Shown here one piece after another: positions 1-64,000 of a DNA stretch of 64,000 nt. Numbering within the stretch: position 1 is the stretch's first letter; the number at the start of each line of letters is the position of its first letter. A program made the position numbers and the translations under genes. The notes beneath the pieces were generated by a model that did no database searches, was not told the DNA's origin, and was given only the letters and a program-made list of their open reading frames with translations. This DNA is from Allomuricauda sp. (GTDB taxonomy: Bacteria > Bacteroidota > Bacteroidia > Flavobacteriales > Flavobacteriaceae), in contig CP051244.1 in NCBI GenBank assembly GCA_017795045.1, positions 3,296,306-3,360,305 of the forward strand, written 5' to 3'.

Positions 1-363
1 CTGGGCATCTTCACCTTGGGTTCTGCAACCGGACTGGTCACTTTTTCCCATTTGCTCAGTTATGTGCTCAAACACTACAAGGCATCGACAACCGCAGCCA
101 TCTTGGGGTTCATTACCGGTTCTTTAGGGGTATTGTGGCCTTGGAAACGTACCATGTACAAAATGGACGCCGTAGGAAATCCATTATTGGACTCCAATGG
201 CGACAAGATAATCCTCAATTACGAACGCTATCTTCCCAATTTGGGCCTTACCGAAACATGGTGGGCCATACTTTTTGTGATTTTGGGAATTTTGGTATTA
301 TTGCTCTTGGACTGGTATGGAAAAAACAGAAAAGAAAGAAAAAAGGTACGGACTACTCGGTAA
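1..363 (+). CDS. DUF368 family membrane protein (undecaprenyl-phosphate translocase type), C-terminal part
   Basis: The reading frame is open from the first base, so this is the 3' end of a gene that begins outside the window. About 120 residues are visible. They contain a hydrophobic segment with a GxxTGLVTFSHLLS-type sequence, a short polar stretch with a PWK turn, and a last membrane helix (ILFVILGILVLLLLDW) before a very basic tail. This matches the C-terminus of DUF368 proteins, a family that includes the PopT transporters that return undecaprenyl phosphate across the inner membrane. The specific function is inferred from the family. The gene overlaps the start of aroE by 47 bp, so the two are probably co-transcribed. 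Confidence 0.75.
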   Translation: MGIFTLGSATGLVTFSHLLSYVLKHYKASTTAAILGFITGSLGVLWPWKRTMYKMDAVGNPLLDSNGDKIILNYERYLPNLGLTETWWAILFVILGILVLLLLDWYGKNRKERKKVRTTR

Positions 364-1069
364 GAACATTTCATACTCCTTTTCCCAAGGGTATTTTACC
401 CAAAAATTCAAGGACTTGGGGTTGAACGACCACAGTTACGAAAACTTTGACCTTCAGGAAATCACCGAACTGGAGCGGGTCTTGTCCCAAAATCAGCTTA
501 AGGGACTCAACGTTACCATCCCCTACAAAGAGGAGGTCATCCCCTATTTGGATGAAATGGACGCCCAAGCCGCAAAAATAGGCGCCGTAAACACCATTAA
601 ATTCACCAAGCTGGGCCTAAAAGGCTTCAATACCGATGCCCATGGTTTTAAAAAATCATTGGAACCCTTCCTAAAGCCCCACCATACCAAAGCCCTTATT
701 CTGGGGACAGGGGGAGCCTCCAAAGCCGTGCGTTTTGTCTTGGATGAACTGGGCATCGCCAACACTTTCGTCTCAAGAACCAAAAAAGAAGGTCAACTCA
801 CCTATGAGGAATTGGATCAAAACATCCTTGAAGAATGCACCCTGATCATTAACTGCACACCATTGGGCACCCACCCCAATGTGGAGAACAAACCCGACTT
901 GCCGTATCAGTTCATTGGAAATGACCATTTACTGTACGATCTCATCTACAATCCCGAAAAAACTACCTTTTTGGCCCTTGGAGAGGCCAATGGGGCTGCC
1001 ATCTGCAATGGGCTGAAGATGTTGCAATACCAAGCTGAAAAAGCGTGGGAAATTTGGAATACCCCCTAA
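317..1069 (+). CDS. aroE: Shikimate dehydrogenase
   Basis: This 250-residue cytoplasmic enzyme reduces 3-dehydroshikimate to shikimate with NADPH in aromatic amino acid synthesis. The N-terminal substrate domain has YGLLGKNISYSFSQGYF and NVTIPYKE, where the family has its substrate Ser pair and catalytic Lys. The nucleotide-binding domain begins with the glycine-rich ILGTGGASKAV near residue 130. NCTPLGTHP and YDLIYNPEKT are family signatures. Bacteroidota AroE proteins are usually this short (about 245-250 residues). The start at 317 lies inside the upstream DUF368 gene. No later Met would keep the conserved N-terminus, so this start is well supported. Confidence 0.95.
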   Translation: MEKTEKKEKRYGLLGKNISYSFSQGYFTQKFKDLGLNDHSYENFDLQEITELERVLSQNQLKGLNVTIPYKEEVIPYLDEMDAQAAKIGAVNTIKFTKLGLKGFNTDAHGFKKSLEPFLKPHHTKALILGTGGASKAVRFVLDELGIANTFVSRTKKEGQLTYEELDQNILEECTLIINCTPLGTHPNVENKPDLPYQFIGNDHLLYDLIYNPEKTTFLALGEANGAAICNGLKMLQYQAEKAWEIWNTP

Positions 1070-1141
1070 AAAAAGCGAAAAACATACCGTTCAGGGCAAT
1101 CAATACAACAAAAAAGTTGTGCAAAAGAAGAATCAATACTT

Positions 1142-1172
1142 TTGCTATTAGACAATTAAGTTGCTAACTTGG
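1142..1172 (+). promoter_or_regulatory. Bacteroidota-type promoter for the DUF349 gene
   Basis: TTG at 1142-1144 and TAACTTGG at 1165-1172 are separated by 20 bp. This fits the flavobacterial sigma-A pattern TTG, 17-23 bp, TAnnTTTG, with one mismatch in the -7 element. It would start transcription about 35 nt before the ATG at 1211. Confidence 0.5.
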
Positions 1173-1210
1173 CTATAATTATCATCAATCCAACGGTAAA
1201 GAGACTACTA

Positions 1211-3349
1211 ATGCAGGAAAATGAACATAAACTTCAGCAAGCTGAAGGTGGCGCAGAGAACATATCGGACACTACAAAAAAAACCTTGGAAGAAAGCCCC
1301 ATTTCTGAACCAAAACCATCCGACAATGCCGTTCCTGAACAAATAGAGAACACAACCCCCAAAGACAACCCCGAGGAGACCGGAGATCCAGAAGTGGAAA
1401 AAGCAGCCAACCCAGAGGTCTCCAATACCACTGATGACAGTACCCCCGAGCAAACCGAGGATACCAAGTCAGAAGATAATACCACGTCCGATTCCGAGGA
1501 CTCCAATGAGGTCATTGATGAAATTGACGCCGACAATGCAGAGGATGCAGAGGATTCCGACAATGAAAAAAGGCATTTTATCCCCATGTTGGATTACCAC
1601 TCCATGTCCATGGAAAACCTTGTAGGTGAACTGCAACGTTTGGTGCGGAATGAAAAAATACAGGCCATTGGCAAACACGTAAGTTCCATTAAATACGAGT
1701 TTGACCAAAAATTCCAGGAGTTTTTGGAACATAAAAAGGAAGAGTTCGTGTCCAAGGGAGGAAACGAAGTGGACTTTAAATACAACTCCGTGGCCAAAAG
1801 GCAATTCAACGAGGTGTATGCAGACTATCGTGAAAAACGGGACCACTACTACAAGCAATTGGAGCAGACCCTTAAGGACAACCTCCAAAAGCGCTTGGAA
1901 ATCATTGAACAACTGAAAGGACTCATTGATGTTGAAGAGGACATCAACACCACTTACAAAAACTTTAAAGACCTTCAGGAAAACTGGAAGAATGCCGGTC
2001 CGGTACCCAGGGCGAGTTACAATGATGTTTGGCGCACCTACCACCACCATATGGAAATTTTCTATGATTTCCTGCACTTGAACCGTGAGTTGCGCGACTT
2101 GGATTTTAAACACAATCTGGAAGAAAAACTCAAATTGGTGGAGCGTGCCGAAGGATTGGTCAATGAACCCGACCTGACCAAGGCTTTTAGGGAACTGCAG
2201 ACCCTGCACAAAATCTGGAAAGAAGATATAGGCCCTGTGGCCAAGGAACAACGCGAAGAGGTCTGGGAACGTTTCAGCAACGCCACCAAGGCCATGCACC
2301 AGCGAAGGCAAGAGCATTTCCAAGAACTGGAGAAGGTCTATGAAAAGAACCTTGAAAAAAAACAGGAGATTATTGGTAAAATTGCCAATATTGCCGAAAA
2401 TGTAACCGAAAACCATAGAGCCCTCCAACAACAAATCAAAGAGGTAGAGGCTCTCAGGGACTCCTTTTTTAAAGCCGGAAAAGTTCCCCAAAGGGTCAAT
2501 GAGGAAACTTGGAACGCCTTTAAGGAGACTGTACGCAAGTTCAACAGGAACAAAAACGCATTTTATAAAAACCAGAAAAAGGAACAACACCAAAATCTGG
2601 AAAAGAAAAGAGCTTTATTGGAACTGGCCACATCCTTGAAAGACAGCGATGACTGGAGTGCGGTAACCCCAGAAATGAAGCGTATCCAGAGCGAGTGGAA
2701 AAAAATCGGCCACGTGCCCAGAAAGTATTCCGACAAAATCTGGAACGAGTTCAAAAATGCCTGCAACCATTATTTTAACCGATTGCATGCCGAAAAGAAC
2801 GAGAGCCATAAAGAGGAGTACGAAAACCTTGATAAGAAAATGGCCTGCTTGGACCGCCTTCGGGCCTTTCAATTGAGTGGGGACCGGGAAAAGGATTTGG
2901 AGACCCTCAAAAAATTTCTGGCCGAGTGGAAGGAGTATGGGCGTATCCCCTACAACAAAAAACACATTAACGGTAAGTTCAACAAGATTACGGATGCTCT
3001 TTTCAACAAATTGGGAATAGGAAAACAGCAGACCGAACTGCTCAAGTATGGCAATAAGGTACAAGAGCTTGCACAAACCGAGGATAACCGGGCCATTGGC
3101 AATGAACGGGTCTTTATCCGACGGAAAATCGACGAGAGCAAGTCAGAGATACGACAATTGGAGAACAATCTTCAGTTTTTCTCAGGAGATTCAGAAGACA
3201 ATCCGTTGGTGAAGCAGGTAGTCGATAACCTGAACAAGCAGAAAGAAGCCCTCCAAACCTGGAAGGAAAAACTGAAAAAGCTGAACATCCTAGAGAACAA
3301 GCTGAATCGGGAAGCGGAAGAAGAGGAAAATTCATCCGAGGAAGAATAA
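1211..3349 (+). CDS. DUF349 domain-containing protein
   Basis: This large cytoplasmic protein (712 residues) is built from repeated DUF349 units. The first 140 residues are acidic and low in complexity, rich in Glu, Asp, Thr, Ser and Pro. The rest is a series of about five charged helical repeats, each with a conserved Trp in a 'LQ..W...GPVPR..YN.VW..F' pattern (for example around LQENWKNAGPVPR and IQSEWKKIGHVPR). A coiled coil follows near the C-terminus. The function is unknown; the family is highly conserved in Bacteroidota. The frame is open upstream to a TTG at 1169, but that lies in the predicted promoter, so the ATG at 1211 is preferred. Confidence 0.85.
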   Translation: MQENEHKLQQAEGGAENISDTTKKTLEESPISEPKPSDNAVPEQIENTTPKDNPEETGDPEVEKAANPEVSNTTDDSTPEQTEDTKSEDNTTSDSEDSNEVIDEIDADNAEDAEDSDNEKRHFIPMLDYHSMSMENLVGELQRLVRNEKIQAIGKHVSSIKYEFDQKFQEFLEHKKEEFVSKGGNEVDFKYNSVAKRQFNEVYADYREKRDHYYKQLEQTLKDNLQKRLEIIEQLKGLIDVEEDINTTYKNFKDLQENWKNAGPVPRASYNDVWRTYHHHMEIFYDFLHLNRELRDLDFKHNLEEKLKLVERAEGLVNEPDLTKAFRELQTLHKIWKEDIGPVAKEQREEVWERFSNATKAMHQRRQEHFQELEKVYEKNLEKKQEIIGKIANIAENVTENHRALQQQIKEVEALRDSFFKAGKVPQRVNEETWNAFKETVRKFNRNKNAFYKNQKKEQHQNLEKKRALLELATSLKDSDDWSAVTPEMKRIQSEWKKIGHVPRKYSDKIWNEFKNACNHYFNRLHAEKNESHKEEYENLDKKMACLDRLRAFQLSGDREKDLETLKKFLAEWKEYGRIPYNKKHINGKFNKITDALFNKLGIGKQQTELLKYGNKVQELAQTEDNRAIGNERVFIRRKIDESKSEIRQLENNLQFFSGDSEDNPLVKQVVDNLNKQKEALQTWKEKLKKLNILENKLNREAEEEENSSEEE

Positions 3350-3472
3350 GCCGCTAACTGCTTCTTCATACCTATTCAGTCTCCCTAAAGGATTCTGCCA
3401 ATGTCTTGTAAGAATTTCAACATTCCCCCTACTAAGCCCATTCACTGGGATTAAACCCGTTTATACCAAGAT

Positions 3473-4297
3473 ATGGATGCATTGAACCAAAGCATTGAAG
3501 CCCATTATCTCAAGGAAAACCTTTATGGGGAGATTTTAAACCGACTGAAAGAGAAAGGCGTAGACCTAAATCACGTTCAACGCAGCGACATTGCCGGGGT
3601 GGACGAGTTCCATGTACGTGGGGCCGCAGTCTCCAAGGAATTGGCATCTACCATTCCCTTAAAAGGTATGAAAGTGTTGGATATGGGTAGCGGTCTTGGA
3701 GGGCCCTGCAGGATGCTTGCGGACGAATATGATTGCCATGCCACTGGGATTGATTTGAGTACGGAGTTTGTGAATACAGCCAATTCCCTATCCAAATTGG
3801 TAGGGCTTTCCAAAAAAACCCATTTTGTACAGGGTAGCGCCACCGAGCTTCCATTTGAAGACAACTCCTTTGATATGGTCTGGACCCAACATGTACAGAT
3901 GAACATTCCGGACAAACAGAAATTCTACAGCGAAGCGTACAGGGTGTTACGCCCCGGTGGACACTTTTTATATTACGATATTTTCAGAAAAAACGATGAC
4001 CTTGTCACGTACCCCATGCCCTGGGCCGCCCATGAAGGATTAAGCTTTCTCTTCAAAAGTGAAGAAATGGCGAAAATAATGGCAGAACTGGGCTTTACTT
4101 TGAAATCAAAAACAGACCAAACCGAAGCCGGAGTGGAATTTTTCACCTCCCTGTTGACCCGAATCAAGGCATACGGACCTCCAACTCTGGGATTGAACGT
4201 TCTGATGGGGGAATCCACCAAACGTAAGCTCACCAACCTTTTAGAGCATTTTCAAAAAGGTGTATTACTACTGGAAAGCGGGGTTTACCAAAAATGA
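3473..4297 (+). CDS. Class I SAM-dependent methyltransferase
   Basis: This 274-residue soluble protein has a complete SAM-binding fold. Motif I is VLDMGSGLGGPCRML near residue 68, an acidic strand-2 end follows (GIDLS), then the motif II/III region (FDMVWTQHVQMNI) and VLRPGGHFLYYD. The pattern is that of Methyltransf_11/25 enzymes of the ubiE/sterol/dimethylglycine type. The substrate cannot be told. The ATG at 3473 precedes a typical N-terminus. The gene is convergent with rny (stops 3 bp apart) and sits alone 123 bp after the DUF349 gene. Confidence 0.85.
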   Translation: MDALNQSIEAHYLKENLYGEILNRLKEKGVDLNHVQRSDIAGVDEFHVRGAAVSKELASTIPLKGMKVLDMGSGLGGPCRMLADEYDCHATGIDLSTEFVNTANSLSKLVGLSKKTHFVQGSATELPFEDNSFDMVWTQHVQMNIPDKQKFYSEAYRVLRPGGHFLYYDIFRKNDDLVTYPMPWAAHEGLSFLFKSEEMAKIMAELGFTLKSKTDQTEAGVEFFTSLLTRIKAYGPPTLGLNVLMGESTKRKLTNLLEHFQKGVLLLESGVYQK

Positions 4298-4300
4298 CCT

Positions 4301-5872
4301 TTATTTAGCCACGTTCACCGAACGGGTCTCACGAATCACAGTCACCTTTACCTGACCCGGATAGGTCATGTCGGTCTGTATCTTTTGTGAAATTTCAAAG
4401 GAAAGTTCGGCCGCCTTGTCATCGTTCACCTTTTCGCTTTCCACGATTACACGAAGCTCCCTACCGGCTTGAATGGCATAGGCCTTTTGTACCCCATTGA
4501 ATCCAAAGGCAATGTCCTCCAAGTCCTTCAAACGTTGAATATAGGAATCCAACACCTGTCTACGGGCTCCGGGACGGGCACCACTAATGGCATCACAAAC
4601 CTGGACAATGGGGGATATCAAAGTAGTCATTTCAATCTCATCGTGGTGGGCTCCAATAGCATTGCACACTTCTTTCTTTTCACCATACTTCTGGGCCCAT
4701 TGCATTCCCAAAATAGCGTGTGGTGTTTCCACTTCTGCTTCGGCCAACGGCACTTTTCCAATATCGTGCAGTAGTCCGGCACGCTTGGCAATTTTTGGGT
4801 TAAGTCCCAATTCGGCAGCCATTACCCCGCAAAGTTTGGCCACTTCCCTGGAGTGTTGCAATAGGTTCTGACCATAAGAGGAACGATATTTCATACGTCC
4901 AACTGCCTTGATCAGTTCAGGATGCAGGCCATGGATACCTAAATCTATGACGGTACGCTTTCCTATTTCGGCAATCTCTTCATTGATTTGCTTCTCGGTC
5001 TTTTTAACGACTTCTTCAATACGTGCCGGGTGGATTCGTCCATCGGTCACCAAACGGTGCAAGGACAGACGGGCAACCTCTCTCCGTACCGAATCGAAAC
5101 AGGAAAGAATGATGGCCTCTGGAGTATCGTCCACTATGATTTCCACTCCTGTGGCCGCTTCCAAAGCCCTAATATTTCTACCCTCACGTCCAATGATACG
5201 TCCTTTGACGTCATCGGACTCCAAATTGAAGACGGACACACAGTTCTCCACAGCCTCCTCGGTACCTATCCGTTGGATAGTATTGATCACAATTTTCTTG
5301 GCCTCTTGTTGGGCGGTGAGCTTGGCCTCTTCCAAAGTACTTTGCAGATAGGCCATGGCATCCGACTTTGCGGTTTCCTTCAAGGATTCCAACAATTGGC
5401 TTTTGGCATCCTCAGCGGAAAGTCCGGAAATGACCTCCAATTGTTGCACTTGGCTTTTGTGCAATTTTTCAACTTCGGATTGTTTCTTCTCAAGGATTTC
5501 ACTTTTATAGTCAACCTCCTTGATCTGCTGCTCCAATCGTTCGTTCAATTTTTTGTTCTTGGCGAGTTCACTGCTCACCTGCGACTCTTTGTCCCTGGTC
5601 CTTTTTTCTGCCTCACCTATCTTTTTATCCTTATTGATGATGACCTTCTCATGCTCGGCCTTTAGTTCCAAGAACTTTTCCTTGGCTTGGAATATCTTAT
5701 CCTTTTTAATGCTCTCTCCTTCCTTCTTTGCCTCTTTTATGATATCCGATGCCTCTCTTTTGGCATTGGAAATCATCTTGGTAGCCTTTCCCTTTTCCAT
5801 CATCTTGGCTATGGCAAATCCTATTGCCAGCCCTACAACAGCCGCCGCAACAATTATTATGATATTATCCAT
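4301..5872 (-). CDS. rny: Ribonuclease Y
   Basis: This 523-residue membrane-anchored endoribonuclease starts mRNA decay. The N-terminal helix ([18 protein letters not shown], residues 4-21) anchors it. A long coiled coil runs to about residue 200. Next come the KH RNA-binding domain ([21 protein letters not shown]) and the HD domain with LLHDIGKV and the later AHHDE motif, which bind the catalytic metals. Length and domain order match the family. Only 19 bp separate the start codon from the U-tract of the upstream structured RNA. Transcription must therefore come from inside that RNA or by read-through from the zapA unit. Confidence 0.96.
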
Positions 5873-5891
5873 TTCGATTATGTTTGGTTAT

Positions 5892-6011
5892 AAAAAAAAA
5901 GCCCACATTGGTCGAAGTTTTGTACAAACTCCAAATTACAGGTTTAGGGCTAACAAGCTGCTCAAGGATCCCTATACAGGTAGGGCCTGCTTTTACAACC
6001 TAAACTCACCC
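5892..6011 (-). ncRNA. ssrS: Candidate 6S-like RNA (6S-Flavo type) between zapA and rny
   Basis: This noncoding interval of about 120 nt carries its own promoter-like upstream elements and ends in a run of nine U residues (5892-5900). On the minus strand, GUUUAGG (6005-5999) pairs with CCUAAAC (5948-5942). Inside that stem lies a hairpin CCCUA/UAGGG (5985-5981 with 5974-5970) with a 6-nt loop, giving a rod with an internal bubble as in 6S RNA. A second stem (UUGG...CCAA enclosing GUUU/AAAC) and AGCCC/GGGCU pairing precede the U-run. A 6S RNA between zapA and rny is, as I recall, usual in Flavobacteriia, but I could not run a covariance search. It could instead be an rny leader. Confidence 0.6.
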
Positions 6012-6017
6012 TTTTGA

Positions 6018-6042
6018 ATTATAATAGTGTTGAGTTTGTCAA
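6018..6042 (-). promoter_or_regulatory. Putative promoter of the 6S-like RNA
   Basis: On the minus strand TTGACA begins at 6042 and TATAAT occupies 6023-6018. The TTG to TATAAT distance (16 bp) is a little short for the Bacteroidota pattern. A start about 6-8 nt further on would give an RNA beginning near GGGUGAG at 6011. Confidence 0.4.
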
Positions 6043-6088
6043 AAAAATGATACCAACGTGGGCAGTAACAATATTTATTTTAAAGAAC

Positions 6089-6382
6089 TTATTCCCCTAG
6101 TTTGGAATATACCAAATCGTTCAGGGCCTTGAGCCGTTCCATGGCGGCTTTTGTTCCTTCGGACTGGTCTATTCCGCCTTGCTCTATTTTTGAAGCGAAC
6201 TGTAAGGCACACATGGCCAAAACGTCCTGCTTGTCCCGAACCGCATAGTTTTGCTCGAACTTTTTGACCAAACTTTCTATGTTCTTGGCCGCTTTTCGCA
6301 ATCCTTCCTCCTGTTTGGGGTCTATCGTCAACGGATATACCCTATCAGCAATGGAAAGCTTTATTTTGAGCTTTTCTTCCAT
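6089..6382 (-). CDS. zapA: Cell division protein ZapA
   Basis: This 97-residue cytoplasmic protein binds FtsZ and stabilises the division ring. The N-terminal beta-rich part (LKIKLSIADRVYPLTIDP) and the helical EGLRKAAKNIESLVKKFEQNYA followed by a KQDVLAMCALQFA helix are the ZapA pattern, and the length is normal. It lies 13 bp after a small coiled-coil gene in the same unit and upstream of the structured RNA and rny. Confidence 0.9.
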   Translation of the reverse strand: MEEKLKIKLSIADRVYPLTIDPKQEEGLRKAAKNIESLVKKFEQNYAVRDKQDVLAMCALQFASKIEQGGIDQSEGTKAAMERLKALNDLVYSKLGE

Positions 6383-6395
6383 CTTATCGGCACCA

Positions 6396-6686
6396 TCAAT
6401 CCGCTAACTTGGCAATGCAAACATCCAATTCACGGATCAACGTATTTATTTTGAGCTTAGCTTCTGTTTTGCTAGTATTACTACCCAGCATCGTGTTTGC
6501 CATTTTTAAGGAATTGTACTTTTCTTCCCATTCCAAAACGGCTTCCTGTATGCGTTTGTTTTCTTCCTTTTCCAGGTTCAATTCTTCTTTCAACTTGGCA
6601 TTGGCCTGATGCAACAATTCCATTTTGTGCAACAGTTTGCTCACTTTGTTTTCCAAAGAATCAACAATCTCAACAAGTTCGCCCAT
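6396..6686 (-). CDS. Small coiled-coil protein encoded before zapA
   Basis: This protein of about 96 residues is helical nearly throughout, with heptad patterning (ENKVSKLLHKMELLHQANAKL, then EEENKRIQEAVLEWEEKY). It has no signal peptide or membrane segment. Position and character resemble the short coiled-coil partners of ZapA in other bacteria (ZapB- or ZauP-like), but that role is inferred from context only. The first possible Met is 15 nt upstream; MGELVEIV is chosen because a near-perfect promoter ends just before it. Confidence 0.75.
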   Translation of the reverse strand: MGELVEIVDSLENKVSKLLHKMELLHQANAKLKEELNLEKEENKRIQEAVLEWEEKYNSLKMANTMLGSNTSKTEAKLKINTLIRELDVCIAKLAD

Positions 6687-6712
6687 ATATGCAAACATCA
6701 ATGCGTATTACA

Positions 6713-6743
6713 CAAAGTTAACCAACCTTGGGTAACTTCGCAA
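6713..6743 (-). promoter_or_regulatory. Strong Bacteroidota promoter of the coiled-coil/zapA unit
   Basis: On the minus strand the -33 TTG is at 6743-6741, followed by a 20-bp spacer and a perfect TAnnTTTG (TAACTTTG, 6720-6713). The leader to the ATG at 6686 would be about 20 nt. This is one of the cleanest promoters in the window and fixes the start of the unit. Confidence 0.7.
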
Positions 6744-6853
6744 TACTTTTTGGATTTATTCTTAATGCGCTACTTTAAGCCCATGGCCCCATCTTTGGCA
6801 CTTTTTACAAATCAAAACATTGGTTATTTTCGTATTTAATTATAAAACATCGT

Positions 6854-8545
6854 ATGCGTCTCAATTTTTTTGGAGTCTTCTTTTTGCTTTCCCTGATCCT
6901 TGTTGCACAAGAAAAATATCCTACGGACACTTTTCGGTCCCCGTTGGAAATCCCAATAGTGTTAGCTGGCACTTTTGGGGAGTTACGGTCCAACCACTTT
7001 CATTCCGGCATAGACATAAAAACCCAGCAACGGGAAGGTCTGCCTGTTCTTGCTGTTGCGGATGGCACCGTTACCCGGATAAAAGTTTCGCATTGGGGGT
7101 ACGGGAAAGCCCTTTATATAGCACATCCCAGCGGACACACCTCAGTTTATGGCCATCTCAAAAAGTTTGGCCCCGAAATAGAAGAGTACGTCAAAAAAAT
7201 CCAATATGACAAACAGTCTTATGAAGTTGAAATTTTCCCAGAATATGGCGAGTTAAAGGTTTCCAAGGGCAATATTGTGGCCTTTTCCGGGAATACAGGG
7301 GGATCCTCCGGACCACACCTCCATTTTGAAATACGAAGCAGTGTTTCTGAAAAACCCACAAACCCCCTACTCTACGGCTATGAAGTAAGGGATGCCACCG
7401 ACCCTTCATTGGTGGGACTTTTTGCCTATCCCCTATCCAACGACGCTTTGGTGAACCAAAGTGCCCAAAAAATACAGCTGAATTTTACCAGACAAGCCGA
7501 TGGTTCTTTTTTGGCCGATAAGGTCACTGCCCACGGCACCATTGGTTTTGGGATCAACAGTTTTGACCGCCAAGACATGGCCGCCAACCAAAATGGCGTC
7601 TATGCCGTTAAACAAACCGTGAACGGCCGGGTCTATCTGGAGTATGATTTTGAATCTTTTTCCTTTGGGGAGACGCGCTACATCAACACCTTGATAGACT
7701 ATGCCCATTTTGGGAAATATAGGCAGCGCATCCAAAAATGTTTCAAGGAACCCTACAATCATTTAAACATTTACAAAACCCTATACAATAATGGAAAAAT
7801 AGATGTTGAAGAAGGGATGTCCTATACTGTGGAATTGCTGATTTCCGACATAGAGGGCAACGAAACCAAGCTCGTCATCCCGGTTGAGGGAAAGAAAGAG
7901 GCCATCAAAATCAAAAAAGATGATACAACCACCAAAGATTTTATCATGGCGGACAAACCCAACAACTTTGACCTTGGGGCCGCCAAGGTGTACTTTCCTG
8001 CAAATACCTTTTATGAGGATTTCTACATGAACCTGCAAAAAGGCAAGGACACCATCACCATACACAACAACAGTGTAGCGGCCCACCGAAACTTTACGAT
8101 CAGCTTTGACCCCTCGCAATATCCTTTGGAGGAAAGAAGACAATTGTTCATAGCCCGTTTGGACGACCATATGAGACCCTCCTATTCCAAAACCTATAAG
8201 CGGGACGGTTCCTTTACCACCAGAACGCGGGCTTTGGGAATGTACACTTTGGCAAAGGACAGTGTTGCCCCCACGATATCCCCAAAAAACTTCAAGGAGC
8301 AACAATGGCTGAGCAATTACAGCTACCTGAGCTTGAAAATCTCGGATGACCTCAGTGGTATAGACTCCTATTCTGCCACCATCAATGGCAAATGGATCTT
8401 AATGGAGTATGAGCCAAAGACCAATACCATTACCTACAATTTCGACGACAAGATCTTGAACGACACACAATGTGAACTCAAAGTAACCGTTACGGATAAT
8501 GTAGGCAACTCCAGTACTTATACGGGTACATTTTTTAGAAAGTAA
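6854..8545 (+). CDS. M23 family metallopeptidase (secreted)
   Basis: This 563-residue exported protein has an N-terminal signal peptide (MRLNFFGVFFLLSLILVAQ). A LytM/M23 domain follows, with zinc ligands in HSGID (H50, D54) and HLH (H155, H157). All are present, so the enzyme should be active as a peptidoglycan endopeptidase. Residues 170-563 form a long beta-rich region of unknown role, conserved in Bacteroidota M23 proteins. The TonB-dependent receptor gene follows after 4 bp, so the two are probably co-transcribed. Confidence 0.9.
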   Translation: MRLNFFGVFFLLSLILVAQEKYPTDTFRSPLEIPIVLAGTFGELRSNHFHSGIDIKTQQREGLPVLAVADGTVTRIKVSHWGYGKALYIAHPSGHTSVYGHLKKFGPEIEEYVKKIQYDKQSYEVEIFPEYGELKVSKGNIVAFSGNTGGSSGPHLHFEIRSSVSEKPTNPLLYGYEVRDATDPSLVGLFAYPLSNDALVNQSAQKIQLNFTRQADGSFLADKVTAHGTIGFGINSFDRQDMAANQNGVYAVKQTVNGRVYLEYDFESFSFGETRYINTLIDYAHFGKYRQRIQKCFKEPYNHLNIYKTLYNNGKIDVEEGMSYTVELLISDIEGNETKLVIPVEGKKEAIKIKKDDTTTKDFIMADKPNNFDLGAAKVYFPANTFYEDFYMNLQKGKDTITIHNNSVAAHRNFTISFDPSQYPLEERRQLFIARLDDHMRPSYSKTYKRDGSFTTRTRALGMYTLAKDSVAPTISPKNFKEQQWLSNYSYLSLKISDDLSGIDSYSATINGKWILMEYEPKTNTITYNFDDKILNDTQCELKVTVTDNVGNSSTYTGTFFRK

Positions 8546-8549
8546 CACA

Positions 8550-11018
8550 TTGATCCACCTCAAGTCCATAACCGTATTTTTAGTGATGCTTTGGACGGTT
8601 ACACTCCAAGGACAAACAGCCACGGTTTTCGGTACTGTATTGGATGAAAATCACTCCCCCATACCCAATGCGAACATTGTTTCGGGAAATAACGGGACAA
8701 GCTCGGATAGCTATGGACATTACACACTTTCATTGGATGCCAGCGTGCCCCAAACCTTGATTTTCTCCCATGTAGGTTATAAAAATGTGGTGTTGGAAAA
8801 CCTGACCCTCGCTCCCAACGAGACCTTTGAACTCAATCCCGTAATGAAAACCGATGTTGTCCAAATAGCCGGGGTGGAAGTCTCCGCCTTGGGTGAAAGA
8901 ACATTGGAAGGCATCACCATAGTACCTCCAGAGTTGATACGTAACATACCAGGGGCCAATGCCGGGGTGGAAAATATCTTAAAGCTGCTCCCCGGGGTTT
9001 CTTTCAACAATGAGCTCAGTACGCAATACAACGTGAGAGGTGGCAATTTTGATGAAAATCTGGTCTATGTGAACAATATTGAGGTATACCGCCCTTTTTT
9101 GATACGTTCGGCCCAACAGGAGGGTTTGAGCTTTGTGAATAGCTATATGGTCTCCAACCTGGAGTTTTCACCCGGGGGGTTTCAAGCCAAATACGGCGAT
9201 AAACTATCCTCAGCCCTGAACATCACCTATAGGACACCAACCTCTTTTGGACTTCGGATACATGGCAGCTTTTTGGGAGGCAGCGCCACTTTGGAAACGG
9301 CATCCAAGAACAAAAAACTGACAAGTTTGACGGGTGCTCGATACAGAAACAATAGTCTATTGGTGAACAGCCAACAAACGCAAGGGAATTTTAACCCCCA
9401 TTTTTTCGATATCCAAAACTATCTCACTTATCGATTCTCCAATACGTTCCATTTAAGTTTTTTGGGCACCTTATCCATCAATGACTACCAAAATGAGCCT
9501 TCAACCCGACAAACCAATTTTGGAACCTTGAATGAACCCAGAGCCTTATCCATTTTCTACCAAGGAAAGGAGAACAGCACTTACAAAAATGCACTTGGAG
9601 CCCTTAAGGCGGAATACTTCTTGGACAACGATGTAAAACTGGAGTTCACCTCGTCGCTCTACCATACCCAAGAAGAAGAATTTTCGGATATCATTGCATC
9701 CTACGAACTGGGAGAGGTGGATACGGGTCTTGGGAATGGGGAACTGGGCGAAGCAATCAATCCAAGAGGCATTGGCTCCCAATTCAACCGGGCACGCAAC
9801 CAACTGGACGCCCTAATTTTCACTCTTTCCCACAAGGGCAAGTCCACCAAAAATGGAAATTCTTTGGAATGGGGAGTGAAATTCACCCATGAAGATGTGC
9901 GTGACCAACTTAGGGAAGCTGAATTTATCGATTCAGCTGGTTTTATCATACGCCCCTCCGAACCCCCGATCATCAACAACCAGCCCGAAGAACCCTTCAC
10001 AGTCGATATCTTACCTTACGAAAGTGCACGTGCCACCAATTTTGTAAAGACAGACCGATTTTCTGCCTATTTGCAATATACCCACCAAATGGAATGGAAC
10101 CGTCACCAACTATATTTTAACTTAGGGGCAAGGGCCCAGCATTGGAGCTTGAGCGGGGAGGGCATCAACAACAATTCCCAAGTTATTTTCAGTCCCAGAG
10201 GTCAGGTTTCCATCAAACCAAATTGGAACAAAGAGGTCCTGTTCCGATTTGCAATGGGCAGCTACCAACAACCACCTTTCTATAGGGAGCTCAGGGATAT
10301 CACAGGACAGGTGAATCCCGAGGTTAAAGCGCAGAAGTCCATCCACTATGTACTGGGAAGCGAATACCACATACAGCTTTGGGATAGACCCTTCACCTTG
10401 ATAGGGGAAGCCTATTACAAGGACTTGAAAAATGTAAATCCATACACTGTGGAGGATGTTCGGGTGCGCTATGCCGCCCAAAACAACGCAACGGCATTTG
10501 CCCAAGGTCTAGATCTAAGACTTACTGGGGCTTTTGTTCCGGGGACCCAATCATGGGTAAGCGTGGGATACCTACAGACCAAGGAAAATATTGAACATCG
10601 CGGATATATTTCCAGACCTACGGACCAACGTCTAAAGTTTGCCATGCTTTTCCAGGATTACATGCCCAGTATACCCAATCTTAGACTCTCCCTGAACCTT
10701 GTCTACAACACGGGAGTGCCCGGAGGTTCCCCCAACAACGCGGACCCTTACATTTTTCAGAATAGATTAAGAGATTATAGAAGGGCCGATATGGGAATTT
10801 CCTATATTTTTGCAGACGAAAAAAACAAACATCCTAAAGGACATTGGCTCCACAAGTTCAAGGAGTTCAGCGTTGGTTTTGAAATTTTCAATGTGTTCAA
10901 CAACCAAAATTCCATAACCAATACTTGGGTGAGGGACGTAGATTCCCATAGGCAATTTGCCGTACCCAATTACCTGACAAGCCGGGTCCTCAATCTCAAA
11001 TTTGAGATGCGATTTTAA
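8550..11018 (+). CDS. TonB-dependent receptor with carboxypeptidase-like N-terminal domain
   Basis: This 822-residue outer-membrane receptor has a signal sequence ending at LQGQT and a CarboxypepD_reg-like beta-sandwich (about residues 24-105, GTVLDENHSPIPNANIV). The plug (YNVRGGNFDENLVYVNNIEV) and a 22-strand-type barrel ending in the aromatic residue of LNLKFEMRF follow. The ligand is unknown. There is no SusD partner, so it is not a classic polysaccharide utilisation pair. The start is TTG, because the first ATG (8586) would cut the signal peptide. The stop abuts the ATG of the next gene. Confidence 0.9.
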   Translation: MIHLKSITVFLVMLWTVTLQGQTATVFGTVLDENHSPIPNANIVSGNNGTSSDSYGHYTLSLDASVPQTLIFSHVGYKNVVLENLTLAPNETFELNPVMKTDVVQIAGVEVSALGERTLEGITIVPPELIRNIPGANAGVENILKLLPGVSFNNELSTQYNVRGGNFDENLVYVNNIEVYRPFLIRSAQQEGLSFVNSYMVSNLEFSPGGFQAKYGDKLSSALNITYRTPTSFGLRIHGSFLGGSATLETASKNKKLTSLTGARYRNNSLLVNSQQTQGNFNPHFFDIQNYLTYRFSNTFHLSFLGTLSINDYQNEPSTRQTNFGTLNEPRALSIFYQGKENSTYKNALGALKAEYFLDNDVKLEFTSSLYHTQEEEFSDIIASYELGEVDTGLGNGELGEAINPRGIGSQFNRARNQLDALIFTLSHKGKSTKNGNSLEWGVKFTHEDVRDQLREAEFIDSAGFIIRPSEPPIINNQPEEPFTVDILPYESARATNFVKTDRFSAYLQYTHQMEWNRHQLYFNLGARAQHWSLSGEGINNNSQVIFSPRGQVSIKPNWNKEVLFRFAMGSYQQPPFYRELRDITGQVNPEVKAQKSIHYVLGSEYHIQLWDRPFTLIGEAYYKDLKNVNPYTVEDVRVRYAAQNNATAFAQGLDLRLTGAFVPGTQSWVSVGYLQTKENIEHRGYISRPTDQRLKFAMLFQDYMPSIPNLRLSLNLVYNTGVPGGSPNNADPYIFQNRLRDYRRADMGISYIFADEKNKHPKGHWLHKFKEFSVGFEIFNVFNNQNSITNTWVRDVDSHRQFAVPNYLTSRVLNLKFEMRF

Positions 11019-11027
11019 ATGCAACTG

Positions 11028-11678
11028 ATGAAAAAAATCCTTCCTCTTATCGTGTTTTTCACCGTTTCCTTGGCAATGGCCCAGAAGAACATCTATGAGA
11101 ACATAAAGTTTGACGAACTCACCGAAGACCATCGTGTGCTGGCCATCATCCCCTTTATTGCCCATTTGGAGCTCAAGGAAGCTGTGGATCGTGATGAACT
11201 AAAAACATTGGCCCAGAGGGAAGGGTATGCGGTACAGAATGCCTTGGAAACCTATTTTTCGAAACGGAAAAAACGGAAAAAGTTCAATGTAGACTTTCAA
11301 AATGTGGCCAATACCAATGCCATTCTTGCCCAAAACGGCATCGACTACAACAATCTTGACATCCATACCACCCAGGAGCTGTGCGACATTCTCAAAGTGG
11401 ATGGCATCATCAGCGGCAACCTCAACCTTAATATTCTGTTATCCGAAGGTGTGCCCACTAATTTCAGTCTCTTGGACTACTTCAGTGGAGATGCCAATTA
11501 TGGTAGGATCGGGGTGAAGATAAGCGATGGCGAAACTGGGAAGCTGCTGTGGAAATACGAAAACGAAATCACCAAAAAAACAGGCAAGAACACCACGGAA
11601 CTCATTGATAAGATGATGAAGACCGCTTCGCGAAAATTCCCTTACGACAAAGAAAAGAAGCGCAAAAGCAAAGGATGA
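11028..11678 (+). CDS. Secreted conserved hypothetical protein
   Basis: This protein of about 216 residues has a signal peptide (KKILPLIVFFTVSLAMAQ). The mature part has a pattern weakly like lipoproteins and curli-assembly-type proteins that bind outer-membrane complexes: an 'AIIPF' strand, helices with ALETYF, then CDILKVDGIISGNLN and ISDGETGKLLWKYENE. I cannot name the family with confidence. A start 9 nt upstream (11019) directly abuts the TonB receptor stop. Its stop abuts that of the convergent cysteine desulfurase gene. Co-transcription with the receptor suggests an envelope role. Confidence 0.75.
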   Translation: MKKILPLIVFFTVSLAMAQKNIYENIKFDELTEDHRVLAIIPFIAHLELKEAVDRDELKTLAQREGYAVQNALETYFSKRKKRKKFNVDFQNVANTNAILAQNGIDYNNLDIHTTQELCDILKVDGIISGNLNLNILLSEGVPTNFSLLDYFSGDANYGRIGVKISDGETGKLLWKYENEITKKTGKNTTELIDKMMKTASRKFPYDKEKKRKSKG

Positions 11679-12827
11679 TCAACTCTCGGCGAACTCTCTG
11701 AGCACGTCTATGGTATAATCCAACTCTTCCTTGGTGTTATATTTAGAGAAGGAAAAGCGCAGAGAAGGCTTTTCCAGTTCCGCATCAGAAAGAATTTCTG
11801 TAAGTACATGCGAGCCCAAATTGCTCCCGGACTGACAGGCACTTCCTTTGGAACAGGCAATCCCCTTCATATCCAAATGGAACAACAACATTAACCCCTT
11901 CTGTTTGTCAAAGGGCAAACGTACATTCACCAAGGTATAGGTACTTTTTTCCATATCCCCGGAAAGCCCGTTGAAAATGGCATCGGGAATTTCTTGCCGT
12001 GTCTTTTCTATAAAATATTGTTTCAGCTCTTTGACCAATTGGGTTTCTTCTTCCAAATTTTCATAGGCTTTTACAAAAGCCTCTTCCAAGCCAACAATAT
12101 TATGAAAAGGTTCGGTCCCCGCCCTATGCCCACGTTCTTGGGAACCGCCAAAAATCATTGGTTTCAATCCCGAGTTTTTTCGGATAAAGGCAAACCCTAT
12201 CCCCTTTGGGCCATGAAATTTATGGGCGGCAGCGGTCATAAAGTCAATGGAAACGGTTTGCACATCCCAAGGATAATGGCCAATGGATTGTACGGTATCG
12301 GAATGAAAAAGCGCGCCATGCTCTTTACATAGGGCACCAATGGCCTCTATATCAATAATATTTCCTATCTCGTTGTTGACATGCATTAAACTGACCAACT
12401 TTTTGGATTCATCCTGTTTCAAAAGACGTTCCAGATGGTCCATTTTAGGATTGCCCACCTCATCCAAGTCCACATACGCCACGGTAATACCATACTCTTT
12501 TTCCAATTCTTCCGCGGTGTGGAGCACTGCATGATGTTCTATTTTGGAAGTGATGATGGTTTTGACGCCCAAATCCCTTACGGCACACCGCAAAATCATA
12601 TTGTCGGCTTCCGTTCCTCCCGATGTAAATATAATCTCCGAGGGTTGGGCGTTCAAGGTTTTGGCAATGGTCTTACGAGCCTTTTCCACAGCGGTCTTGG
12701 CCGATCTACCGTAACTATGGGTAGAGGACGGATTGCCGTAAAATTGGGCAAGTGCTTCTTGCATCCGTGCAATTACCTCATCCCTTACCTGTGTTGTGGC
12801 AGCGTTGTCCAGGTATACTTTTTGCAT
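11679..12827 (-). CDS. Cysteine desulfurase (NifS/IscS family)
   Basis: This 382-residue PLP enzyme takes sulfur from cysteine for Fe-S clusters or thio-modified tRNA. The PLP lysine is K203 in AAAHKFHGPKG, and the catalytic cysteine is C331 in SKGSACQSGS. The YLDNAATT start and the SGGTEADN loop are present. The long active-site loop with Cys marks group I (IscS/NifS). No scaffold gene lies nearby, so the specific sulfur acceptor is open. Confidence 0.92.
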   Translation of the reverse strand: MQKVYLDNAATTQVRDEVIARMQEALAQFYGNPSSTHSYGRSAKTAVEKARKTIAKTLNAQPSEIIFTSGGTEADNMILRCAVRDLGVKTIITSKIEHHAVLHTAEELEKEYGITVAYVDLDEVGNPKMDHLERLLKQDESKKLVSLMHVNNEIGNIIDIEAIGALCKEHGALFHSDTVQSIGHYPWDVQTVSIDFMTAAAHKFHGPKGIGFAFIRKNSGLKPMIFGGSQERGHRAGTEPFHNIVGLEEAFVKAYENLEEETQLVKELKQYFIEKTRQEIPDAIFNGLSGDMEKSTYTLVNVRLPFDKQKGLMLLFHLDMKGIACSKGSACQSGSNLGSHVLTEILSDAELEKPSLRFSFSKYNTKEELDYTIDVLREFAES

Positions 12828-12900
12828 AGTCCAGTTGTCAAGTTAAGTGGGTCAAAAATAGGGGAAATAAAGTTAATTTCTTTTAAAGTAAATCTTAGGT

Positions 12901-12933
12901 TTGGGGTATTATATTGGAATTGCTTTAAATTTG
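12901..12933 (+). promoter_or_regulatory. Promoter of the duplicated lipoprotein gene
   Basis: TTG at 12901-12903 and a perfect TAnnTTTG (TAAATTTG, 12926-12933) are separated by 22 bp. The ATG lies only 4 bp after the -7 element, so the transcript may begin at or near the start codon. Confidence 0.55.
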
Positions 12934-12937
12934 GCGC

Positions 12938-13912
12938 ATGAGAAAACTTTTCTTTTTAGGTGTTTGTCTTACCATGCTTTGGTCTTGTAGCGATGGTGAT
13001 CTGCAAATCGAGACTATTGATTTTGATGAAGGCTCCATCCAGTTCTGTTCGGGCCAAGAGGATATTGAAACCACATTGTTCTTTAAAATTAATACCAGTG
13101 AGGCACTGATCTTGGATCTTCAGTCCAACCTTATAAAAAATGAACCTTCCCAAAGTCCCATTACCAGCAGCATAGGCAGTCAATCTAGCTTGACCTACCG
13201 TTTTTTTTCCGGAGAGGTGGCCAGTTCCTATTTCTGCAGTGAAATCCCTCCGGCCTCGCCTACGGTCATTGAAGAAATCAATGCAACCGATGGGGTGGTC
13301 CAAATCATAAGTACTTTGGATACGGTGACCCGATCCACCAAAACCTACAACCACGTCTTTACCATCACCGAGGTTGTATTGACCAATGGGGCCAATGAAA
13401 GTATCATAGATCAAACCGGGATAGATTTCGGAGATTACGAGACCACTGTGGAGAGTAGTGTTGGGCTTATATTTACCAACTTTGAAGATGTTTCCATCAA
13501 CTCCTGCGGGGTTTCCAATGACCAAATTGTATTATCAAAGGTTCTTAAAGACGAGTTCCTCTCTTTGACCATGCCTGTTGCTTTATTGGAAAATGCTGAA
13601 ACAGGGGACACTCCCAGGGAAATGGACTTATCCGAAACCATAGTGTTCAGGAACGGTATTTCGGGTTCCATTTTGTCTTTGGAAACCGTTTGCTCCGGAA
13701 TTGATGCATCAGAACTTAAAAATGAATTTTCCACTACGGAAGGCAAGATATCGGTAACCACCACCGCATCCGAACCTGATGAAAATAGCATAGTGACTTA
13801 CACACATACCATTTCATTGACTGATTTTGTGCTTCAGGATATGAACGGTTCAAGTGCAGGTACATTTGAGGAGGCCTATGTTTTTGGTACGTTTACCACT
13901 ACCTCTGAATAG
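12938..13912 (+). CDS. Putative lipoprotein with internal duplication
   Basis: This 324-residue exported protein has a lipoprotein signal (LTMLWSCSDGD, lipid Cys at 17). The mature part appears to contain two related units of about 150 residues. Each starts with a Cys-containing strand (SIQFCSGQED; SINSCGVSND), has a Ser/Thr-rich middle, and ends in a similar stretch (TYNHVFTITEVVLTNG; TYTHTISLTDFVLQDM). The function is unknown; it is probably surface-exposed or periplasmic and beta-rich. It stands alone and is convergent with the Smr-domain gene (1 bp between stops). Confidence 0.8.
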   Translation: MRKLFFLGVCLTMLWSCSDGDLQIETIDFDEGSIQFCSGQEDIETTLFFKINTSEALILDLQSNLIKNEPSQSPITSSIGSQSSLTYRFFSGEVASSYFCSEIPPASPTVIEEINATDGVVQIISTLDTVTRSTKTYNHVFTITEVVLTNGANESIIDQTGIDFGDYETTVESSVGLIFTNFEDVSINSCGVSNDQIVLSKVLKDEFLSLTMPVALLENAETGDTPREMDLSETIVFRNGISGSILSLETVCSGIDASELKNEFSTTEGKISVTTTASEPDENSIVTYTHTISLTDFVLQDMNGSSAGTFEEAYVFGTFTTTSE

Positions 13913-13913
13913 C

Positions 13914-14465
13914 CTAACCATTTTGAAAAATATAGACCTCAGTGGCACCGAGTCCATATTTTTGGTAGTCGGCATCATAACACTTGATGTTATCGTACTT
14001 GTTGAAAAGGTAGTACAGTTCTTCTTTTAAAATGCCCTCGCCCACCCCGTGGATAAAAACCACTTTCTGTATCCGCTTGGAAATGGCAAAATCCAACTGT
14101 CTTTTGGCTGTTTCCAATTGTAAGTTGAGCATATCAAACTTTTCAAGGCCCTTGGTCGATTTTACCAATTGATGAATGTGTAGATCCACTTCCATTTTTG
14201 GCGCATTTCGTTGTTTGGGCTTTGTGGTTGGGGCCGTTTTCCTTTTGGGCAGTTCTTTTTCCTTTTTCACTTGCGACACCTCAAAATTGGAAACCCTGAT
14301 ATCCCCAGATATTTTCACCAACTCCGTAATGGGAAACTGCATGGGAAAACCTTCGGGGGTAACAATGGTTGCCGTATTGTCCGAAATAGCTTCCACCTTT
14401 CCGGAAATGGCCTCGTCCAAGACCTCTACCCTATCTCCAATCGTAATACCCTCTCTATGACCCAT
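13914..14465 (-). CDS. Smr domain-containing protein (DUF2027 type)
   Basis: This 183-residue cytoplasmic protein has an N-terminal KOW/SH3-like barrel (GITIGDRVEVLDEAISGKVEAI), a basic Pro/Lys linker, and a C-terminal Smr domain. The Smr domain carries VDLHIHQL and the glycine-rich VVFIHGVGEGILKEEL. Smr domains nick DNA or RNA, or act with MutS2; no mutS2 is present here. The exact role is unknown. Divergent from the DUF2752 gene with 72 bp between starts. Confidence 0.88.
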   Translation of the reverse strand: MGHREGITIGDRVEVLDEAISGKVEAISDNTATIVTPEGFPMQFPITELVKISGDIRVSNFEVSQVKKEKELPKRKTAPTTKPKQRNAPKMEVDLHIHQLVKSTKGLEKFDMLNLQLETAKRQLDFAISKRIQKVVFIHGVGEGILKEELYYLFNKYDNIKCYDADYQKYGLGATEVYIFQNG

Positions 14466-14537
14466 CTTAAAAAAATGCCAAAAAAGTTAATCCCATAAGC
14501 AAAAATAATAGTATTTTTCTTGACCTTTATAGCGGTC

Positions 14538-14846
14538 ATGAACCTATCATTAACCATTCAAGCACTTCGTTTAAACGATTATATGTTGCCTTGCCTCAAC
14601 AAGGAGCTGCTCGGATTGGATTGTCCAGGTTGTGGCCTACAACGCTCCGTTTTACTATTATTTAATGGAGAACTTTGGGCTGCTTTTAAAATGTATCCCG
14701 CTTTGTTCACGTTACTACCATTATTTGTGGTATTGATCGGTGGCGAAGTATTTAATATGAAGTATAGTAACCGTTTGGTCATTGGGCTCAGTATTGCAAG
14801 TGTTGGCCTGATATTGATCAATTACACCATAAAACTGATATTCTAA
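14538..14846 (+). CDS. DUF2752 membrane protein, first copy
   Basis: This small inner-membrane protein (102 residues) has the DUF2752 signature CPGCGLQR (Cys 29 and 32) at the membrane interface before an amphipathic turn. Two hydrophobic helices follow (LFTLLPLFVVLIGG and LVIGLSIASVGLILINYTI). The Cys pair suggests metal or redox chemistry, but the function is unknown. The frame extends to a TTG at 14520; the ATG at 14538 is the better start. It is the first of four small membrane-protein genes that end with another DUF2752 gene. Confidence 0.8.
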   Translation: MNLSLTIQALRLNDYMLPCLNKELLGLDCPGCGLQRSVLLLFNGELWAAFKMYPALFTLLPLFVVLIGGEVFNMKYSNRLVIGLSIASVGLILINYTIKLIF

Positions 14847-14857
14847 AACTTTAAATC

Positions 14858-15181
14858 ATGGAACAAAAAAAATTACCCAACGTTACCTTGGCCTTGGTTT
14901 TGGCCATTTTATCCTTGCTGTGCTGCTGCTTTGGAGGAGCACCCGGACTAATTTTGGCGGCCATTGCTTTCTTCTTGGTCAAGAAAGATGAAAAGTCCTA
15001 TGCCGAGAATCCAGAGGAATACTCCAACTATAGCACCTTAAAAACGGTCAAGATCCTTGCCATCATAGGAATGGTACTAGGTCTACTTTATCTCATCTAC
15101 ACCTTCTGGTCAATCAACCAAATGGGCGGCTGGGATGGCTATATGGAACGGGTAAATCAAATGATGGAACAATACCAATAA
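14858..15181 (+). CDS. CCC-motif (DUF4190-like) membrane protein
   Basis: This 107-residue protein has two hydrophobic helices, the first carrying three Cys in a row (LSLLCCCFGGAPGLILAAIAFF). A polar loop with KKDEKSYAENPEEYSNY follows, then the second helix (VKILAIIGMVLGLLYLIYTFW) and a Met/Gln-rich tail. The layout resembles the CD225 protein encoded next to it and DUF4190 proteins. The function is unknown. It starts 11 bp after the DUF2752 gene. Confidence 0.75.
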   Translation: MEQKKLPNVTLALVLAILSLLCCCFGGAPGLILAAIAFFLVKKDEKSYAENPEEYSNYSTLKTVKILAIIGMVLGLLYLIYTFWSINQMGGWDGYMERVNQMMEQYQ

Positions 15182-15197
15182 ATAATTAATCTTAACA

Positions 15198-15485
15198 ATG
15201 GAGAATAACCAAAACATGCCGGCTAAACCAAACAATTATATGGTTTTGGCCATCTTAAGTACTATTTTCTGCTGCATTGCAACGGGAATTGCCAGTATCA
15301 TTTATGCATCCAAAGTAAATGAATGCTACGCCAGAGGTGAATACGAAGAAGCGGAAAAAGCTTCAAAGAATGCAAAGATGTGGGCCTTTATCGGAATCGG
15401 GGTTTCCGCCCTGGTCTGGATTATCTACATCGCCTTTTTTGGATTTGCCTTTTTAGGAGCCCTGTCCAATGCGGGTAGCTACTAA
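15198..15485 (+). CDS. CD225/dispanin family membrane protein
   Basis: This 95-residue protein has the dispanin pattern: a short Pro/Asn-rich N-terminus and a re-entrant or first helix with a Cys pair (MVLAILSTIFCCIATGIASIIYA). The conserved loop SKVNECYARGEYEEAEKASKNAKMW and a second helix follow. Eukaryotic members are the IFITM proteins that block viral membrane fusion; the role in bacteria is not known. It overlaps the next DUF2752 gene by 17 bp. Confidence 0.85.
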   Translation: MENNQNMPAKPNNYMVLAILSTIFCCIATGIASIIYASKVNECYARGEYEEAEKASKNAKMWAFIGIGVSALVWIIYIAFFGFAFLGALSNAGSY

Positions 15486-15864
15486 AAAAACATTATTAGT
15501 AGGTTTGGGAGTATTGTCCATCGGGGCAATACTCCTTTACTTTTCATTCAATCCGGAAAATGGGCTACTATTTCCCAAATGTCCCATACATGAATACTTG
15601 GGGATATATTGTTCCGGCTGCGGAAGCCAAAGGGCCATTCATGACCTGTTGCATTTGCGTATTGGGGATGCCGTGAGCCACAATATTCTGATATTGCCCG
15701 CACTGTTTGTGCTCGCACAACACTTTCTTGTAAAATTTGGAATTCTTAACGGGAAAAGTCTATTGAATTATCGATATGCCCCTTTGGTATTATTGGCCAT
15801 TGTATTGCTTTATATGGTGCTCCGAAACTTAAAAGCTGAACCTTTTGCATATTTGGCCCCTTAG
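15469..15864 (+). CDS. DUF2752 membrane protein, second copy
   Basis: This 131-residue membrane protein has the DUF2752 signature CSGCGSQR (Cys 48 and 51), an N-terminal helix (LLVGLGVLSIGAILLYFSF) and two further helices. It is diverged from the first copy but keeps both Cys and the Arg. Its start lies inside the dispanin gene, which suggests coupled translation. It is convergent with recQ and overlaps its stop by 4 bp. Confidence 0.82.
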   Translation: MRVATKKTLLVGLGVLSIGAILLYFSFNPENGLLFPKCPIHEYLGIYCSGCGSQRAIHDLLHLRIGDAVSHNILILPALFVLAQHFLVKFGILNGKSLLNYRYAPLVLLAIVLLYMVLRNLKAEPFAYLAP

Positions 15865-18062
15865 TTGGCCACTTCGCTGATAAACTTGAGTCGGTACAGT
15901 CGAAGTTCCTCATCCTCATAATCGCCATCAAATTCTTCAACGGCCTGTGAAATGGAATCCGTATCGGCCTCCAAAAAGTACTCATGGATTTCTTCCTGTT
16001 GGTCTTCATCCAAAATTTCATCGATCCAATAGCCTAGGTTCAATTTTGTGCCACTAAAGACAATCTGCTCCATTTCCTTTATGAGCTCTGGTAGTTCCAA
16101 CCCCTTGGCAGAGGCAATATCATCCAAAGGCAATTTGCGGTCCACACTTTGGATCACATATAATTTCAAGGCCGAATTGGCCCCTGTGCTCTTTACCACA
16201 AGGTCGTCCGGACGCATAATGTCATTTTCCTCCACATACTTGGCGACCAATGCCACAAAAGGTTTTCCATATTTTTTGGCCTTGCCTTCCCCTACACCCT
16301 GGATATTGAGCATCTCCTCCATGGTAATGGGATATTTAAGGGACATATCCTCCAAGGAAGGGTCCTGAAACACCACAAAGGGAGGGACACCTATTTTTTG
16401 GGCCTCTTTTCTTCGGAGGTCCTTCAACAATTTTAAAAGGTTATCATCTGCACTACCTCCTGCAGATTTTCCGGCTGTGACCACCGCTTCATTACCCGTC
16501 TCGGTATACTCGTGGTCCTTGGTCATCATAAAGGATTCCGGGCTCTTTAGGAATTCCTGACCGGCTTGGGTCAGATGCAAAATACCGTAGCGCTCTATCT
16601 CCTTTTTCAGTAAACCGGCCACCAGTACTTGTCGCACCAAGGCCATCCAATACATTTTGTCCTTGTTGGAACCGATTCCAAAAAAGGGCTTTTCATCGGT
16701 CTTATGCGAGGATATCATGGCATTCACCTTACCCACCAACACCTTTACGATTTCCTTGGTCTTGAACTTTTCATTAGTATCCTTGACCACACGCAGAAGC
16801 TTCACCACCTCATCCATGGCCTCCTCTTTGGGCTTGGGGTTTCTGGCATTGTCATCCATATCGGCCCCTTCCCCATCTTTCTCATCAAACTCTTCCCCAA
16901 AATAATGTAGGATGAATTTCCTCCGCGAAATGGAAGTTTCGGCATAGGCCACGATTTCCTGCAAGAGGGCATTGCCTATTTCTTGTTCGGCCACGGGCTT
17001 GCCGGACATGAACTTTTCCAGTTTCTCCACATCCTTGTAGGCATAGAAGGCCAAACAATGTCCTTCACCGCCATCCCTACCGGCCCTACCGGTTTCTTGA
17101 TAATAGCTTTCTATACTCTTTGGAATATCATGATGGATGACAAAACGCACATCCGGCTTGTCTATCCCCATCCCAAAAGCGATAGTGGCCACTACCACAT
17201 CCACTTCCTCCATCAGGAACATATCCTGATATTTGGAACGTGTCTTGGCATCAAAACCAGCATGATAGGGCACCGCGCTGATTCCATTGACCTGAAGCAC
17301 TTGGGCCAACTCCTCCACACGTTTTCTGCTCAAGCAATAAATGATTCCGGATTTTCCCTGGTTCTGCTTTACATATCGGATAATATCCGCATCCACATTT
17401 TGGGTCTTTGGGCGGACCTCATAAAAAAGATTGGGCCTATTGAACGATGCCTTGAACACTTTGGCATCCGTCATCCCCAAATTTTTGATAATGTCTTCCT
17501 GCACCTTTGGCGTGGCCGTGGCCGTAAGTCCAATAATGGGAATATCATCACCCAATCGATTGATGATTCCTTTCAGGTTTCGGTATTCGGGCCTGAAATC
17601 GTGCCCCCATTCCGAAATACAGTGGGCTTCATCCACCGCAACAAAGGAAATGGTAACGCTTCTTAAAAATTCTATGTTCTCTTCTTTGGTCAAGGATTCC
17701 GGCGCCACGTACAGTAGTTTGGTAAGACCATTGACCATATCTTCCTTCACTTGTTTCACTTCGGTCTTGGTCAAGGACGAGTTGAGCACATGTGCAATAC
17801 CCTGTTCTTCGGATATTCCCCGAATGGCATCCACTTGGTTCTTCATCAAGGCGATCAAGGGCGATATGACGATGGCCGCCCCCTCTTTCATAATGGCCGG
17901 AAGTTGATAACACAACGATTTACCCCCACCTGTTGGCATGATCACAAAAGTGTCATTCCCCTCAAGCACATTCTGTATTACATTTTCCTGAAGTCCCTTG
18001 AACTTTGAAAAACCAAAAATCTTTTTTAGTGAGGTATGCAACTCAGTATTCGTAAGACTCAT
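15861..18062 (-). CDS. recQ: ATP-dependent DNA helicase RecQ
   Basis: This 733-residue 3'-5' helicase acts in recombination repair. The visible motifs are Walker A (MPTGGGKSLCYQLPA, near residue 43), DEAHCISEWGHDFRPEY, SAT-like GLTATATP, and the motif VI region QETGRAGRDG. The RQC winged helix and an HRDC domain (PPFVVFQDPSLEDM...) follow. The zinc-binding Cys cluster usual in RecQ is not evident after the helicase core: the stretch RRKFILHYFGEEFDEKDGE keeps the flanking residues but lacks the Cys. A C-terminal extension of about 100 residues is acidic. Confidence 0.93.
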   Translation of the reverse strand: MSLTNTELHTSLKKIFGFSKFKGLQENVIQNVLEGNDTFVIMPTGGGKSLCYQLPAIMKEGAAIVISPLIALMKNQVDAIRGISEEQGIAHVLNSSLTKTEVKQVKEDMVNGLTKLLYVAPESLTKEENIEFLRSVTISFVAVDEAHCISEWGHDFRPEYRNLKGIINRLGDDIPIIGLTATATPKVQEDIIKNLGMTDAKVFKASFNRPNLFYEVRPKTQNVDADIIRYVKQNQGKSGIIYCLSRKRVEELAQVLQVNGISAVPYHAGFDAKTRSKYQDMFLMEEVDVVVATIAFGMGIDKPDVRFVIHHDIPKSIESYYQETGRAGRDGGEGHCLAFYAYKDVEKLEKFMSGKPVAEQEIGNALLQEIVAYAETSISRRKFILHYFGEEFDEKDGEGADMDDNARNPKPKEEAMDEVVKLLRVVKDTNEKFKTKEIVKVLVGKVNAMISSHKTDEKPFFGIGSNKDKMYWMALVRQVLVAGLLKKEIERYGILHLTQAGQEFLKSPESFMMTKDHEYTETGNEAVVTAGKSAGGSADDNLLKLLKDLRRKEAQKIGVPPFVVFQDPSLEDMSLKYPITMEEMLNIQGVGEGKAKKYGKPFVALVAKYVEENDIMRPDDLVVKSTGANSALKLYVIQSVDRKLPLDDIASAKGLELPELIKEMEQIVFSGTKLNLGYWIDEILDEDQQEEIHEYFLEADTDSISQAVEEFDGDYEDEELRLYRLKFISEVAN

Positions 18063-18248
18063 TTCAGCATTTTCGATTTTAATCCCATGCCTTGAAAAGG
18101 GAAAATGGGTTTTAAATTTTCAACGTCATTTAAAAGTAGGAAGTATTCTATCTTCCATAAATGGACATAAAAGATAGTTTGATTAGCTTTGTAAACTTAA
18201 ATATAAGACATTCTTTTAGGAATACAATCAGTTAATCCGTTAATTACC

Positions 18249-19214
18249 TTGAGTGACATCCAGTCTATTTTATCCATCGCAAAGCGAACCCTTGAAACGG
18301 AGAGCAAGGCCATAGCCAATCTCATTGGTCTGCTCGATGAAGAATTCGCCCATGCCGTACAGTTTATCATGGAATCCAAAGGCCGGGTTGTGGTCTCCGG
18401 AGTGGGCAAAAGTGCCATTGTAGCCTCCAAAATTGTGGCTACCCTTAACTCTACCGGTACCCCAGCTATTTTTATGCATGCCGCAGACGCCATTCATGGC
18501 GATTTGGGAACCATCCAAGAGAACGATATTGTCATTTGTCTATCCAAAAGTGGGAACACCCCAGAAATAAAGGCACTGCTCCCCCTGATTAAAATTGGGA
18601 AGAACAAATTGATCGGGATTACCGGGAACATGGAATCCGTATTGGCCAAACAGGCCGATTTTGTCCTGAACACCTTTGTGGAAAAAGAGGCCTGCCCCAA
18701 TAACCTAGCACCCACCACCAGTACCTCGGCCCAAATGGCCATGGGAGATGCCTTGGCCATTTGCCTATTGGAACTTCGGGGTTTTTCCAGTGCCGATTTT
18801 GCCAAATACCACCCTGGCGGTGCATTGGGCAAAAAGTTATATTTGCGGGTCGCCGATATTGTGGTAAACAACCAAAAACCACAAGTCGACGTCAACTCAA
18901 ATGTAAAAGAGGTGATCGTTGAGATTTCGGAAAAGATGTTGGGAGTTACCGCAGTCATTGAAAATGATAAAGTGGTTGGGGTGGTCACCGATGGGGACAT
19001 CCGTAGGATGCTCAGCAAACACGACAACATCAATGGGCTCACGGCCAAGGACATCATGACATCCAATCCAAAATCGGTAGATGTTGACACCCTGGCGGTA
19101 AACGCTTTGAAACTACTTCAAGAAAAAGGGATTTCCCAACTATTGGCCTTTGACAACGGGGCCTACGCTGGGGTAGTCCATATCCATAACCTTATAAACG
19201 AGGGAATCCTATAA
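18249..19214 (+). CDS. kdsD: D-arabinose 5-phosphate isomerase (KpsF/GutQ family)
   Basis: This 321-residue enzyme converts ribulose 5-phosphate to arabinose 5-phosphate, the first step to KDO for lipopolysaccharide. The SIS domain carries VVVSGVGKSAIVASKI and CLSKSGNTPEI. Two CBS domains follow (from about residue 205; VVGVVTDGDIRRML is in the first). The start is TTG, as no in-frame ATG precedes the conserved N-terminus. It overlaps tatC by 1 bp and is divergent from recQ. The order recQ / kdsD-tatC-CMD-lptB is usual in Flavobacteriaceae. Confidence 0.92.
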   Translation: MSDIQSILSIAKRTLETESKAIANLIGLLDEEFAHAVQFIMESKGRVVVSGVGKSAIVASKIVATLNSTGTPAIFMHAADAIHGDLGTIQENDIVICLSKSGNTPEIKALLPLIKIGKNKLIGITGNMESVLAKQADFVLNTFVEKEACPNNLAPTTSTSAQMAMGDALAICLLELRGFSSADFAKYHPGGALGKKLYLRVADIVVNNQKPQVDVNSNVKEVIVEISEKMLGVTAVIENDKVVGVVTDGDIRRMLSKHDNINGLTAKDIMTSNPKSVDVDTLAVNALKLLQEKGISQLLAFDNGAYAGVVHIHNLINEGIL

Positions 19215-20056
19215 TGGCAAAAACAGCAAAGAAGAATCCAGATGAAATGTCCTTTTTGGACCATTTGGAAGAATTGAGATGGCACTTGTTGCGTTCAACT
19301 ATGGCAGTAGTGATCATTGCCTGTCTGGCGTTTATTTTCAAAGGATTTATTTTTGATACCATTTTGTTCGGTCCCAAAAACATGGACTTCCCAACTTATA
19401 AATTCTTTTGCCGAATTGCCACCTATTTTGGCATTGATTCTGAGTTTTGTGGGGATGAGATGCCCTTTACCATTCAAAGTAGGTTGATGGCCGGACAGTT
19501 CTCGGCCCACATCTGGACCTCCATCTGGGCGGGTATCATCCTTGGTTTTCCCTACATTTTGTACGAATTGTGGAAATTCATCAGCCCAGGACTTTATGAA
19601 AATGAACGCAAATACTCCCGTGGTTTTATCCTAACGGCATCTTCCCTGTTCTTTTTGGGGGTACTTTTCGGGTATTACGTGGTAGCTCCCTTATCCATTA
19701 ATTTTTTGGGTTCCTATCAAGTCAGTAAAGAGGTACTCAATGAAATCGACTTGGCCTCCTACGTGGGCGCTGTTCGGTCCTCGGTGATTGCCTGTGGTAT
19801 CATGTTTGAATTGCCCATTATCATTTACTTTTTGACCAAAGTAGGATTGGTGACTCCCGAAATCCTGAAAAAGTATCGGAAAATAGCCTTGGTGATCGTT
19901 TTGATCCTTTCTGCGATCATTACACCGCCCGATGTAACCAGCCAAATTGTGGTGGCCGTACCGGTGCTTATTTTGTACCAGATCAGTATCCGGATTTCCA
20001 AGATGGTCGTAAAGAGGGAAGCCAAAAAAGAAAAAGAGAGAAAAAATGCCAAATAG
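19214..20056 (+). CDS. tatC: Sec-independent protein translocase TatC
   Basis: This 280-residue inner-membrane protein is the signal-recognition part of the Tat system for folded proteins. The N-terminal motif MSFLDHLEELRWHLLRS is diagnostic, and six membrane helices are visible. FLFGYYVVAP-like and PPDVTSQ motifs (RIALVIVLILSAIITPPDVTSQ region) are in place. There is an insert between the first two helices, with two Cys, as in other Bacteroidota. No tatA lies nearby. Confidence 0.95.
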   Translation: MAKTAKKNPDEMSFLDHLEELRWHLLRSTMAVVIIACLAFIFKGFIFDTILFGPKNMDFPTYKFFCRIATYFGIDSEFCGDEMPFTIQSRLMAGQFSAHIWTSIWAGIILGFPYILYELWKFISPGLYENERKYSRGFILTASSLFFLGVLFGYYVVAPLSINFLGSYQVSKEVLNEIDLASYVGAVRSSVIACGIMFELPIIIYFLTKVGLVTPEILKKYRKIALVIVLILSAIITPPDVTSQIVVAVPVLILYQISIRISKMVVKREAKKEKERKNAK

Positions 20057-20396
20057 TGTAGATGAGTTCAACGCCTATCGTTCCAAAATGAACGAAAAAT
20101 TGCTTACCGAGAACAACAAACTCATCAAGCGTATCTTTAATTTGGACACCAACGCCTATATGGCCGGTGCTTTGGATGTAAAGACCAAAGAGTTGTTGGG
20201 CTTGGTTGCTTCCGCCGTTCTTCGCTGCGATGACTGCGTGAAGTATCATTTGGAGCACTCCAAAAAGGCAGGGGCCAGCAAGGAAGAAGTCATGGAAACC
20301 TTGGGTATTGCCACTTTGGTGGGCGGTACCATAGTGGTTCCCCATTTGCGCAGGGCTTATGAGTTTTGGGAAGATTTGGAGGAGCATGATGCTTAA
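20046..20396 (+). CDS. Carboxymuconolactone decarboxylase family protein (AhpD-like)
   Basis: This 116-residue helical protein has the CMD redox motif CDDC (C61, C64) followed by His 68, the AhpD-type peroxidase proton-relay pattern. It is probably a thiol-dependent antioxidant protein and not a decarboxylase. The start lies 11 bp inside tatC, so translation is probably coupled. Confidence 0.85.
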   Translation: MPNSVDEFNAYRSKMNEKLLTENNKLIKRIFNLDTNAYMAGALDVKTKELLGLVASAVLRCDDCVKYHLEHSKKAGASKEEVMETLGIATLVGGTIVVPHLRRAYEFWEDLEEHDA

Positions 20397-20453
20397 AAAA
20401 AACCAAAAGACCACCCCACAGAAACAGAATATGTTTAGTTTTGGCACACATCT

Positions 20454-21194
20454 ATGAAGCTACGCGCAGATAATATCATGAAGGCCTATCGTGGCCGAAA
20501 GGTCGTAAAAGGCATTTCACTCGAAGTAAACCAAGGTGAAATCGTAGGACTTCTAGGACCCAATGGAGCAGGTAAGACCACCTCGTTCTACATGATCGTA
20601 GGCCTCATAAAACCCAATGGGGGCCAGATTTTCCTTGACAATATGGACATCACCGCCTTTCCCATGTACAAAAGGGCACAGAACGGTATTGGGTATTTGG
20701 CACAGGAAGCTTCTGTGTTTCGAAAGCTGAGCATTGAAAAAAACATCCTTAGTGTGTTGCAGCTCACCAAACTGAGCAAAAAGGAGCAGCACATGAAAAT
20801 GGAGTCGCTCATTGATGAATTTGGTCTGGGGCATATCCGAAAAAACCGGGGCGACCTTTTGTCCGGAGGGGAACGCCGACGTACCGAAATTGCCCGTGCC
20901 TTGGCTACCGACCCAAAGTTCATCTTACTGGATGAGCCCTTTGCCGGTGTAGATCCCGTGGCCGTGGAAGATATTCAGCGAATTGTGGCCCAATTGAAGA
21001 ACAAAAACATTGGTATTTTGATCACGGACCACAATGTCCAGGAAACCTTGGCCATTACCGAACGGTCTTACTTGATGTTCGAAGGGGGAATCTTAAAAGC
21101 TGGGATTCCCGAGGAACTGGCCGTGGACGAGATGGTCCGAAAGGTATACTTGGGTCAAAACTTTGAGCTTCGTAAAAAGAAATTGGACTTTTAG
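20454..21194 (+). CDS. lptB: LPS export ABC transporter ATP-binding protein
   Basis: This 246-residue ATPase drives extraction of lipopolysaccharide from the inner membrane with LptFG. Walker A is GPNGAGKTT (residues 35-43), the signature is LSGGERRRTEIARAL, Walker B is FILLDEPFAGVDP, and the switch is ITDHNVQETL. All are LptB-typical. A perfect TAnnTTTG (TAGTTTTG) lies in the 57-bp gap before it, so it may have its own start in addition to read-through from kdsD. Confidence 0.95.
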   Translation: MKLRADNIMKAYRGRKVVKGISLEVNQGEIVGLLGPNGAGKTTSFYMIVGLIKPNGGQIFLDNMDITAFPMYKRAQNGIGYLAQEASVFRKLSIEKNILSVLQLTKLSKKEQHMKMESLIDEFGLGHIRKNRGDLLSGGERRRTEIARALATDPKFILLDEPFAGVDPVAVEDIQRIVAQLKNKNIGILITDHNVQETLAITERSYLMFEGGILKAGIPEELAVDEMVRKVYLGQNFELRKKKLDF

Positions 21195-21646
21195 TCCTTT
21201 TCCTTCCACTTTTTCACTTTTACCTCTATGGAGGGAGACAACTCCTTCAAATGCGTTATAAAACCCATCCGGTCCTTGGGAGAAATAATGATGCTGTTGA
21301 ATCGGTCGTAGCGTATTTCCAACCGTTTCAAGGATGCTGCCGGGGCTGAAATGGGATTATAGGTTTCCTCAATTCCGGTAACCGATGCAATGGGAATCAC
21401 TTTTTTGAACCAGAAAAAGGATTTGACCACCAACCTCTCCGAATTCACCTCGTAACTAATGGAATAAAAAACGGCAACAACGAAAAGTAAAATTACGATT
21501 GGAATACCCAATTTCATCCAATCCCCATCTTTGATGACGGGAACCATGCCCGCACCAGAAATCAATAGAACAGGAATAAGCAGTTCCAGCCCTACTTTGG
21601 AAGGGTACACTTTACTATCGGAATTTCGTTGTTCAGCTTTGGCCAT
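21191..21646 (-). CDS. PH domain-containing membrane protein (DUF1200-like)
   Basis: This 151-residue protein has two hydrophobic helices (LLIPVLLISGAGMVPV and LGIPIVILLFVVAVFYSI), then a bacterial PH-type beta domain (YEVNSERLVVKSFFWFKKVIPIASVTGIEET). The ISPKDRMGFITHL stretch is typical of short bPH_6 proteins. The function is unknown. Its stop overlaps the stop of lptB on the other strand (shared TTAG). Its start overlaps the end of the pssA gene by 14 bp. Confidence 0.78.
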   Translation of the reverse strand: MAKAEQRNSDSKVYPSKVGLELLIPVLLISGAGMVPVIKDGDWMKLGIPIVILLFVVAVFYSISYEVNSERLVVKSFFWFKKVIPIASVTGIEETYNPISAPAASLKRLEIRYDRFNSIIISPKDRMGFITHLKELSPSIEVKVKKWKEKD

Positions 21647-22367
21647 TTTTTTGGAAGTTCAGAACCGAAGCAATCAAGTAAAACGCAATGATCAAAGGAA
21701 TTGCCAGAAACTTTAACGTCAACAGCATGATCAGGCTGCCTATCAAAAATAAATATCGAACCGCATTGTCCTTAAAACTCCAATTATCAAATTTCAAGGC
21801 AAAAAGTTCGATTCTGGAATTCAGCAAATAAGCACTGACCAAGGTCAAGCCTATCAAAAACCATTGGTTTAGGATAATACCACTGAGCACCTCATTGGTG
21901 TGGTACAACAAAATAAGGGGCAAGGAAAGGATCAAAAGGGCATTGGCCGGTGTGGGTAGCCCTCGAAAAGATGATACTTGGTTCTCGTCCACATTAAAAT
22001 TTGCCAACCGGTATGCCGAAGCTAAAGTAATTACAAATCCCAAAAAGGGTAGCAGGGTCATTTCATTGTCATGTCCAAAAAAACCGAGGTTCCATCCGCC
22101 ACGTTCCGCCATATTGAGCAATTGGAACATAACAATTCCCGGCACCAATCCGCTTGTGATCATATCGGCCAAGGAATCCAGCTGTACCCCTATTTCACTT
22201 TGCACTTTCAACAAACGCGCTGCCAATCCATCAAAAAAATCAAAAAATATCCCAATAAAAACAAACAGGGCTGCCCATTCCAAATGGTTGAGCACCGCAA
22301 AAACCGTTGCCACACAACCACTGAATACATTGAGGAGCGTTAGAAAATTGGGAATGTACGATTTCAT
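21633..22367 (-). CDS. pssA: CDP-diacylglycerol-serine O-phosphatidyltransferase
   Basis: This 244-residue membrane enzyme makes phosphatidylserine, the precursor of phosphatidylethanolamine. The CDP-alcohol phosphotransferase motif is complete (D46-G47, A50-R51, G60, D64, D68). Seven to eight hydrophobic helices follow. The open frame extends 87 bp upstream, but MKSYIPNFLTLLN is the family start. No decarboxylase gene lies next to it. Confidence 0.9.
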   Translation of the reverse strand: MKSYIPNFLTLLNVFSGCVATVFAVLNHLEWAALFVFIGIFFDFFDGLAARLLKVQSEIGVQLDSLADMITSGLVPGIVMFQLLNMAERGGWNLGFFGHDNEMTLLPFLGFVITLASAYRLANFNVDENQVSSFRGLPTPANALLILSLPLILLYHTNEVLSGIILNQWFLIGLTLVSAYLLNSRIELFALKFDNWSFKDNAVRYLFLIGSLIMLLTLKFLAIPLIIAFYLIASVLNFQKNGQS

Positions 22368-22457
22368 AAACTTCAATTTCCGTAAAAATAAGGCAAAAAG
22401 ATTTTGATGTTCGGCTGAGCCGTATTTATTCTGATATTTGCCCAGACAAATCAAACC

Positions 22458-23627
22458 ATGAAGGCAAGAACCCTCTTTTTCATCATATTACTTCTACTAG
22501 GGGTGCGAGCCTTGGCCCAAGCTCCCCAACTCTCGGAAAAGTCACAGATAAGTCTCCTTACCTGCGCCGCTGGCGATGAACTCTACTACGCCTTTGGGCA
22601 TAGTTCGTTCCGGGTACAGGATTCCGTATTGGGGATAGATGTGGTCTACAACTATGGTACTTTTGATTTCAACCGACCCAATTTCTATCTAAACTTTGTC
22701 AAGGGAAAATTGATTTACTCCCTTTCCAGACGTAGTTTTGATGATTTTCTTTTTGAATATGAAATGGAGAAAAGATGGGTCAAAGAACAAATTTTGGACC
22801 TCTCCCTTGAGCAGAGAAATCAACTGCTCGCTTTTTTCGAGAACAATTACCTGCCCCAAAACCGGGACTATCTTTACGACCCGCTACTGAACAATTGCTC
22901 CAGCATTACCGGGGACATCCTAAAAGACCAATTTGGGGATGCCGTTGTCTTTGATGGTTCTTATTTGGATGAACAATACACCTTCCGTCAATTGGTCCGG
23001 CAATTTATGGATGTCAATTCTTGGTCCATGTTCGGCATAGATCTAGCCTTTGGTTCCGTGGTAGACCGAAAGGCCACCGTTCAGGAACATATGTTCTTAC
23101 CCTACTATGCCATGGAACAGATACGGCATACCTCCTTAAATGGAAAACCATTGTTGAAAAGGGAGCGATCTGTCTTGGATTATGCAGAGCATGTACAACA
23201 AAGCTTTTTTCCGCTGACCCCATTATTTTGGTTTGTTTCGTTATTGGCATTCACGGCCCTTATCACTTATTTTGACCATAAACACCAAACGCGGAGCCGT
23301 TGGCTGGATTTCACCCTATTCTTTATCACCGGATTGGTGGGCACCTTTTTATTGGTGTTGTGGCTGGCTACCGACCATACGTCGACACCCAAAAACTTCA
23401 ATGTGCTGTGGGCGTTTCCACTAAATGCAATTGTAGCCTTTGTTTTTGCCTTTCAGGACAAATTGCCTGCATGGTCGTCCAAGTATCTATGGACAGTATT
23501 GGCCCTCATTGGGCTCACACTGGTGCTCTGGATATTCAAGGTGCAGATTTTTTCACCTGTCCTGATTCCCTTATTTTTGACCCTGGCCATCCGATATGGG
23601 TATCTCATTCGGTATTCCAAACCTTAG
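22458..23627 (+). CDS. DUF4105 domain-containing membrane protein
   Basis: This 389-residue protein has a signal peptide (ARTLFFIILLLLGVRALAQ) and a large periplasmic DUF4105/Lnb-N-type domain (LLTCAAGDELYYAFGHSSFRV, YNYGTFDF). The domain has conserved His, Asn-Cys and Tyr residues (LLNNCSS) of the kind found in papain-like folds. Four or five C-terminal membrane helices follow. The family is common in Bacteroidota; a role in cell-envelope hydrolysis is plausible but unproven. Divergent from pssA. Confidence 0.85.
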   Translation: MKARTLFFIILLLLGVRALAQAPQLSEKSQISLLTCAAGDELYYAFGHSSFRVQDSVLGIDVVYNYGTFDFNRPNFYLNFVKGKLIYSLSRRSFDDFLFEYEMEKRWVKEQILDLSLEQRNQLLAFFENNYLPQNRDYLYDPLLNNCSSITGDILKDQFGDAVVFDGSYLDEQYTFRQLVRQFMDVNSWSMFGIDLAFGSVVDRKATVQEHMFLPYYAMEQIRHTSLNGKPLLKRERSVLDYAEHVQQSFFPLTPLFWFVSLLAFTALITYFDHKHQTRSRWLDFTLFFITGLVGTFLLVLWLATDHTSTPKNFNVLWAFPLNAIVAFVFAFQDKLPAWSSKYLWTVLALIGLTLVLWIFKVQIFSPVLIPLFLTLAIRYGYLIRYSKP

Positions 23628-23642
23628 GACCAAACCGCATCC

Positions 23643-25520
23643 ATGAATTTACTAACGGTAGAGAACATATCTAAATCGTATGGGGAGCTGGTCTTGTTCT
23701 CCGATATTTCCTTCGGAATAAACAAGGACCAAAAAATAGCCCTCATTGCCAAAAATGGGACTGGAAAGACTTCCATCCTCAACATCATGTCTGGGAAGGA
23801 TGCCACCGAAACGGGACAGGTAACCATTCGCAAGGGGATTAAAATGGCCTTTTTGGAACAAGAGCCTGATCTAGACCCCAACCTTACCATTGAAGAGACC
23901 ATTTTGGCCACGGACAATGAAACGTTGAGGGTCATTTCCAACTATGAGAAAGCCGTAGAAAACCCTGAGGACACCGAACGCTACCAAAAAGCCTTTGAGG
24001 CCATGGAACGGCTCAACGCCTGGGATTTTGAGACCCAATACAAGCAAATTCTCTTTCAACTCCAATTGACCCAGCTCGATGCCAAGGTAAAAACACTATC
24101 GGGTGGACAACGAAAACGTTTGGCCCTGGCCAATGCCTTGCTCAACAAACCAGATCTGCTCATTCTGGATGAACCCACCAACCATTTGGATCTTGAAATG
24201 ATCGAATGGCTCGAAACCTATTTTGCCAAGGAGAACATCACCCTCTTCATGGTGACCCACGACCGGTATTTCCTAGATCGGGTCTGCAATGAAATCCTTG
24301 AACTGGACAACAACCAACTATACAGCTACAAGGGAAATTACACCTATTTCCTTAAGGAAAAGGAATCCCGTATGGAACGGGAGGAAGTGGAACAACACAA
24401 GTCCAAACAGCTTTACAAAAAAGAGTTGGACTGGATGAGAAGGCAACCCAAGGCCCGCACCACCAAGTCCAAATCCCGAATCGATGATTTTAGCGAAATC
24501 AAAAAACGAGCACACCAACGCCGCAAGGAACATGAGGTACAACTGGAACTGAACATGGAACGCTTGGGCAGCAAGATTTTGGAACTGCACAATGTATCCA
24601 AAGCGTATGGTGAAAAAAAGTTGCTATCCAAATTTGATTACACCTTCACCAAAGGGGAACGCGTGGGCATCATTGGGCAGAACGGTACGGGCAAGTCCAC
24701 ATTTTTAAATATCATCACCCAACAAGAACAGGTCGATGGCGGCAAAGTAGTAGTAGGCGACACCTTAAAGTTTGGTTACTACACCCAAAAAGGCATTCCG
24801 GAGAAAGAAGGACAAAAGGTCATTGATGTCATTCGGGAGTTTGGAGACTATATCCCCCTAAAAAAGGGCAAGCAGATTTCCGCCCAACAGTTGTTGGAAC
24901 GTTTCCTTTTTGATAGAAAAAAGCAGTACGATTTTGTTGAAAAACTTAGTGGCGGGGAGCGCAAACGCCTGTACTTATGTACAGTGCTCATACAGAACCC
25001 AAATTTTCTGATTCTTGATGAGCCCACCAACGATTTGGACATTGTTACCCTGAACGTGTTGGAAAGTTTCCTTTTGGATTTTCCGGGCTGCTTGATCGTG
25101 GTATCGCACGACCGCTATTTTATGGACAAGATCGTGGACCACTTGTTTGTTTTCAAAGGAAATGGGGTAATCGAAGACTTTCCGGGCAACTATACCGATT
25201 ACAGGGTGTACGAGAGCAGCAAGATTGCCGAGGAACGGGAAAACAAGGGCAACGCTTCGGAAAAATCGGAAAAAACCCATTGGAAGGAAAAGGACAACAG
25301 CGGTAAGCTGTCCTACATGGAACAAAAAGAATACAAACAATTGGAAAAGGACATTCAAAAACTGGAAGAACAAAAACAGGTATTACAGAACAAGTTCACC
25401 AATCCCGATTTAAGCGGTGACGAAATCAACCAGCTCTCCATTGAGCTCAAAGAAGTGTCGGATACCATTGAGGAAAAAACGGAGCGTTGGTTCGAACTTT
25501 CCGCTATTTTAGAAGGGTAA
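23643..25520 (+). CDS. ABC-F family ATPase (Uup-like)
   Basis: This soluble 625-residue protein has two ABC cassettes: Walker A AKNGTGKTS and GQNGTGKST, signatures LSGGQRKRLALANALL and LSGGERKRLYLCTVLI, and LDEPTNHLD and LDEPTNDLD. The usual ABC-F linker with many basic residues lies between them. A C-terminal coiled coil (KQLEKDIQKLEEQKQVLQNK) marks it as Uup-type. ABC-F proteins act on the ribosome or on DNA intermediates; some give antibiotic resistance, but nothing here shows that. Confidence 0.92.
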   Translation: MNLLTVENISKSYGELVLFSDISFGINKDQKIALIAKNGTGKTSILNIMSGKDATETGQVTIRKGIKMAFLEQEPDLDPNLTIEETILATDNETLRVISNYEKAVENPEDTERYQKAFEAMERLNAWDFETQYKQILFQLQLTQLDAKVKTLSGGQRKRLALANALLNKPDLLILDEPTNHLDLEMIEWLETYFAKENITLFMVTHDRYFLDRVCNEILELDNNQLYSYKGNYTYFLKEKESRMEREEVEQHKSKQLYKKELDWMRRQPKARTTKSKSRIDDFSEIKKRAHQRRKEHEVQLELNMERLGSKILELHNVSKAYGEKKLLSKFDYTFTKGERVGIIGQNGTGKSTFLNIITQQEQVDGGKVVVGDTLKFGYYTQKGIPEKEGQKVIDVIREFGDYIPLKKGKQISAQQLLERFLFDRKKQYDFVEKLSGGERKRLYLCTVLIQNPNFLILDEPTNDLDIVTLNVLESFLLDFPGCLIVVSHDRYFMDKIVDHLFVFKGNGVIEDFPGNYTDYRVYESSKIAEERENKGNASEKSEKTHWKEKDNSGKLSYMEQKEYKQLEKDIQKLEEQKQVLQNKFTNPDLSGDEINQLSIELKEVSDTIEEKTERWFELSAILEG

Positions 25521-25522
25521 AT

Positions 25523-26023
25523 ATGTGGTTCAGACTTTTTTCTTTCCTAAAATTCCTATCCAAATCCAAAAACGAACACGGAGTCCACTCCCCTTTCGTG
25601 TTCAGCTATGTAACCCAATGCTTGTACAGTAAACAAAAATTCGACCAAGATAAAACCGCTAATGTATTGTTGAAAAGCATCGGTTATTTCAATATCAAAA
25701 CCCTATACATCAACGAAAATCCAGACTTTGAAGAATTGGTCAAGGCGCAATACCCAGATATCCGCCCCAGCGAGAATACGGTAGACCTATTGTTCACGAA
25801 GCATTTGGACGCTTATGGTCTTGACAGACTCCTTTCCAGCGGAAAGTTGCACAACGATAGTATGGTCTTGATAGACTCCATTCATGAAGACCCGGAAAGC
25901 GAACAGGAATGGAAAGACCTCATTGAATCGCCAAATATCTCCGTAAGTATGGACCTATTCCATTGTGGCGTCCTATTTGTTCGAAAAGAACAGGTCAAGG
26001 AACATTTCACCATTCGGATATAA
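25523..26023 (+). CDS. Shortened SAM-methyltransferase-like protein, probably without the SAM site
   Basis: This 166-residue protein has the N-terminus typical of a Bacteroidota class I methyltransferase family (KSKNEHGVHSPFVFSYVTQCLY) and its C-terminus (SMVLIDSIHEDPESEQEWKD, then LFHCGVLFVRKEQVKEHFTIRI). Family members usually have about 230-250 residues. The middle part, where motif I and the SAM loop should be, is reduced to about 70 residues without a GxGxG loop. The gene is intact and not frameshifted, so it may be a decayed or repurposed form. The frame runs back to 25487 inside the ABC-F gene, but MWFRLFSFLKFL is the conserved start. Confidence 0.7.
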   Translation: MWFRLFSFLKFLSKSKNEHGVHSPFVFSYVTQCLYSKQKFDQDKTANVLLKSIGYFNIKTLYINENPDFEELVKAQYPDIRPSENTVDLLFTKHLDAYGLDRLLSSGKLHNDSMVLIDSIHEDPESEQEWKDLIESPNISVSMDLFHCGVLFVRKEQVKEHFTIRI

Positions 26024-26039
26024 AGAAGTAATTTTAGGT

Positions 26040-26195
26040 ATGGAAAATGCAGCAACAGATAACACCATTTGGTACGTTCTGGCCGTGTTGGGGCTCGTTT
26101 ATTTGATTATCATATTCCGAAACAAAAGGGGCACCAAACGCAGAAGGTCCCGCAAGTTTATGGAAGGTAAACGACAACATGAGCGAGACAATTAG
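26040..26195 (+). CDS. Small single-pass membrane protein, unknown function
   Basis: This predicted 51-residue protein has an N-terminal outside segment (ENAATDNT), one membrane helix (IWYVLAVLGLVYLIIIF) and a strongly basic tail (RNKRGTKRRRSRKF). It lies 16 bp after the shortened methyltransferase gene. Its stop codon is part of the first unit of a 7-bp tandem repeat, so the array begins inside the coding sequence. No family is recognised. Confidence 0.6.
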   Translation: MENAATDNTIWYVLAVLGLVYLIIIFRNKRGTKRRRSRKFMEGKRQHERDN

Positions 26196-26251
26196 CAATT
26201 AGCAATTAGCAATTAGCAATTAGCAATTAGCAATTAGCAATTAGCAATTAG
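26189..26251 (+). repeat. Heptanucleotide tandem repeat, nine copies of CAATTAG
   Basis: Nine perfect 7-bp units run from 26189 to 26251, followed by a partial unit. A TAG occurs in all three forward frames within 21 bp, so the array closes every frame that enters it. The first unit supplies the stop of the small membrane-protein gene, and the array fills most of the gap before the cobalamin adenosyltransferase gene. Confidence 0.95.
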
Positions 26252-26315
26252 CAAAAATACATTTTAGTCATCCATACAACTGTTCATTGTTTATTGAACA
26301 TTGATAATTGTAAAA

Positions 26316-26876
26316 ATGAAAATTTACACCAAAACAGGCGATAAAGGCACCACGGCATTGTTCACGGGGACTCGCGTACCCAAGCACCATATCCGCATAG
26401 AGAGCTACGGCACCATTGACGAGCTCAACGCATTCTTGGGACTGATCCGCGATCAGGAAATGGATTCCCATTCCAAAAAAACAATTACCCTTATCCAAGA
26501 AAAACTGTTCACGGTAGGGTCTATTCTGGCCACCGAGCCCAAAAAGGACAGTCGCCTTAAAATTCCACGCATCAATGCCGATGATATTGCATTGTTGGAA
26601 AGGGAAATGGACTCCATGAACGAAAATCTTCCCCAGATGACACATTTTATCTTGCCAGGAGGACACCCAACCGTGTCATACTGTCATATTGCCAGAACGG
26701 TTTGTCGCAGGGCGGAACGCATGATTTCATATTTGAATGAAAACGAACCCCTTCCCGAAACCCTACTTTCCTATATCAACCGCCTTTCCGATTATCTCTT
26801 TGTCTTGGCACGAAAGTTGTCAAAAGATGTAAAAGCCGATGAAGTCAAGTGGATCCCGGAGAAATTGGACCAATAA
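26316..26876 (+). CDS. Cob(I)yrinic acid a,c-diamide adenosyltransferase, PduO type
   Basis: This 186-residue trimeric enzyme attaches the adenosyl group to cob(I)alamin to give coenzyme B12. It has YTKTGDKGTTALFTG at the N-terminus, the ESYGTIDELNAFLGL motif, and the C-terminal RTVCRRAERM and LNRLSDYLFV-like helices (INRLSDYLFVLAR) of the PduO/MMAB family. The ATG at 26316 is chosen; a TTG 15 nt upstream is possible. It would supply methylmalonyl-CoA mutase, whose GTPase chaperone meaB lies 15 kb away. Confidence 0.93.
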   Translation: MKIYTKTGDKGTTALFTGTRVPKHHIRIESYGTIDELNAFLGLIRDQEMDSHSKKTITLIQEKLFTVGSILATEPKKDSRLKIPRINADDIALLEREMDSMNENLPQMTHFILPGGHPTVSYCHIARTVCRRAERMISYLNENEPLPETLLSYINRLSDYLFVLARKLSKDVKADEVKWIPEKLDQ

Positions 26877-26941
26877 ATTCGTTTTTTTAACGTTAGAGTT
26901 TTGCCAACTCCAAAATAATTTTTAAATAATGTTGTTTTTAC

Positions 26942-26971
26942 TTGACAAATTGGGTTTAAAAATTATTTTTG
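26942..26971 (+). promoter_or_regulatory. Canonical Bacteroidota promoter of the DUF2795 gene
   Basis: TTG at 26942-26944 and a perfect TAnnTTTG (TATTTTTG, 26964-26971) are 19 bp apart. The expected transcription start is about 23 nt before the ATG at 26999. Confidence 0.7.
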
Positions 26972-26998
26972 CAAAAAATTTAAAATCAAACCGTTACT

Positions 26999-27223
26999 AT
27001 GTACTGGACATTAGAACTAGCCTCATATTTAAGTGATGCGCCTTGGCCAGCCACCAAAGACGAACTGATAGATTACGCAATCCGTACCGGAGCACCGTTG
27101 GAGGTTGTTGAAAACCTTCAATCCATGGAAGAAGAGGGCGGCGAGATATATGAGTCCATCGAGGAAATCTGGCCCGATTATCCTACGGAAGAGGACTACC
27201 TCTGGAACGAGGATGAGTATTGA
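26999..27223 (+). CDS. DUF2795 domain-containing protein
   Basis: This small acidic protein (74 residues) has the DUF2795 pattern: LASYLSDAPWPATKDELIDYAIRTGAP followed by EVVENLQSM and an acidic tail (DYPTEEDYLWNEDEY). The family is widespread and its function unknown; the fold is a small helical domain. It stands alone with its own strong promoter and a terminator, so it is probably well expressed. Confidence 0.88.
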   Translation: MYWTLELASYLSDAPWPATKDELIDYAIRTGAPLEVVENLQSMEEEGGEIYESIEEIWPDYPTEEDYLWNEDEY

Positions 27224-27246
27224 CCTCTGAATACACAAAGCACGTT

Positions 27247-27273
27247 AAAAAGTCTCATTTGAGGCTTTTTTTT
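27247..27273 (+). terminator. Rho-independent terminator of the DUF2795 gene
   Basis: A hairpin (AAGTCTCA at 27250-27257 with TGAGGCTT at 27260-27267, one G-T pair, flanking A/T pairs) is followed by a run of T to 27273. The T-run overlaps the spacer of a possible secA promoter. Confidence 0.7.
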
Positions 27274-27284
27274 ATGTAATTTTG
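27259..27284 (+). promoter_or_regulatory. Possible secA promoter overlapping the upstream terminator
   Basis: A perfect TAnnTTTG (TAATTTTG, 27277-27284) lies 75 bp before secA. The nearest TTG is at 27259-27261, only 15 bp away, so the -33 element is uncertain. Confidence 0.4.
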
Positions 27285-27358
27285 GCAGCCTAGCAAAAGA
27301 TTTCCAACATAATCCCATCAATGGAACAGCTTTTGCCACTCAAACAAAAAAACAATTC

Positions 27359-30300
27359 ATGAGTTTTATCAATTCCGTATTGAAGGTTTTTGTGGGTGAT
27401 AAATCAGAGAAAGATGTCAAGTCCCTACAACCTTTGGTCAAAGAAATAAGATCCTTTGAGCAACAACTGGAAGGACTGTCCCACGACGAACTTAGACAAA
27501 AGACCGCTGCCTTTAAAGCCCAAATTGCAGAAGACTGTAAAGAGGTGAATGAAAAAATTTCTGCTTTACAGGACGAGGTCCAAAACTCCACCGACATTGA
27601 TCGCAACGAGGAAATCTATGCTGAAATAGACAAACTCAACGAAGAAGCCTATAAAATTTCGGAAAAGACACTGAGCACTATCCTTCCAGAGGCTTTTGCC
27701 GTGGTGAAGGAAACTGCCAAACGCTTTGCCAATAACGAAACGCTTACGGTAACCGCTTCGGAGTTTGACCGTGTTCTTTCCGGTGATAAAGACTATGTAA
27801 CCCTGGAAGGTGACAGCGCCATTTGGAAGAACTCATGGGATGCTGCCGGCAAGGAAGTCACTTGGGACATGATACATTATGATGTACAGTTGATCGGAGG
27901 TATTGCACTGCACGAAGGAAAAATTGCCGAAATGCAGACCGGGGAAGGAAAAACCCTCGTGGCCACCCTCCCACTCTACCTAAACGCCTTGGCCGGTAAA
28001 GGTGCGCACTTGGTCACCGTTAACGATTACTTGGCCAAAAGGGACAGCGCTTGGATGGCGCCCATTTTTGAATTCCATGGCCTATCCGTGGATTGTATAG
28101 ACAAGCACCAGCCCAATTCCGATGGAAGACGGGCCGCCTACAATGCCGATATCACCTACGGTACCAATAACGAGTTTGGTTTTGACTACCTACGCGACAA
28201 TATGGCGCATACTCCGGGAGATTTGGTACAACGTCCCCACCATTATGCCATTGTGGATGAGGTGGATTCCGTATTGATCGATGATGCCCGGACCCCTTTG
28301 ATCATTTCAGGTCCCGTACCCGAAGGTGACCGCCATGAATTCAACGAATTAAAACCAAAGGTTTCGGACATTGTCCAGAAACAACGCCAATATCTGACAG
28401 GTGTTTTGGCTGAAGCCAAGAAACTTATCGCGGCTGGCGATACCAAGGAAGGTGGGTTCCTTTTGCTACGGGTACACCGTGGACTTCCCAAAAACAAAGC
28501 CCTCATCAAGTTTTTGAGCGAGGAAGGCGTGAAACAATTGTTGCAGAAGACCGAAAACTTCTACATGCAGGACAACAACCGGGAAATGCCCAAAGTGGAT
28601 GCCGAATTGTTGTTTGTCATTGATGAAAAGAACAATCAGATTGAGCTTACCGATAAAGGAGTGGATTACATCTCCGGGGACCAGGACAAAGATTTCTTTG
28701 TAATGCCCGATATCGGTAGCGAAATTGCCAAAATAGAAGGACAGGAACTTGAGATTGAGCAAGAGGCCGAACTCAAGGAAGAGCTTTTCAAGGATTTCGC
28801 CGTAAAGAGTGAACGCATCCATACCATGACACAACTACTGAAAGCCTACACGCTTTTTGAAAAAGACGTGGAATACGTGGTCATGGACAACAAGGTAATG
28901 ATCGTGGATGAGCAAACCGGTCGTATCATGGACGGTAGACGCTACTCCGATGGACTCCACCAAGCCATTGAGGCCAAGGAAAGTGTGAAGATCGAGGCCA
29001 TGACACAGACCTTCGCCACCATTACCCTACAGAACTATTTTAGAATGTACAACAAGCTGGCCGGGATGACCGGTACAGCGGTTACCGAGGCAGGTGAATT
29101 TTGGGAAATCTATAAGTTGGATGTGATGGAAATCCCAACCAACAGACCGATTGCCCGGGATGACCGTCATGATTTGATCTACAAGACCAAGCGTGAAAAA
29201 TACAACGCCATCATTGAAGAGGTAACCACCCTTTCCTCAGCGGGAAGACCTGTCCTTATTGGTACCACATCTGTGGAAATATCCGAATTGCTCTCCAAAC
29301 TCTTGAGCGTTCGTAAGGTTCCGCACAATGTGTTGAATGCCAAACTCCACAAGAAAGAGGCAGACATTGTAGCCGAAGCAGGAAATGCAGGCGTGGTCAC
29401 CATTGCCACCAACATGGCCGGTAGGGGTACCGATATTAAATTGACCCCCACCGTAAAAGAAGCTGGAGGTTTGGCCATTATTGGTACAGAGCGTCACGAT
29501 TCCAGACGTGTTGACAGACAGTTGAGAGGTCGTTCTGGACGACAAGGAGATCCGGGAAGTTCCCAGTTCTATGTTTCCTTGGAAGATAACCTCATGCGTT
29601 TGTTCGGGTCGGACCGAGTGGCCAAAATGATGGACCGTATGGGATTGGAAGAAGGTGAGGTCATCCAACACTCCATGATGACCAAGTCCATTGAACGCGC
29701 CCAGAAAAAAGTAGAAGAGAACAACTTTGGTATCCGTAAACGTCTTTTGGAATATGATGACGTCATGAATGCCCAAAGAGAGGTGGTCTACAAAAGAAGA
29801 AGGCATGCCCTGCAAGGGGAACGCCTTAAAGTGGACATTGCCAATATGATCTATGACACTTGTGAGGTGATTGCGGAAACCAATAAAATGGCCGATGATT
29901 ACAAAAACTTCGAGTTTGAACTGATCAAGTACTTTTCCATAACCTCCCCCATCAGCGAAGAGGAGTTTAAAAAGCTAGGCTTCCAAGAAATTGCCAATAC
30001 CATCTACAAGACTGCTTACGATTTCTACCAACAGAAAATGGAACGCAGTGCCAGTGCGGCATTCCAGGTCATTAAAAAAGTATACGAGGACCAGTCCAAC
30101 AAGTTTGAACGTATCGTGGTTCCCTTTACGGATGGCATCAAAAGCTTGAACGTGGTCACCAATCTTGAGAAGGCATACACCACCGATGGCAAACAGTTGA
30201 TCACCGATTTCGAGAAGAACATCTCCTTGGCCATTATTGACGACTCTTGGAAAACGCATTTGCGCAAAATGGACGAGCTGAAACAATCGGTACAGTTGGC

Positions 30301-30721
30301 CGTACACGAACAGAAAGATCCTTTATTGATCTACAAGTTCGAGGCGTTTGAACTCTTCAAGGAAATGATAGATAAAGTGAACAAAGAAGTGATTTCATTC
30401 TTGTTCAAGGGTGAACTTCCTTCAGAAAATACCAATCAAATCCAAGAGGCACGCAACGTTCGCAGGCCCAAGGAAAATCTTCAGACCTCAAAAGAAGAAA
30501 TCCCGAACAGTGATGAATTGGCCGCACAGAACAGGGCTGCGGGACAAACCCAGCGACAGAGGCCACAGGTGACCGAGACCATAATCCGTGAAAAACCAAA
30601 AATTGGCAGGAATGACAAAGTCACCATAAAAAATGTGATGTCCGGGGAAAGCAAGACCTGTAAGTACAAACAAGCCGAACCCCTTATCGATAAGGGCGAG
30701 TGGGTACTCGTAGAGGACTGA
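27359..30721 (+). CDS. secA: Preprotein translocase ATPase SecA
   Basis: This 1120-residue motor pushes preproteins through SecYEG. Walker A (TGEGKTLVATLP, near residue 195), Walker B with VDEVDSVLIDDARTPLIISGP, and the helicase motifs MAGRGTDIKL and RQLRGRSGRQGDPGSSQF are intact. The protein is about 220 residues longer than E. coli SecA, with inserts in the nucleotide-binding domain region (about residues 330-480), as in other Bacteroidota. The C-terminus has no Cys-rich zinc finger and ends in VTIKNVMSGESKTCKYKQAE. Confidence 0.97.
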   Translation: MSFINSVLKVFVGDKSEKDVKSLQPLVKEIRSFEQQLEGLSHDELRQKTAAFKAQIAEDCKEVNEKISALQDEVQNSTDIDRNEEIYAEIDKLNEEAYKISEKTLSTILPEAFAVVKETAKRFANNETLTVTASEFDRVLSGDKDYVTLEGDSAIWKNSWDAAGKEVTWDMIHYDVQLIGGIALHEGKIAEMQTGEGKTLVATLPLYLNALAGKGAHLVTVNDYLAKRDSAWMAPIFEFHGLSVDCIDKHQPNSDGRRAAYNADITYGTNNEFGFDYLRDNMAHTPGDLVQRPHHYAIVDEVDSVLIDDARTPLIISGPVPEGDRHEFNELKPKVSDIVQKQRQYLTGVLAEAKKLIAAGDTKEGGFLLLRVHRGLPKNKALIKFLSEEGVKQLLQKTENFYMQDNNREMPKVDAELLFVIDEKNNQIELTDKGVDYISGDQDKDFFVMPDIGSEIAKIEGQELEIEQEAELKEELFKDFAVKSERIHTMTQLLKAYTLFEKDVEYVVMDNKVMIVDEQTGRIMDGRRYSDGLHQAIEAKESVKIEAMTQTFATITLQNYFRMYNKLAGMTGTAVTEAGEFWEIYKLDVMEIPTNRPIARDDRHDLIYKTKREKYNAIIEEVTTLSSAGRPVLIGTTSVEISELLSKLLSVRKVPHNVLNAKLHKKEADIVAEAGNAGVVTIATNMAGRGTDIKLTPTVKEAGGLAIIGTERHDSRRVDRQLRGRSGRQGDPGSSQFYVSLEDNLMRLFGSDRVAKMMDRMGLEEGEVIQHSMMTKSIERAQKKVEENNFGIRKRLLEYDDVMNAQREVVYKRRRHALQGERLKVDIANMIYDTCEVIAETNKMADDYKNFEFELIKYFSITSPISEEEFKKLGFQEIANTIYKTAYDFYQQKMERSASAAFQVIKKVYEDQSNKFERIVVPFTDGIKSLNVVTNLEKAYTTDGKQLITDFEKNISLAIIDDSWKTHLRKMDELKQSVQLAVHEQKDPLLIYKFEAFELFKEMIDKVNKEVISFLFKGELPSENTNQIQEARNVRRPKENLQTSKEEIPNSDELAAQNRAAGQTQRQRPQVTETIIREKPKIGRNDKVTIKNVMSGESKTCKYKQAEPLIDKGEWVLVED

Positions 30722-30742
30722 TTTTTTCCTACATAAAGTTTT

Positions 30743-30773
30743 AAAAGCGGCAGCGATTTACGCTGCCGCTTTT
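30743..30773 (+). terminator. Strong rho-independent terminator after secA
   Basis: A perfect 13-bp stem AAAAGCGGCAGCG / CGCTGCCGCTTTT (30743-30755 and 30761-30773) with an ATTTA loop follows the secA stop by 21 bp. It could work in both directions. Confidence 0.9.
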
Positions 30774-30888
30774 GATTATATCAAAAAACATATTTAGATT
30801 TACACCACAAACACCCCGTAACGAGCTACTTTTACTACTTCAATGAATCAACCTTTAGTGTAGTAGAGGAAAACACCAAGCGTAGCAT

Positions 30889-32106
30889 ATGAAGATTCCT
30901 ATTAAGGACAGATATCGTTTACAAGATAAGATTGATTTGATACTTAAAGTTAATTATAGTTCTTCGGTGTTCGCTTTTATCCTCGGGATAATATGCCTCT
31001 TCTTTTTGAATATTCAAGGCATGATTCCCTATGCCTGTTTTGGTTTTGCCTTCTTGAACTTGTTAAATACGGTTCTATATAAAAAGCACGGAAACCTTAT
31101 CCTTACCTATAACCTCACCTCCATCTTGGCCATGATCGGGGCCACCATGGTAACTATTTATAGTGGAGGAATACAAAGTCCGTTTGTTTTTGTTTTGGCC
31201 ATTGTGGTCTTTGCTGGCTATGTCACCACCAAAGTGTTTGGGCAACTTTATCTGATCATCAACCTTTCGGTTCTAGCCATTTTGTTCCTATATGATGTAG
31301 GCAACTTTAAGGTCACCGAGAACACCATTCCTTTGGAAGCCAGGGACTGGTTTGCCTTTTTAAGTGCTGTTTTTGCAGTATATCTATTGGGAGGGGTCTT
31401 TGGGAAAAATCTGCTTAGGGCACACCATAAGTTGTACAAATCCCGAAATGAGATCCAAGAACGTATTGAAGAAAAAGAAATCCTGCTCAAGGAAGTGCAT
31501 CACAGGGTAAAGAACAACCTACAGACCGTATCCAGTCTTTTGAGCCTGCAATCCCGGGCCATCGCCGATGATAAGATCAGTAACATCATCAAAAGCAGCC
31601 AGAACAGGGTAGTTTCCATGGCCATGGTGCACGAGATGCTCTATAAGCGGGACGATTACCTTTCAAAGATTGAACTCAAACCCTATGTTCAGGAGTTGTG
31701 CGATTATCTCGTACGTTCCGTAAAAGGGACCTCGAACAACGTCAAGGTAAATCTGGACATTGACGATAACAAGCTCAGTATAGATACCATTATTCCGCTT
31801 GGGCTCATCATCAACGAAACCATCACCAATGCTCTTAAATACGGTATAACAGAAGGGCATGATGGCGAAATCCATGTATCCCTGCACAAGCTTCCCAATG
31901 ACCGCTACGAGATGTATTTGGGAGACAATGGTATTGGGTATTCAGAGGATATCAACCCAAGGACATCAAACTCCTTGGGATTAAAGCTTATTTACAACCT
32001 CACACGCCAGCTCCGGGGTACCATTAGCCGGGATTACGACAAGAAAGGAACCTACTATCGTATAGAGTTTGAGGAAATTATAGAGGAATTCAACTCGGTT
32101 GATTAA
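30889..32106 (+). CDS. Membrane sensor histidine kinase (HisKA_2 family)
   Basis: This 405-residue protein has about six membrane helices in residues 22-175 and almost no periplasmic domain, so it may sense membrane state or a ligand within the bilayer. A short coiled linker leads to the HisKA_2 phosphoacceptor EVHHRVKNNLQ (His 204/205, most likely 205). The HATPase follows with NETITNALKY (N box), GDNGIGY (G1) and SLGLKLI (G2). No response regulator is adjacent, so it is an orphan kinase. It stands between the secA terminator and the M14 gene. Confidence 0.9.
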   Translation: MKIPIKDRYRLQDKIDLILKVNYSSSVFAFILGIICLFFLNIQGMIPYACFGFAFLNLLNTVLYKKHGNLILTYNLTSILAMIGATMVTIYSGGIQSPFVFVLAIVVFAGYVTTKVFGQLYLIINLSVLAILFLYDVGNFKVTENTIPLEARDWFAFLSAVFAVYLLGGVFGKNLLRAHHKLYKSRNEIQERIEEKEILLKEVHHRVKNNLQTVSSLLSLQSRAIADDKISNIIKSSQNRVVSMAMVHEMLYKRDDYLSKIELKPYVQELCDYLVRSVKGTSNNVKVNLDIDDNKLSIDTIIPLGLIINETITNALKYGITEGHDGEIHVSLHKLPNDRYEMYLGDNGIGYSEDINPRTSNSLGLKLIYNLTRQLRGTISRDYDKKGTYYRIEFEEIIEEFNSVD

Positions 32107-32149
32107 ACGGTTTTTTTATCTTTAGAAGATTATCATTAATCTTCATCGC

Positions 32150-34672
32150 ATGTCAAAAAAACTACTCCTAGGCATATTCCTTGCCTGTATCACCTTTTCA
32201 ATCTCCGCTCAAGATTATTTTTTTAAGAAATTCCATCCCTTCAATCCAGAGGTACCTTCACCCGAAGAATTTTTGGGATATGGCATTGGGGATAGGCATA
32301 CCCGCCATGACCTTATTGTGTCCTATTTGACGAAGCTTTCCGAGGTTTCGGACAGGGCCAGCATTCACCAATATGGACAGACCCATGAGGGACGGAAATT
32401 GGTCATCCTGACCATTACATCCCCAGAAAACCTCAACAATTTGGAGCAATTGAAGCAAAAACACCTTCAATTTACAGACCCTTCCCAAACCCCGACCAAT
32501 TATGATGAAGTACCCATTTTCATCAATTTGGGGTATAACGTCCACGGGAACGAGCCCTCAAGTTCCGAGGCAGCTTTGCTGACCGCCTACACCTTGACCG
32601 CTTCCAACCATCCGGAAATATTGAACTATCTGGACAAAGGGGTCATCTTTATTGACCCTACCATCAATCCAGATGGAAGGGACAGGCATACCCAGTGGGC
32701 CAACATGTACCAAGGCAACCCATTGGTGGCCGATCCAGCGGATGCCGAACACAACGAATACTGGCCGATGGGCCGGACCAATCATTATTGGTTTGACCTG
32801 AACCGGGATTGGCTTTTGGCCATCAACCCGGAAAGCCGGGGCAAACTCAACTGGTATCATGACTGGTACCCCAATGTGGTCACTGATTTTCATGAAATGG
32901 GGAGCCAGAGCACCTATTTCTTTGAACCGATGAAGACCAATGGCTCCTTAAACCCCATTATGCCCAAGGAAAATTACGAGGACCTTAACAATCTGTTTGG
33001 GGATTATTTCTCAGAAGCGTTGGACAGCATCGGTTCGTTTTACTTCACCAAAGAAGTCTTTGATGGCACGTATCCCGGTTACGGCTCCTCCTACCCCGAT
33101 CTTCAAGGCGGTTTGGGAATATTGTTTGAACAAGCCAGCTCACGGGGACACAAACAAACCACCGATTTTGGGGAAATCACCTTTCCTTTTACCATCAGAA
33201 ACCAATATACCTCAAGCATTACCACGGTCAAGGCTGCTGTTGAAAACAAGGCCATGTTACGCAAATACCAACAAGATTTCTTTAAAAGTGGACTCACCAA
33301 CGCCTCCAAAAGCAGAATTCAAGGGTATACGTTCGGGGATGATTACGATGCCAACCGGGTAAAAGCGTTTGTGGACAAGTTGTTGTTGCACAAAATTGAT
33401 GTCTATAAATCCGGAAACCGATTTGTGGTCCCTACACGGCAGCCCCAGTACAGAATGGTCCAGACCATGTTCGAGACCTATGACAAATACCGGGACAGTG
33501 TCTATTATGATGCTTCCGCCTGGTCATTGGCCAATTTCTACAACATGAAATACAGTCCGGTCAACAGTTTAAACTTGGGCGAGAAAGTCACCTCCACTGA
33601 GAGTTTGGTGAACCCACAGGCCGTGCAAAAATCCGAGTATGCCTATATCATTGATTATGATGATTACAATGCCGTAGCGGCCCTCAACTATTTACAATCC
33701 AAAGGATTGGCACTGTCCTCTGCCTTTAAGCCCTTCACGGTCAAAACCACAGTTGGAAACAAAAGGTTCAACTACGGGGCCTTGGTGGTGCCTGTTAGCC
33801 TACAGCAAAAGAAAGATGCCGATACCGTGTACCAATTGGTCCAAGAGGCACAACAAAAATTTCAGGTCCCCACCTATTCCATCCCTTCGGGCTATAGTGT
33901 ACAAGGGGTTGATTTGGGAAGTAGGTACATTTCTCCCATTACCAAGCCCAAAGCCGTAATGCTTATTGGACAGGGTACCCGCTCCTATGAAGCCGGTGAG
34001 GTCTGGCACCTGTTGGACACCCGTGTGCATATGCCCATCACCAAAGTTCCCATGCGAAATTTTGGCAGATTGGATTTGGACAAGTACAATACGCTGGTGA
34101 TGGTCTCCGGCTCATACCATTTTTCGGAAAGTCAATTCAACAAAATCAAGGATTGGGTGAGCAAGGGCAATACCCTTATTACGATAGGAACAGCCTCCGA
34201 ATGGGCCATCGACAAGAAATTGGTGATGGAAAAATTGACCAAACAAGAAAAGGACTCCACCGCAACCGTGGAGCGTAAACCTTATGTGGACGCACCCGAG
34301 AACATCGGCAAGGAAAGTGTGGGCGGTGCTATTTTTAAAGTGGATATTGATGTGACCCACCCCTTGGCCTTTGGGTATCGGGACACAACCATTCCTGTGT
34401 ACAAGAACAACTCTGTTTGGTTGGCACCTAGCAAAAATGCCTATGCCACCGTAGGGAAATATTCCAAAAATCCGCATGTGGATGGCTTTATCACTTCCAA
34501 GAATATGGAAGAAAACCTAAAACCTTCGGCCTCATTAATAGTTAGTGAGGTAGGCAGTGGTCGTGTAGTATTGTTTGCAGACAACCCCAATTTCAGGGGA
34601 TCATGGTACGGCACCAACCGACTGTTTCTGAATGCATTGTTTTTGGGGGATAAAATAGAAGTACCTGAATAA
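32150..34672 (+). CDS. Secreted M14 family zinc carboxypeptidase
   Basis: This 840-residue exported enzyme has a signal peptide (KKLLLGIFLACITFSISAQ). The M14 domain has zinc ligands H132 and E135 in the HGNE motif and H248 in TDFHEMG. DPTINPDGRDRH and FDLNRDW are substrate-site motifs. The C-terminal half includes a glutamine-amidotransferase-like fold (AVMLIGQGTRSYEAGEVWHLLD). Such large M14 proteins are common in marine Bacteroidota and digest peptides outside the cell. The amidohydrolase gene follows after 15 bp. Confidence 0.9.
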   Translation: MSKKLLLGIFLACITFSISAQDYFFKKFHPFNPEVPSPEEFLGYGIGDRHTRHDLIVSYLTKLSEVSDRASIHQYGQTHEGRKLVILTITSPENLNNLEQLKQKHLQFTDPSQTPTNYDEVPIFINLGYNVHGNEPSSSEAALLTAYTLTASNHPEILNYLDKGVIFIDPTINPDGRDRHTQWANMYQGNPLVADPADAEHNEYWPMGRTNHYWFDLNRDWLLAINPESRGKLNWYHDWYPNVVTDFHEMGSQSTYFFEPMKTNGSLNPIMPKENYEDLNNLFGDYFSEALDSIGSFYFTKEVFDGTYPGYGSSYPDLQGGLGILFEQASSRGHKQTTDFGEITFPFTIRNQYTSSITTVKAAVENKAMLRKYQQDFFKSGLTNASKSRIQGYTFGDDYDANRVKAFVDKLLLHKIDVYKSGNRFVVPTRQPQYRMVQTMFETYDKYRDSVYYDASAWSLANFYNMKYSPVNSLNLGEKVTSTESLVNPQAVQKSEYAYIIDYDDYNAVAALNYLQSKGLALSSAFKPFTVKTTVGNKRFNYGALVVPVSLQQKKDADTVYQLVQEAQQKFQVPTYSIPSGYSVQGVDLGSRYISPITKPKAVMLIGQGTRSYEAGEVWHLLDTRVHMPITKVPMRNFGRLDLDKYNTLVMVSGSYHFSESQFNKIKDWVSKGNTLITIGTASEWAIDKKLVMEKLTKQEKDSTATVERKPYVDAPENIGKESVGGAIFKVDIDVTHPLAFGYRDTTIPVYKNNSVWLAPSKNAYATVGKYSKNPHVDGFITSKNMEENLKPSASLIVSEVGSGRVVLFADNPNFRGSWYGTNRLFLNALFLGDKIEVPE

Positions 34673-34687
34673 CCAACACCCGATATC

Positions 34688-36265
34688 ATGAAAAAAATAC
34701 TTTTCCTTGTACTATCACTCCAATTTCTATGGGCCACAGGTCAAGAAAGTATGAGTGAAGGACCATTTTCACAACTTATTATACGAGGGGTAACCTTGAT
34801 CAATGGCAACGGTTCACCGCCAAGAGGTCCCATTGACATTGTTGTGGAGAACAATAAAATTGTGAACATTCAGGTAGTAGGTTATCCTGGGGTAAAGATA
34901 GATGCGTCCAAAAGACCCAAGCTAAAACCCGGGGGCAAAGAGTTGGATTGCTCCGGTATGTACCTCCTTCCCGGATTTATAGACATGCATGGCCATATTG
35001 GCGGTGAGGCCCAAGGTGCTGACTCCGATTATGTATTCAAACTTTGGATGGCACACGGTATCACCACCATAAGGGAACCCAGTGGCCGGGGTGTGGACTG
35101 GACGCTCGACCTCAAACGGAAAAGTGAAAAGAACCAAATCATCGCCCCCCGTATTTATGCCTATACCGGTTTTGGGCAACAAGGTGGGGATTTCAATCCC
35201 TTGAACGGTTCTGCCATAAGTACTCCCGAGCAAGCACGGAAATGGGTACGTGCCAACGCCGAACGGGGAGCAGATGGCATCAAGTTCTTTGGGGCTCCGC
35301 CGGAAATCATGACCGCTGCTTTGGATGAAAACAAAAAGTTGGGACTACGGTCCGCATGTCACCATGCCCAAACCGATGTGGCCCGTTGGAACGTCCTCCA
35401 TTCTGCGCGCGCCGGTTTAACCACCATGGAGCATTGGTATGGACTTCCAGAAGCGCTTTTTGAAGATAGGACCGTTCAGGATTATCCGTTGGACTATAAC
35501 TACCAGAATGAGCAGCATCGCTTTGAAGAGGCGGGGAAATTATGGGAACAGGCCGCCAAACCGTATTCAGAGCATTGGAACAAGGTCATGGATGAACTTA
35601 TCAGCTTGGATTTTACGCTAGTGCCCACATTCAATATTTATGAAGCCAGTAGGGATTTGCATCGTGCCAGAAGGGCCGAATGGCATGAGGATTATACCCT
35701 ACCCTCCCTTTGGGAGTTCTATCAACCCAGTATGATCTCCCATGGTTCTTATTGGCACGATTGGGGCACTGAACAAGAGGTGGCATGGAAACGAAACTAC
35801 AAGCTCTGGATGACCTTCATCAATGAATATAAGAACCGAGGTGGTCGTGTGGCTACGGGGTCAGATTCCGGGTTTATATTCCAGCTGTATGGATTTGCCT
35901 ATATCCGTGAAATGGAATTGCTCCGTGAAACGGGCTTCCATCCCTTGGAAATCATTCGGTCAGCCACACTAAACGGTGCCGAAGCTTTGGGCGCTGCAGA
36001 TAAAATTGGCACTGTGGATGTGGGCAAGATGGCCGATTTTGTAATCCTTTCGGAAAATCCCCTACGAAATTTCAAGGTTCTATATGGCACCGGGGCCATT
36101 AAACTGAACAAGAATAACGAAGTGGTCCGTGTGGGCGGGGTTACCTATACCGTTAAAGACGGAATCGTTTACGACGCGAAGGCACTTTTACGGGACGTAA
36201 AGAAACAAGTACAGCAAGCAAAAGAAAAATTGAACTACAACCTAAAACAACCGGGATCAAAATAG
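34688..36265 (+). CDS. Secreted amidohydrolase (metal-dependent hydrolase)
   Basis: This 525-residue exported protein has a signal peptide (KKILFLVLSLQFLWATGQ). The amidohydrolase fold has metal ligands HGH (H101, H103) in GFIDMHGHIGG, later His residues (SACHHAQTD, TMEHWYG) and the Asp of GSDSGF. NPLRNF and a C-terminal beta-sandwich are typical of imidazolonepropionase/prolidase-like members. The substrate is unknown. Co-transcription with the M14 carboxypeptidase suggests a role in hydrolysing peptides or amides from the medium. Confidence 0.88.
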   Translation: MKKILFLVLSLQFLWATGQESMSEGPFSQLIIRGVTLINGNGSPPRGPIDIVVENNKIVNIQVVGYPGVKIDASKRPKLKPGGKELDCSGMYLLPGFIDMHGHIGGEAQGADSDYVFKLWMAHGITTIREPSGRGVDWTLDLKRKSEKNQIIAPRIYAYTGFGQQGGDFNPLNGSAISTPEQARKWVRANAERGADGIKFFGAPPEIMTAALDENKKLGLRSACHHAQTDVARWNVLHSARAGLTTMEHWYGLPEALFEDRTVQDYPLDYNYQNEQHRFEEAGKLWEQAAKPYSEHWNKVMDELISLDFTLVPTFNIYEASRDLHRARRAEWHEDYTLPSLWEFYQPSMISHGSYWHDWGTEQEVAWKRNYKLWMTFINEYKNRGGRVATGSDSGFIFQLYGFAYIREMELLRETGFHPLEIIRSATLNGAEALGAADKIGTVDVGKMADFVILSENPLRNFKVLYGTGAIKLNKNNEVVRVGGVTYTVKDGIVYDAKALLRDVKKQVQQAKEKLNYNLKQPGSK

Positions 36266-36301
36266 CATCCATTAAATAAGTCTGGTATTAAAATTAGAAT
36301 G

Positions 36302-36335
36302 AAGGGCAGGAATGTGGTCAACGATTCCTGCTCTT
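36302..36335 (+). terminator. Bidirectional terminator after the amidohydrolase gene
   Basis: A 12-bp stem (36302-36313 with 36324-36335, one G-T pair) with a 10-nt loop lies 36 bp after the amidohydrolase stop. It also faces the end of the small minus-strand gene. Only a short T-run follows. Confidence 0.65.
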
Positions 36336-36343
36336 TGTATTTG

Positions 36344-36442
36344 TTATTGGAACATTTTTTTTCGAAACGAAAAGACTATTGAGGCAATCACAAAAGCAAC
36401 GCTTAAAAACAATGCGAACAGAACGATAATACCCATCATCAT
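36344..36442 (-). CDS. Membrane microprotein, 32 residues
   Basis: This short open frame begins with three Met codons (MMMGIIVLFALF), continues as one hydrophobic helix to about residue 26, and ends with a basic tail (FRKKMFQ) and TAA. It lies 2 bp after the stop of the 79-residue secreted-protein gene and before a terminator hairpin, so it could be the second gene of a two-gene unit. The hydrophobic-then-basic composition looks like a real single-pass microprotein. No homology is known to me. Confidence 0.45.
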   Translation of the reverse strand: MMMGIIVLFALFLSVAFVIASIVFSFRKKMFQ

Positions 36443-36444
36443 AA

Positions 36445-36684
36445 TTAAGCCAATTTAGCTCTGTCCTTTTTAGTTTTGAAAGAAAGCTCTTTTTTAACCC
36501 TGGAGTTTTTGAATTTGTACAATCTAGCCACTTCAGTTTCACCTTTAGTTTGCTTTTGGATATCGATGTTCAATTCAACTCCTACAGCAGTAACGGTATC
36601 AACTTTAACTTCGTTGGAAGTGTCCTGGGCCATAGCTACGGTTCCGAAGAAAATTACTGCGATGATGGTTAAAACTGTTTTCAT
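36445..36684 (-). CDS. Small secreted protein, unknown function
   Basis: This 79-residue protein has a clear signal peptide (MKTVLTIIAVIFFGTVAMAQ). The mature chain of about 59 residues is basic and Lys/Thr-rich (VELNIDIQKQTKGETEVARLY, then KKELSFKTKKDRAKL). No Cys is present. The function is unknown. A divergent 404-bp gap separates it from msrA. Confidence 0.65.
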   Translation of the reverse strand: MKTVLTIIAVIFFGTVAMAQDTSNEVKVDTVTAVGVELNIDIQKQTKGETEVARLYKFKNSRVKKELSFKTKKDRAKLA

Positions 36685-37088
36685 GATTTGGGTTTTTATT
36701 ACGAAGTAAAGCTACCTCCGTAGGGGCCCTGAATCAGATTTCTGTCGCTAAACCCCCCTTTTTTTTCGGTGTAGAAACTTTTCTTGGACAAAGTGTTTTT
36801 TATCGTCGATGAACGTTTTCGGGTCAAAAAACAGCACACCGACAGGGTGTGCATTTCATCGATCATTCTAAAGACCCCATCCCTGTAAACCCTTGTAAAC
36901 AAAGGAATTATTTGTAGGAAAAGAAATACAGAAATTTAATATTGAGTGGTAAAAAACCTACAAATTTGATTTTTACTGTAGAATAGGAAAGGGGCATTCG
37001 AAGATGTTCAAAACCTCCAATTAACACTTTTTAACACGCCTCGTCGTAATAGTTGCTATCTTATCCCTACTAAGCAAAAAACAACACC
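36685..37088. other. 404-bp intergenic region upstream of msrA
   Basis: No convincing gene is seen on either strand. The region holds a C/T run (36750-36765 area) and a 7-bp hairpin GCACACC/GGTGTGC (36834-36840 with 36846-36852). It also has two direct TGTAAAC copies 10 bp apart (36884-36890, 36894-36900), an AT-rich stretch, and a candidate ECF-type promoter before msrA (37023-37045). Confidence 0.6.
37023..37045 (+). promoter_or_regulatory. Candidate ECF-type promoter of msrA
   Basis: AAC at 37023-37025 and CGTC at 37042-37045 are separated by exactly 16 bp, the same core and spacing as the promoter of the ECF sigma operon at 40452-40476. The ATG of msrA is 43 bp further. The core is short, so chance agreement is possible. 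Confidence 0.35.
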
Positions 37089-37781
37089 ATGAAAATCGTA
37101 CAGATTCCTTTTTTGGTTTTGCTTCTTTTGGTTTCCACAAGCTGCCAGTCCAAGACCAAATCCAACAAGCAAGAACTCACTCAAAAAGAACAGAAAGAGA
37201 GTTTTGAAATATCGGGGCTTTCTGCAGATGAACTTCAAAACTACGAGACCGCCTATTTTGCCAGCGGATGCTTTTGGTGTGTGGAAGCTATTTTTGAAAG
37301 TGTGAAAGGGGTCAAAGAAGTCTATTCTGGATATTCCGGTGGAAAGAAAAAGAACCCTACCTATGAGCAAGTCGGCCGAGGGCTCACCAAGCATGCCGAA
37401 GCCGTGGAGGTATATTACGATCCCAATGTGGTCTCTTTTACTAAACTGGTCCAGGTTTTCTTTGGATCCCATGACCCAACCACCCTTAATCGACAGGGGC
37501 CGGACCGAGGTCCACAATATCGGTCCATTGCGTTCTATAAAAATGATGCCGAGAAAAAAATCATTGAAGACTACATTGCCAAACTGGAGGCTGCAAACGT
37601 ATTTGGAAAGCCCATAGTTACCGAAGTAAAGGCATTTGATAAATTTTACATGGCCGAGGATTACCATCAGGACTATGAGAAAAATCACCCCAATAATCCA
37701 TACGTGCAACAGGTATCCATTCCCCGATTGAATCGATTTAAGGCAAAATTCAAATCCTATTTAAAGGATGATGCCCACTAA
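37089..37781 (+). CDS. msrA: Peptide-methionine (S)-S-oxide reductase, lipoprotein form
   Basis: This 230-residue enzyme repairs oxidised methionine. It has a lipoprotein signal (LLLLVSTSCQSK, lipid Cys 19), so it acts in the periplasm or at a membrane. The catalytic motif is GCFWCVEAIFESVKGV with active Cys 61. The YSGG, RQGPDRGPQYRS and AEDYHQDY motifs are complete. No msrB is fused or adjacent. It lies close to the ECF sigma operon and may belong to its regulon. Confidence 0.93.
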   Translation: MKIVQIPFLVLLLLVSTSCQSKTKSNKQELTQKEQKESFEISGLSADELQNYETAYFASGCFWCVEAIFESVKGVKEVYSGYSGGKKKNPTYEQVGRGLTKHAEAVEVYYDPNVVSFTKLVQVFFGSHDPTTLNRQGPDRGPQYRSIAFYKNDAEKKIIEDYIAKLEAANVFGKPIVTEVKAFDKFYMAEDYHQDYEKNHPNNPYVQQVSIPRLNRFKAKFKSYLKDDAH

Positions 37782-37886
37782 GTCGTGTTTTTATTAAGAA
37801 GTATAGAGATGGCCCAAAAGGAAATGCTGGCAGGTAGAAGAGTTGAGTGGTTCCTTACTTAAGGCCTGAAAAGGAAAGTAGGGGTC

Positions 37887-39326
37887 TTATTGCTTCAAGA
37901 CAACGTCACTGTATCTGGAGTTGATAGTGATGGACTTATCATCCGTTTTACTGATATAATACCCCTTGTGTATTTGGGCATTATGGTTTTTTGAGGTTTC
38001 CAACACCATGGTTTTCGGGTATGTAAATTCCGAAGCGGTTCCATTCACATAAATAGAAAATGGTACTGATGGCATTTTAAATTCCACCTCTCCGTTCTCC
38101 ACCGAAACATCCAGGTCAGTAAAACTCTCGGACACCGCATCAATACTAAGTGCTCCCAATGTACTGTTCACCAAGGCCTTCCCTTTCAAACGCCCAATGA
38201 TCACGTTGGAAGACACCGAGTTCAGTTGTAGCTCCTTTACTTCGTTCAGGTTTACATTTTCGGCAAAATCCGTTTGCAGTTGGCCATAGTTCCATTGCTG
38301 TACCACAATGGGTGAGTAGGAAGCCTTGATATTGGTCTTATGGCCATCAATGGTAGAGGCAAGCAAGCTTGCGTAGGACAAGCTTGCGTTGATATTCTTG
38401 GTATTTGCGGCCAATTTCACCTCTCCGTGCCGTACATCCATTTTAAGTTTGATGTATTTGGGCATTTTGATCTTGATGCGTTTTTTTACCTTGTACTCCT
38501 TGTGTTCACCATCTTTTGAAGAAAAATAAAACACATTGGTACCATCATTATGGATGCGCATTACCCTTTCATTCTCGCGTCTTATTTCTTCCCGTTGGTT
38601 TCTCATCTCCTCCCGCTGGGCCTTTACTTCCTCCCTAATTTCCACACGGAGCTGTTCCCGGTCTTCCATAAGTTGCTTACGGTCTTCTTGCATCTGCTTT
38701 CGCATTTCCTCCCTTTCCTTGGCCCGATCTTTCAATTGATCGCTCCACTCCTCAAAACGCTTCTTGTACTCCTTGTCAAAATTCTTGTCGAAGTCCTTTT
38801 TCCACTCTTTCAAATATTTGTCCCCGTCCTTTTTATAGGCATCATAATCAAACTCCATAAAAGGCATTGGGGGCATTGGAGGCAGTTCTGGAATGACCAC
38901 CATCTCGGGAATTTCAGGTATCTCGGGAATTTCAACCTCAGCCAAGATATGCTCCACGGAGGGCACTTCGGAAACAACAAAGTCAAAATTGTTGAAACCG
39001 TGTACCATGGGACCAAAGCTGTTCCCTTGGGTACGCACTTCAATTTCTTTGCTGTTGCCCATGATCTTGATCAAATCCTTCTTAAAATACGATGTGGCTT
39101 CCTCTTCCGTGGCTCCTTCCAGTTCCATCACAGCAGTGACTTCCACCTGGTCCTTGTCCCAGGTTTCAAACTCAATGTCCGCATAACTGGTGTTGAGGTT
39201 GATGACCGCCTCCTTATCCACATTGAAGGTTTCCTTGTACGTTTTCGATTTCTCCTGTGCCCTGATAGCGGAGCCCGCCATCACCAAGAGCATCAGACTA
39301 AACCATATTTGATGATTCCTGTTCAT
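37887..39326 (-). CDS. DUF4097-like exported protein with long charged coiled coil
   Basis: This 479-residue protein has a signal peptide (IWFSLMLLVMAGSAIRAQ). A beta part follows (EKSKTYKETFNVDKEAVINLNTSYADIEFETWDKDQVEV), similar to DUF4097/head-GIN adhesin-like repeats. Next is a Pro/Met/Ile-rich hinge (residues about 140-160), then about 110 residues of highly charged helix rich in Glu, Arg, Lys, Met and Gln. A C-terminal beta-repeat region completes it. It is the last gene of the ECF sigma operon and overlaps the anti-sigma candidate by 29 bp. Its role is inferred only from that context, perhaps envelope-stress sensing or response. Confidence 0.8.
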   Translation of the reverse strand: MNRNHQIWFSLMLLVMAGSAIRAQEKSKTYKETFNVDKEAVINLNTSYADIEFETWDKDQVEVTAVMELEGATEEEATSYFKKDLIKIMGNSKEIEVRTQGNSFGPMVHGFNNFDFVVSEVPSVEHILAEVEIPEIPEIPEMVVIPELPPMPPMPFMEFDYDAYKKDGDKYLKEWKKDFDKNFDKEYKKRFEEWSDQLKDRAKEREEMRKQMQEDRKQLMEDREQLRVEIREEVKAQREEMRNQREEIRRENERVMRIHNDGTNVFYFSSKDGEHKEYKVKKRIKIKMPKYIKLKMDVRHGEVKLAANTKNINASLSYASLLASTIDGHKTNIKASYSPIVVQQWNYGQLQTDFAENVNLNEVKELQLNSVSSNVIIGRLKGKALVNSTLGALSIDAVSESFTDLDVSVENGEVEFKMPSVPFSIYVNGTASEFTYPKTMVLETSKNHNAQIHKGYYISKTDDKSITINSRYSDVVLKQ

Positions 39327-39885
39327 TTTTTGATGATTTTAATTGATTTAACTTTGATTTTAACCGCTGCAACAACTGCAAGCGCAGTTGCAGATTTTTT
39401 ACCAAGGCGCCAATGGTCTGATCATTGGGTCCCATCTCATTAAGTTCCTTGTTCAGCAATCTGTATTCGGCATCCAGTTCTGCCAAACGGTCCATATAGC
39501 TGTCCAACACTTCCTTATTGTCCGAATCGAACTCCAAATCGGAAAGCTCTAGATTGATATTGGTGAGGTAATAATTCTCCACTTTCTTCAAATCTGGGGA
39601 CAGATCGCCCAACGAAAGGATTTGTGGAGTCTTGGTCTCGTTTTCCACCACTGGGTTCGTAACAGGGAGTTCCTTTTGCTCTCTTGACAAAAAGAAAACA
39701 GTAACCCCCAAGGCAACTACTACCGAAGCCGCTACCCGTAACCAGAACAACTGGTTGGATTTCCTTTGGGTAGAAGTCGGAAGATCCTTCTCCAATTTGG
39801 ACAGAAACCGGGCCTCATGCCCTTCTTTCATACTAAGCGTCCTTTTCCGCTCTTTGGCGAACATTTCCTTAAGATCCTGTGCCAT
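39298..39885 (-). CDS. Probable membrane anti-sigma factor
   Basis: This 195-residue protein has a cytoplasmic N-terminal domain with MFAKERKRTLSMKEGHEARFLSKLEK, one membrane helix (LRVAASVVVALGVTVFFL, about residues 49-66), and a helical periplasmic region with a coiled coil (YMDRLAELDAEYRLLNKEL, then LQLRLQLLQRLKSKLNQL). Size and topology fit an anti-sigma regulator, though no zinc-binding ZAS motif is seen. It overlaps the sigma gene by 17 bp and the downstream gene by 29 bp, which suggests coupled translation. Confidence 0.72.
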   Translation of the reverse strand: MAQDLKEMFAKERKRTLSMKEGHEARFLSKLEKDLPTSTQRKSNQLFWLRVAASVVVALGVTVFFLSREQKELPVTNPVVENETKTPQILSLGDLSPDLKKVENYYLTNINLELSDLEFDSDNKEVLDSYMDRLAELDAEYRLLNKELNEMGPNDQTIGALVKNLQLRLQLLQRLKSKLNQLKSSKNEQESSNMV

Positions 39886-40411
39886 AAGCCATATTTTTTA
39901 AAGTTTCTTTTAACTGTGCCTTTCCCCGAAGCAATCGGGTCCTTGATGCCGAATCCGAGATGTCCAGGATTTCGGCAATCTCCCCATGATCATATCCTTC
40001 CACCAAATAGAGCTGTACCACGTACTGGTATTTGGGAGGCAGCTCCTCAATGGCCTTTTTTACTTCCTCCATGGAAATTCCATCCTCCACCTTCCAATCA
40101 TCCTCTTCAGCTACCTGCATATAATTCTCGTTCAATTCAACCGTTCTTTGGTGTTTCGACTTTAAAAAGTCAATGCTCCCGTTCACCACTATCCGCTTTA
40201 ACCATGCCCCGAAGGTCACCTCTCCCTTAAATTGATCTATCCGTTCAAATGCCTTGATAAAGGATTCTTGGAGCACATCCTCTGCATCATCCGGATTCTT
40301 CAGGAAGCGCATGGCCACCCCGTACATGCCATTGCAGTATTGGCGGTACAGTTTTATCTGGGCCTTACGGTCGTTGGCCTTGCATCTTTCAACCAGATCA
40401 ATTTGAAACAC
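39869..40411 (-). CDS. RNA polymerase sigma factor, ECF subfamily
   Basis: This 180-residue sigma factor has region 2 (YRQYCNGMYGVAMRFLKNPDDAEDVLQESFIKAFERIDQFKG, with TFGAWLKRIVVNGSIDFLKS) and region 4 (ELPPKYQYVVQLYLVEGYDHGEIAEILDISDSASRTRLLRGK). Region 3 is absent, as expected. It heads an operon with a membrane anti-sigma candidate and a DUF4097-like exported protein. An AAC-N16-CGTC promoter lies upstream and suggests that it activates its own transcription. Confidence 0.92.
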   Translation of the reverse strand: MFQIDLVERCKANDRKAQIKLYRQYCNGMYGVAMRFLKNPDDAEDVLQESFIKAFERIDQFKGEVTFGAWLKRIVVNGSIDFLKSKHQRTVELNENYMQVAEEDDWKVEDGISMEEVKKAIEELPPKYQYVVQLYLVEGYDHGEIAEILDISDSASRTRLLRGKAQLKETLKNMAYGTGS

Positions 40412-40451
40412 GGTCGGTTCTATGTTTGATTAATTTGTTGTTCTATGTAAG

Positions 40452-40476
40452 GACGATGGAAAAAAAGCAACGTTGC
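40452..40476 (-). promoter_or_regulatory. ECF-type autoregulated promoter with palindromic -35
   Basis: On the minus strand GCAAC (40476-40472) and CGTC (40455-40452) are 16 bp apart, the typical AAC / CGTC core of ECF promoters. The -35 is part of a perfect 10-bp palindrome GCAACGTTGC (40467-40476). The ATG of the sigma gene is about 40 bp downstream. Confidence 0.55.
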
Positions 40477-40510
40477 AAAATAGTTTTCTTTTGGCGGTTT
40501 TTTAACAAAA

Positions 40511-40538
40511 AAATCCCGTTGAGGGTTCAACGGGATTT
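40511..40538 (-). terminator. Terminator of the ohr gene
   Basis: A perfect 12-bp stem AAATCCCGTTGA / TCAACGGGATTT (40511-40522, 40527-40538) is followed on the minus strand by a run of T. It lies 26 bp after the ohr stop and before the ECF promoter. Confidence 0.85.
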
Positions 40539-40563
40539 CTTTCAACATATATACATTAAGCTC

Positions 40564-40989
40564 TTACTCGTCCATAAGAAGGTTCAAGTGTACGGTAATA
40601 TTGTCCCGTGTGGCCTTGCTGTACGGACAAATCTCATGGGCTGCATTGATCAAGGTCTCCCCCATTTGCTTATCCACTGTGGGCAGATAGGAATCCAAGG
40701 TAGCTTCCAAGTAAAAACCATCTTCTTCCTTATTGAACTCTATGGTGGCGGTAACAGTATAATCACCCAAATCTTCAATATGGTGTTCCTTGGCCACAGC
40801 CTCCAAAGCCCCTGCAAAACAGGTGGAATATGCCGCAGCGAAAAGCTCTTCGGGATTGGTGGATGCTGCATTGGGTTTTCCCTTGGAATTGGGCATGCTG
40901 ATATCAAAATCGATTACCCCGTCCTCACTCTGCACATGCCCGGACCTTCCTCCCGTATTGGTGGCCTTACTCTCAAAAATAGTTTTCAT
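40564..40989 (-). CDS. ohr: Organic hydroperoxide resistance protein (Ohr/OsmC family)
   Basis: This 141-residue peroxidase reduces organic peroxides with two cysteines: YSTCFAGALEAVAKEH and ICPYSKATRDNITV. The N-terminal SGHVQSEDGVIDFDISMP is Ohr-like. No OhrR-type regulator is adjacent. It is a single-gene unit, insulated by its terminator from the ECF operon. Confidence 0.93.
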   Translation of the reverse strand: MKTIFESKATNTGGRSGHVQSEDGVIDFDISMPNSKGKPNAASTNPEELFAAAYSTCFAGALEAVAKEHHIEDLGDYTVTATIEFNKEEDGFYLEATLDSYLPTVDKQMGETLINAAHEICPYSKATRDNITVHLNLLMDE

Positions 40990-41216
40990 CTGTAATAATG
41001 TTTATTAAGTTCCTAAAATGGATGGGGCAAAGCCCGCTTTCCATATTTATATGAGAAGTTACCATTTGTAGACGGATGTCCCTAATTACAGTTATTAAAT
41101 TTGTGTGAAATAGTGTGGATTCCCTCCCTTCAAAAGCAGTTGCCACAATCAACCCCAATACGGGATAACCCGCAAAAACTTTATACCTTAGTGGTCCGAC
41201 TCCATTAAAAAACATC

Positions 41217-42260
41217 TTGGCCAACAAAAAAAATACAACTCCCGGTACCATTTCCAAAATTCAGGAACTACGGAAACAGGAAATTTCCGTGGATACCTTG
41301 ACCAAAGGCCTCTTTGAAGGAAACAAGGCCTTATTGGCCAAAGCCATTACTTTGTTGGAAAGCACCAATCCCATGCATTTTGAAAAGGCCAACGCAGTCA
41401 TAGAAAAGTGCCTTACCCAACCTAATTCCAGTATCCGTCTGGGGATTACCGGGGTTCCCGGGGTGGGAAAAAGCTCATTTATTGAAGCCTTGGGCTCCCT
41501 GCTGACCTCAAAAGGAAAAAAGGTGGCCGTCTTGGCAGTAGACCCCACTAGTTCCTTGAGTAAAGGAAGTATTCTTGGAGATAAAACCCGCATGCAATCC
41601 CTTTCCAAGGATCCCAATGCCTTTATTAGACCCTCCCCTTCGGGCAGTTCTTTGGGCGGAGTGGCCCAAAAGACCCGGGAAAGTATCATCTTGTGTGAAG
41701 CTGCTGGATACGATGTCATTTTGGTGGAAACCGTTGGGGTAGGACAAAGTGAAATTGTGGTACACAGCATGGTGGATTTCTTTTTGCTGTTAAAATTATC
41801 TGGGGCTGGCGATGAATTGCAAGGCATTAAAAGGGGCATTATGGAAATGGCCGATGCCATTGCCATCAACAAGGCCGATGGTGACAATTTGCAACGGGCC
41901 CAACTGGCCGCTACCGAATTTTCAAGAGCCCTTCACCTCTATCCGCCCAAGGCAAACGGATGGACTCCCAAAGTTTTAAAATGCTCAGCCACAGAGCATA
42001 AGGGCATTCAAGAGATATGGGACATGATTGTAGATTTTGTGGTACAAAATCAGAAAAATGGCCATTTTATAAAAAACAGACAGTTGCAGAACCGAAATTG
42101 GTTCTTTCAGACCGTGGATGAACAAATCAAGCAGTTTTTTCATCAAAAAGAGTCGTTCAACAAGGCCCAGAAAAAAATGCTGAAGGCCATTGATGAGAAT
42201 AAAATCTCCCCCTTTTATGCCGCAAAGCTCCTATTGGAAGATATTACCAAGGAACTTTAA
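41217..42260 (+). CDS. meaB: Methylmalonyl-CoA mutase-associated GTPase (MeaB/ArgK)
   Basis: This 347-residue G3E GTPase guards and reloads B12-dependent methylmalonyl-CoA mutase. The P-loop is GVPGVGKSS (residues 79-87), ETVGVGQSE is the switch region, and NKADGDN is the base-binding motif. The C-terminal dimerisation arm is present. The start is TTG at 41217; no ATG is available before the conserved part. The mutase genes are not in the window. Confidence 0.93.
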   Translation: MANKKNTTPGTISKIQELRKQEISVDTLTKGLFEGNKALLAKAITLLESTNPMHFEKANAVIEKCLTQPNSSIRLGITGVPGVGKSSFIEALGSLLTSKGKKVAVLAVDPTSSLSKGSILGDKTRMQSLSKDPNAFIRPSPSGSSLGGVAQKTRESIILCEAAGYDVILVETVGVGQSEIVVHSMVDFFLLLKLSGAGDELQGIKRGIMEMADAIAINKADGDNLQRAQLAATEFSRALHLYPPKANGWTPKVLKCSATEHKGIQEIWDMIVDFVVQNQKNGHFIKNRQLQNRNWFFQTVDEQIKQFFHQKESFNKAQKKMLKAIDENKISPFYAAKLLLEDITKEL

Positions 42261-42295
42261 ATAAAAGCAATAAATTTGCACAGATTCCAAAACGA

Positions 42296-43258
42296 ATGAG
42301 CACCGTCACCGATTCCCTTTTATCCATAGTGGTCCCGTTGTACAATGAAGAAGACAATGTGGTCCTTCTTACCCAAAAGATCCACGAGAGTCTTGAAGGG
42401 TACAATTACCAAATTGTCTATGTGGACGATTTTTCAACGGACAAGACCCGTATAAAGGTCAAGGAAATGGATGATTCCAAAGTCCATTTGATTGAGTTGA
42501 AGAAGAACTATGGACAAAGTTTGGCCTTGGCCGCTGGTATTGATTACGCCGAAGGGGAATACATTATTACCATGGATGGGGACCTTCAAAATGACCCCTC
42601 TGACATTCCCGAAATGTTGACCTATGCGGTAAGCGGAGAATACGATGTGGTCACGGGTATCCGTCAGAAAAGAAAGGATTCCCTCATTAAAAAGATTCCT
42701 TCCAAAATTGCCAATTTCTTGGTTCGGAGGGTGACCAAACTCGATATCAAAGACAATGGCTGCGCCCTAAAGGTCTTTACCAAGGATATTGCCAAAGGAC
42801 TCAACCTATATGGTGAAATGCACCGTTTTATTACACTGTTGGCGCATTTGGAAGGCGCCCAAATAAAGCAAGTGCCTGTAAAGCATCATGCCCGTCATGC
42901 CGGGGTTTCCAAATATGGACTGGAACGGGTATTCAAGGTGGTAGCCGATATGATGCTCTTGCTCTTTATTCGAAAATATTTTCAACGACCCATTCACCTC
43001 TTTGGAATTTTTGGCGTGTTGCTGATCATCCTCGGTATCTTTATCAACCTATATCTGCTTATCGTAAAGCTTGGTTTTGGTGAGGATATCGGTAGTAGAC
43101 CCTTACTCATTTTTGGGATGATGTTCATTCTTGGGGGCATTCAACTCTTCACTATCGGTATTGTGATGGAGCTATTGATTCGAACCTATTACGAATCCCA
43201 ACAGAAACGACCCTATCGCATCAAAAAAATCTCTATCGGTGACGGAAAAGCTGCGTAA
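42296..43258 (+). CDS. Glycosyltransferase family 2, polyprenyl-phosphate sugar synthase type
   Basis: This 320-residue protein has an N-terminal GT2 domain of the DPM1/GtrB/ArnC type (SIVVPLYNEEDNVVLL, YVDDFSTDKT, MDGDLQNDPSDIPEM) and two C-terminal membrane helices (LFGIFGVLLIILGIFINLYLL and a second one). Such enzymes make undecaprenyl-phosphate-linked sugars on the cytoplasmic face. It overlaps the next gene by 20 bp. A TAnnTTTG element (TAAATTTG) lies 18 bp before its ATG. Confidence 0.88.
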   Translation: MSTVTDSLLSIVVPLYNEEDNVVLLTQKIHESLEGYNYQIVYVDDFSTDKTRIKVKEMDDSKVHLIELKKNYGQSLALAAGIDYAEGEYIITMDGDLQNDPSDIPEMLTYAVSGEYDVVTGIRQKRKDSLIKKIPSKIANFLVRRVTKLDIKDNGCALKVFTKDIAKGLNLYGEMHRFITLLAHLEGAQIKQVPVKHHARHAGVSKYGLERVFKVVADMMLLLFIRKYFQRPIHLFGIFGVLLIILGIFINLYLLIVKLGFGEDIGSRPLLIFGMMFILGGIQLFTIGIVMELLIRTYYESQQKRPYRIKKISIGDGKAA

Positions 43259-44111
43259 GAAGCTCATTACAGCTCTGAAAATTGTCATCAGTGCGGTATT
43301 GATTTACTTTATTTTCACCAAAATAGAACTCAAGGACGTTCTGCAGACGTTAAAAAAGAGTGACCCCATCTATCTGGTTTTGGCCATTCTTTTATTTATC
43401 CTTTCAAAAGTATTGGCCGCTTTTAGGCTACAGCTCTACTTTCATCAGATTGGGGCAAGAATTACGCAATTGGCCAACTTAAAGTTATATCTATTAGGCA
43501 TGTTCTATAACCTGTTTCTCCCCGGTGGAATTGGCGGTGATGCCTACAAAGGCTACGTAGTCCAAAAAGAATATAAGCCAGGGACAAAGAAAGTGGTCTC
43601 CGTGTTGCTGGTAGACCGATTAAGTGGTATGCTGCTACTGTTTGTCTATGCCTGCGCCTTGGCACTCCTATCTTCCAATACTTTTTTTAATGGATTGAAC
43701 GGACTTATTGCTCTGGCCATTCCCCTAAGTGTCGTGGTCTTTTGGTGGGTGAACAAACGCTTTTTCATTTCTGGGTTTCCTGTGTTTTGGAAATCTTTGG
43801 GCTATTCGGCCTTGGTACAATTGGCCCAGTTGGTCTGCGTGTTATGCATTCTGAAATCATTGTCCATTGGATTGGATGTTGTGGAGTACCTTTTTGTATT
43901 CTTGGTTTCTTCCATTGTATCGGTGATTCCATTGACCATTGGTGGAATTGGAAGTAGGGAGGTCACCTTTTTATATGGTGCGGAGTGGTTGGGGTTGAAT
44001 GCCAGTACTTCCATTGGCATCAGTTTTACTTTTTTCCTAATCACGGCCTTGGTTTCCCTTATGGGAATGTGTTATCATTTTAAAAAGCCGGAACTGAAAA
44101 CAGTTTCCTAA
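43239..44111 (+). CDS. Lysylphosphatidylglycerol synthase TM region family protein (UPF0104)
   Basis: This 290-residue protein has about eight membrane helices. Its family signature is FYNLFLPGGIGGDAYKGYVV and IPLTIGGIGSREVTFLYGA. The soluble transferase domain of MprF is absent, so it is only the membrane part, which is thought to move lipids across the membrane. Overlap with the GT2 gene suggests that it flips the lipid-linked sugar made there. Confidence 0.85.
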   Translation: MTEKLRKKLITALKIVISAVLIYFIFTKIELKDVLQTLKKSDPIYLVLAILLFILSKVLAAFRLQLYFHQIGARITQLANLKLYLLGMFYNLFLPGGIGGDAYKGYVVQKEYKPGTKKVVSVLLVDRLSGMLLLFVYACALALLSSNTFFNGLNGLIALAIPLSVVVFWWVNKRFFISGFPVFWKSLGYSALVQLAQLVCVLCILKSLSIGLDVVEYLFVFLVSSIVSVIPLTIGGIGSREVTFLYGAEWLGLNASTSIGISFTFFLITALVSLMGMCYHFKKPELKTVS

Positions 44112-45766
44112 TCCAAATGCACCAAATGCATTCGGTTCAATTTCTTCTGACGGGTGTTGGGGTTCAAGAATTTAATCTGAAGGCGGGTAATCCGGAATTG
44201 GTCCACAGTAATCTGCTCGTGCCAATGGTACCTATCATTTTGGAGTCTTTCCAATTCATGGTCCGTAGCATAGACCCAAACGTCATGCATATCTGCCAAA
44301 TCTGATAAGGAAACAATCTTGACGGGCTTTTTGTTATAAAAATCCAAGGCCCAGGTATGTCCTTCCGAAATCTTATAGATCTTATCCACAGGAATGTTGT
44401 TCTCCGCAACTTTCCCAGCCATGGTGGAACCGGCTTGGTATTGAAGCAGGCGTGGGTAAAAATGGGTATTGAGCAATCCATTCAGCAATAACGAGCTGCA
44501 AACTGAAATGGTCAAAATCCTAAGATAAGGCGCCTCTTGTTTCAAACAATAGTAGACAACGCCAGAAAGTGCTGCCAACAACACCAAATAGCCGTACCAA
44601 TGCTCCAACTTGAACACATAAAAGCAAACCAGAACGGTAAAAACGAAGACCAGGCTCAAAATAAAGTACTGTACTATTACCAATACTTTGGCCACCTTTT
44701 CCTTTTGTTCATGATGGATTCGATACAGATATCCTGCTGAAAGCACCGCATACAATGGAATGAGTATGTTCATGTAATGCGGCAGTTTAAACTGCGCAAA
44801 ACTGATCAGAAAAAAAAGAATGGAGATGCTGCCAAAGGTCAAGAACTCCAATTGCGGCCTGTAGGCAAACTTTGTTTCCCAAAACGTTTTGAGTTTCGTC
44901 CAGTAGGCTATCAAGGCCAAGACGGTCCAAGGCAAAAACACCCATAAAAAAGTATGGAAGAAGAAAAAGAAATCGCTGCTGTTCTTGCCTACGCCTTCGC
45001 CACTCATCCGTTCAAAACTCTGTTCCCAAAAAATAAAAAAGATACCGCTACGATGGTCTTTTCCCCGAATAATCTTTTCCGGGTGCAAATCAAATTGGTG
45101 ATAATAGGCGTAGAGCATGGGGGTTATGGTCAAACCAAAAACTACTAAAGCCACCAATACCTTCCAGTTCATCAATCGCATCCATTTTCGGGTATAGGCC
45201 AAGTGGCAAAGTACCGAAACCCCAATGACCACTAGGGCAATTTGACCTTTGGTTGAAAAAGCCATTCCAGCTCCAAAAGCACCTAAGACTATACCCTTAA
45301 GGGTATTTTTTTCGATGTATGTGACCAACTGCCAAATGGAAAAAATGGCAAAGCCGGTCAAAACCGCATCAGTACGCACATCGATATTCGCCAACACAAT
45401 GGTCTGTGCCGTCATAAAAATTAGGGCAGCAAACCGACCCACATCTTTGTTATAGAGCAATTTCCCCAAACCATGACAGCTATAGGCCCCCAGCAGGGTC
45501 GCCAAAATACCCGGAATCCTGTAAGCCCAGTCGTGTATGCCAAAAATTTTATAGGAGAGTGCCGCCAACCAGTAGTGCATATGTGGTTTGTCCAAATATT
45601 CCTCTGGTCCTTTGAAGAGGCTCAAAAAATCATTTTCTTGAACCATCCGCATGGCCATGACGGCAAACTGCGCGGAATCGTTCTCGAAAAGGGTCACAAA
45701 CATTCCAGCGATATAGACCAGAACTATCAGGGTAAGTAAAAACCAGTATCTGGTCGTTGAAATCAT
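44108..45766 (-). CDS. Glycosyltransferase family 39 (ArnT-like)
   Basis: This 552-residue integral membrane enzyme has about 12 helices. The N-terminal FENDSAQFAVMAMRM holds the first-loop Asp, and LDKPHMHYWLAALSYKIFG is the diagnostic region of the PMT/ArnT clan. It would transfer a sugar from a polyprenyl phosphate to lipid A, glycan or protein on the outer face. It is convergent with the GT2/UPF0104 pair (4-bp overlap) and overlaps the PAP2 gene by 4 bp. The frame extends 48 bp upstream into PAP2; MISTTRYWFLL is the likelier start. Confidence 0.88.
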   Translation of the reverse strand: MISTTRYWFLLTLIVLVYIAGMFVTLFENDSAQFAVMAMRMVQENDFLSLFKGPEEYLDKPHMHYWLAALSYKIFGIHDWAYRIPGILATLLGAYSCHGLGKLLYNKDVGRFAALIFMTAQTIVLANIDVRTDAVLTGFAIFSIWQLVTYIEKNTLKGIVLGAFGAGMAFSTKGQIALVVIGVSVLCHLAYTRKWMRLMNWKVLVALVVFGLTITPMLYAYYHQFDLHPEKIIRGKDHRSGIFFIFWEQSFERMSGEGVGKNSSDFFFFFHTFLWVFLPWTVLALIAYWTKLKTFWETKFAYRPQLEFLTFGSISILFFLISFAQFKLPHYMNILIPLYAVLSAGYLYRIHHEQKEKVAKVLVIVQYFILSLVFVFTVLVCFYVFKLEHWYGYLVLLAALSGVVYYCLKQEAPYLRILTISVCSSLLLNGLLNTHFYPRLLQYQAGSTMAGKVAENNIPVDKIYKISEGHTWALDFYNKKPVKIVSLSDLADMHDVWVYATDHELERLQNDRYHWHEQITVDQFRITRLQIKFLNPNTRQKKLNRMHLVHLD

Positions 45767-46332
45767 GTCCCTATTTTTTGGAATGCAAATATAGCCAACT
45801 TGGCAAACAACCATCCGAACACCAGGCCTACAACAGCCCCTGTAAATACATCCAAAGGAAAATGAACCCCGATATAAATCCGGCTATAGGCCACCAAACA
45901 AGCCCATATCATAAGGATAAATCCCATGTACCTTACCTTTCCGCAGAACAGGACAGTGAAAAAAGTAGCCGGTCCAAAGGAATTGGCCGCATGGGCCGAA
46001 AAGTAACCGAACTGCCCTCCACAATAGCTTTTCACCAAGCGCATAATCTCACTGATCTCCGGATCATGGCAAGGTCGTAATCGGCCGACACCGTATTTAA
46101 AAAAATTGGATAGTTGGTCCGTGCAGGTAATCAACAAGGCCACACTTACCAAAATGATGCCTGTCTTTTTCCATCCAAAATTTTTATAGGAGAGATAAAG
46201 CAGCAGCACATACAGGGGAAATGAATTCCTAGTCTTGGTCATGAACATCCAAAACCCATCCCAAGTGGGGGTCCCCAATCCGTTGAGGAAGAGAAAAAGG
46301 TCTTTGTCGTATTGCAGCAGTTGGTCCAGCAT
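45763..46332 (-). CDS. PAP2 family lipid phosphatase
   Basis: This 189-residue membrane protein has the three phosphatase motifs: K-x5-R-P (GVGRLRPCHDP region), SAHA (YFSAHAANSFGPA) and SRIYIGVHFPLDVFTG. It could act on undecaprenyl pyrophosphate, phosphatidylglycerol phosphate or lipid A phosphate. Its place beside GT39 fits a role in recycling the lipid carrier or trimming lipid A. It is adjacent to a small acidic-protein gene with no gap. Confidence 0.9.
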   Translation of the reverse strand: MLDQLLQYDKDLFLFLNGLGTPTWDGFWMFMTKTRNSFPLYVLLLYLSYKNFGWKKTGIILVSVALLITCTDQLSNFFKYGVGRLRPCHDPEISEIMRLVKSYCGGQFGYFSAHAANSFGPATFFTVLFCGKVRYMGFILMIWACLVAYSRIYIGVHFPLDVFTGAVVGLVFGWLFAKLAIFAFQKIGT

Positions 46333-46560
46333 CTACGCGTCGTATCTGGAAACTTCGCGGTCGTAGAATGCCGTGGCCGCCTCAATTAGGCCCTCCGCTT
46401 CTTCGGCAAGTTCTGCCTCATCTTCTTTTGAAAATTCCTCCATCCATTCCACTTCATCATTTTCCAAGTTAATGATGAACCGTGGATACTCGGTATGGAC
46501 GATGAATATCGCATCGGGATGATCTGTATTATCCGCTAAAAGAAATTTGGGCAGTTCCAT
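46333..46560 (-). CDS. Small acidic conserved protein, unknown function
   Basis: This cytoplasmic 75-residue protein has a beta-rich N-terminal half (ELPKFLLADNTDHPDAIFIVHTEYPRFIINLENDEVEWME) and an acidic helical end (EEFSKEDEAELAEEAEGLIEAATAFYDREVSRYDA). The same pattern is common in Flavobacteriaceae. It precedes and abuts the PAP2 gene. No function can be assigned. Confidence 0.75.
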   Translation of the reverse strand: MELPKFLLADNTDHPDAIFIVHTEYPRFIINLENDEVEWMEEFSKEDEAELAEEAEGLIEAATAFYDREVSRYDA

Positions 46561-46597
46561 ATGTTTTTTGATTTAAATCCGGTCAATAAAATCCGAA

Positions 46598-47965
46598 TCA
46601 GTCCTGTATCAATTTTTTGGTCAAATAGATGAATCGAATATACAACAATACCGCCGAAGCTGTTAGTCCGGACAACAATCCTATCCAAATCCCGGTACTT
46701 TTAAAATGGGTATGCAGACCCAAGTAATAGCAAATGGGAAATCCGATCAACCAATAGGCCACAAACGTGATCAAGGTTGGAATCTTTACATCCTGAAGTC
46801 CCCTTAGAGCACCCAAAACCACGACCTGTAATCCATCTGAAATTTGAAAAAATGCTGCCACCAACAGCAACTTGGCCGCAATGACGATTACTTCGGTATT
46901 GTCCATTTGGTTGACAAGGTCGTCCACATCCAAATAAATGGTGGGAAACCAATGTCTCCCGATCAAAAAGAGAGCAGCAAAAACGATTTCCAACAATAGG
47001 GTGAGGAAAAAAATGGATTCCGCAATTCTTTTGAGCTCCCTAAAATTCTGCAATCCCTTTTGATTGCCCACACGGACCATAGCAGCCACACTGAGCCCCA
47101 TTCCCACCATAAAGGTCATACTACTCAAGTTCAATGCTATCTGGTTGGCCGCTTGGGCATTTTTACCCAATACCCCACTCAACCAAATGGCGGCGGTAAA
47201 TATGGCCACTTCAAAGAACATTTGCATGGCCGAAGGAAACCCAAGACTGATGATTTTGTTCATCACCTTCTTCTCTATCACCTTAAAGTTGAACCCGGTC
47301 ACGTAGGGTTGAAACTTCTCTTTTCTTTTCAGTAGAAACCAGATGTACCCCACCATGATAAACCGTGAGGCCAAGGTACCAATCGCCGCTCCTACGATGC
47401 CCAACTTGGGAAATCCAAACGAACCAAAAATCAATAGGTAATTCAGTGAAATATTCACCACATTGGCCAAAATGGTGGCATACATGGGGTATTTGGTCTG
47501 CGACAACCCTTCCGAGAATTGCTTAAATGCTTGAAACATGACCAAGGGAACCAAAGAGAAGGCCACCAACTCCAAATAGGGTATGGCCAATTCCACCACT
47601 TCCGGGGGTTGCTGCATGGAATGCATCAATGGCTTGCATAGTAGAATAATTCCGAAGAGGGACAATCCCAATAAGGTACACAGGACCAATCCGTGTTTGA
47701 GGGCACTTTTGCCATCTGCCTGATTTTTGGCCCCATCGGCCTCGGCTACCAAAGGGGTAATGGCCGTTGAAAATCCAATACCCAAGGACATGGCTATGAA
47801 CACAAAACTGTTCCCCAACGATACGGCTGCCAGTTCAGCGGTTCCCAACTGCCCCACCATGATATTGTCCGCAAAGGCCACAAACGTATGCCCCAACATC
47901 CCCAAAATTACGGGGTAGGAGAGCTTAAGGTTGTATTTAAATTCCTTGGTATACCGTTGAAACAT
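46598..47965 (-). CDS. MATE family efflux transporter
   Basis: This 455-residue exporter has 12 hydrophobic helices in two halves. MVGQLGTAELAAVSLGNS and the later IGTLASRF and FFEVAIFTAAIWLSGVLGKNA stretches are MATE/NorM-like. It exports cationic compounds by Na+ or H+ antiport; the substrate is unknown. Two ATGs 6 bp apart (47971, 47965) are possible; MFQRYTKEFKYNLKLSYP is closest to the family. Confidence 0.9.
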   Translation of the reverse strand: MFQRYTKEFKYNLKLSYPVILGMLGHTFVAFADNIMVGQLGTAELAAVSLGNSFVFIAMSLGIGFSTAITPLVAEADGAKNQADGKSALKHGLVLCTLLGLSLFGIILLCKPLMHSMQQPPEVVELAIPYLELVAFSLVPLVMFQAFKQFSEGLSQTKYPMYATILANVVNISLNYLLIFGSFGFPKLGIVGAAIGTLASRFIMVGYIWFLLKRKEKFQPYVTGFNFKVIEKKVMNKIISLGFPSAMQMFFEVAIFTAAIWLSGVLGKNAQAANQIALNLSSMTFMVGMGLSVAAMVRVGNQKGLQNFRELKRIAESIFFLTLLLEIVFAALFLIGRHWFPTIYLDVDDLVNQMDNTEVIVIAAKLLLVAAFFQISDGLQVVVLGALRGLQDVKIPTLITFVAYWLIGFPICYYLGLHTHFKSTGIWIGLLSGLTASAVLLYIRFIYLTKKLIQD

Positions 47966-48051
47966 CGTCATGACAATTGGAACCGACAAATATAGAACCT
48001 TCGGTACGGTTGTCCGAATTAAAAAAATGCTAAATCTCTAGAAAAAAACTT

Positions 48052-49629
48052 TTAAAATGCTTCTTCCAAAATGGATTGCATCTCTGGGAAATTTTCATCG
48101 GTATCGCCATACTTTTGGCGCTCCTCCACGATGGCTTTCTTCATTTCCGATATGATATCGGCATACTTGGGGTCCCCATACGCATTGTGGAGTTCCTTGG
48201 GATCATTTTCCAAATCATAGAACTCCCATTGGGGTTCCGTAGGTTCGGAGGAAGCCCCACTCATACCCAATCCCTGTCCATAGAAAAAAGCAAGTTTGTA
48301 CCGATGGTTTCTCACGCCAAAATGAGCCGGTCTTTTGGGTTCATGCAACCAATAGCGGTAGTACATTTGCTTTCTCCAATCGGCCGGTGCGTTTCCGTTT
48401 AGGATTTCCCGAAAACTTCTCCCTTGCATATAAGATGGCTTTTCTATACCCGCATAATCGGCCAATAAGGCAGGAAAATCAATATTTAGGATAATATCAT
48501 CTATACGCTGCCCACCCTTGATTTCCTTGGGATAACGGATTACGAAGGGCATTCTTAGGGACTCTTCGTAAATCAAACGCTTATCAAAAAAGCCATGTTC
48601 GCCCAGAAAATAACCTTGATCGGCCGTATATACGACCACGGTGTTATCGGCCAGACCTTCTTCCTCCAAGAAATCGAGCAGTCTACCTATATTGTCATCA
48701 ATGGCAGCACCGCTACGCATAAAATCCTTGACCAATTTTTGGTAGATTTTTTTACGTTTCTGGACACTGTCCAAACCATCCAACGGATAAGGCAACCCCG
48801 GATAGTAGGTCCAGAATTCTTCCGGCCTTTCGGTTGCGGCCTGCCAACGATCGGCCAAGCGCTCCAAAATTTGTCCATTGAATGTCCTTCCCGTGGTTTC
48901 CGGACCAAAATCCAGTAAAGATTCGGGTTCTGGGATTTCTTGATCAACATACAAATCTGCAAATCGTTCTGGGTAATCAAAAGGCTCATGCGTAGCCTTA
49001 AAATGGGTGAACATCAAAAAGGGTTTTTCGGCATCCCGGTTTTTAAGGTGTTCAATGGTCAGGTCGGTAATGACATCGGTGGAAAAGCCCTCGTATTGTT
49101 TGCCTTGGGTTCCATCAGAGCCATCCACCCAATTCTCCTTGGTCTTCAAGATAGGGTTCACATAAACCCCTTGTCCCGGCAAAACCTCAAAATGGCCAAA
49201 GCCTTCGGGCTGTCTGTACAAGTGCCACTTGCCTATCACCGCGGTTTGATACCCAGCCTCGCCAAAGGTTTTTGCCACATTGGGATGGCCCACCGGAAGC
49301 GGTTCCCTTAAGGTGTATACTTGATTCAGATTACTATACTGACCTGTGAGAATGGTGGCCCGGCTTGGGCTACAAATGGAATTGGTACAAAAGGCGTTAT
49401 TGAGCACCGCACCTTCCTTGGCCAACCGTTCAATGCTGTTGTTCTGTACATAATCTTCCAGAATTCCGCCATAAATCCCCCAAGCTTGCGAGGTATGGTC
49501 ATCGGAAAGAATGAAGAGAATGTTGGGTTTTTCTTCAACTTTGGGCTCTTCTTTGGTCTTACAGCTCCATGTTACCATGGTCAAAAGAAGTAGCATTGAC
49601 AGATTTTGTACTTGTTTGGATTGTATCAT
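48052..49629 (-). CDS. Sulfatase, lipoprotein
   Basis: This 525-residue exported sulfatase has a lipoprotein signal (LLLLTMVTWSCKTKEE, lipid Cys 23). The catalytic motif is CSPSR with Cys 86 to be changed to formylglycine. PNILFILSDDH holds metal ligands, and GKWHLYRQ and DQGYFLGEHGFFDKR are present. It resembles S1-family heparan or other glycan sulfatases. No activating enzyme lies in the window. It sits 2 bp before the end of the mazG frame, on the same strand. Confidence 0.9.
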   Translation of the reverse strand: MIQSKQVQNLSMLLLLTMVTWSCKTKEEPKVEEKPNILFILSDDHTSQAWGIYGGILEDYVQNNSIERLAKEGAVLNNAFCTNSICSPSRATILTGQYSNLNQVYTLREPLPVGHPNVAKTFGEAGYQTAVIGKWHLYRQPEGFGHFEVLPGQGVYVNPILKTKENWVDGSDGTQGKQYEGFSTDVITDLTIEHLKNRDAEKPFLMFTHFKATHEPFDYPERFADLYVDQEIPEPESLLDFGPETTGRTFNGQILERLADRWQAATERPEEFWTYYPGLPYPLDGLDSVQKRKKIYQKLVKDFMRSGAAIDDNIGRLLDFLEEEGLADNTVVVYTADQGYFLGEHGFFDKRLIYEESLRMPFVIRYPKEIKGGQRIDDIILNIDFPALLADYAGIEKPSYMQGRSFREILNGNAPADWRKQMYYRYWLHEPKRPAHFGVRNHRYKLAFFYGQGLGMSGASSEPTEPQWEFYDLENDPKELHNAYGDPKYADIISEMKKAIVEERQKYGDTDENFPEMQSILEEAF

Positions 49630-49631
49630 AC

Positions 49632-50417
49632 TTATTGAACTTTTTGCATTTTCTTGGCCTCTTCCCAATACACATCCATTTCAGCCAAGGTCATTTCCTT
49701 TAAAGTCTTTCCGAGCTCTTTGGCCTTTCCCTCCAAATACTGGAAGCGATCTATAAATTTTTTATTGGTCCGTTCCAGGGCATTTTCCGGATTCACTCCC
49801 AAAAAACGGGCATAATTGACCATGGAGAAGAACACGTCCCCAAATTCGGATTCCATTTGGTCGGCATTGTTGGATTTGATTTCCTCCTGTAATTCGCCCA
49901 GTTCTTCCTGTAATTTTTCAAATACCTGTTCCGGATGTTCCCAATCGAACCCCACCCCGGCCACTTTTTCTTGAATCCTATTGGCCTTGACCAAAGCTGG
50001 AAGGCTTTTGGGGACCCCTTCAAGCACGCTTTTTTTTCCTTCCTTGAGTTTGATGCTCTCCCAGTTCTGCTTTACCTCTTCTTCATTTTTCACCTTGACA
50101 TCACCATAAATATGCGGATGACGGTTGATTAATTTTTCGCAGATGCCATGAGCCACATCAGCCATATCAAAATCTTGGGTTTCTGAACCAATCTTGGCAT
50201 AAAACACGATGTGCAACAACAAATCGCCCAGTTCCTTTTTGACTTCTTCCAGATCATTGTCCAAAATGGCATCGCCCAACTCGTAGGTTTCCTCTATGGT
50301 AAGATGCCTTAGGGATTCCATGGTCTGCTTTTTATCCCACGGACATTGTTCCCGTAACTCATCCATTATGGTAAGAAGTCGGTCAAACGCCGCTAATTGT
50401 TCAGCTCTTGGGTTCAT
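49632..50417 (-). CDS. mazG: Nucleoside triphosphate pyrophosphohydrolase MazG
   Basis: This 261-residue enzyme cleaves abnormal NTPs to NMP and pyrophosphate. It has two MazG domains: CPWDKKQTMESLRHLTIEETYELGDAI with KKELGDLLLHIVFYA, and a second EELGELQEEI with EFGDVFFSMVNYARFLG. The EExxE and ExxD metal ligands are in place. A promoter-like AT-rich region of 285 bp separates it from the divergent SGNH hydrolase gene. Confidence 0.93.
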   Translation of the reverse strand: MNPRAEQLAAFDRLLTIMDELREQCPWDKKQTMESLRHLTIEETYELGDAILDNDLEEVKKELGDLLLHIVFYAKIGSETQDFDMADVAHGICEKLINRHPHIYGDVKVKNEEEVKQNWESIKLKEGKKSVLEGVPKSLPALVKANRIQEKVAGVGFDWEHPEQVFEKLQEELGELQEEIKSNNADQMESEFGDVFFSMVNYARFLGVNPENALERTNKKFIDRFQYLEGKAKELGKTLKEMTLAEMDVYWEEAKKMQKVQ

Positions 50418-50702
50418 TCATCTGGTTTTGTCCAAAAATACAAAGACCTTGAAAAGGCCAACGTGAAATTTATTCCATATTTATAAAGAGTTTCGCCATT
50501 TTTTCAACATTTATTAAAATAGACCCAAAAAACCTAAGGGGGTGCTATGGTGAAAATCGTATTTTTGAAAAAATGGCAAGTATGAAATCATTTCGATAGC
50601 TCAAAACTTTTCTTATCCATGGCAATATTGGCATCATACAGAAAGACTTTACCAATGCAATGACTCCTTACCCGAGTTCCCAACACCAACTAAATCACTC
50701 TA

Positions 50703-51365
50703 ATGAATAAATTACTCCTACCATTATTATTACTCCCTTTTTTACTGCATGCCCAAGATATCCAACGCTATCAAAAAGAAGTGGAGACAATCCAGAAAAA
50801 CAATGATTCCATTTGGGACGCCACAAAACCCACCCTGGTCTTTACCGGGAGTTCCAGTGTTCGTATGTGGAAAGATGTACAGCAACGGTTTCCTCAATAT
50901 CAAATCCTAAACAATGGTTTTGGAGGTTCACAATTTTCTGACCTTCAGCACTATTTGGATGAGTTAATATTGAATTATGAGCCTGTAAAGGTGTTCATTT
51001 ATGAAGGGGACAACGATATCAGTGCCAAAAAAAGGCCAAGGGCCATCCTAAAATTATCCGAGGAAATCCTGCAAACCCTACAACAGGAGAGGCCGCAAAT
51101 GGAGATTGTGCTCATTTCCGCCAAACCCAGCCTTTCCCGGTGGCATTTGAGACGTAAGTACAAACGTTTGAACAGAAAACTCAGCAGACTGGCCAAAAAG
51201 ACCAATGGTATTGAATTTGTGGATGTATGGACACCCATGCTCGACAACAGAAAAGTAATGGATGACATCTTCATAGAAGATGGATTGCACATGAACAAAA
51301 AGGGTTACGACATTTGGCAGCAAACCCTAAAAGATTATATCAACCTTAATACAAACCTTAATTAA
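50703..51365 (+). CDS. Secreted SGNH/GDSL hydrolase
   Basis: This 220-residue exported esterase has a signal peptide (NKLLLPLLLLPFLLHAQ), the GSSSV nucleophile block, the NNGFGGSQF glycine block, the YEGDND Asn block, and the catalytic D-x-x-H in DGLHMNKKG. It could deacetylate sugars. The GH20 gene follows after 2 bp. Confidence 0.88.
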   Translation: MNKLLLPLLLLPFLLHAQDIQRYQKEVETIQKNNDSIWDATKPTLVFTGSSSVRMWKDVQQRFPQYQILNNGFGGSQFSDLQHYLDELILNYEPVKVFIYEGDNDISAKKRPRAILKLSEEILQTLQQERPQMEIVLISAKPSLSRWHLRRKYKRLNRKLSRLAKKTNGIEFVDVWTPMLDNRKVMDDIFIEDGLHMNKKGYDIWQQTLKDYINLNTNLN

Positions 51366-51367
51366 TT

Positions 51368-52945
51368 ATGATCTCCAGAATTTCAGCAATTGTTTTGGCA
51401 TTGGTCGTCATGGCCTCCTGCCAGCCGGCCAAGCCGGAAATCAATTTCCCAAAGACCGATTTGGGAGCGGCCCCATTGATTCCAAAACCTGTAAAGACCG
51501 TGGCCACGCACAGCGCGTTCGGATTGGACCAAAACACGGCCATTTACACTTCCACGACCGACGCGAAGCTTGAAAAAGTCGGGCAATTCCTTTCCGAAAA
51601 AATAAAATGGTCCACCGGATTGGATCTTGCCGTAAATGCCGCGGACGATTCAAAATCCGTGGAACGGTTCATCTACATCAATTTGGCCGATGATGCCAGC
51701 TTGGAGACAGAGGAATCCTATCAATTGGACATTAAAAAAGATTCCATCCTATTGAATGCCAAGACCGCTGCGGGAGCTTTTAGGGGAATACAGACCCTGA
51801 GACAGCTCATCCCTGAAAAAAGCAACGATACTTTGACCGACCATGCGCTTTGGCCCATCCCTTCGGGACAAATTGTGGACAGCCCAAAGTTTGAATATCG
51901 AGGTGCCATGTTGGATGTGGCCAGACACTTCTTCACTTTGGATGAAGTAAAGAAATACCTCGACATTTTAGCGTATTACAAGTACAACACCCTACACTTG
52001 CACCTAACCGATGACCAAGGATGGCGTTTGGAAATCAAATCCTGGCCCAAATTGACCGAAGTTGGTGGTGAATTTGAAGTGGGTGGCGGTAAAGGTGGCT
52101 TTTACACTCAAGAAGAGTACAAGGAGCTTGTGGCCTATGCTGCAGATAGACACATCACCATAGTTCCCGAAGTGGATATGCCTGGACACACCAATGCCGC
52201 TTCGGTTAGCTATCCGTTTTTGAACGGTAACGGGAAACCTGTGAAAACCTACACCGGGACCCAAGTGGGCTTCAGTACTTTTGATGCCCAAAAAGATACC
52301 GTGTATAGCTTTCTGGATGATGTAATCGGTGAGATTGTTGAATTGACCCCTGGCCCATACTTCCACATGGGAGGTGATGAAAGCCACGTTACCAAGAAAA
52401 GTGATTACATCCTCTTCGTGGAAAAGGTGGAGAAAATCATCCAAAAACACGGTAAAAAAATGGTAGGGTGGAACGAAGTGGCCCAAGCTGACATTAGCTC
52501 TTCCAGTGTGCTTCAACTTTGGAACGAAGCAAAATATGCCACCAAGGCCGCACAAGATGGTTCCAAAATTATTCTGTCCCCGGCCGAAAAAGCCTATCTG
52601 GATATGCAGTATGATTCGCTTTCAAAATTTGGATTGCACTGGGCCGCCTATATTCCTGTTGACGAAGCATACAAGTGGGACCCCGAAACCTATATAGAAG
52701 GCCTGCCCAAGGAAAGTATTTTGGGTATTGAAGCTCCTCTTTGGTCCGAGACCATAAGTAATAGTGCCGAAATGGAGTACTTGGCCTTTCCGCGCGCCAT
52801 AGGGTATGCCGAATTGGGCTGGTCCCCTGCAGAACACTGCAATTGGGAGGACTACAGACAACGCTTGGCACAGCAGGTAGCGTACCTCAATAAAAAACAA
52901 GTAGCCTATTACCCCACCAAATTGGTGGATTGGAAAGAGGAGTAA
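51368..52945 (+). CDS. Beta-N-acetylhexosaminidase (GH20), lipoprotein
   Basis: This 525-residue exo-enzyme removes terminal GlcNAc or GalNAc. A lipoprotein signal (VVMASCQPAK, lipid Cys 18) anchors it. It has a GH20b domain, then the catalytic TIM barrel with DQGWRLEIKSWP, EVDMPGHTNAA and the catalytic pair D337-E338 in HMGGDESHVT. It works with the SGNH esterase upstream, possibly on acetylated amino-sugar glycans such as chitin or glycosaminoglycans. Confidence 0.93.
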   Translation: MISRISAIVLALVVMASCQPAKPEINFPKTDLGAAPLIPKPVKTVATHSAFGLDQNTAIYTSTTDAKLEKVGQFLSEKIKWSTGLDLAVNAADDSKSVERFIYINLADDASLETEESYQLDIKKDSILLNAKTAAGAFRGIQTLRQLIPEKSNDTLTDHALWPIPSGQIVDSPKFEYRGAMLDVARHFFTLDEVKKYLDILAYYKYNTLHLHLTDDQGWRLEIKSWPKLTEVGGEFEVGGGKGGFYTQEEYKELVAYAADRHITIVPEVDMPGHTNAASVSYPFLNGNGKPVKTYTGTQVGFSTFDAQKDTVYSFLDDVIGEIVELTPGPYFHMGGDESHVTKKSDYILFVEKVEKIIQKHGKKMVGWNEVAQADISSSSVLQLWNEAKYATKAAQDGSKIILSPAEKAYLDMQYDSLSKFGLHWAAYIPVDEAYKWDPETYIEGLPKESILGIEAPLWSETISNSAEMEYLAFPRAIGYAELGWSPAEHCNWEDYRQRLAQQVAYLNKKQVAYYPTKLVDWKEE

Positions 52946-53392
52946 TTATTCTTCTTCACTGGAGGCGACGGCGGATTCTTCCCCTTCGCCTTCAGTTTTT
53001 TCTTCTACAAAATCCGTGATGTTGTTATCGGTAAGAAGATTGTACCACTGGATAATTTTCTTGATATCACTGGCATACACCCTATCCTCATCATAGTTGG
53101 GCAGTACACTGAAGAAATATTCCTCCAAATCTATTTTGTCCGCCTTATGGCTAACGGAGGTCTTTTCTCCTCCTTCTTTCTCCTTGATCTTTTGAAAGAC
53201 TTCCCGTAATGGCATTTCTTCCTCCAAGGTGTAGATGGCAATTTCAGACAAGACACTCACGTTGCTCCGCATTCCAACGGTAATTCGCTTTCCGTCCAAC
53301 AGGGATTCCCCCACAAAACCACTCCTGGTCTGGGTCAATAATTTGTAAAGTCCTGGTTTACCTCCTATCGATAAAATCTTGTCCAATGCCAT
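52946..53392 (-). CDS. DUF5606 domain-containing protein
   Basis: This 148-residue cytoplasmic protein has the DUF5606 N-terminus (MALDKILSIGGKPGLYKLLTQTRSGFVGESL), followed by an RITVGMRSNVSVLSEIAIYT domain and an acidic disordered tail. The family is found in Bacteroidota and its function is not known. It is convergent with the GH20 gene, stops touching, and lies 54 bp after def on the same strand. Confidence 0.85.
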   Translation of the reverse strand: MALDKILSIGGKPGLYKLLTQTRSGFVGESLLDGKRITVGMRSNVSVLSEIAIYTLEEEMPLREVFQKIKEKEGGEKTSVSHKADKIDLEEYFFSVLPNYDEDRVYASDIKKIIQWYNLLTDNNITDFVEEKTEGEGEESAVASSEEE

Positions 53393-53446
53393 TCAAAATA
53401 AATTTATGCGCGCAAAAATATGTTTTTATCGCGAACGCCGATTTTT

Positions 53447-54037
53447 TTAACGTGCTTTTTTGATATTGGGAAATCGCATCTTGTAGTCCACACTGATCTT
53501 TCCCTTGGAAATTTTTTCCAATCGGTTTTTTAGCAAACGCTTTTTAAGGGATGATAGCTTATCCGTGAACAAAACCCCCTCTATATGATCATATTCATGT
53601 TGGATTACCCGGGCCAACAGACCATTATAGGTCTCGGTATGGGGTTCAAAGTTCTCATCCAAATAGCTAATGGTCACCTCAGGTTTGCGCTTTACGTCTT
53701 CCCGAATATCGGGTATGCTCAAACAACCTTCATTAAAATCCCATTCGGCCCCAGTTTCTTCCTCGATTTTGGCATTGATGAACACTTTCTTGAAACCTTT
53801 CAACTGTTCTTGTTCTTCTTTGCTAAGATCTTCATCATCTGAAAAAGGTGAGGTGTCCACCATGAACAAGCGAATGGGCAATCCCACCTGTGGCGCGGCC
53901 AACCCAACGCCATGGGCATTGTACATGGTCTCCCACATATTGGGAATCAATGTGTCCAGTTTGGGATACTCTTTTGTAATATCGGTTGCGACCTTACGCA
54001 AAACGGGGTCCCCGTAAGCAACAATGGGTAAAATCAT
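53447..54037 (-). CDS. def: Peptide deformylase
   Basis: This 196-residue metalloenzyme removes the formyl group from new proteins. All three motifs are intact: GVGLAAPQVG, EGCLSIPD and QHEYDHIEG. A short insert (DEDLSKEEQEQ) lies between motifs 1 and 2, as in many Bacteroidota. It is downstream of ruvX in the same direction with a 3-bp gap. Confidence 0.96.
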   Translation of the reverse strand: MILPIVAYGDPVLRKVATDITKEYPKLDTLIPNMWETMYNAHGVGLAAPQVGLPIRLFMVDTSPFSDDEDLSKEEQEQLKGFKKVFINAKIEEETGAEWDFNEGCLSIPDIREDVKRKPEVTISYLDENFEPHTETYNGLLARVIQHEYDHIEGVLFTDKLSSLKKRLLKNRLEKISKGKISVDYKMRFPNIKKAR

Positions 54038-54040
54038 AAA

Positions 54041-54451
54041 TCAATTTCTGTTAAGGTATGCCTGCAATATCAGCGTGGCACTTATTTCATCGACCAGGCC
54101 CTTGTCCTGGCGCTTTTTCTTTTTCATTCCGCTGTCCAGCATGGACTGAAATGCCATTTTGGAAGTGAAACGTTCGTCTTGTCGTTCCACAGGGATATCC
54201 GGAAACTGGGTCGTGAGTTTTTGCAAAAAGGTTTGAATCAACGCCTCCGATTCCGAAGGGGTATTGTCCATTTGCTTGGGCAATCCCACCACAAACCGCT
54301 CCACCGACTCGGTTCCCACGTAATCGGCAAGGAACGAAATCAAGTCCTTGGTCTGGACCGTGGTAAGACCAGAGGCTATCAATTGCAGCTCATCGGTAAC
54401 CGCAACCCCCGTTCTCACTTTTCCATAATCCAAAGCCACAATTCTAGCCAA
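54041..54451 (-). CDS. ruvX: Putative Holliday junction resolvase / pre-16S rRNA nuclease YqgF
   Basis: This 136-residue RNase H-fold nuclease starts with RIVALDYGKVRTGVAVTD, which carries the first catalytic Asp. It also has VERFVVGLPKQMD (Glu/Asp region) and DERFTSKMAFQSML. Its established role is in 16S rRNA 5'-end maturation. The pair ruvX-def is a common gene order in Flavobacteriia. Confidence 0.93.
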   Translation of the reverse strand: MARIVALDYGKVRTGVAVTDELQLIASGLTTVQTKDLISFLADYVGTESVERFVVGLPKQMDNTPSESEALIQTFLQKLTTQFPDIPVERQDERFTSKMAFQSMLDSGMKKKKRQDKGLVDEISATLILQAYLNRN

Positions 54452-54525
54452 ATCAATTTTTTGGCAAAAATAACCCTAAAAATGTTATGCCCTTAAAATA
54501 GGCCGTAATATTCTCAGGAGGGGGT

Positions 54526-54533
54526 TATCTTTG
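54526..54533 (+). promoter_or_regulatory. -7 element of the dapD promoter
   Basis: A perfect TAnnTTTG (TATCTTTG) lies 18 bp before the dapD ATG. No TTG is seen at the proper distance upstream, so only the -7 part is supported. Confidence 0.4.
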
Positions 54534-54551
54534 TCAAAATTTTAAGAAAAA

Positions 54552-55367
54552 ATGACAGATTTAAGGGCACTTATTGAAAAAGCATGGGACAATAGGGAAT
54601 TGTTGTCTGAGGAAAAAACCCAGAATGCCATCCGTGAAGTAATCAACCTGATTGATTTGGGAGAACTGCGATGCGCTGAACCCACAGAAGATGGTTGGCG
54701 AATCAATGAATGGGTAAAAAAGGCGGTGGTCCTATATTTCCCTATCCAGAAAATGGAAGTGCTCGAAGCTGGCATTTTTGAATACCATGACAAAATCCCA
54801 TTGAAGAGAGGATATCAGGAGAAAGGGGTCCGTGTGGTGCCACACGCCGTGGCCAGACATGGCGCCTACATATCCAAAGGGACCATTCTTATGCCCAGCT
54901 ACGTTAACATTGGTGCTTATGTGGATGAAGGCACCATGGTGGACACATGGGCCACAGTAGGTAGTTGTGCCCAAATTGGGAAGAATGTCCACTTAAGTGG
55001 CGGTGTAGGAATTGGTGGGGTATTGGAACCCTTACAAGCTGCTCCGGTAATTATTGAGGACAATGCCTTCATAGGCTCTCGATGCATTGTTGTGGAAGGG
55101 GTCCGTGTTGAAAAAGAAGCCGTTCTAGGGGCTAATGTGGTCTTGACCGCCTCCACCAAGATCATTGATGTTACAGGAAACGAACCCGTAGAACTTAAAG
55201 GAAGGGTTCCAGCGAGATCCGTGGTCATTCCGGGAAGTTATACCAAGCAATTCCCTGCAGGTGAATACCAAGTACCTTGCGCCTTGATCATTGGAAAACG
55301 AAAGGAAAGTACAGACAAAAAAACGTCATTGAACAACGCTCTTCGCGAGCATGATGTCGCTGTTTAA
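54552..55367 (+). CDS. dapD: Tetrahydrodipicolinate N-succinyltransferase
   Basis: This 271-residue trimeric enzyme of lysine/diaminopimelate synthesis transfers succinyl from CoA to tetrahydrodipicolinate. It has the N-terminal helical domain (IEKAWDNRELLSEEKTQNAI), then left-handed beta-helix hexapeptide repeats (GAYISKGTILMPSYVNIGAYVD region, then GGVGIGGVLEP and IGSRCIVVEG). The full-length family form is present. It lies divergent from the ruvX-def unit. Confidence 0.95.
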   Translation: MTDLRALIEKAWDNRELLSEEKTQNAIREVINLIDLGELRCAEPTEDGWRINEWVKKAVVLYFPIQKMEVLEAGIFEYHDKIPLKRGYQEKGVRVVPHAVARHGAYISKGTILMPSYVNIGAYVDEGTMVDTWATVGSCAQIGKNVHLSGGVGIGGVLEPLQAAPVIIEDNAFIGSRCIVVEGVRVEKEAVLGANVVLTASTKIIDVTGNEPVELKGRVPARSVVIPGSYTKQFPAGEYQVPCALIIGKRKESTDKKTSLNNALREHDVAV

Positions 55368-55412
55368 TGCACTTAAGGGAAGGCAAACACAATAACTATT
55401 GCCAGTATATCC

Positions 55413-55462
55413 ATTGGGTTGTTTCTTTTTTGAAAAAAAGCCGAAAAGAGAAGCAACCCAAT
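55413..55462. terminator. Long imperfect hairpin after dapD
   Basis: A 19-bp stem (55413-55431 with 55444-55462, two G-T pairs) with a 12-nt loop lies 45 bp after the dapD stop. The sequence after it is TGTGTTTT. It is probably the dapD terminator, although the stem is A/T-rich and no clean T-run follows. Confidence 0.55.
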
Positions 55463-55621
55463 TGTGTTTTCATACTCTATCATGTACAAAACAACCATAA
55501 AATCATTCAAAAAGTAGGGGATTTTGATGTTTAATTGTTGTAAGAAAAATAAACGGATAAACAATTTTATCCCTGTTTTTTTGTTATAGTTTTGTACATA
55601 CCAAACCCTATACCATTGAAA

Positions 55622-56425
55622 ATGCCCAAAGTGAGCACCCCAAAGCAAAAAATATCAGCATTGATCATTACCTACAATGAAATGGGTTACATTGAAAAAT
55701 GTATCGATTCCGTTTCATTTGCTGATGAAATCATCGTTGTTGACTCTTACAGCACTGATGGTACCTACGAGTATTTATTGGCACATCCCAAAGTAAGGGT
55801 CATCCAAAACCCTTTTGAGAATTTTACTGCACAAAAGTCATTCACCCTAAAACAGGCCAAAAATGATTGGGTCCTTTTTTTGGATGCTGATGAGGTAGTG
55901 ACCCAAAAATTACAAAAGGAAATTACGGCCACCATTAATGACCCGGAAGCCTGCGAAGCCTATTGGTTTTATCGCAAGTTCATGTTCCAAAACACACCAC
56001 TTAATTTCAGTGGGTGGCAAACAGACAAAAACCATAGACTCTTCAGGAAAAGTAAAGTGCGTTTCACAGACAAAAAATTGGTGCATGAAACGTTGGAAGT
56101 GGATGGTTGTTCCGGTATCTTAAAAGAGAGGCTTACCCATTATTGCTATAAAAATTACGAAGATTATAAAGGTAAAATGCTAAAGTACGGACAGTTAAAG
56201 GCCAAAGAGGACTTTTACAAGGAAAAGCATTTTAACTATGTGCTCATGATCGTAAAACCTTTTTGGAAATTCTTCAACCACTACATTATAAGACTTGGTT
56301 TCTTGGATGGCAAAAAAGGCATCAAAATCTGTTACCTTAACGCCCTTGGTGTACTGGAAAGGTTCCGTGAGCTTAAACGATTGGAAAAGAAAAACGAATT
56401 GGCCTACTATTTGGTGATGCCATAG
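55622..56425 (+). CDS. Glycosyltransferase family 2 (WaaE/KdtX type)
   Basis: This 267-residue cytoplasmic transferase has the GT2 start SALIITYNEMGYIEKCIDSV, the DSYSTDGTYEYL region, and the DXD-type motif VLFLDADE. It is similar to LPS inner-core glucosyl/heptosyl transferases of the WaaE group. The start at 55622 is preferred; the frame is open to 55592. A perfect TAnnTTTG (TAGTTTTG, 55587-55594) is 27 bp upstream. It begins the glycan region and overlaps the next convergent gene by 19 bp. Confidence 0.85.
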   Translation: MPKVSTPKQKISALIITYNEMGYIEKCIDSVSFADEIIVVDSYSTDGTYEYLLAHPKVRVIQNPFENFTAQKSFTLKQAKNDWVLFLDADEVVTQKLQKEITATINDPEACEAYWFYRKFMFQNTPLNFSGWQTDKNHRLFRKSKVRFTDKKLVHETLEVDGCSGILKERLTHYCYKNYEDYKGKMLKYGQLKAKEDFYKEKHFNYVLMIVKPFWKFFNHYIIRLGFLDGKKGIKICYLNALGVLERFRELKRLEKKNELAYYLVMP

Positions 56426-57219
56426 TGCGTCCAAACTGCCTTTTTGGACTTTGTCTCTTTTCGTATCAGTTGATTTTTAGCAATCGCCTCTGGTGTTTTA
56501 TACCCTCTCTTATGGTCTAAATGCACACATACAGCACTATATCTTAGCTGTTTTGACTTTATTCCAAAATTGAAAAGACGCTCTCCCAATTCCCTGTCCT
56601 CACCGCCATATTGCATCCGCTCATCAAAACCATTGATGTTCAGTATATCTTTTTTCCATGCCGAGGAATTGTGACCATTCCAACTGGCATTGGTTGGTGT
56701 AATCGTATTCAAAAGCTTTGAGATAAACCCACTTGCTGTTAGTTTATTATTCTTAAAAGTCTTGGGAATACCCATCTCCTTCAACCATTGGATATTAAAA
56801 CAGTTCTGTTTTTCAATATCCTCCAAAGTAATGGCCTTTGAAATGTTCATGGGCAGCATATAATACCCCCCAGAAATAAAATAACCTTGCTCTTTGTTGA
56901 TGTAATGCACCTGCACAAAATCTTCCCTGGGAATACAATCCCCATCTGTCATGATGATGTATTCCGCATCGCAAACATCAATGGCCTTGTTCAGGATTCT
57001 GCATTTCTGAAACCCTTCATCTTCTTGCCAAACATGCTTGATGTCATAAAAGACCTGCTCCCGCATTTCTTCTACCATCTGTTTCGTCTCGGGCCCCGAA
57101 CCATCATCGGCCACTATAAGCTCAAAACCCCTGTATGTTTGGCAATTGAAACCCCATAGGACTTTTTTCAACCATTCCGGGTTATTGTAGGTACTTACTA
57201 TGACGCTTACCTGAATCAC
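56407..57219 (-). CDS. Glycosyltransferase family 2 with galactosyltransferase-type C-terminal domain
   Basis: This 270-residue protein has VSVIVSTYNNPEWLKKVLWG at the start, IVADDGSGPETKQ, MTDGDCIPRED as the DXD site, and the GGEDRELGERLFNFG motif of the Glyco_transf_7C domain. It is probably an LPS or capsule transferase. It is the only minus-strand gene in this part of the cluster and looks somewhat richer in A/T than its neighbours. Confidence 0.85.
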   Translation of the reverse strand: MIQVSVIVSTYNNPEWLKKVLWGFNCQTYRGFELIVADDGSGPETKQMVEEMREQVFYDIKHVWQEDEGFQKCRILNKAIDVCDAEYIIMTDGDCIPREDFVQVHYINKEQGYFISGGYYMLPMNISKAITLEDIEKQNCFNIQWLKEMGIPKTFKNNKLTASGFISKLLNTITPTNASWNGHNSSAWKKDILNINGFDERMQYGGEDRELGERLFNFGIKSKQLRYSAVCVHLDHKRGYKTPEAIAKNQLIRKETKSKKAVWTHYGITK

Positions 57220-57305
57220 TGAATATTGTTTACTTTTGAGTAATTTTACAAAAGTAGTTTTTTGCCATTCATCTCCAATAAATTCCTCCTATTAATCTGA
57301 CCCGT

Positions 57306-58349
57306 ATGTCCAGAACCTATGTGGGATCTACCATATATCATATTTATCTTGCACTCCTGCATATCCTGAAAGATTCGAGATACGAAACGCATAATCTAGG
57401 GGAAAATCTTCTTTTTTTGGTGGAAAGCACACCCATGATCGAAACCCTTATCCCCAACCTAAAAAAGCACTTTTTCCGGGACGTCCATATCATATCGGAA
57501 CGAAAAGACCATGTGTCCGACCTCGGAAAATTCAATTATTCATTCCGAAGGAAACAAAAACTCATTCCCTACTTGGAATCCAAACACCCTGTTCTCGCCA
57601 AGGAAAAGCCCTTTATCCAAAATTCGGACATCTATCTGTGCGATACCGATTCGTCCAAAAGTTATTTTCTCTACGAGTTTGGCAAAAAAGACCTCAACAT
57701 GATAGAGGATGGGGCACGCACCTATAGCCAGCGGCACAGTGGTTTTGAACAATTCATAAAGACCTATCTTACCAAGACGCCCATTGGTGGTGGTTTTGAT
57801 AAAGAGATAAAGACCATTTTTGCCCAATTCCCTGAAAAGTTACCTGCCCCACTCCCCAAAAAAGCTGTGGAGTTGAACATCAAAAAAGAGGTGGCTAAGC
57901 TGGATGAAAAAACCAAACAGGAAATTTTCTCCATTTTTCTACCGGAAAATGCCTTTGCCATCAAAGGGGACAACAATGCACTGATTCTAACCCAACCTAT
58001 ATCCGAAGACAGGGTCATAAAGAACGAGGCAGAGAAAATAGCCATCTACAGGGATGTGATATCAAAGGTGCCTTCGGGCATGAACATCATTTTGAAAACC
58101 CATCCAAGAGAGACCACCCAATACAAAGAACATTTTAAGGACATTACCGTGTTACCCGCCCTTTTCCCTATAGAAATATTGGGCCTGCGGGAAGGTTTTT
58201 TCTTTGAACAGGGCTATACCCTATTTTCCACTGCACTCTCCAATTTGGAAATTGTTAAGCACAGATTTTTTCTGGGCAAGGATTATTTGGATAAATTTAC
58301 CGTTAAAGCAACCAAGAACCTGATAAAGAACATGAACGTTCATCCATAG
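57306..58349 (+). CDS. Sialyltransferase-like protein (GT52/GT38-like)
   Basis: This 347-residue protein shows the two hallmark motifs of bacterial sialyltransferases. These are the D/E-D/E-G motif in NMIEDGARTY (residues 134-136) and the HP motif in ILKTHPRET (266-267), with a Ser/Thr motif near 308 (FSTALS). It has no signal peptide or membrane segment. It would transfer a nonulosonic acid from its CMP form to a surface glycan acceptor. The next two genes make the CMP-sugar, which supports the call. Overall identity to known families cannot be measured here. Confidence 0.72.
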   Translation: MSRTYVGSTIYHIYLALLHILKDSRYETHNLGENLLFLVESTPMIETLIPNLKKHFFRDVHIISERKDHVSDLGKFNYSFRRKQKLIPYLESKHPVLAKEKPFIQNSDIYLCDTDSSKSYFLYEFGKKDLNMIEDGARTYSQRHSGFEQFIKTYLTKTPIGGGFDKEIKTIFAQFPEKLPAPLPKKAVELNIKKEVAKLDEKTKQEIFSIFLPENAFAIKGDNNALILTQPISEDRVIKNEAEKIAIYRDVISKVPSGMNIILKTHPRETTQYKEHFKDITVLPALFPIEILGLREGFFFEQGYTLFSTALSNLEIVKHRFFLGKDYLDKFTVKATKNLIKNMNVHP

Positions 58350-58358
58350 CATTCAGTT

Positions 58359-59531
58359 ATGTCACAAAAAAGCATCGGATTCATACCACTACGAAAAAAC
58401 TCAAAGGGCATCCCCGGCAAGAACAAAAAGAAATTGTTGGGCAGACCCTTGTTCACTTGGGTATTGACAGAAGCCATCTTCTCAAACCTTGACGAGGTCT
58501 ATGTCTTTACCGATGACGATGACATCATCGATTACATTTCCCAGCATTTTAAATGGGCCCCAAAGGTAAAACCCCTGAAACGCTCCGATGAAAATGCCTC
58601 GGATACTGCTTCCACCGAAGCAGCCATGTTGGAATTTTGTGAGTCCGAACAGATTGATTTTGATGTTTTCTGCCTATTGCAGGCCACATCGCCCCTTACC
58701 AAAAGGAGCGACATCAACGCGGCCTTGGCCCAATTGGACAATGGAGGTTTTGATGCTGTCCTCAGTGTAGTGAATACACACCGTTTCACTTGGTCCAAAG
58801 ATGGAAAACCGTTGAACTACGACTTCAAAGCAAGACCAAGACGACAGGATTTTGATGGATTTCTTATTGAAAATGGCGCGGTCTACTGTACCCACAAAGC
58901 AGCCCTTCTGGAGTCCAAAAACAGGTTGAGCGGCTCCATTGGCCTTATTGAAATGCATGAAGAAACTTTGGTGGAGATTGATTCCGAAACCGACTTTCAG
59001 ATTATTGAGCAATTACTGATTTCCCATTTCAAATCCAACAAATCCGCCCAACGCATCAACCACTTTATTTTAGATGTGGATGGTGTTTTCACGGACGGCA
59101 GTGTCACCTTCAACAAAGAAGGGGAATTTTCCAAACGCTTTGACATGCGCGATGGCATGGGATTGGAAGTATTGCGCGAGCATGGGGTCAATGTCATGGT
59201 CATGACCTCAGAAAATTCACAAGTAGTGGGTCAGCGCATGAAAAAATTGAAGATAGCGGATACCTTTTTGGGTATAAAGGACAAATATTCGTTTCTGGAA
59301 CACCTCTTTTCGGAAAGAAATATCTCCCCAAAGGAGATTGCCTATATTGGGGACGACGTAAACGATTGGAGCAACATTCTAAGGGCCGGCTGGTCCTTTT
59401 GCCCCTCAAACGCAACCAAACATATCAAACACCATGCAGATATGGTCTTAAAGAACAAATCTGCGCAAGGTGCCATTCGCGAGGCTTGCGAATTTATCAT
59501 CAACTATAATCTAAGATTCAATGACCTATAA
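58359..59531 (+). CDS. neuA: CMP-nonulosonate synthetase fused to KdsC-type HAD phosphatase
   Basis: This 390-residue two-domain enzyme begins with a cytidylyltransferase domain (residues 1-225): the CTP-binding FIPLRKNSKGIPGKN, the LLQATSPL strand and the ARPRRQD region. A full KdsC-like HAD domain follows (residues 233-385) with motif I DVDGVFTDG (239-247), the MTSENS motif II, a GIKDK Lys, and motif IV GDDVND (331-336). All the catalytic residues of the HAD domain are kept. The layout is that of animal CMAS. The phosphatase would remove the 9-phosphate before CMP activation. It overlaps neuB by 11 bp. Confidence 0.85.
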   Translation: MSQKSIGFIPLRKNSKGIPGKNKKKLLGRPLFTWVLTEAIFSNLDEVYVFTDDDDIIDYISQHFKWAPKVKPLKRSDENASDTASTEAAMLEFCESEQIDFDVFCLLQATSPLTKRSDINAALAQLDNGGFDAVLSVVNTHRFTWSKDGKPLNYDFKARPRRQDFDGFLIENGAVYCTHKAALLESKNRLSGSIGLIEMHEETLVEIDSETDFQIIEQLLISHFKSNKSAQRINHFILDVDGVFTDGSVTFNKEGEFSKRFDMRDGMGLEVLREHGVNVMVMTSENSQVVGQRMKKLKIADTFLGIKDKYSFLEHLFSERNISPKEIAYIGDDVNDWSNILRAGWSFCPSNATKHIKHHADMVLKNKSAQGAIREACEFIINYNLRFNDL

Positions 59532-60390
59532 AGAACCCTATATCATTGCCGAAATCGGATGCAATCACAAAGGCGACATGAAAATCGCCAAGGAGTTGAT
59601 CAACATGGCCAAAATTTTTGGCAATGCCAATGCGGTAAAATTCCAAAAGCGGAACAATAAAGAATTACTGACCGAGGCGCAGTACAATGCCCCCCACCCC
59701 AATCCCATCAATTCTTATGGGGATACTTATGGGGCACACCGAGAATTTTTGGAGTTCGATGTGGACCAACACCAAGAATTGAAAGACTATTGCGAAGAAG
59801 TAGGTATTACCTACTCCACTTCCGTTTGGGAAACCACCTCCGCCAAGGAGATTGCCGGATTGAACCCGGATTTTATAAAAATCCCATCCGCCTGCAACAA
59901 CAATTTTGAGATGTTGGGATGGTTGTGCGATAATTACCATGGGGAAATCCATATCTCAACGGGAATGACTACCAAGGACGAAATCAAAATACTTGTGGAC
60001 TTTTTTGATGAGCGAGGTAGAGGCAAAGACTTGGTCGTCTACAATTGTACCTCGGGCTATCCCGTCCCTTTTGAGGATGTCTGCCTCTTGGATATTTTAA
60101 CCCTTCAGGAAAAATATGGCGACAAGGTAAAAAGCATCGGGTTTTCTGGGCACCACTTGGGAATTGCCATAGATGTTTCCGCCTATACTCTGGGCGCCCA
60201 TGTCATTGAACGGCATTTTACCCTTGACCGGACCTGGAAAGGTACCGACCATGCCGCCTCCTTGGAGCCTATGGGACTTCGCAAACTGTGTAGGGACCTC
60301 AGGGCCACCCACAAAGCATTGACCTACAAACAAAAAGACATTCTGGATATTGAAAGCGTTCAGCGCGAAAAGTTGAAATACAAAAAATAA
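59521..60390 (+). CDS. neuB: N-acetylneuraminate/nonulosonate synthase, short form without SAF domain
   Basis: This 289-residue TIM-barrel enzyme condenses phosphoenolpyruvate with a hexosamine to a nine-carbon acid. The motifs YIIAEIGCNHKGDM, AVKFQKR, YSTSVWETTSAKEI, IKIPSACNNNFEML, STGMTT and IGFSGHHLGI are present, with ERHFTLDRTWKGTDHAASLEP near the end. Typical NeuB has 340-350 residues with a C-terminal SAF (antifreeze-like) domain; here the chain ends after the barrel. The SAF part is missing, and no downstream frame continues it. Pairing with a phosphatase suggests a 9-phosphate product (KDN or Neu5Ac type). The next gene begins directly after the stop. Confidence 0.85.
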   Translation: MTYKEPYIIAEIGCNHKGDMKIAKELINMAKIFGNANAVKFQKRNNKELLTEAQYNAPHPNPINSYGDTYGAHREFLEFDVDQHQELKDYCEEVGITYSTSVWETTSAKEIAGLNPDFIKIPSACNNNFEMLGWLCDNYHGEIHISTGMTTKDEIKILVDFFDERGRGKDLVVYNCTSGYPVPFEDVCLLDILTLQEKYGDKVKSIGFSGHHLGIAIDVSAYTLGAHVIERHFTLDRTWKGTDHAASLEPMGLRKLCRDLRATHKALTYKQKDILDIESVQREKLKYKK

Positions 60391-60963
60391 ATGGGTGCCG
60401 ATTTTAATGAAGAGCTGCAAAAATGCTTCGAAGTTCTGAAGCAAGGCGGACTGATTCTTTACCCCACCGATACTGTTTGGGGCATTGGTTGCGACGCCAC
60501 CAACCCTGAAGCCGTCCAGAAAGTATATGCCCTTAAAAACAGGGAAGACAGCAAGGCCCTTATTTGCCTTGTGGCCAATCAGGCGATGTTGGAGCGCCAT
60601 GTAAAAGAAGTCCCCGAAGTGGCCTATGACATTATGGATTTGGCCACCAAACCCACAACCATTGTATTTGATGAGCCCATTGGTGTGGCCCAAAACCTGA
60701 TAGCTGAAGACAATACCTTGGCCATACGGGTGGCTTCGGACAAGTTTTGCCAATACCTCATCAATAAATTTAGAAAGCCCATTGTATCCACATCGGCCAA
60801 TATTTCCGGGGAACCCACTCCAAAACGGTTCAAGGATATCGGCCCTGAAATTTTAAAAGGAGTGGACTATGTGGTAAATTTGCCGGACGAAAACAAAGAT
60901 CCTTCCCCATCATCCATTATAAAATTGGGCAATGACGGGCAGGTGAAGGTAATCCGGGAATAA
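60391..60963 (+). CDS. tsaC: Threonylcarbamoyl-AMP synthase (TsaC/Sua5)
   Basis: This 190-residue enzyme makes threonylcarbamoyl-AMP for the t6A37 tRNA modification. GGLILYPTDTVWGIGCDA, the KNREDSKALICLV strand, and the STSANISGEPTP motif are complete. It is the single-domain TsaC form, without the Sua5 extension. Its ATG directly follows the neuB stop, so it is likely in the same transcript, an unusual link between a housekeeping gene and a glycan cluster. Confidence 0.93.
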   Translation: MGADFNEELQKCFEVLKQGGLILYPTDTVWGIGCDATNPEAVQKVYALKNREDSKALICLVANQAMLERHVKEVPEVAYDIMDLATKPTTIVFDEPIGVAQNLIAEDNTLAIRVASDKFCQYLINKFRKPIVSTSANISGEPTPKRFKDIGPEILKGVDYVVNLPDENKDPSPSSIIKLGNDGQVKVIRE

Positions 60964-60964
60964 A

Positions 60965-62395
60965 ATGACGCAAGAATTCCACACAGAGGCCATACAACAT
61001 CCTATTTTTCAGCTTATTGGAGAAGCTTCCGATGAACTGGGTGTGGACTCCTATGTGATTGGTGGATATGTCCGTGATTACTTTTTAAACCGAAAAACCC
61101 CCAAGGACATTGATATTGTTGCCGTAGGCAGTGGAATTCAGCTCGCCAAAGCAGTGGCCAAAAAATTAAAAGGACGACCGGACATCTCGGTTTTCAAGAA
61201 TTTTGGGACGGCCATGATCAAACACAAGGATTTGGAACTGGAGTTTGTGGGTGCCCGAAAAGAAAGCTACCACCGGGACAGTAGAAAACCCATAGTGGAA
61301 GATGGCACTTTGGAGGATGACCAGAACCGACGTGATTTTACCATCAACGCTATGGCTCTGGCACTGAACAAAAACAATTTTGGGCAACTTCTGGACCCTT
61401 TTGACGGACTGGCCGATTTGGACAGGAAAATCATCCGGACCCCTTTGGAGCCCGGCATCACTTATTCCGATGACCCTTTGCGTATGATGCGGGCCATCCG
61501 GTTTGCCTCCCAACTGCATTTTACCATAGAATTGAAATCGCTCCAAGCCATTTCGGAAAACCAAGAACGTATCAAGATTGTTTCCGGGGAGCGCATTGTG
61601 GACGAACTTCATAAAATATTGCTCAGTGAAAAACCATCCGTAGGTCTTTCGTTGATGCACAAAACAGGACTCTTGCCCATTATACTTCCAGAATTAACGG
61701 CTTTGCAGGGCATAGAGGAAATTGAAGGGCAGCGCCACAAGGACAATTTCTGGCATACCTTGGAAGTGGTGGACAATATTTCTGAAACCACAGACAACCT
61801 CTGGTTGCGATGGGCGGCTCTTCTGCACGACATTGGAAAGGCACCCACAAAAAAGTTCCATAAAAAAATCGGGTGGACCTTCCACGCCCACGAATTTGTG
61901 GGGTCCAAAATGGTTTACAAACTCTTCAAGCGTTTGCGGATGCCCTTGAACGAAAAAATGAAGTTTGTACAAAAAATGGTCTTGATGAGTTCCAGGCCCA
62001 TCGTTCTGGCCGAAGACCATGTTACCGATTCCGCGGTACGGCGATTGGTATTTGACGCCGGCGATCATGTAGATGACCTTATGACCCTCTGCGAAGCGGA
62101 CATCACCACCAAAAATCCCAAGAAACAAAGAAGGTACAAGAACAATTTTCAGATTGTCCGTCAAAAAATAGTGGAAGTGGAAGAACGGGACCATATCCGT
62201 AATTTCCAGCCCCCGGTTTCCGGCGAGGAGATCATGAAAACCTTCAACCTAAAGCCCTCCAAGGAAATCGGCATCATCAAAGAAGCCATTAAGGAAGCCA
62301 TTTTGGAAGGTGAAATTCCCAATGAATATGAGGCCGCTTACCAGTTTATGCTGGAAAAAGGCAAAAAAATGAACTTAAAAGTCCAATCGGAATGA
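60965..62395 (+). CDS. cca: CCA tRNA nucleotidyltransferase with HD domain
   Basis: This 476-residue enzyme adds CCA to tRNA 3' ends. The N-terminal nucleotidyltransferase has the signature GGYVRDYFLNRKTPKDIDIVA, which holds the DxD metal site. RRDFTINAMAL and the DPLRMMRAIRFA neck follow, and an HD domain (LLHDIGKAPTKK) comes next. This is the class II type typical of Bacteroidota. The gene is 1 bp after tsaC and overlaps ctaA by 4 bp. Confidence 0.95.
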   Translation: MTQEFHTEAIQHPIFQLIGEASDELGVDSYVIGGYVRDYFLNRKTPKDIDIVAVGSGIQLAKAVAKKLKGRPDISVFKNFGTAMIKHKDLELEFVGARKESYHRDSRKPIVEDGTLEDDQNRRDFTINAMALALNKNNFGQLLDPFDGLADLDRKIIRTPLEPGITYSDDPLRMMRAIRFASQLHFTIELKSLQAISENQERIKIVSGERIVDELHKILLSEKPSVGLSLMHKTGLLPIILPELTALQGIEEIEGQRHKDNFWHTLEVVDNISETTDNLWLRWAALLHDIGKAPTKKFHKKIGWTFHAHEFVGSKMVYKLFKRLRMPLNEKMKFVQKMVLMSSRPIVLAEDHVTDSAVRRLVFDAGDHVDDLMTLCEADITTKNPKKQRRYKNNFQIVRQKIVEVEERDHIRNFQPPVSGEEIMKTFNLKPSKEIGIIKEAIKEAILEGEIPNEYEAAYQFMLEKGKKMNLKVQSE

Positions 62396-63405
62396 AAATG
62401 AACAAAGCTGTGGTGTATTGGTTGTTGACGGGCTGTGCGCTCATTTTTGTGATGGTATTGGTAGGCGGAATTACCCGGCTCACCCATTCCGGATTGTCCA
62501 TATCGGATTATAAATTGATCCATGGTACCCTTCCTCCCATGAACGAGCAAGAGTGGCAAGAAGCTTTTGACCTTTATAAGCAGTATCCAGAGTACCAAAA
62601 ATTGAATTCCCATTTTGATCTGGAGGATTTTAAGGACATCTACTTTTGGGAATGGCTGCACCGCTTTATTGGAAGGTTTATTGGAATGGTCTTTATAATA
62701 CCGTTCCTTTATTTTCTGTTCACCAAAAAACTGGACCGGCCAACCATTAAAAAATGTTTGATTCTCTTGTTTTTAGGTGGATTTCAAGGCTTTTTGGGTT
62801 GGTATATGGTAAAAAGCGGATTGGTGGACCACCCCGATGTTTCACATTTCAGGTTGGCGTCCCACCTCACCATGGCCTTCCTTACCTTTGCATTTAGCCT
62901 TTGGGTGGCCTTGGACCTGATCTACCCCACTAAAAAAGAAATCAACCGCAGTATACGGAACCTTATCCGGATTGGATATGTGATCCTGTTGCTCCAAATC
63001 ATCTGGGGTGCCTTTGTGGCCGGATTGGACGCTGGTTTTATCCACAACCATTGGCCCATGATGAGTGAGGGAAAATTGATGCACGAGACCGTTTACATAG
63101 AACATCAACCTGTAATCAAAAACTTTTTTGAAGGTAAGAGTGGCGTGCAGTTCGTGCACCGCTACTTGGCCTACATTGTAGTTGGATTTATAGCGCTTAT
63201 TTGGTTCAAAACCCGAAAAGTGGAACGCACACCCCTACAGGAAAAAGGATTGAAACTGTTATTGACCTTGGTCGGTTTGCAATTTGTTCTGGGGGTACTT
63301 ACCCTGATATATGCGGTTCCCCTATGGTTGGGCATTGCGCACCAGATCGGAGCATTTTTCCTATTGGCGGCCATGACCTTTACCTTGCATCGGTTCACCA
63401 AATAA
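62392..63405 (+). CDS. ctaA: Heme A synthase (COX15/CtaA)
   Basis: This 337-residue membrane protein converts heme O to heme A for cytochrome oxidase. Eight helices with the conserved His residues are seen (WLHRFIG, FRLASHL, FVHRYLA, GIAHQIGA), along with GGITRLTHSGLSI. This is the COX15-type form. The other oxidase assembly genes are not in the window. The start overlaps the cca stop (ATGA). Confidence 0.93.
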   Translation: MKMNKAVVYWLLTGCALIFVMVLVGGITRLTHSGLSISDYKLIHGTLPPMNEQEWQEAFDLYKQYPEYQKLNSHFDLEDFKDIYFWEWLHRFIGRFIGMVFIIPFLYFLFTKKLDRPTIKKCLILLFLGGFQGFLGWYMVKSGLVDHPDVSHFRLASHLTMAFLTFAFSLWVALDLIYPTKKEINRSIRNLIRIGYVILLLQIIWGAFVAGLDAGFIHNHWPMMSEGKLMHETVYIEHQPVIKNFFEGKSGVQFVHRYLAYIVVGFIALIWFKTRKVERTPLQEKGLKLLLTLVGLQFVLGVLTLIYAVPLWLGIAHQIGAFFLLAAMTFTLHRFTK

Positions 63406-63448
63406 CACCTATTTGTCGTAAATTTGTGCCCACTCTAAAATTTTTTGG

Positions 63449-63949
63449 ATGATTTATAAAATCAGGATTATTCTTGATGCTGAGGAAGATATCTTCAGGG
63501 ACATTGAAATTGAGGATAACAATACGTTGGAAGAATTTCACAATGCCATAACCCAAGCCTTTGGTTTTGAGGGCGGTGAAATGGCCTCTTTTTATACCTG
63601 TGACGAGGAATGGAACCAAGATGAGGAAATCGCCTTGTTTGATATGAGCGAGAACGGTTCCGACGTCCGGTTGATGAATGAAACCGCACTGGATGATGTC
63701 ATGACCGAAAAAAACCCAAAGATGATCTACGTGTACGACTTTTTCAGCATGTGGACCTTTTTTGTGGAATTGGCCGATATTGTGGACAAGGAAGACGGAA
63801 GAATTTATCCCAATGTCCTCTTCAGTTTTGGGGAACTCCCTGATTCGCCCCCAGAAAAAAAGTTTGAATCTGACCCTGATGCTTCCGTTGATTTTGACAA
63901 TCTTCTGGACAGTTATGACGACATGGATTTTGACGAAAACTGGAACTAA
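63449..63949 (+). CDS. Plasmid pRiA4b ORF-3-like / IS1096 passenger TnpR family protein
   Basis: This 166-residue acidic protein has the TnpR-like fold pattern (YKIRIILDAEEDIFRDIEIEDNNTLEEFHNAITQAFGFEG, then ASFYTCDEEWNQ). A C-terminal half follows (MIYVYDFFSMWTFFVELADI) with a very acidic tail (DSYDDMDFDENWN). The family name comes from a transposon passenger gene, but members such as this one are common chromosomal proteins in Bacteroidota, not part of a mobile element. The function is unknown. A heptamer repeat begins 5 bp after its stop. Confidence 0.85.
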   Translation: MIYKIRIILDAEEDIFRDIEIEDNNTLEEFHNAITQAFGFEGGEMASFYTCDEEWNQDEEIALFDMSENGSDVRLMNETALDDVMTEKNPKMIYVYDFFSMWTFFVELADIVDKEDGRIYPNVLFSFGELPDSPPEKKFESDPDASVDFDNLLDSYDDMDFDENWN

Positions 63950-63954
63950 CAACC

Positions 63955-63996
63955 CCTAACTCCTAACTCCTAACTCCTAACTCCTAACTCCTAACT
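63955..63996 (+). repeat. Heptanucleotide tandem repeat, six copies of CCTAACT
   Basis: Six perfect 7-bp units run from 63955 to 63996, just before the end of the window, so the array may continue. It begins 5 bp after the stop of the IS1096-passenger-like gene. Confidence 0.95.
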
Positions 63997-64000
63997 TAAA

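Follow-up and report, generated by a model that had tools for sequence, protein, structure and literature searches.

Which sialic acid is made, and along which route, by a cassette that joins a NeuB-type synthase lacking the SAF domain to an activating enzyme with a built-in phosphatase-type domain? This question is raised by a head-to-tail trio of open reading frames (57306-58349, 58359-59531 and 59521-60390, with a 9-base gap between the first two and an 11-base overlap between the second and third) in a Flagellimonas-like genome; the window, i.e., the whole stretch of DNA analyzed, comprises 64,000 nucleotides. The computations covered gene content and domain limits, residue conservation, linkage and phylogeny. 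On this basis we put the probability at about three in four that the cassette serves to synthesize and attach a deaminated sialic acid, the sugar most likely being KDN, formed from mannose-6-phosphate via KDN-9-phosphate. The features concerned are:

55592..56425, + strand: GT2 glycosyltransferase neighbor (PF00535 1.1e-20)
56407..57219, - strand: GT2/galactosyltransferase-like neighbor (PF00535 2.1e-17, PF02709 2.7e-06)
57306..58349, + strand: sialyltransferase-like glycosyltransferase of the GT52/polyST type, 347 aa
58359..59531, + strand: predicted bifunctional CMP-nonulosonate synthetase / nonulosonate-9-phosphate phosphatase, 390 aa (PF02348 6.9e-18 plus KdsC-type HAD)
58359..59024, + strand: its cytidylyltransferase (CMAS/NeuA) domain, residues 1-222 (PF02348)
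59040..59519, + strand: its HAD phosphatase domain, residues 228-387, with the BT1713-type residues E285, R293 and K296
59521..60390, + strand: SAF-less NeuB-type nonulosonate(-9-phosphate) synthase, 289 aa (PF03102, full length; AlphaFold)
59647..59652, + strand: synthase K43-R44 (Nm 56-57), half of the phosphatase-linked signature
59725..59742, + strand: synthase T69-Y-G-A-H73-R74 (R74 = Nm 83), the other half of the signature
59893..59895, + strand: synthase Cys125 at the position of Nm Glu134 (clade alignment)
60343..60378, + strand: conserved C-terminal tail of the synthase, residues 275-286 (L-x-I-E-x-x-Q-R-x-K-L-K; clade alignment), ending where SAF would start

The first of these neighbors and the cassette probably form one glycan locus. 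The cluster to which this GT2 gene belongs recurs in 18 of 79 loci with a SAF-less synthase (a set that omits L035, situated on a short contig), and several neighboring gene clusters are common to 13 to 25 of the 79. The 347-aa protein belongs to GT52 as judged from PF07922 (Glyco_transf_52, E 1.3e-21, 77.5 bits vs. a cut-off of 26.1) and the presence of both sialyltransferase motifs, and it also matches the polysialyltransferase family PF07388 (2.7e-11). These motifs are defined as (D/E)(D/E)G and HP in an excerpt of the literature (PMC5811610). The claim that they are present here, as EDG (134-136) and HP (266-267), was borne out: E134, G136, H266 and P267 are invariant in 21 of 21 aligned sequences, that of the window included, and residue 135 is D in 20 and E in one of them.

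The synthase is a member of the NeuB family. It matches the complete PF03102 barrel (226 bits, 4.8e-67, positions 1-241 of 241) and keeps the catalytic residues E25, N29, K53, K129, S132, S154, Y186, S213, H215, H236 and D247, which are conserved in 96-99 of the 99 members of the SAF-less clade. With TIGR03569, the N-acetylneuraminate synthase equivalog, it scored 204.7 bits against a cut-off of 399.65 and aligned with model positions 2-273 of 329. The barrel of its AlphaFold model (pLDDT 92) resembles 6ncs and 1xuu, and a second structural comparison (VIA-align) gave the same top ranks as Foldseek, with model residues 271-289 barely covered. The chain 6ncs is a 290-residue Leptospira protein, either naturally SAF-less or a cut construct. 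Seven of the eight PDB matches are 349-385 residues long, the extra part presumably being SAF. Compared with Neisseria meningitidis NeuB (1xuu, 2wqp), the window synthase has the same barrel fold (Z 33) and catalytic residues but differs in having no SAF, a Cys for Glu134 and the additional Arg57 and Arg83 (Neisseria numbering). The position of Arg314, a residue of the Neisseria SAF domain that serves the acetamido sugar, lies past its C-terminal end. The position equivalent to Nm 134 is occupied by C in 94, T in 3 and S in 2 of the 99 SAF-less proteins, as opposed to D in 16, E in 10 and S in 3 of 29 others, and the SAF-less clade shows many clade-specific invariant residues.

The sequence-only reading had described a NeuB without SAF that ends near residue 285; the absence of SAF stands, whereas the protein extends to residue 289. 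The same end point, within 12 residues of the match, was found in 109 of 109 loci matching at >300 bits (this number and that of the fused HAD frames given below count some genomes twice), and chance truncation is therefore unlikely. A pseudogene or truncated NeuB was ruled out on the same grounds. The tail residues L275, I277, E278, Q281, R282, K284, L285 and K286 are each conserved in 96-99 of the 99 clade members. A SAF domain supplied by another protein, which would have spoken against the original proposal, was rejected as far as searched, since no protein of the own genome, which has a single NeuB, matched PF08666 at E 0.001; as a control, the profile matched in 8 of 14 genomes. The absence of such a protein and the retention of the SAF-less form across phyla suggest that the synthase may indeed work without SAF.

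In the activating enzyme, a cytidylyltransferase domain (~1-220) is followed by a KdsC-type HAD domain (~228-387), and the AlphaFold model of the fusion protein has a pLDDT of 91. The HAD part is intact, as had been claimed: D239, D241, T283, K309, D332 and D333 are all present, with no substitution among 25 aligned fusions, and each of the 103 fused HAD frames retains the catalytic Asp pair. The two domains are matched by the two halves of mouse CMAS (1qwj and 3ewi), so that the likeness to the animal layout was correctly recognized; its exceptionality was overstated, as a KDN-9-P phosphatase fused to a nucleotidyltransferase was reportedly described by Daughtry in 2013. Animal CMAS/NANS also have a two-domain activating enzyme with a KdsC-like C-terminal domain and a 9-phosphate route. 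Animal NANS retains SAF. In a published table, the Km of the animal synthase is lower with ManNAc-6-P than with Man-6-P. In bacteria, a 9-phosphate route has been published for Bacteroides (PMC6200933) and a route via a phosphate proposed for Leptospira (PMC3438082); both the pathway and the phosphatase fusion are thus of known kinds.

Which phosphate ester the HAD domain would accept is suggested by three residues. It belongs to the same subfamily as Bacteroides thetaiotaomicron BT1713 and shares with it the triad E56/R64/K67 (E285, R293 and K296 in the window), of which E56 and K67 reportedly confer KDN-9-P specificity (Daughtry, 2013). The chain 4hgq departs from wild type at E56. All 103 fused HAD frames keep the triad, in agreement with the suggestion of a phosphatase integrated into the activating enzyme, and so do all 14 stand-alone HADs beside SAF-containing synthases chosen irrespective of HAD. 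In the 79 SAF-less loci it occurs in 76 of 77 HADs, L092 alone reading R/R/E, and the 52 stand-alone HADs, many from loci fetched for their HAD, read E/R/K (42), D/R/R (7), R/R/E (2) or G/R/G (1). The best NCBIfam model for the window HAD is that of KDN-9-P phosphatase (NF058599), yet its 130.1 bits stay below the cut-off of 180, which two fused relatives exceed (190.4 and 181.1 bits). It surpasses the cut-off of the KdsC/YrbI subfamily TIGR01670 (127.2 vs. 106.95 bits), with a score barely lower than the one for NF058599, and remains below the cut-off of the KdsC equivalog NF007019 (126.4 vs. 208 bits), and in a pairwise search the KdsC-like 3n1u and 4um5 (95.9 and 95.7) slightly outscored BT1713 (94.3). 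We read the domain as one that would work like a KDN-9-P phosphatase without being filed in the NF058599 equivalog. A separate KdsC-type protein of the same genome has G/R/G at the triad positions, which rules out the fused HAD as the cell's only KdsC.

The synthases carry a matching mark. Arg57 and Arg83 are present in 99 of 99 SAF-less synthases, as are the adjoining Lys56 and His82, and among 60 SAF-containing NeuB loci (part of the matches, taken down the E-value list) both Arg residues occur in 14 of 14 loci with HAD and in 0 of 46 without (Fisher 5.8e-14). The single loci do not count as independent evidence for this association, the BT-type rows, with 9 of the 14 among them, being one clade in the tree. 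At least L179, L180, L184, L193 and L199 have shorter flanks at contig ends; in three loci with several NeuBs the best-scoring one was used, and the second NeuB of L098 is the one case without the signature in the 79. In the tree, the window synthase groups with the phosphatase-linked synthases (99/99 support), apart from the other members of the tree including NmNeuB. R57/R83 also occur in the synthases neighboring BT1713 relatives, which fall into one larger clade together with the SAF-less proteins; L115-L118, the top four BT1713 relatives by score, encode the phosphatase separately, next to a synthase that, where whole, has ~345 aa and SAF. The pairing of a SAF-less NeuB with a fused CMAS recurs in other genomes, with a fused phosphatase in 69 of the 79 loci. 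Of the ten loci without fused HAD, three have no HAD at all (L090, L103 and L106), L090 and L103 ending shortly after NeuB; in the short locus L027, a cytidylyltransferase without HAD was found.

The closest PDB entry to the activating domain (1.7e-41, 40% identity) is 9t4z, the CMP-Kdn synthetase PpNeuA of the alga P. parvum, and this kinship suggests a CMP-KDN synthetase. The algal enzyme gave no product with Neu5Ac, and its partner synthase took only Man-6-P of seven sugars (PMC6200933), i.e., the route is likewise phosphorylated and starts from Man-6-P; PpNeuA, a protein of 273 aa, differs in that a membrane segment is predicted at its C-terminus, and a clear homolog of the phosphatase was not found in the alga. 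Genes for amino-sugar precursors are nearly absent: NeuC lies beside 0 and DegT beside 2 of the 79 SAF-less synthases, as compared to 42 of 46 loci without the signature that have NeuC or DegT, both genes having been sought with single query sequences, so that divergent copies could be missed. The earlier observation that the window holds no NeuC extends to the genome, whose only PF02350 epimerase, situated by contig coordinates ~2.26 Mb ahead of the window, is of the WecB type (316 bits vs. 79 for NeuC). WecB-type epimerases make UDP-ManNAc, and a NeuC-NeuB-NeuA pathway to Neu5Ac, with a hydrolyzing UDP-GlcNAc 2-epimerase, does not assemble. NanE was not found in the own genome either. Against the KDN reading stand the score of the window HAD below the KDN-9-P phosphatase cut-off and the failure to find manA (PF20511, TIGR00218; a PF01050 match is below cut-off) in the own assembly, which is 92.5% complete. 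Of the 46 other cassette genomes, 20 were tested for ManA and all had it, and the own genome has a mannose-1-P guanylyltransferase.

From these data we infer substrate, product, phosphate-binding role, order of steps and acceptor as follows. The SAF-less synthase would form KDN-9-phosphate by condensing phosphoenolpyruvate with a hexose 6-phosphate, for which mannose-6-phosphate is the likeliest candidate. Man-6-P is also the substrate of the Kdn-9-P synthase BT1714 (PMC6200933), which belongs with BT1713 and a CMP-KDN synthetase to the KDN pathway of B. thetaiotaomicron. The C-terminal HAD domain of the fusion would then remove the phosphate, the N-terminal domain would activate the free sugar with CTP, the product probably being CMP-KDN, and the GT52-type enzyme would transfer KDN onto a surface glycan. 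SAF may be dispensable because the substrate lacks an N-acetyl group and would be bound through its phosphate, probably by Lys/Arg at Nm 56-57 and His/Arg at 82-83. A loss of SAF due solely to the missing N-acetyl group is weakened by the BT-type synthases, which, taken as KDN makers, keep SAF and its Arg, and we prefer the phosphate-binding account. The 9-phosphate route, already envisaged in the sequence-only reading, is favored because of the HAD triad, the Arg57/Arg83 signature together with the tree grouping, the scarcity of amino-sugar genes and the kinship to a CMP-KDN synthetase.

That reading had left the product as KDN- or Neu5Ac-like. Of these, KDN appears the better candidate, since hardly any amino-sugar genes lie beside the clade and the nearest cytidylyltransferase of solved structure is KDN-specific and rejects Neu5Ac. 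The same route could lead from ManNAc-6-P to Neu5Ac-9-P, dephosphorylated by the HAD domain as in animals; the animal-type layout with its match to both mouse halves agrees with this, and according to an excerpt on Serratia marcescens its capsule contains KDN and Neu5Ac at ~20:1, neither of which is made independently of the capsule locus (PMC9000132). Against it stand the missing NanE and NeuC, the 0 of 79 relatives with NeuC, the Arg314 position beyond the end of the protein and the specificity of the algal enzyme, and we regard Neu5Ac as unlikely. Somewhat less likely still is a new nonulosonate, made from another hexose-6-phosphate or as a modified deaminated sugar, for which the Cys at Nm 134 within an altered active site, the clade-specific invariant residues and MBOAT-family genes in 19 of the 79 loci, suggestive of acylated products, could be adduced; the phosphatase triad and the kinship of the activating domain indicate KDN itself.

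An ordinary NeuB acting on unphosphorylated ManNAc or Man, with HAD as an inactive or structural relic, is very improbable in view of the catalytic residues invariant in the aligned fusions and their Asp pair, a point qualified by the Sinorhizobium fusions, which have Asn in place of one Asp in the later DD motif; the phosphatase-linked signature of all SAF-less synthases and the lack of NeuC argue in the same direction. A decaying cassette with an inactive NeuB that has lost its SAF can be given hardly any credence: the greater length of most PDB matches would fit, but the common end point, the conserved tail and catalytic residues and the shared neighbor clusters contradict it.

Returning to KDN as the preferred product, related bacterial systems distribute the functions differently. 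Excerpts of the respective reports describe an extra domain on the synthase of Leptospira and Serratia (endonuclease/phosphatase-like; COG1082), and KDN was shown in vivo for the Serratia NeuB (PMC3438082, PMC9000132), whereas in the cassette the phosphatase resides on the activating enzyme. No description of a SAF-less NeuB lineage was identified in the literature searched, largely without subscription papers. We see an even chance that these proteins represent an unrecognized cross-phylum lineage of sialic acid synthases, which would have given up the domain considered to complete the active site, bind a hexose-6-phosphate via Lys-Arg/His-Arg instead of an N-acetyl group via Arg314, have Cys for Glu/Asp and be tied to a phosphatase-fused activating enzyme. 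If so, Arg57/Arg83 would sort bacterial NeuB proteins into users of phosphorylated and of free sugars by sequence alone, many genes labeled N-acetylneuraminate synthase would have to be reassigned to KDN, and many environmental bacteria would be makers of KDN, not Neu5Ac. A gene signature for KDN synthesis would be useful because KDN occurs in ~50 prokaryotic polysaccharides, mostly of environmental bacteria, as stated in an excerpt of PMC7845648. The lineage would also be a natural experiment on the role of SAF in NeuB and, as a compact pair of genes, could supply CMP-KDN to glycan synthesis.

Of 299 genomes sampled from the family, 47, with the own genome among them, encode a synthase of the SAF-less clade. 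Named records of Campylobacterota, Alphaproteobacteria, Clostridia and Planctomycetota, for a large part metagenome bins, contain it as well, as does one archaeal bin. Plasmid records with at least 60% identity number 10, all of them among the 60 listed of 98 matched records; in the five that are annotated, the gene is named 'N-acetylneuraminate synthase family protein' or 'Sialic acid synthase'. The HH103-derived Sinorhizobium fredii strain with published KDN is not among these 10; two other S. fredii strains carry the cassette, and a link between cassette and KDN in this species is no more than suggestive.

The cassette comprises three genes of the same direction, the last two of which overlap by 11 bases:

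57306-58349, + strand, GT52-type sialyltransferase (PF07922, PF07388)
58359-59531, + strand, cytidylyltransferase joined to a KdsC-type HAD domain (profile matches)
59521-60390, + strand, 289-residue NeuB barrel lacking the SAF part (TIGR03569 matched only to 273 of 329)

Two GT2 genes, one per strand, are located upstream, while a TsaC-type gene follows downstream. The EDG and HP motifs of the sialyltransferase are present in all 21 aligned sequences, with D135 replaced by Glu in one of them. The genome (3.76 Mb on one contig; assembly 92.5% complete) encodes a single NeuB, and a search of it revealed no SAF domain. Separately, it encodes a stand-alone KdsC-type protein as well as one WecB-type epimerase, the latter about 2.26 Mb ahead of the window start in contig coordinates.

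The pairing of a SAF-less NeuB with a fused HAD is conserved rather than accidental. A NeuB relative occurs in 157 of 299 genomes of the family, and in 47 of these, own genome counted, it shares 63-100% identity and resides in open frames of 291-343 residues; below this group, identity drops to 44% at best. Eighty loci came from a scan of named genomes, among which are many metagenome bins: they span Flavobacteriaceae, Arcobacteraceae, Sulfurimonas, Henriciella, Planctomycetota, Clostridia and one archaeal bin. Flagellimonas olearia and F. alvinocaridis have genes with 99% identity to the window NeuB. In all 109 loci with matches above 300 bits, a set that includes some genomes twice, NeuB ends at most 12 residues past the match of the query. 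Among 79 loci (L036-L114, in most cases with flanks of about 6 kb per side), a HAD is within reach in 76 and fused to the cytidylyltransferase in 69; none was found in L106 or in L090 and L103, whose loci stop shortly past NeuB. The fused gene mostly precedes NeuB in Flavobacteriaceae and mostly follows it elsewhere.

Some loci depart from this arrangement. In Flavobacterium covae (L057) and F. davisii (L088), cytidylyltransferase and HAD occupy two frames instead of one fused frame, and in the short locus L027 a cytidylyltransferase without HAD part (736-1449, 237-aa frame) lies beside the SAF-less NeuB, with no HAD in the locus. Relatives of the window NeuB are also encoded in 30 IMG/VR viral-contig loci (L226-L255), five of the contigs exceeding 300 kb. 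A SAF-sized tail is missing in 28 of them (at most 24 residues past the match), unlike L253 and L254 with 71-80 residues. Within 4-kb flanks, cytidylyltransferase and HAD are fused in two of the 30, a separate HAD occurs in 14, and the other 14 have neither. Phage-borne KDN-type synthesis on these putative viral contigs is possible.

With regard to the phosphatase, the HAD catalytic residues are unchanged across 25 aligned fusions. E285, R293 and K296 of the window HAD are the counterparts of E56, R64 and K67 in the KDN-9-P phosphatase BT1713 from B. thetaiotaomicron, and this triad is present in all 103 fused HAD frames examined, a set in which some genomes occur twice. The corresponding positions in the KdsC of the same genome are G/R/G, and Glu and Lys occur together in none of four KdsC-like PDB chains compared by eye. 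Separately, alignments show chain 4hgq to depart from wild type at E56 (BT1713 numbering). Daughtry and colleagues (2013) are said to have defined KDN-9-P phosphatases by the Glu/Lys pair and reportedly found them both alone and fused to a nucleotidyltransferase. The score of the window HAD against the NCBI KDN-9-P phosphatase model, 130 bits versus a cut-off of 180, counts against such an assignment, while two fused HADs adjoining SAF-less NeuBs exceed the cut-off (190 and 181 bits).

In the synthase, the catalytic residues of Neisseria NeuB (NmNeuB) E25, N29, K53, K129, S132, S154, Y186, S213, H215, H236 and D247 are each conserved in 96-99 of the 99 sequences of the clade, and Cys replaces Neisseria E134 in 94 of 99. 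The TYG-x-H motif is also found in the animal synthase. The SAF-less clade carries K56-R57 and H82-R83 (NmNeuB numbering), whereas NeuC- or DegT-linked synthases have different residues there. Among 60 SAF-containing NeuB loci from the family search, picked without regard to phosphatase, R57 and R83 occur in 14; a HAD lies within about 6 kb in 14/14 of these and in 0/46 of the others (Fisher 5.8e-14), a complete split that represents few independent events because nine of the 14 belong to BT-type rows (SAF-containing synthases beside BT1713 relatives), which form one clade. The HADs of all 14 exhibit the E/R/K triad. NeuC or DegT adjoins 42 of the 46 signature-less loci, none of the 14, and, beside SAF-less synthases, 0/79 (NeuC) and 2/79 (DegT), as judged by single query sequences that divergent copies could escape. 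NeuBs of about 580-600 aa with an N-terminal extension of about 250 aa (L145/L175 at 5194-6996, L168 at 6347-8140) are phosphatase-linked and bear the signature.

In a tree of 65 synthases with an uncertain root and uncertain long branches, the SAF-less clade (21 rows, support 100/100) groups (99/99) with 14 BT-type rows and three rows of a second SAF-less type, separate from every other row including NmNeuB. This second lineage (L130, L135, L136; also L171, L172) has frames of 292-298 aa with an adjoining stand-alone HAD and appears as the sister group of the window clade (94/82), where the join links long branches.

Predicted models are confident (pLDDT 92 for the synthase, 91 for the activating enzyme). 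The synthase model resembles 6ncs (Z 34.5) as well as NmNeuB 1xuu (Z 33.3); the activating domain is closest to PpNeuA CMP-Kdn synthetase (crystal structure, 40% identity), with mouse CMAS next. R314, a SAF residue of NmNeuB for which R314A and R314K mutant structures exist in the PDB, serves the N-acetyl group. BT-type synthases keep an Arg in an R-S motif (mostly E-R-S), its putative counterpart; SAF-less proteins stop just ahead of it, in a conserved L-x-I-E-x-x-Q-R-x-K-L-K tail.

As described in PMC6200933, the algal Kdn-9-P synthetase accepts Man-6-P but not the six other sugars offered, BT1713 removes phosphate from its product, and the algal CMP-Kdn synthetase refuses Neu5Ac. By kinship, the window cassette would most likely follow this algal-type KDN route using two proteins: the SAF-less synthase would condense Man-6-P and PEP to KDN-9-P, the fusion protein would dephosphorylate and activate it within one polypeptide, and transfer would be the last step. 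A ManNAc-6-P route is argued against by the absence of NanE and NeuC from searches of the own genome. Supply of Man-6-P is the weak point of the KDN reading; no ManA (type I mannose-6-phosphate isomerase) was found in the 92.5%-complete assembly, and ManA is present in 20/20 other cassette genomes tested (of 46). Mannose-1-phosphate guanylyltransferase is present in the own genome.

Bacterial KDN biosynthesis via a 9-phosphate is already known (PMC6200933; PMC7845648, Table 1), and a 2012 paper proposed that Leptospira uses a phosphorylated route involving a fused phosphatase-like domain (PMC3438082). Serratia makes KDN in vivo, its sialic acid production needs neuB, and its NeuB bears a COG1082 domain (PMC9000132). 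The literature searched yielded no description of a synthase lineage without SAF, nor of an R57/R83 signature. The Serratia paper (PMC9000132) also refers to a polysaccharide of Sinorhizobium fredii that contains KDN, and the SAF-less cassette is present on plasmids in two strains of this species. On Sinorhizobium plasmids (L222, L223, L224), the SAF-less NeuB (61-62% identity) is followed by a 389-aa cytidylyltransferase-HAD; the three fused HADs keep the E/R/K triad, with one of the two Asp residues in the later DD motif changed to Asn. The SAF-less NeuB cassette of S. meliloti ml28 has as neighbours an annotated alpha-2,3-sialyltransferase and a gene for capsular polysaccharide.
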